From Cycloclasticus sp. (GTDB taxonomy: Bacteria > Pseudomonadota > Gammaproteobacteria > Methylococcales > Cycloclasticaceae), in contig JAHRWG010000192.1 of the NCBI GenBank assembly GCA_019090295.1, positions 1 to 13,246 on the forward strand: a DNA stretch of 13,246 nucleotides, written 5' to 3'. Each line of letters begins with the position of its first letter. The first letter of the stretch is position 1. Shown here piece by piece: positions 1-13,246 of this stretch. The position numbers and the translations under genes are program-made. The notes under the pieces were generated by a model. It searched no databases, had not been told where the DNA came from, and saw only the letters and a list, made by a program, of their open reading frames with translations.

Positions 1-357
1 ATGGCCTAGCTCTTTTAACCGGTTATAAATAAGCTCAGAAAATGATCGGGTTTCATCAGAGTGAGTGCTGTAAAAGTTGTCAAAACCTATGTTAAAGTCG
101 CTAAAATCTGCATTATGGTCAGACCATGTATCGGCAATGAGTTTTTCAGGTGGGATACCCTCTTGCTGCGCTCGAAGCATAATAGGTGTGCCGTGGGCGT
201 CATCGGCGCAAACATAATGGCAGGTATGCCCACGCTGTTTTTGAAAGCGTACCCAGATATCAGTTTGAATGTATTCAACTAGGTGCCCAATATGAATGGG
301 GCCGTTCGCGTAGGGTAAAGCGCTAGTAACAAGGATATCGCGTTTATCGTGAGACAT
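1..357 (-). CDS. metG: Methionyl-tRNA synthetase, N-terminal 119 codons (partial)
   Basis: This is the 5' end of a class I methionyl-tRNA synthetase, which charges tRNA-Met in the cytoplasm. The open frame runs from ATG at 355-357 off the left edge of the window. The N-terminus reads [20 protein letters not shown], followed directly by the class I HIGH signature at residues 22-25 and a segment beginning CADDAHGTP; both are characteristic of MetG. The KMSKS loop, anticodon-binding domain and any C-terminal dimerisation domain lie outside the window. There is no strong Shine-Dalgarno sequence before the ATG. The start is chosen because it places the Rossmann-fold strand and HIGH motif at the usual distance from the N-terminus. 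The regulator gene upstream is on the same strand, 97 bases away, so some read-through is possible. Identity is near certain. Confidence 0.96.
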
Positions 358-395
358 AAGGTTTAACCGATCAACTATAAAGTATTTAACAGATC

Positions 396-404
396 ATTAT
401 CACA
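396..404 (-). promoter_or_regulatory. Possible extended -10 promoter for metG
   Basis: On the minus strand this stretch reads TGTGATAAT: a TGn extension followed by a -10 hexamer with five of six matches to TATAAT. It lies about 40 bases upstream of the metG ATG. No good -35 hexamer is seen 16-18 bases further upstream, as is common for extended -10 promoters. No experiment supports it, and the AT-rich spacer could produce such a match by chance. Confidence 0.3.
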
Positions 405-454
405 TAAAAAGAGATTCGACGCTGAGTAGTTCGATAAGTGCTCGTGCCGGCTAC

Positions 455-1117
455 CTAGCGATACTGTCGTAAAGCATCAATATCTAGAAGGGTGACAGTA
501 CTCCCCTTTACTTGAATAAGGCCAGCTTGACTGAGCTGCTGCAGTGTTCTCGAAAATGTTTCAGGACGAACAGACAGGCGAGAGGCCAGCGTGGCTTTAG
601 GCGTAGTCCATTTCAGTGTATGGGGTGTAGAGGTGTCAGCGGTGACATCACGCAAAAGAAACTGAATAATCCGCATTTTCGCATTTTGCAATGAAAGTTG
701 ATCAATTTCCTGTATGGCGCCATGTAATCGCTGGCTCATGAGTGCAAGTATTTTTAGACAGTTATCCGTCGAGTCCTCTAAAATTTTGAGAAACGTTTTC
801 ATGTGAATACGAATAAGTTGACAGTCCGACAGAGCTTGAGCGTTAACAGGGTAAGTTCCGCCCTGCATAAACATCACGGCTTCAGCAAAGGTTTGACCTT
901 GGTGAATAAGCTCAATTACCTTTTCTTCACCACTGGGTGATAGGCGGTACAGCTTAATATTGCCTGTTTCCAATAAAAAAAAGTAATTGGCGGCTTCTTT
1001 TTGATGAAATAAATGCTCACCATCACTTACTTGCAATCGGCTTGAATGCTCAACCAAAGTATTAAATTGTTGCTGATCAAGCGTAGAGAATAAAAGGTTT
1101 TTGCGCAGTGATTCCAT
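455..1117 (-). CDS. dnr: DNR-like Crp/Fnr-family transcriptional regulator (nitric oxide responsive type)
   Basis: A 220-residue cytoplasmic transcription factor. Residues about 10-120 form a cyclic-nucleotide-binding-like sensor domain (YFFLLETGNIKLYRLSPSGEE, then FAEAVMFMQGG). These stretches closely resemble Pseudomonas DNR as I remember it. A dimerisation helix follows at about 125-145 and an Fnr-type winged helix-turn-helix at about 165-215. The recognition helix carries E186, S189 and R190 (PETFSR), the E-x-x-S-R pattern that reads TTGAT half-sites in the Fnr family. The four cysteines that hold an Fnr iron-sulfur cluster are absent (only C99 and C120), so this is not an oxygen-sensing Fnr. 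DNR proteins sense NO, probably through haem. Divergence from hcp, with a matching site between the genes, fits that role. The ribosome binding site is weak. The symbol reflects family resemblance, not proven orthology. Confidence 0.85.
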   Translation of the reverse strand: MESLRKNLLFSTLDQQQFNTLVEHSSRLQVSDGEHLFHQKEAANYFFLLETGNIKLYRLSPSGEEKVIELIHQGQTFAEAVMFMQGGTYPVNAQALSDCQLIRIHMKTFLKILEDSTDNCLKILALMSQRLHGAIQEIDQLSLQNAKMRIIQFLLRDVTADTSTPHTLKWTTPKATLASRLSVRPETFSRTLQQLSQAGLIQVKGSTVTLLDIDALRQYR

Positions 1118-1132
1118 CGTTTTGTTAAGGAT

Positions 1133-1146
1133 TTGATTTAGGTCAA
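1133..1146. promoter_or_regulatory. Fnr/DNR-type binding site in the dnr-hcp intergenic region
   Basis: The sequence TTGATTTAGGTCAA is a near-perfect match to the Fnr/DNR consensus TTGAT-N4-ATCAA, with one degenerate position. It is centred at 1139.5. If hcp transcription starts near 1181, the site sits at about -41.5, the usual class II activator position. It also lies only 15-29 bases upstream of the regulator's own ATG, where binding could affect the regulator's expression. The E-x-x-S-R recognition helix encoded next door is the type that reads such half-sites. Confidence 0.8.
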
Positions 1147-1169
1147 TTACAAGCTAGTTACGCTCTTGG

Positions 1170-1175
1170 TAGAGT
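1170..1175 (+). promoter_or_regulatory. Possible -10 element of the hcp promoter
   Basis: TAGAGT matches TATAAT at four of six positions. It lies about 30 bases downstream of the centre of the Fnr/DNR-type site, the geometry of an activator-dependent class II promoter without a proper -35. A start near 1181 would give a leader of about 34 bases before the hcp ATG. The hexamer is weak, so the call rests mainly on spacing. Confidence 0.35.
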
Positions 1176-1197
1176 AGTGTTCCTTAAAAATACTACT
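1173..1197 (+). repeat. Inverted repeat AGTAGT/ACTACT upstream of hcp
   Basis: AGTAGT (1173-1178) and ACTACT (1192-1197) form a dyad that can extend to eight pairs with one G-T pair, around an A-rich loop. It overlaps the proposed -10 element and ends just before the hcp ribosome binding site (AGGAG, 1204-1208). It could be a second operator or chance; if transcription starts near 1181 it cannot fold in the RNA. It does not resemble the NsrR sites I know. Confidence 0.3.
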
Positions 1198-1214
1198 AGA
1201 GTCAGGAGACTAAC

Positions 1215-2885
1215 ATGTTTTGTTACCAATGCGAACAAACAACACATTCAAAGAAAAATGGTATTGGCTGCCAGACCGCTGAAGGTGTTTGCGGCAAAGA
1301 TGCGACAACGGCCGATTTACAAGATCTAATGACCTATAGTGTTAAGGGTATTGCTCAGTATGCAAAACTGGCACGTGAGCTAGGACATACCGATAATGAA
1401 GCAGATGTTTTTATTCTGTATGGTTTATTTACAACGTTAACAAACGTAAATTTTAATGCCGATCGTTTTGTTGAATTAATTGCAGAAGCTAAAGTAATAC
1501 GTGACCGCCTTAGAGCTGCTTACGAACACGCCGCTGTTGAACAAAATGTTCCGATTGAAACACCAGAAGGCCCAGCAGTATGGGAGCCAGCAACTGTTAA
1601 GGCTGGTTTGTTGTTGCAAGTTGAACAGGCAGCTATTGATAAAGATTTAGCCACAGTTGGTGAAGATATTGTTGGCTTACGCGCCATGATGCTTTACGGG
1701 CTTAAAGGTGTTGCAGCCTATTGCTACCATGCGCATGTTCTTGGCTATCAAGATGAAGAAGTATTCGATCGTATTGAAAAAGCCTTAGACCTTTTGGCCA
1801 GCGACCCTACAGATGCAGAGCTTCTACTGGGTGGCTCTTTAGAGGTTGGTTCAATTAACTTAAAAGTAATGGAACTACTCGATGCGGCTAACACTGGCCG
1901 ATTTGGTGCTCAAGAAGCAGGTGCAGCACGTACATCAGCCGTTAAAGGGAAAGCGATCCTTGTGAGTGGGCATGACATGCAAGACTTGTATGACTTGCTT
2001 GAGCAAACAAAAGATATGGGTATTAATATTTATACACACGGTGAAATGTTACCAGCCCATGCTTACCCTAAACTAAAAGCCTATCCACACTTAATTGGTA
2101 ACTATGGTACGGCATGGCAGAATCAGCATGTAGAATTTGCAGCCTTCCCCGGTGCTATTATCATGACATCGAACTGCTTGATTGAACCACAAGACTCGTA
2201 TAAAGATAGAATCTTTACTGCAGGGCCAGTGGGTTGGGCAGGTATTCCTCATCTAGAACATGGCGACTTTACCTTAGCGATTGAAGCAGCGAAAAAAGCA
2301 GACGGTTTCGCAGAAGATGAAGAAGAAAAAAGCGTCATGGTTGGCTTTGGCCGACACACGGTATTAAGTGTGGCTGACAAAGTGGTTGAAGCTGTTAAAA
2401 GTGGTGATATCAGTCACTTCTTCGTGGTGGGTGGTTGTGATGGTGCTGCGCCAGGCCGTAATTACTACACAGAGCTTGTTGAAGAAACACCTGATGACAC
2501 AGTTGTTCTAACCTTAGGTTGTGGAAAATACCGCTTCAACGACCAAGAATTTGGTGATATTGGTGGGATTCCACGTTTGTTGGATGTGGGTCAATGTAAT
2601 GATACCTATTCAGCCATTCAAATAGCGCTAGCATTGGCTAAAGAATTTGACTGTGGTGTTAATGACCTGCCTTTGTCATACATGGTGTCATGGTTTGAAC
2701 AAAAAGCAGTGGCTGTTTTACTCAGCTTATTATCACTGGGCATTAAAGGCATCCATTTAGGCCCAACATTACCTGGTTTCTTAACACCAAACCTACTTAA
2801 TATTCTTGTTGAAACCTTCGATATTAGACCTAATGGTGTTGCATCTGAAGACTTAGCAAGAGCACTTGGTAAAGATGCCGCATAG
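1215..2885 (+). CDS. hcp: Hybrid-cluster protein (hydroxylamine reductase / NO reductase)
   Basis: A 556-residue cytoplasmic iron-sulfur-oxygen protein. Hcp was first described as a hydroxylamine reductase; E. coli Hcp is now viewed mainly as a high-affinity NO reductase working under anaerobic nitrosative stress. The N-terminal cysteines C3, C6, C19 and C26 follow a C-x2-C-x12-C-x6-C pattern. This is close to the class II (E. coli-like) form and unlike the shorter class I spacing of strict anaerobes. All eight expected ligands of the hybrid cluster are present: H253, E277, C321, C408 (the position usually a persulfide), C436, C461, E495 and K497. The protein therefore looks complete and active. 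AGGAG at 1204-1208 lies six bases before the ATG. The reductase partner gene hcr, which often follows hcp in enterobacteria, is absent; a strong terminator follows instead. The Fnr/DNR-type site upstream predicts anaerobic, NO-dependent expression. Confidence 0.97.
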
Positions 2886-2910
2886 TTATAGCATTAAATG
2901 ATTAGCCAAT

Positions 2911-2939
2911 AAAAAGGGCCATTAACGTTACGCTGGCCC
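2911..2939 (-). terminator. Rho-independent terminator of the minus-strand operon
   Basis: On the minus strand GGGCCA (2934-2939) and TGGCCC (2916-2921) form a six-base GC-rich stem around a 12-base loop, followed at once by five T residues (2911-2915). It lies about 90 bases past the stop of the beta-barrel gene and is the natural end of that operon. On the plus strand the hairpin lacks a T tract. Confidence 0.65.
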
Positions 2940-2956
2940 CATTGTTGGATGTTTGT

Positions 2957-2988
2957 AAAGCGAACCCCATTTGAGGTTCGCTTTTTTT
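2957..2988 (+). terminator. Rho-independent terminator of hcp
   Basis: AAAGCGAACC (2957-2966) pairs perfectly with GGTTCGCTTT (2975-2984) around an eight-base loop, and a run of T residues continues to 2988. It lies about 70 bases past the hcp stop, with no gene in between, which makes hcp monocistronic. Confidence 0.9.
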
Positions 2989-3026
2989 ATGTCATAAAGA
3001 ATGCTGACCTGTTTTGTTAAGTAGCC

Positions 3027-4148
3027 TTATTGTTTGAAGTTAAGCCTAATGCCAACAAACGCTTGATAGCGATCATATTCATAAACTGGGTCATTTGATG
3101 CATAATTATCCGATCTAAGCCCAATAAAACCAGTGAGTGGCATATTACTTGTCGCATTGAATTCTCTTTCAGCACCAAGCTTCAAAGTGTAGCCCTGCTT
3201 GCCAGGTAAATCCTCATCATTTTCATTCGTAATGGATGAATTGTTGTACTCGTAATCCTCATAACGTGTTTTGAGAAATAGCTTTACCCCAGTATCTAAC
3301 TTGTATAATAAATCGGCAGTATAAAGTAGTTTATCAGTATCATAATAGCCAAACCCATTGTCGGTTCTTTCTTCATACTTTATACCCACATCTGCGGTTA
3401 GTTTTGATGTGAGTCTGCAAAGGTGTGATAGCTCAATTGAATGATAAAAATATTTAAGATCGGAATCAGACACCAAGGCCCCTGCTTTTGTTTTTGTACG
3501 TCTATCATCATAATCCCGCTCCCCAACAGCAAGGGTAAGGCCAAATTTATTACGCTGGTTGTTTCTGTATGTCCACGTATTTAATAAATTTACTTGTTCG
3601 TAATCAAGATTACTTAACCCTGCTAAGTTCTGATCATCATAGCTTCTATTGTTGTACTTTAATGTTAATGCCGTACTTACATTTTGACTGAGTTTTATTG
3701 AACTTGAACCAAGTAATTTCCAATAGTCATAATCATAACGGTCACCTATTTCTTGAGCACCAGATAGCCCAACAGAACCAGTAGAACGGCTGACATATGT
3801 TTTATCTTTGAAACCGGTCTCAACACTTAGTCTTGAGTTGATTTTTTGACCCATTAGGGTGTTTTTGTTTTTGTATAGTCCCTTCAAAGATCCCGTAAGA
3901 ACATCAGCATCGTTAAATGAATTCTCATATTCACGGTTCTTAATACGCCCGCTGATTTTGAACTGACCAAGTCGTTGAGATACCAAGAAATTGCTGTCAA
4001 CAAACCAAGCCTCGTCATGATCTAGGTTGTCCGCTAAACGATAGGGGTTAGAATCATAGCCAGGAGAGACGGCTGCTTTAATGTCAACGGCATAACTGCA
4101 GTTTGAAAATGAGGCGACAAGAGCGCCACAAAATAAATAAGTCTTCAT
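3027..4148 (-). CDS. Predicted outer-membrane beta-barrel protein
   Basis: A 373-residue exported protein. Residues 1-20 form a signal peptide with cleavage likely after SYA (residues 18-20). The mature part opens with VSPGYDSNPYR, an opening typical of putative beta-barrel porins found in polysaccharide loci (BBP2_2-like). Polar and aromatic residues then alternate in repeated strands to the end (for example FFLKTRYEDYEY-like and YQAFVGIRLNF patterns). About 350 mature residues suggest roughly 14-16 strands. The last aromatic is the third residue from the C-terminus (NFKQ), so the usual terminal-Phe sorting signal is slightly extended. A ribosome binding site (AAAGGAT) precedes the ATG, and only 23 bases separate it from the upstream TPR gene, so it is the last gene of the operon. 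By position it may be the outer-membrane exit or anchor for whatever the other two proteins make. I do not recognise a specific orthologue. Confidence 0.8.
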   Translation of the reverse strand: MKTYLFCGALVASFSNCSYAVDIKAAVSPGYDSNPYRLADNLDHDEAWFVDSNFLVSQRLGQFKISGRIKNREYENSFNDADVLTGSLKGLYKNKNTLMGQKINSRLSVETGFKDKTYVSRSTGSVGLSGAQEIGDRYDYDYWKLLGSSSIKLSQNVSTALTLKYNNRSYDDQNLAGLSNLDYEQVNLLNTWTYRNNQRNKFGLTLAVGERDYDDRRTKTKAGALVSDSDLKYFYHSIELSHLCRLTSKLTADVGIKYEERTDNGFGYYDTDKLLYTADLLYKLDTGVKLFLKTRYEDYEYNNSSITNENDEDLPGKQGYTLKLGAEREFNATSNMPLTGFIGLRSDNYASNDPVYEYDRYQAFVGIRLNFKQ

Positions 4149-4171
4149 TTTTTTATCCTTTTTTCATTATA

Positions 4172-6046
4172 TTAATTAGTCTTACTGGCGATGATGGTGT
4201 TTTTTAACTCGTTAGTTAATTGGTGATGTTGGTCGAGTTTTAAAATATTGTTGGTCTCATTAAGCGCTTGAGTAGGTAACTTATTTTGGTAGTAAGAAAA
4301 GGCTAGCCAATAACGCGCCTCTATGTCGTTTGCTTGTAATTCTATTATTCTTGCTAAATAGCGTTGAGCAAGGGTGTATTGAGACTGCTTTATTAATACT
4401 CTAGACACTTGGCGAAGTGTTTTAATGTCAGATGGTTGAAGGGTTAAAACATCCCCATATGTTTGTATAGCGCCCCCGGGGTTATTTGTGGCGACTTGTA
4501 GAGTGGCTTTTAAGTCTAGACCCCGCACATAATCTGGATGGTCCATCAGAAGCTTATCGGTAACCATTAATGCTTGTTTAGGGCGTTTTAATAGGTATAA
4601 AGCTCGGGCCTTGGTCAGTAGGTAGGTTTTGTTGCCACTATCAATGTCTAGTGCAAGGTTAATCGCTTTTAAGGCATTGCTGCCCTGGTCTAAATGCTCA
4701 TAAGTTAATGCCAGCTCAAAGGGTAAGAAGGCTGTCGTGTTATTATGCTGCGCAAGTAATTGGTAGTCATTAACGGCTTGATTGTATTGTTTGCGCGAAC
4801 GCTTAATTCTAGCTATTTGAATGCGCGCGCGCCAATGATAGGTTTGACTGTTTAGTAAAGACTCAAACAACGGAAGGGACTTTTTATACCGCCCAGACTT
4901 TCGATATGCGAGAGCTTTTAAATACTGAAGTTCTTCAGATTTATTGCTTGCTTTTGTTGCGCGCAAAATCAGCTCTTTATATTGTTTGTTTGCAAATAAA
5001 GCCAGTAATACAGCCAGTTGCTTTTTAGACGGTGATACCTCGTGCTGGTTTAAGAAAAGCAGGTGTTTTTTAGCATTATTACGTTTTCCTTGTTCTAAGT
5101 AGGCCCAAGCTAAAAGTCGATGACGCTTTAACTCAATGCCCTGTAAACGAAGCCCTTTAAATGATTTGATAATGCTGGAGTAACTATAATGCTGTAGTTG
5201 AGAGGTTGCTCTAGCCGTTAATAATAAAGGGTCTTTAGGGTTAAGGGAGACGGCTTTTTTAAACGCATCATTAATGTCTATATAAGGTGCATTAGATGCA
5301 CTTAACGCCTTGCCAAGCTGCAGCCATGTTTGGGCGTTATTCGGTTGGTACTCAATAGATTTTTTGTAGTTTTTTACCGACTCTTCGTAACGAGACAGTT
5401 GGTATTCACAACTGGCTAAGCCAGCTAATGCTCTGGATTTCTTATAGCCACTTGATTTCTTTGCCGCCTCTTTAAAGGCTAGGATGGCAGCTTCACATGT
5501 GCCTAACCTTTTTAATAGAAGCGCCCGGTTGAAAATAGCTGAAAAGGCATTGGGTTTATGAGCCGTATACAATTCATACTGTGCAATAGCAGCAGGGCTA
5601 TTGCCTAGTTTTGATAGTGTAAAAGCAAAAGAAAATTGAACGCCTTGCTTAATTCGTTGTTCAGGAGAGAGACTAGAAAGCAGTTGCTCCGCATTTTTAT
5701 AATCAGATTTTTTTAGTAATTTAGATGCGGTGTTAGTAATAATGTTTGCATATGTGTCAGCAGTTAAGGTTGAAAAAGGTTTGTTGCCAAGCGTGCTTTT
5801 AATGGGTAGCTTGTCGGACTCGATACTCTGTAGTAATCGGTTCACAAGTTTACTATGTCTGTCGGAGCTTAAAATGTTGCTGTGTGCCGGCTCAATGCCA
5901 CTATCTACACTGCCCTTAATCGATACAGTTATAGGAGTGGGGGCTGCTGATTTTAAAAATATTTCAGCGAAAATAATGAGGCCCATCAGTAAGCAGGCAA
6001 TAATTAAATAGGGGAGTCCAGTTTGAAAAAAGCGTATTCTGCTCAT
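4172..6046 (-). CDS. Membrane-anchored periplasmic TPR protein
   Basis: A 624-residue protein with one N-terminal membrane helix (about residues 11-31, after MSRIRFFQTG), so most of the chain should lie in the periplasm. From about residue 130 to 615 it is built of helical repeats with TPR spacing, about ten or more. Examples are AFKEAAKKSSG, NYKKSIEYQPNN, AINLALDIDSGN and RIIELQANDIEA at repeat ends. No enzyme motif is seen, so a scaffold role is likely. In several exopolysaccharide exporters (PgaA, AlgK with AlgE, BcsC) a periplasmic TPR part guides a polymer to a barrel; the barrel gene directly downstream suggests a similar arrangement. Its ATG follows the stop of the preceding gene with no intervening base (TAAATG), implying translational coupling. 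The likely Shine-Dalgarno lies inside the last codons of that gene. Confidence 0.85.
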   Translation of the reverse strand: MSRIRFFQTGLPYLIIACLLMGLIIFAEIFLKSAAPTPITVSIKGSVDSGIEPAHSNILSSDRHSKLVNRLLQSIESDKLPIKSTLGNKPFSTLTADTYANIITNTASKLLKKSDYKNAEQLLSSLSPEQRIKQGVQFSFAFTLSKLGNSPAAIAQYELYTAHKPNAFSAIFNRALLLKRLGTCEAAILAFKEAAKKSSGYKKSRALAGLASCEYQLSRYEESVKNYKKSIEYQPNNAQTWLQLGKALSASNAPYIDINDAFKKAVSLNPKDPLLLTARATSQLQHYSYSSIIKSFKGLRLQGIELKRHRLLAWAYLEQGKRNNAKKHLLFLNQHEVSPSKKQLAVLLALFANKQYKELILRATKASNKSEELQYLKALAYRKSGRYKKSLPLFESLLNSQTYHWRARIQIARIKRSRKQYNQAVNDYQLLAQHNNTTAFLPFELALTYEHLDQGSNALKAINLALDIDSGNKTYLLTKARALYLLKRPKQALMVTDKLLMDHPDYVRGLDLKATLQVATNNPGGAIQTYGDVLTLQPSDIKTLRQVSRVLIKQSQYTLAQRYLARIIELQANDIEARYWLAFSYYQNKLPTQALNETNNILKLDQHHQLTNELKNTIIASKTN

Positions 6047-8485
6047 TTAAAATGCACCTAAAGCAGCAGCATGCATGCCTTGGTTGTTGATATTTTGTAT
6101 TTCAAGCCCTGGACGACCATTGACTTCTAAGACTAAAGGCCCTTTTTGCTCATCAATGCATATATCAACCCCCATATAACCAAGAGGGATTGCTTGGTAG
6201 CATTGTAAGGCTATTTGTTTTATGGCAACCCAGTGAGGAAGCTGAATACCTTGAAGAGATGTGCCATTATCAGGGTGTTTTTGAATAATGCTACCTTCAA
6301 GTAAGCTGCGACCAGTGATGCCTGTTGGTAGGTCTATAGATGTGCCAACGGCACCTTTATGCAGGTTAGCCTTACCTTGAGACTTTACAGTTGGAACCCT
6401 AAGCATGGCGCTTAATAACTGCCCGTTAGAGACGATAATTCTAATGTCGCATAAACCAAGAGGCGAAATGGTTTTAAGGCTCTCTTCTTGCTGAATTAAT
6501 GGCTCAAGATAAGCAGAATCTGTAGTGCCACTTTGAGAAAAACTCCCAGAGAGAATTTCTTCAATATGCTGCTTAATGGCCGTCCTAGGCCAATTTTTCC
6601 CCGATGTGCTGGTGAAAGATGTCCCTTTCCGTTCATTTAGTAATAGGATCCCATTGCCACGAGCGCCTTTGTTTGGTTTTAAGGCGAAGTGCTCGTTGCA
6701 CATAAGAGAGTCATCTATAAAGGACTGAATATCACCAAACCTTTGACAAACACCAAGTGTGTCTGGGCAGGGGATGCCAGCTTGAGACAGGCACTCTTTT
6801 GTTTTTAGCTTATCTGTAGCCAGTTGCAACAAGGCTGGGCTGTTATGCGTGTAAATTAGGTCTCTATTTCGTCCGTTAATGCTAAGGACTTGCTTCTCAG
6901 TATTACCGATTAATGTTTGAAATCTAATCAGCTCAGAAATGCGCATTCCTGACCAACTGCCAATGAATAGTTGAACGGCTAAGGTGGTAATTAATAACTC
7001 CGGGTATAAAGAAAAAAGCCCTTGAAGTAAAAAAGACGTAAAAACTAAGTAACAAAGTGACAGGGTAAATAAGGTACCTATTGAGTTTTGCCAAAGCTCC
7101 TGCCAGCTACTCTCATTGGTCATTTGGTGAATACGATCAGCCGCAAAGCTAATAATAACGACAGGAAATAACATCAATAGTCCAAATTCAATGTTTTGAG
7201 GTACATCGGTGCTTGCAATAGCAATGAGTGAAACGATGGTGGTAATCGTAATAATGGCAGCAAGGCGAGGGATTTTAAGAATCTTAAATTGACCTAAAAT
7301 AGTATGGCCGATAAAGGCTAGTAAAAGAACTAAAGAGAAGCCTACAAGGCCGGTGAAAAACCCTGTATAAACGCTGGCTGCGGCAATCAGCATAGGCATG
7401 AAAATACCAATGGTCTTTATGCCGACTATGTTGCGTAAGAAGGTTATAAGCAGGGTGCAAATTGGAAACAATAAAAAGATGTAGCTAGTTTTCAACGGCA
7501 GCCCTAAGGACTGTAGCAAGGCGACAGAATTAGGAAAAAAACTGTCTGAAGATGAAGTACTCCTATACAAAGCGGGTGCGATATTGATTTTTTTTGATGT
7601 GAAGGCGTAATCAAAGTTTATGTTGCTAGTGTGCTTGAACAGATGCTGATCACCACGATAAAGAGCAAGATAATGACTTGGAAGCTTGGCGAAATGCCCA
7701 TTAGTTGGATCAAAAGGCACCCAGTTTTCTTGTATAAAAACCTCAACCCACTGGTGAGATGTCTTTTTCTTTTCACCATTTAAAACAACACCACCAACTA
7801 GGCGTGTGGGTAAGTTGTTTAATCGCGCTAGGCTAGAAAAAAGTCGGCTTTTTCCATTGCAGCTTGCAGCATTAAGGCGCAAAGCCGTTAGTGAGTCGGT
7901 AAAACCTTTAAAGGGCAGTGTACGTATTTCATCATGTGTATAGTTGTAGATGGCTTTGAGTACAGCAAGGGAGCTAGTTGTATCAAGTGGTTTTATTTGC
8001 GCCCATAATGCTTTTATTTCCACGTGATTAACGGGGATTGCAGCTGTGCTATTGAGTGAGGCAGCTAACCCGTCTTCATAAGTGGAAGGAATGCGTACAT
8101 TTTCAGAGATATTAAAATGCGTTTCCTTTAATGACACTAAAGCACGATAAATAATGCTTTTATGCCCAGTATTACTGCTCCATTGTGCATAACGGCCTTC
8201 AGGGCTTTTTAAAAATTCAAGCTCGTAATTAGCTGAAGTAATGGTTTCATTAAGTATTTCAGTACGGTTGTTGTTATCTGGTAGGTAGGTTGAAACACTC
8301 ACGTCACTGTCGGTATTGAATGACATTGACACGCTATATTGAAAAACACTTTCAAGAAATAGCTGCGTGTAAAGCGTCTTCTCATGCAGAATGTGCGTCG
8401 TCAGAATAACGAGAGAGATTAGCATTAAGCTAATATGTGGACGAAATAAAGTACTAAGGTGTTTGTTGCGTGAGCGAACAGACAT
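6047..8485 (-). CDS. Transglutaminase-like / seven-TM / ATP-grasp ligase fusion protein
   Basis: An 812-residue inner-membrane protein with three parts. A helix at about 16-34 anchors a probably periplasmic region holding a transglutaminase-like core at about 170-265, with the triad C209 (ASCNGKSR), H244 (SHQWVEVF) and D259 (VPFDPTNG). Seven predicted membrane helices follow at about 333-512. The C-terminus (about 545-800), probably cytoplasmic, is a RimK/glutamate-ligase-like ATP-grasp domain with K603 in KPNKGARGNG, E661, R682, N707, D774 and the metal-binding pair E787/N789 in LEVNGRPGLE. ATP-grasp ligases join a carboxylate to an amine. In many Pseudomonas-like bacteria these parts are encoded separately (UUP1-family 'inactive transglutaminase' 7TM protein and an alpha-L-glutamate-ligase-like protein); here they are fused and the triad is intact. 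AGAGG lies seven bases before the ATG. It is the first gene of the operon; substrate and product are unknown. Confidence 0.85.
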   Translation of the reverse strand: MSVRSRNKHLSTLFRPHISLMLISLVILTTHILHEKTLYTQLFLESVFQYSVSMSFNTDSDVSVSTYLPDNNNRTEILNETITSANYELEFLKSPEGRYAQWSSNTGHKSIIYRALVSLKETHFNISENVRIPSTYEDGLAASLNSTAAIPVNHVEIKALWAQIKPLDTTSSLAVLKAIYNYTHDEIRTLPFKGFTDSLTALRLNAASCNGKSRLFSSLARLNNLPTRLVGGVVLNGEKKKTSHQWVEVFIQENWVPFDPTNGHFAKLPSHYLALYRGDQHLFKHTSNINFDYAFTSKKINIAPALYRSTSSSDSFFPNSVALLQSLGLPLKTSYIFLLFPICTLLITFLRNIVGIKTIGIFMPMLIAAASVYTGFFTGLVGFSLVLLLAFIGHTILGQFKILKIPRLAAIITITTIVSLIAIASTDVPQNIEFGLLMLFPVVIISFAADRIHQMTNESSWQELWQNSIGTLFTLSLCYLVFTSFLLQGLFSLYPELLITTLAVQLFIGSWSGMRISELIRFQTLIGNTEKQVLSINGRNRDLIYTHNSPALLQLATDKLKTKECLSQAGIPCPDTLGVCQRFGDIQSFIDDSLMCNEHFALKPNKGARGNGILLLNERKGTSFTSTSGKNWPRTAIKQHIEEILSGSFSQSGTTDSAYLEPLIQQEESLKTISPLGLCDIRIIVSNGQLLSAMLRVPTVKSQGKANLHKGAVGTSIDLPTGITGRSLLEGSIIQKHPDNGTSLQGIQLPHWVAIKQIALQCYQAIPLGYMGVDICIDEQKGPLVLEVNGRPGLEIQNINNQGMHAAALGAF

Positions 8486-8532
8486 TGAACTACCTCTGGT
8501 ATAGAACCTATAAAATAACGGTTAGGTTTCAG

Positions 8533-8538
8533 ATTATA
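8533..8538 (-). promoter_or_regulatory. -10 element of the ligase/TPR/barrel operon
   Basis: On the minus strand this is a perfect TATAAT, 47 bases upstream of the ATG of the fusion gene. It predicts a start near 8526 and a leader of about 40 bases. The -35 position has no consensus hexamer; the paired CTTAAG element sits there instead, which is typical of activator-dependent promoters. The dyad GTTTCA/TGAAAC (8526-8531 and 8544-8549) is centred on this -10. Confidence 0.65.
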
Positions 8539-8548
8539 CAGGTTGAAA

Positions 8549-8565
8549 CTTAAGGGAATCTTAAG
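8549..8565 (-). promoter_or_regulatory. Tandem CTTAAG-N5-CTTAAG box (PmrA/BasR-type)
   Basis: The minus strand reads CTTAAGATTCCCTTAAG: two identical hexamers five bases apart, 11 bases (one helical turn) start to start. This equals the known PmrA/BasR consensus CTTAA(T/G)-N5-CTTAA(T/G). It ends exactly 10 bases before the perfect -10, the usual geometry for OmpR/PhoB-family activators. CTTAAG is its own reverse complement, so orientation is set by the -10. No pmrAB genes lie in the window, so the regulator is inferred. Confidence 0.6.
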
Positions 8566-8593
8566 TGAAGGTAAGTCAATAAATAGAGAGCTG

Positions 8594-8608
8594 GGTCACA
8601 CTGTGACC
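8594..8608. repeat. Perfect 15-bp palindrome GGTCACACTGTGACC
   Basis: Seven-base arms GGTCACA and TGTGACC flank a single central base. It lies about 110 bases upstream of the fusion gene and next to the GC-rich stem-loop after the lipoprotein gene. It may be a repressor operator or part of a 3' RNA structure. The arms are in the opposite order to a CRP site (TCACA-N-TGTGA rather than TGTGA-N6-TCACA). Confidence 0.6.
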
Positions 8609-8609
8609 T

Positions 8610-8639
8610 CCCCCTTCTTCAGCTAACTAATGAAGGGGG
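8610..8639 (-). repeat. GC-rich stem-loop downstream of the small lipoprotein gene
   Basis: CCCCCTTC (8610-8617) pairs with GAAGGGGG (8632-8639) around a 14-base loop; CCT/AGG pairs at 8607-8609 and 8642-8644 may extend the stem. It begins 14 bases past the lipoprotein stop, so it may stabilise the 3' end or help terminate transcription. No T tract follows on either strand, so it is not a canonical Rho-independent terminator. Confidence 0.55.
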
Positions 8640-8653
8640 TGAGGCGGAAGGAT

Positions 8654-8824
8654 TTATTTAAAAACACAGTGCTTTGCAAAGTCAGTGGCTTGGCTCGTTG
8701 ACCAGTCACTTTTTGTTTTTGCTTTCATGTCTGAGCACCACTGCTCTGTCCCAATGTCAGGGGAGCAGGCTGTTAGCAACGTTAAAAAGGCTGAGGCAAC
8801 AAGTGTAACGATAATTTTTTTCAT
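8654..8824 (-). CDS. Small lipoprotein, DUF3012-like
   Basis: A 56-residue protein starting MKKIIVTLVASAFLTLLTAC. Residues 1-19 are a lipoprotein signal peptide with lipobox LTAC, the lipidated cysteine being C20. Serine at position +2 (C-S-P) predicts outer-membrane rather than inner-membrane retention. The mature 37 residues read SPDIGTEQWC, then DMKAKTKSDW and FAKHCVF, which matches the DUF3012 family of tiny gammaproteobacterial lipoproteins as I recall it. Two conserved-looking cysteines (C30 and C53) could form a disulfide. Function is unknown in the family. AAGGAT lies just before the ATG. It follows the hybrid kinase gene by 61 bases on the same strand and may be co-transcribed or use the weak promoter in the gap. 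A longer 62-codon frame on the other strand overlaps it but has no comparable features. Confidence 0.88.
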   Translation of the reverse strand: MKKIIVTLVASAFLTLLTACSPDIGTEQWCSDMKAKTKSDWSTSQATDFAKHCVFK

Positions 8825-8859
8825 TTTAATCCTTAGTTATTTAGTGATGGTTGAATTCT

Positions 8860-8865
8860 ATTGTA
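8860..8865 (-). promoter_or_regulatory. Possible -10 element for the small lipoprotein gene
   Basis: TACAAT on the minus strand matches TATAAT at five of six positions and lies 35 bases before the ATG. The best -35 (TTAATC, 18 bases upstream) is poor. It could give the lipoprotein its own transcription independent of the kinase gene. Confidence 0.3.
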
Positions 8866-8884
8866 GTCTATAAAAAACGATTAG

Positions 8885-8903
8885 ATTAAGAACTCCTCTT
8901 AAT
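8885..8903 (-). repeat. AT-rich inverted repeat overlapping the kinase stop codon
   Basis: On the minus strand ATTAAGA and TCTTAAT form a perfect seven-base stem with loop GGAGT, overlapping the end of the kinase gene. A run of six T residues (8872-8877) follows after seven further bases. That is too far for a standard terminator, so at most it is a weak attenuator between the kinase and lipoprotein genes. Confidence 0.35.
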
Positions 8904-11900
8904 GTTTTTTTCTCTTAAGTGAGCCAGTAAATCGGGAAAACTATTTAAGGTCCGTTTGATGGCGGGGATATCAAAAATAGTGACGTAGTCAATCAACTGT
9001 TGCGCATACTTTTCTATGGCTTGGATGGGGTAGCGCTCGGTGATCTGAAGGGTTTTATTGGCCAATAGGGAAATGTCTGATAGGTTATTATGTTCAGAGG
9101 CACTTATGAACTGGCTGAGTAATTGCTCAAGCTCTTCAATAGCGAAAGGTAGCACGTCGTATTCGACTTCAGATAATGTAACTGTTTTTTTAACCGGACT
9201 ATTAATGGCCTGGGTGTCACAGGGTAAAAAAGTTGATAGCAGCTCAATTAACTTAGTTTTAAGAACAGGTTTTCTTAAGTAGTTATCAAAGTTCTCAGAT
9301 TTAACGCGCTCAAAATCGTCGAGCATAACGGAGGCGGTTAAGGCGATGATAGGGGTGTTGGAGGACTGCTTTATTTTCTTAGCAGCCTCATAACCATCCA
9401 TAACAGGCATACGAATATCCATAAGAATAAGATCAAAATTCTGATGTTTAGTTAGTTTGACGGCCTCGAGGCCATTTTCTGCAGTGGTAATATGCAGGTT
9501 GGAGTCGGCAAAGCTTGCGATTAATAGGTCACGGTTATCCTTTACATCATCCACAATTAAAATAGAGGCAGGCTTGAAGATGATGCTGTGTTGTTCTAAC
9601 GTGCTATCGTGGTTGTTTTCTCTATCGTTTGGCGTGAGTGATGCAACATCAACCCCTAAGAGGGTGGTAGTAAAGGTTGAGCCTTGGCCTAGTTGGCTGT
9701 TGAGTGAGAGTGTTCCTCCCATCATTTCAACTAATCGCTTACTAATGGACAACCCTAGTCCAGTCCCACCATATTGCCGACTGTCTTGACCGCTCGACTG
9801 TTCAAAAGCTTGGAAAATAAGTTGTTGCTGTTTTTCTGAGATACCAATACCGGTGTCTTTAACACTAACCAGTAAATCTAATGTGCTATGAATAACATCT
9901 TCATTAGTTGTTTTAAGTTGTATTTCAATGCTACCTTTTTCGGTGAATTTAATAGCGTTCCCAATGAGGTTGAGAAGCACTTGGCGTAGGCGAGCCTCAT
10001 CTAACTGTAGGCTGTCTGGTATCTTTGGGTCGATCACTAATAATAAGTCGATATTTTTTTCAATGAGCTTTAGGCGGAAAATATCTGCTAGTTCATTGAT
10101 TAATAGAGTGGGGCTGCAAGGGTGTTTTTCTATATGTAGTTTTCCCGCTTCAATTTTGGATAAGTCAAGAATATCGTTAATCAAAACCAATAGACTATTG
10201 CCAGCGGACTGAATGGTGTTAATAAATGATTTAAGGTGCGGTTCTTTAACTTGCTCATTCAGCAATTCGGTAAAGCCGAGAATTGCATTCATTGGGGTTC
10301 GAATCTCATGGCTCATATTAGCCAAGAACTCAGACTTTGCATGGCTAGCGGCCTCGGCATATTCTTTGGCTTCACCCAGTGCTTTTTCGAGCTCTAGACG
10401 CTCGGTCATATCAACTGCAATGGCTAAAAGCGCGGGGGCTTCTTGATAAGTAATAGGGGTTATAGAAAGCATCATAGAGCGCACGTCCCCATTTGCTTTT
10501 TGGATAGGAACAATTTTCTGCTCAACCATCCCTTTCTCACTAATTTCCTTTATAACAGCTTTTCGGTCGCCTGAATTTTTGTAAAACTGGAGCATGTTAT
10601 ATTTTCCAAGATCTTCTTTAAGCGCCTCATGATCCTTCAATGTTTGTGGGTTTGCAGAGAGAATACGTCCGTCAAGTGAGGTGACAATAATTTGCAGAGG
10701 AATTTTGTCGAGCAGTATTTGAGTCTGCTGCTCGGCAACTTTCCTCAGAGCAACTTCTTTTACCAGTTTTCTGTTCCAATAGAGGGTGAAGAGAAGGACC
10801 AGTAAGGAAAAGCTTACGACTTGGATAAGGAGGCGATAATTAACTTTCTCGGTATAATTCAGCTTCCCCCATTTGTTGGCGATCTGTTGTTTTTCAGCAA
10901 GGCTAACGCTATTGAGGGCTCGGTTAATAAGAGGTACGAGTGGTATTAACTCCTTGTTTACGCCAAAAGCGAGTTGGGTGTCAAAATCGGTTTTACCGAC
11001 TATTCTAATATTATTAATGCCCATTTCAGATATTTGATAACTGGCCTGAGCAAGTGTGGCCAATAGAGCATCAACCTTTCCAGTTGACACGGCAGTCAGC
11101 CCCTCCTTAAGTGTTTTGACGGTCTCAAAATGTATGTGAGGGTAGTGTTTTACAATGTTATCCAAGTTTCCATAATTTTCGATAACTGCAATGCGGTTCG
11201 TTTTGATCTGATCGAGGTTTTCTACATAAGGGTGCCTTTCACCCATAATGATGACGATTGGGCTAGCAAGGTAACTGTCCGTATAGGTTAAATGAGCAGG
11301 GAGTACGGTATTGGTTGCAGACAGAAGCTCAACCTCGTTGTTTTTGACTTTATCAAGAGACTCAGACCATGTACTGGTTGGGATGATGTCGAATTTCACT
11401 CCAAGTCTCTGTTCAATAATTTTCAAATAGTCGGCAACAACACCTATATAATCGCCTTGTTTGTTAAACGCTTCATACGGGAGCCAGTTTGGGTCACCAG
11501 CAAAGCGAATGCTCGGGTGGCTGTTTAGCCACTCCCTCTCGGAGCGGCTAAGCTGGAGGGAAGGAGCGGGTGGTTTTTGTTTGCCCAACCACCTTTCGCT
11601 GATGCTAATTCTTTCCTCTTCTGATATAGCATCTAACCCTTTTTGGATGATGGAGGCTAATTCAGGCAGTGCTTTCGACGTTGCAATATGAATATGTTTT
11701 TCACCCAAATAGCCTGTGGATTTAAAAGGAACAATGGTGTTAATGCCTTTCTTTGAAAAGGTGTACATAAGCGAACCATAGGTATCATAGAGCAGTTCGG
11801 CCCGTTGCTCTAATACAGCATCAATTGCCTGACTAAAGCTGTCAACAGTAACAATTTCTATTCTAGGGAAGTGTTTTTGCAAGAATGTTATGTGGGCATA

Positions 11901-13124
11901 ATCCTTTGGAACAGCAACACGCAAGCCGTCTAAGTCTTCTAGTGTTTTTGCAGCGACTCCCTCCCGAATAAAAAAGAAATCGAGGACCTCAAAATAAGGC
12001 GTTGAGAAATTGAAGTATTGGGTGCGTTCATCTGTGTAGTAAACAGCACCGAGTAAGTCTATTTTATTCTCTTTTGCTTTTTGTAGATTGACCTTCCAAG
12101 GGGCAATATTAATATCAAAAGAGAGCCCAGTCTTTTCTGCGATTAACTGTAGGTAGTCGTTTGCAATGCCGCTGTACTCTCCTTTTTTATTGGTGAAGTT
12201 AAAAGGTGTCCAATCTGGACTGCCCCCTACGAAAACTAAGGGGGTTTTATTGAGCCATGCTTGCTCTTCGGTAGTGAGTATAACAAGCTTATTTCTTGCT
12301 TTAGGTGTTGCCCCCAGCCACCGGCTATAGATTATTTGTCGCTCCTTTTCGGTAATGGCATCCAGCCCCTTTTGAATAATGGAGGAGAGCTCAGGCTCAC
12401 CTTTTCGGGTGATAATATGAATAGGGTTTACACCTAATTTCCGGGTTGATTTAAAAGGAATAATTGTATTAATACCTTCTTTTTTTAAGGCATAGGCAAT
12501 GGCTGGGTAGGCATCAAAGAGCATATCTGCTCTATTTTCTAAAACAGCATCAATCGCTTCAGAAAAGGTGGAGACAGTAATGATCTTAATTTCTGGAAAG
12601 TGCTTTTTAAGGACCTCTCCGTGAGCATACTTCTCTGGTACGGCAACACGTTTACCGTTGAGTTCGTTGAGAGTTGTAATCGATAGGTCGTCCCGAATGA
12701 AAAAGTAGTCGAGCACATCAATATAGGAGGTTGAAAAGTTAACAAATTGGCTTCGATCTTCGGTGTAATAGGCCGCACCTAAAATGTCAATTTTGCCGGT
12801 TTTAATTTTATTAAGATTATGGCTCCACGTGTCGATAGAGAGTACAAAATTTAAGCCTGTTTTTTGGGCAATGAGTGTTAAGTAGTCGTTAGCGATACCA
12901 CTGTACTCCCCACTGGTATTAACGAAGTAAAAAGGTGCCCAGTCAGGCCCGCCGCCTAAAAACACTTGTGGGTGCTCTATCATCCAATGACGCTCTGCTT
13001 TGGTTAACATTACGTCCTCTGCGGCTCTGCTTATTTGGGGAGTAAGAGAGAGTAGTGACAAGAGGCAGAAAAGCATTGTAAGTTGCAGCACACTCTTTTT
13101 CTGGTCAAACGAGTGTTTTCTCAT
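8886..13124 (-). CDS. BvgS/EvgS-like hybrid histidine kinase with three tandem solute-binding domains
   Basis: A 1412-residue inner-membrane sensor. Signal peptide or first helix at about 12-35; three SBP_bac_3 (Venus-flytrap) domains at about 40-272, 283-514 and 525-755; membrane helix at about 762-782; PAS domain at about 800-910; HisKA with H939 in SHEIRTP; ATPase domain with N1056, DTGIG (1090-1094) and GGTGLG (1119-1124); receiver with D1192/D1193, phospho-acceptor D1236 (LMDIRMP) and K1285. BvgS has two flytrap domains and a C-terminal Hpt; this protein has three. Its last 95 residues (about 1318-1410) look like a helical bundle with no Hpt HxxKG motif. R124 and R367 occupy the usual ligand-carboxylate arginine position in domains 1 and 2 but it is missing in domain 3. 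It lies 25 bases after an HD-GYP-type gene, its likely partner. Ligand unknown. Confidence 0.93.
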   Translation of the reverse strand: MRKHSFDQKKSVLQLTMLFCLLSLLSLTPQISRAAEDVMLTKAERHWMIEHPQVFLGGGPDWAPFYFVNTSGEYSGIANDYLTLIAQKTGLNFVLSIDTWSHNLNKIKTGKIDILGAAYYTEDRSQFVNFSTSYIDVLDYFFIRDDLSITTLNELNGKRVAVPEKYAHGEVLKKHFPEIKIITVSTFSEAIDAVLENRADMLFDAYPAIAYALKKEGINTIIPFKSTRKLGVNPIHIITRKGEPELSSIIQKGLDAITEKERQIIYSRWLGATPKARNKLVILTTEEQAWLNKTPLVFVGGSPDWTPFNFTNKKGEYSGIANDYLQLIAEKTGLSFDINIAPWKVNLQKAKENKIDLLGAVYYTDERTQYFNFSTPYFEVLDFFFIREGVAAKTLEDLDGLRVAVPKDYAHITFLQKHFPRIEIVTVDSFSQAIDAVLEQRAELLYDTYGSLMYTFSKKGINTIVPFKSTGYLGEKHIHIATSKALPELASIIQKGLDAISEEERISISERWLGKQKPPAPSLQLSRSEREWLNSHPSIRFAGDPNWLPYEAFNKQGDYIGVVADYLKIIEQRLGVKFDIIPTSTWSESLDKVKNNEVELLSATNTVLPAHLTYTDSYLASPIVIIMGERHPYVENLDQIKTNRIAVIENYGNLDNIVKHYPHIHFETVKTLKEGLTAVSTGKVDALLATLAQASYQISEMGINNIRIVGKTDFDTQLAFGVNKELIPLVPLINRALNSVSLAEKQQIANKWGKLNYTEKVNYRLLIQVVSFSLLVLLFTLYWNRKLVKEVALRKVAEQQTQILLDKIPLQIIVTSLDGRILSANPQTLKDHEALKEDLGKYNMLQFYKNSGDRKAVIKEISEKGMVEQKIVPIQKANGDVRSMMLSITPITYQEAPALLAIAVDMTERLELEKALGEAKEYAEAASHAKSEFLANMSHEIRTPMNAILGFTELLNEQVKEPHLKSFINTIQSAGNSLLVLINDILDLSKIEAGKLHIEKHPCSPTLLINELADIFRLKLIEKNIDLLLVIDPKIPDSLQLDEARLRQVLLNLIGNAIKFTEKGSIEIQLKTTNEDVIHSTLDLLVSVKDTGIGISEKQQQLIFQAFEQSSGQDSRQYGGTGLGLSISKRLVEMMGGTLSLNSQLGQGSTFTTTLLGVDVASLTPNDRENNHDSTLEQHSIIFKPASILIVDDVKDNRDLLIASFADSNLHITTAENGLEAVKLTKHQNFDLILMDIRMPVMDGYEAAKKIKQSSNTPIIALTASVMLDDFERVKSENFDNYLRKPVLKTKLIELLSTFLPCDTQAINSPVKKTVTLSEVEYDVLPFAIEELEQLLSQFISASEHNNLSDISLLANKTLQITERYPIQAIEKYAQQLIDYVTIFDIPAIKRTLNSFPDLLAHLREKNIKRSS
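11583..12986 (-). repeat. Tandem duplication of the first two flytrap domains inside the kinase gene
   Basis: Residues 47-271 (12312-12986) and 290-514 (11583-12257) align over 225 positions without a gap. By hand I count about 136 identities, near 60%. Shared blocks include GEYSGIANDYL, FSxAIDAVLE, GINTIxPFKST and SIIQKGLDAI. Codons at shared residues often differ, so the duplication is old rather than a recent copy. The third domain (about 525-755) is much more distant. Confidence 0.85.
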
Positions 13125-13149
13125 GCGAATTAAACCTTAATAGCGCTCA

Positions 13150-13246
13150 TTAAATTTCAATGACTTTGATGAAGTCATCTAGGTTTGCCTCAAGGATAGC
13201 AACCAGTTCAGGGTCAAATTGAGTGCCATCGTGCTCTTTGATATAA
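13150..13246 (-). CDS. C-terminal tail of a probable HD-GYP response regulator (partial)
   Basis: The last 31 codons of a gene that begins outside the right edge. The tail reads YIKEHDGTQFDPELVAIL then EANLDDFIKVIEI. A G-T/S-x-FDPELV segment followed by a short helix is the usual ending of HD-GYP cyclic-di-GMP phosphodiesterases, often fused to an N-terminal receiver domain. The HD and GYP motifs and any receiver lie outside the window, so the family call rests on this tail alone. The gene ends 25 bases before the hybrid kinase ATG on the same strand, which indicates an operon and suggests it is the kinase's output partner. An HD-domain phosphohydrolase without a receiver domain is the main alternative. 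Confidence 0.65.
   Translation of the reverse strand, partial: YIKEHDGTQFDPELVAILEANLDDFIKVIEI

Follow-up and report, generated by a model that had tools for sequence, protein, structure and literature searches.

An unnamed sister of RloABC: a three-gene envelope operon of Cycloclasticus sp. whose transglutaminase site is apparently intact

An operon of the marine bacterium Cycloclasticus sp., lying within the 13,246-nucleotide stretch of DNA that was analysed (the window), is by sequence comparison a distinct and so far unnamed sister of RloABC, is found in several phyla and carries an apparently catalytic transglutaminase (TG) domain. The assignment as a distinct sister was made because of its conserved gene set, the counts of Cys and His in the TG site and the multi-phylum spread. 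RloABC, the retropepsin-like osmotic stress operon of Pseudomonas aeruginosa, is a recently described envelope-stress pathway, the mutants of which are altered in hypo-osmotic survival, shape and sensitivity to cell-wall antibiotics; in Pseudomonas it has an influence on biofilm, on survival under osmotic stress and on tolerance to antibiotics (PMC12239564). It is the closest characterised relative found. In a literature search no description of the fused form or of the form with a TPR protein and a barrel was recognised. A 2009 survey of amidoligases may mention forms with an active TG.

Operon layout and encoded proteins

The set comprises three genes, all on the minus strand, at 3027..8485, and the span in the ORF listing matches exactly that of the preliminary description. 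The three-gene envelope locus proposed there was borne out by the reading frames, Pfam domains, structure predictions and recurrence in related genomes. There are 0 nt between the stop codon of the fusion gene and the start codon of the TPR gene, and the gap between the TPR and barrel genes is 23 nt. The features are as follows.

6047..8485, minus strand: fusion gene, 812 aa (TM helix, TG domain, 7TM domain, ATP-grasp ligase)
8384..8440, minus strand: first transmembrane helix, residues 16-34 (hydropathy and model helix)
7577..8353, minus strand: transglutaminase-like (cysteine-protease-like) domain, residues 45-303
7859..7861, minus strand: Cys209 codon, putative TG nucleophile
7754..7756, minus strand: His244 codon, putative catalytic base
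7709..7711, minus strand: Asp259 codon, putative third residue
6959..7495, minus strand: 7TM domain, residues 331-509 (PF14402 and helices in the model)
6071..6871, minus strand: ATP-grasp ligase domain, residues 539-805 (PF14397; RimK/LysX/ArgX-like)
4172..6046, minus strand: TPR protein gene, 624 aa
3027..4148, minus strand: predicted outer-membrane beta-barrel gene, 373 aa

Neither a tRNA nor an Rfam match above the gathering score was found in the window. Scans for promoters (24 against 27.2 in shuffled sequence) and terminators (15 against 11.9) were judged no better than the shuffled controls. A viral origin was rejected: among viral contigs the search patterns matched 13 times, with 0 relatives.

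Pfam finds in the fusion protein Transglut_core (residues 171-260, E 4e-14), 7TM_transglut (PF14402; residues 289-525, E 4e-37, 128.4 bits against a cut-off of 25) and ATPgrasp_ST (PF14397; residues 539-805, E 1e-60, 205.7 bits against a cut-off of 31.4). PF14402, in which a TG-like domain is joined to 7TM, scores in the range of 128-133 bits on the fusion. The score of 260 with TIGR02291 did not reach its cut-off of 314. The structure is predicted with a pLDDT of 92.4 and a pTM of 0.87. The N-terminus ahead of the first helix is positively charged and probably lies on the cytoplasmic side (N-in); the TG domain is probably periplasmic and the ligase cytoplasmic. The putative cysteine protease of Cytophaga hutchinsonii in PDB 3isr is transglutaminase-like, but its chain of 293 residues is too short to contain a 7TM domain and a ligase.

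The ligase domain retains the conserved motifs of RimK/LysX/ArgX-like ATP-grasp enzymes, and its nearest structures are ArgX, RimK and LysX, the substrates of which are amino acids and peptides. It differs from these ligases by its fusion to (or, in other loci, its position after) a membrane TG-7TM protein. The product of the second gene is matched by many Pfam TPR models and has an N-terminal hydrophobic anchor, and its TPR region is probably periplasmic.

The barrel is predicted with a pLDDT of 92.4 as 16 strands of 12-16 residues each, preceded by a signal-peptide-like segment, and it has no match in Pfam or NCBIfam. The best PDB match by Foldseek is the alginate exporter AlgE (E 7.6e-10), whereas VIA-align favours CdiB (top), FhaC and porins; the fold match is generic. 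Since the two methods differ on the nearest fold and a search of PDB sequences with the barrel profile returned one chain only, at E 0.21, the barrel was not assigned to a known exporter family. PgaA and BcsC are not among the structural matches listed, which excludes neither. Weak matches to the NCBIfam model EpsL were observed in 20 of 75 members of the barrel family (best E 3.6e-9), the window barrel being without one.

Domains and predicted folds agree with the anatomy outlined earlier, which begins with an ATP-grasp ligase, continues with a polytopic TG protein and a TPR protein and ends at an outer-membrane barrel. TPR domains and outer-membrane barrels are also combined in the exopolysaccharide exporters AlgK-AlgE, PgaA, BcsC and PelB. 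The likeness is in the periplasmic TPR component and the barrel, which here are two chains of predicted location. The differences are that the window barrel has no sequence match to the AlgE, PgaA, BcsC and PelB families and that neither a glycosyltransferase nor a polysaccharide synthase was found with Pfam and NCBIfam in the six window proteins scanned. It is quite improbable that the ligase adds amino acids to a sugar or polymer of other origin and that the TPR-barrel pair exports this exopolysaccharide. Pfam does call the ligase family sugar-transfer associated, and the AlgE and EpsL matches point the same way; the lack of a glycosyltransferase among the six scanned window proteins and the amino-acid and peptide chemistry of the nearest ligase structures argue against it.

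The transglutaminase site

Pfam and NCBIfam label the TG-7TM family an inactive transglutaminase. The window fusion nonetheless carries the Cys and His, and a Cys-His-Asp site (Cys209/His244/Asp259) was found within the TG fold. Both Cys and His are present in 118 of the 120 fusion homologues listed, which are the best 120 of 677, so that closer relatives weigh more; the third residue is Gly in 43 of the 120. In a draw of 370 genomes of the class, all seven loci of this type, the window counted, have Cys and His. In contrast, the classical RloB proteins have lost the TG site, none of 66 loci having Cys or His at either of the two TG columns. A further set of 80 loci was chosen by patterns that hold both residues; their presence in 80/80 is circular and provides no evidence. 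Judged from these residues, the TG domain of this type is apparently catalytic.

A binding domain in which Cys and His are structural would explain why RloB, which is devoid of both in 66/66 loci, still gives mutant phenotypes (PMC12239564), and the variation of the third residue between Asp and Gly would suit it. We regard this explanation as improbable in view of the counts above. Clades with Cys and His cover several phyla, which also speaks against it, with the limit that the loci from other phyla were likewise found by patterns containing the two residues.

Co-conservation and relation to RloABC

The seven loci of this type in the 370-genome draw have the ligase in 7, the TPR protein in 7, the barrel in 6 and the retropepsin in 0; leaving out the window, the ligase is found in 6/6, the TPR protein in 6/6 and the barrel in 5/6. 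The classical RloB loci of the same draw (n = 66) have the ligase in 66, the retropepsin in 63, and the TPR protein and barrel in 0. These loci themselves supplied the sequences for the barrel, TPR and TG profiles and were used to iterate the retropepsin profile; each profile was applied unchanged to all locus groups. One 7TM match of 20 bits (G150), below the cut-off, was excluded from the locus counts. The preliminary description had named separation of the three genes in relatives as grounds for abandoning it; in this draw the genes stay together, and the counts rule out chance adjacency of fusion, TPR protein and barrel.

Both systems encode a TG-7TM protein (PF14402) with an ATP-grasp ligase in a compact operon. 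In RloABC the ATP-grasp RloC is a protein of the same operon, whereas in the window it is a fused domain. The retropepsin RloA stands beside the classical loci, whereas this type has the TPR protein and barrel in its place, and a retropepsin of at least 40 bits was found within 6 kb in 0/7 loci of the draw and 0/80 scanned loci. The window fusion scores 129 bits with the NCBIfam RloB model, the cut-off of which is 900, and this type forms a clade separate from RloB. Rlo and this type coexist in G013, a genome from the same genus as the window. A PF05618 protein was not found in the window's own genome, which is 81% complete; of 23 genomes with this type, however, 18 encode such a protein at another place, so any replacement of the retropepsin would not be exclusive.

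Relatives are found in Pseudomonadota and also in Bacteroidota, Nitrospirota, Myxococcota and Calditrichota, with the ligase unfused in the loci seen there; in such split relatives it is the separate next gene. Named strains with all components include Aliikangiella coralliicola M105 and Marinifaba aquimaris SM1970. The 80-locus set overlaps the 370-genome draw, as three pairs of identical tree rows reveal. Rows L072 and L078, labelled split in the tree, are genes cut by contig ends, and a third-type row inside the RloB clade (L293) is likewise cut. L094, from a MAG with the fusion reading broken up and the barrel on the other strand, was retained in the 80-locus counts. The tree comes from a quick search, has SH-aLRT as its sole support measure and was drawn with a root that was not inferred, so it is compatible with gain as well as with loss of the TG site.

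In nine genomes without a barrel beside the TG gene (3 Kangiella, 4 Hyphomonadaceae including 3 Henriciella, 1 Myxococcota and G245), a search with the barrel profile gave no convincing copy in 9/9 and one match of 23 bits; the Kangiella locus L040 does have a barrel. Bacteroidota loci mostly lack the TPR protein (14 of 16). Either these two components are not indispensable, then, or a diverged protein stands in for them.

The barrel could also be a common porin under osmotic control, with the TPR protein as a general scaffold, both co-regulated with the fusion and not part of one machine. A general porin would be expected widely without TG, but in the 370 genomes the barrel family has seven strong occurrences, of which six adjoin the TG type. 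We hold this alternative to be very improbable.

A proposed route across the envelope

The make-up of the gene set, its domains and their predicted folds, the conserved motifs, the co-conservation and the distinct clade were observed; membrane topology, activity, product, direction of transport and a functional replacement of the retropepsin are inferred as follows. The reading that we tentatively put forward, the likeliest of those weighed but at somewhat under an even chance, is a trans-envelope sister of Rlo, in which an amide-linked and perhaps glutamate-rich product of the ligase would be made, moved to the periplasm, processed by the TG domain and passed through the TPR protein to the barrel. 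The cytoplasmic ATP-grasp domain would form amide bonds and, by its family, would most likely add glutamate or a similar residue to a carboxyl terminus. By way of the 7TM domain fused to it, this product would be moved or presented to the periplasm, where the TG domain may cut, transfer or cross-link it by means of Cys209 and His244. In classical Rlo loci, this role may fall to the neighbouring secreted retropepsin. The TPR protein, anchored in the inner membrane, would span the periplasm and hand the product on to the 16-strand barrel, where it would leave the cell or become attached to the surface. Points against this reading are the loci that lack the barrel or the TPR protein, Gly as third TG residue in 43 of the 120 homologues listed, the PF05618 proteins encoded elsewhere in most genomes with this type and the generic nature of the barrel fold match.

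Envelope modification without export is unlikely but has a real chance of being right. Here the ligase would make a short glutamate-rich tag, which TG would couple to an envelope protein or to peptidoglycan. The TPR protein and barrel would serve as acceptor or as a structural tie between the membranes, and turgor and osmotic strength would be adjusted in the way known from rlo. The phenotypes of the P. aeruginosa rlo mutants are consistent with it, as is the absence of the barrel from the nine genomes above. Two-component genes near part of the 80 loci (a kinase cluster in 11, a regulator cluster in 11), RstB/RstA-like in the loci tested (L063 and L071), also fit. In 6/7 loci of the draw, however, TG and TPR are accompanied by a barrel, and such conservation exceeds what a modification enzyme needs.

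The trans-envelope reading has a wider form, doubtful though quite conceivable: a machine of Gram-negative bacteria in several phyla, in which a non-ribosomal, amide-linked polymer, for example poly-alpha-glutamate, would be made by a membrane-tethered ATP-grasp ligase, tailored in the periplasm by a cysteine transamidase or protease, and secreted or anchored through a dedicated TPR-barrel exit. It would parallel the exopolysaccharide exporters with a peptide as its cargo, and the retropepsin-dependent Rlo with its dead TG might descend from it.

The sister system couples an Rlo-like core of ligase and 7TM protein to an apparently intact TG site and to predicted outer-membrane parts. Should its product leave the cell, an amide polymer would have a route of export that did not turn up in the literature search. 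The system provides a candidate catalytic cysteine as well as hosts that are marine and do not belong to Pseudomonas, and with these the product of ATP-grasp/TG-7TM proteins could be found.

The three genes and their neighbours

ORF calling on the minus strand of the window returned three closely spaced genes at the coordinates proposed in the preliminary description, and the locus is thereby borne out. They are listed here with the surrounding genes.

455-2885, genes for a CRP/FNR-type regulator and a hydroxylamine reductase in divergent orientation (Pfam/NCBIfam)
3027-4148, minus strand, 373-aa barrel protein
4172-6046, minus strand, 624-aa TPR protein
6047-8485, minus strand, 812-aa transglutaminase (TG)-7TM-ATP-grasp fusion
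8654-8824, minus strand, 56-aa lipoprotein-like DUF3012 protein (PF11216, E 1e-15)
8886-13124, minus strand, large hybrid histidine kinase (closest in NCBIfam to EvgS, at a score below cut-off)

Pfam/NCBIfam scans matched all three domains claimed for the fusion (Transglut_core, 7TM_transglut and ATPgrasp_ST) and numerous TPR models, likewise as claimed, on the second protein, whose start codon directly abuts the stop codon of the fusion gene. The third protein matched zero Pfam or NCBIfam models at E 0.1; its description as an outer-membrane barrel found support in a confident AlphaFold2 model with a predicted 16-strand fold (pLDDT 92.4). The AlphaFold2 model of the fusion was also confident (pLDDT 92.4, pTM 0.87). 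Hydropathy analysis of the fusion placed a single helix ahead of the TG domain and a helix cluster behind it. This layout, together with a positively charged N-terminus placed in the cytoplasm, suggests that the TG domain lies in the periplasm and the ATP-grasp domain in the cytoplasm, which agrees with the need of the ligase for ATP.

The kinase gene lies upstream of the three-gene operon, and three stretches of its product match periplasmic SBP_bac_3 domains. The DUF3012 gene is placed between kinase and fusion, and the regulator/hydroxylamine reductase pair is downstream of the barrel gene.

Conservation and gene layouts

A sample of 370 genomes of the window's class was searched with PF14402, the 7TM domain of these proteins, and with a barrel profile. 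PF14402 gave 85 matches in 83 genomes. Of these, 66 are loci of classical RloB (>300 bits), the TG-7TM protein of the rloABC operon; the window's type accounts for 7 and a third type for 11, and a single sub-cut-off match was left out of locus counts. Locus DNA was annotated with profiles built in this analysis (ligase and TPR 60 bits, retropepsin 40 bits, barrel 20 bits; gene centres within 6 kb); the loci share descent, and counts are given without a p-value. Classical loci carried a ligase in 66/66 and a retropepsin in 63/66, with TPR and barrel genes in 0/66 each within 6 kb at these thresholds. The genes of the window's type stay together in relatives, as the preliminary description had proposed to check: counting the window in, a ligase was found in 7/7 (2 fused), TPR in 7/7 and barrel in 6/7, with a retropepsin within 6 kb in 0/7. 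Third-type loci had a retropepsin in 7/11, TPR in 1/11, barrel in 0/11 and ligase, at 60 bits, in 0/11.

The barrel profile reached E 0.001 or better in 57/370 genomes and exceeded 150 bits in only 7, the best score below these being 44 bits. Six of the seven strong barrels adjoin the window's TG type and one, in genome G231, stands alone. At this last locus (L208) the homologue scores 179 bits, and the TG, ligase and TPR profiles matched nothing in the surrounding 18 kb.

Beyond this sample, the fusion matched 677 proteins and the barrel 56 by sequence and 98 by its family profile. In GTDB species genomes, 191 loci encode a relative; 80 were kept, with scan patterns that include the TG Cys and His and so bias the set towards these residues. 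Within 6 kb, and including loci truncated by contig ends, these contained ligase in 76, TPR in 59, barrel in 53 and retropepsin in 0/80; by combination, 40 had ligase, barrel and TPR, 19 ligase and TPR, 13 ligase and barrel, 4 ligase only and 4 none. The fusion-TPR-barrel order occurs in many Gammaproteobacteria and some Alphaproteobacteria, and separate TG-7TM, ligase, TPR and barrel genes in Nitrospirota (L074), Calditrichota (L103) and several other Gammaproteobacteria. Bacteroidota have TG-7TM, ligase and barrel, the barrel in 14/16 loci and TPR in 2/16; the barrel profile, built on 75 rows, includes 4 from Bacteroidota, and some contigs stop early. Both Myxococcota loci have TG-7TM, ligase and TPR without a barrel, and the barrel-less loci include 4 of Kangiella and 7 of Hyphomonadaceae, while Kangiella L040 has a barrel.

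Several neighbours recur. In Myxococcota L106 a lipoprotein-like repeat gene (14262-15464) occupies the position of the barrel, and a gene of its cluster sits upstream in L101, L105, L077 and L100. A sensor kinase cluster and a response regulator cluster were each found near the TG gene in 11/80 loci, often divergent (e.g., L058, L063, L066, L071, L078, L092). RstB/RstA models, below cut-off, scored best for the kinases of L063 and L071 and for the L063 regulator, and QseC for the L096 kinase. Divergent genes beside the Bacteroidota set (L079, L080, L082, L084-L088, L091, L093) resemble a sigma factor, a FecR-type anti-sigma factor and a TonB-dependent receptor, as judged by eye on L084 alone.

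Active site and phylogeny of the TG-7TM proteins

At positions 209/244/259/262, the best 120 of 677 fusion homologues read CHDN in 75, CHGN in 43, -HDN in 1 and SHDH in 1, so that TG Cys and His are kept in 118/120; the window's type in the 370-genome draw read CHDN in 7/7. In the alignment, classical loci had Cys at the first column in 0/66, His at the second in 0/66 and a Cys within 8 columns of the first in 0/66. The residues that define the named family of inactive TGs thus set the window's type apart from it. Third-type loci had Cys in 0/11 and His in 4/11.

A quick, unrooted IQ-TREE of 89 TG-7TM sequences with SH-aLRT support gave three groups, split by starred branches with support of 98, 99 and 100. 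One is the window's type, with 57 rows; classical RloB forms another, with 24 rows of its own and a single third-type one; the last holds the remaining 7 third-type rows. Allowing for two contig-cut genes, the fused form is one group (SH-aLRT 100) inside the window's type. The third-type rows, from loci without the TG Cys (e.g., L214 in G012, L216, L218, L226, L292, L296), are mostly placed away from both other clades; of the 7 loci with a retropepsin nearby, 6 encode it on the other strand.

Relation to RloABC and a proposed export route

Among 18 genomes searched from the window's genus, classical RloB was found in 6, the fusion in 3 and the third type in 1, with RloB and fusion together in one genome (G013). 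The retropepsin family PF05618 gave no match in the window's own genome (81% complete). It was present away from the window's TG type in 18/23 genomes reached via such loci and in none of the other 5/23; the nearest on the same contig was ~51 kb off (G068).

In the most economical reading, in which we infer every step past the gene inventory, the set would be one machine: the ligase would make a product, the 7TM domain pass it on, the TG domain process it, the TPR protein guide it and the barrel release or anchor it. The strongest support is that the ligase is fused to the membrane protein, that the TG site is kept, and that TPR and barrel go with the clade whose TG is intact rather than with the dead-TG one. 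Among its weakest points, the barrel profile found no barrel elsewhere in 9/9 genomes with a barrel-less locus, TPR is missing from most Bacteroidota loci, and the third residue of the putative TG site varies between Asp and Gly.

According to PMC12239564, secreted RloA retropepsins cut polyglutamate in vitro, and triple deletion of them leads to hypo-osmotic, shape, biofilm and antibiotic defects; when RloB or RloC is lost, growth under hypo-osmotic conditions is fully restored and the remaining defects are relieved in part. In Shewanella, according to PMC12096838, loss of an inactive TG-7TM protein increases vesicle output. These mutant phenotypes support an envelope role for the core common to Rlo and the window's type. 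The three-gene set is real and conserved and stands as an unnamed sister to RloABC; export by this sister is put forward as a specific hypothesis.
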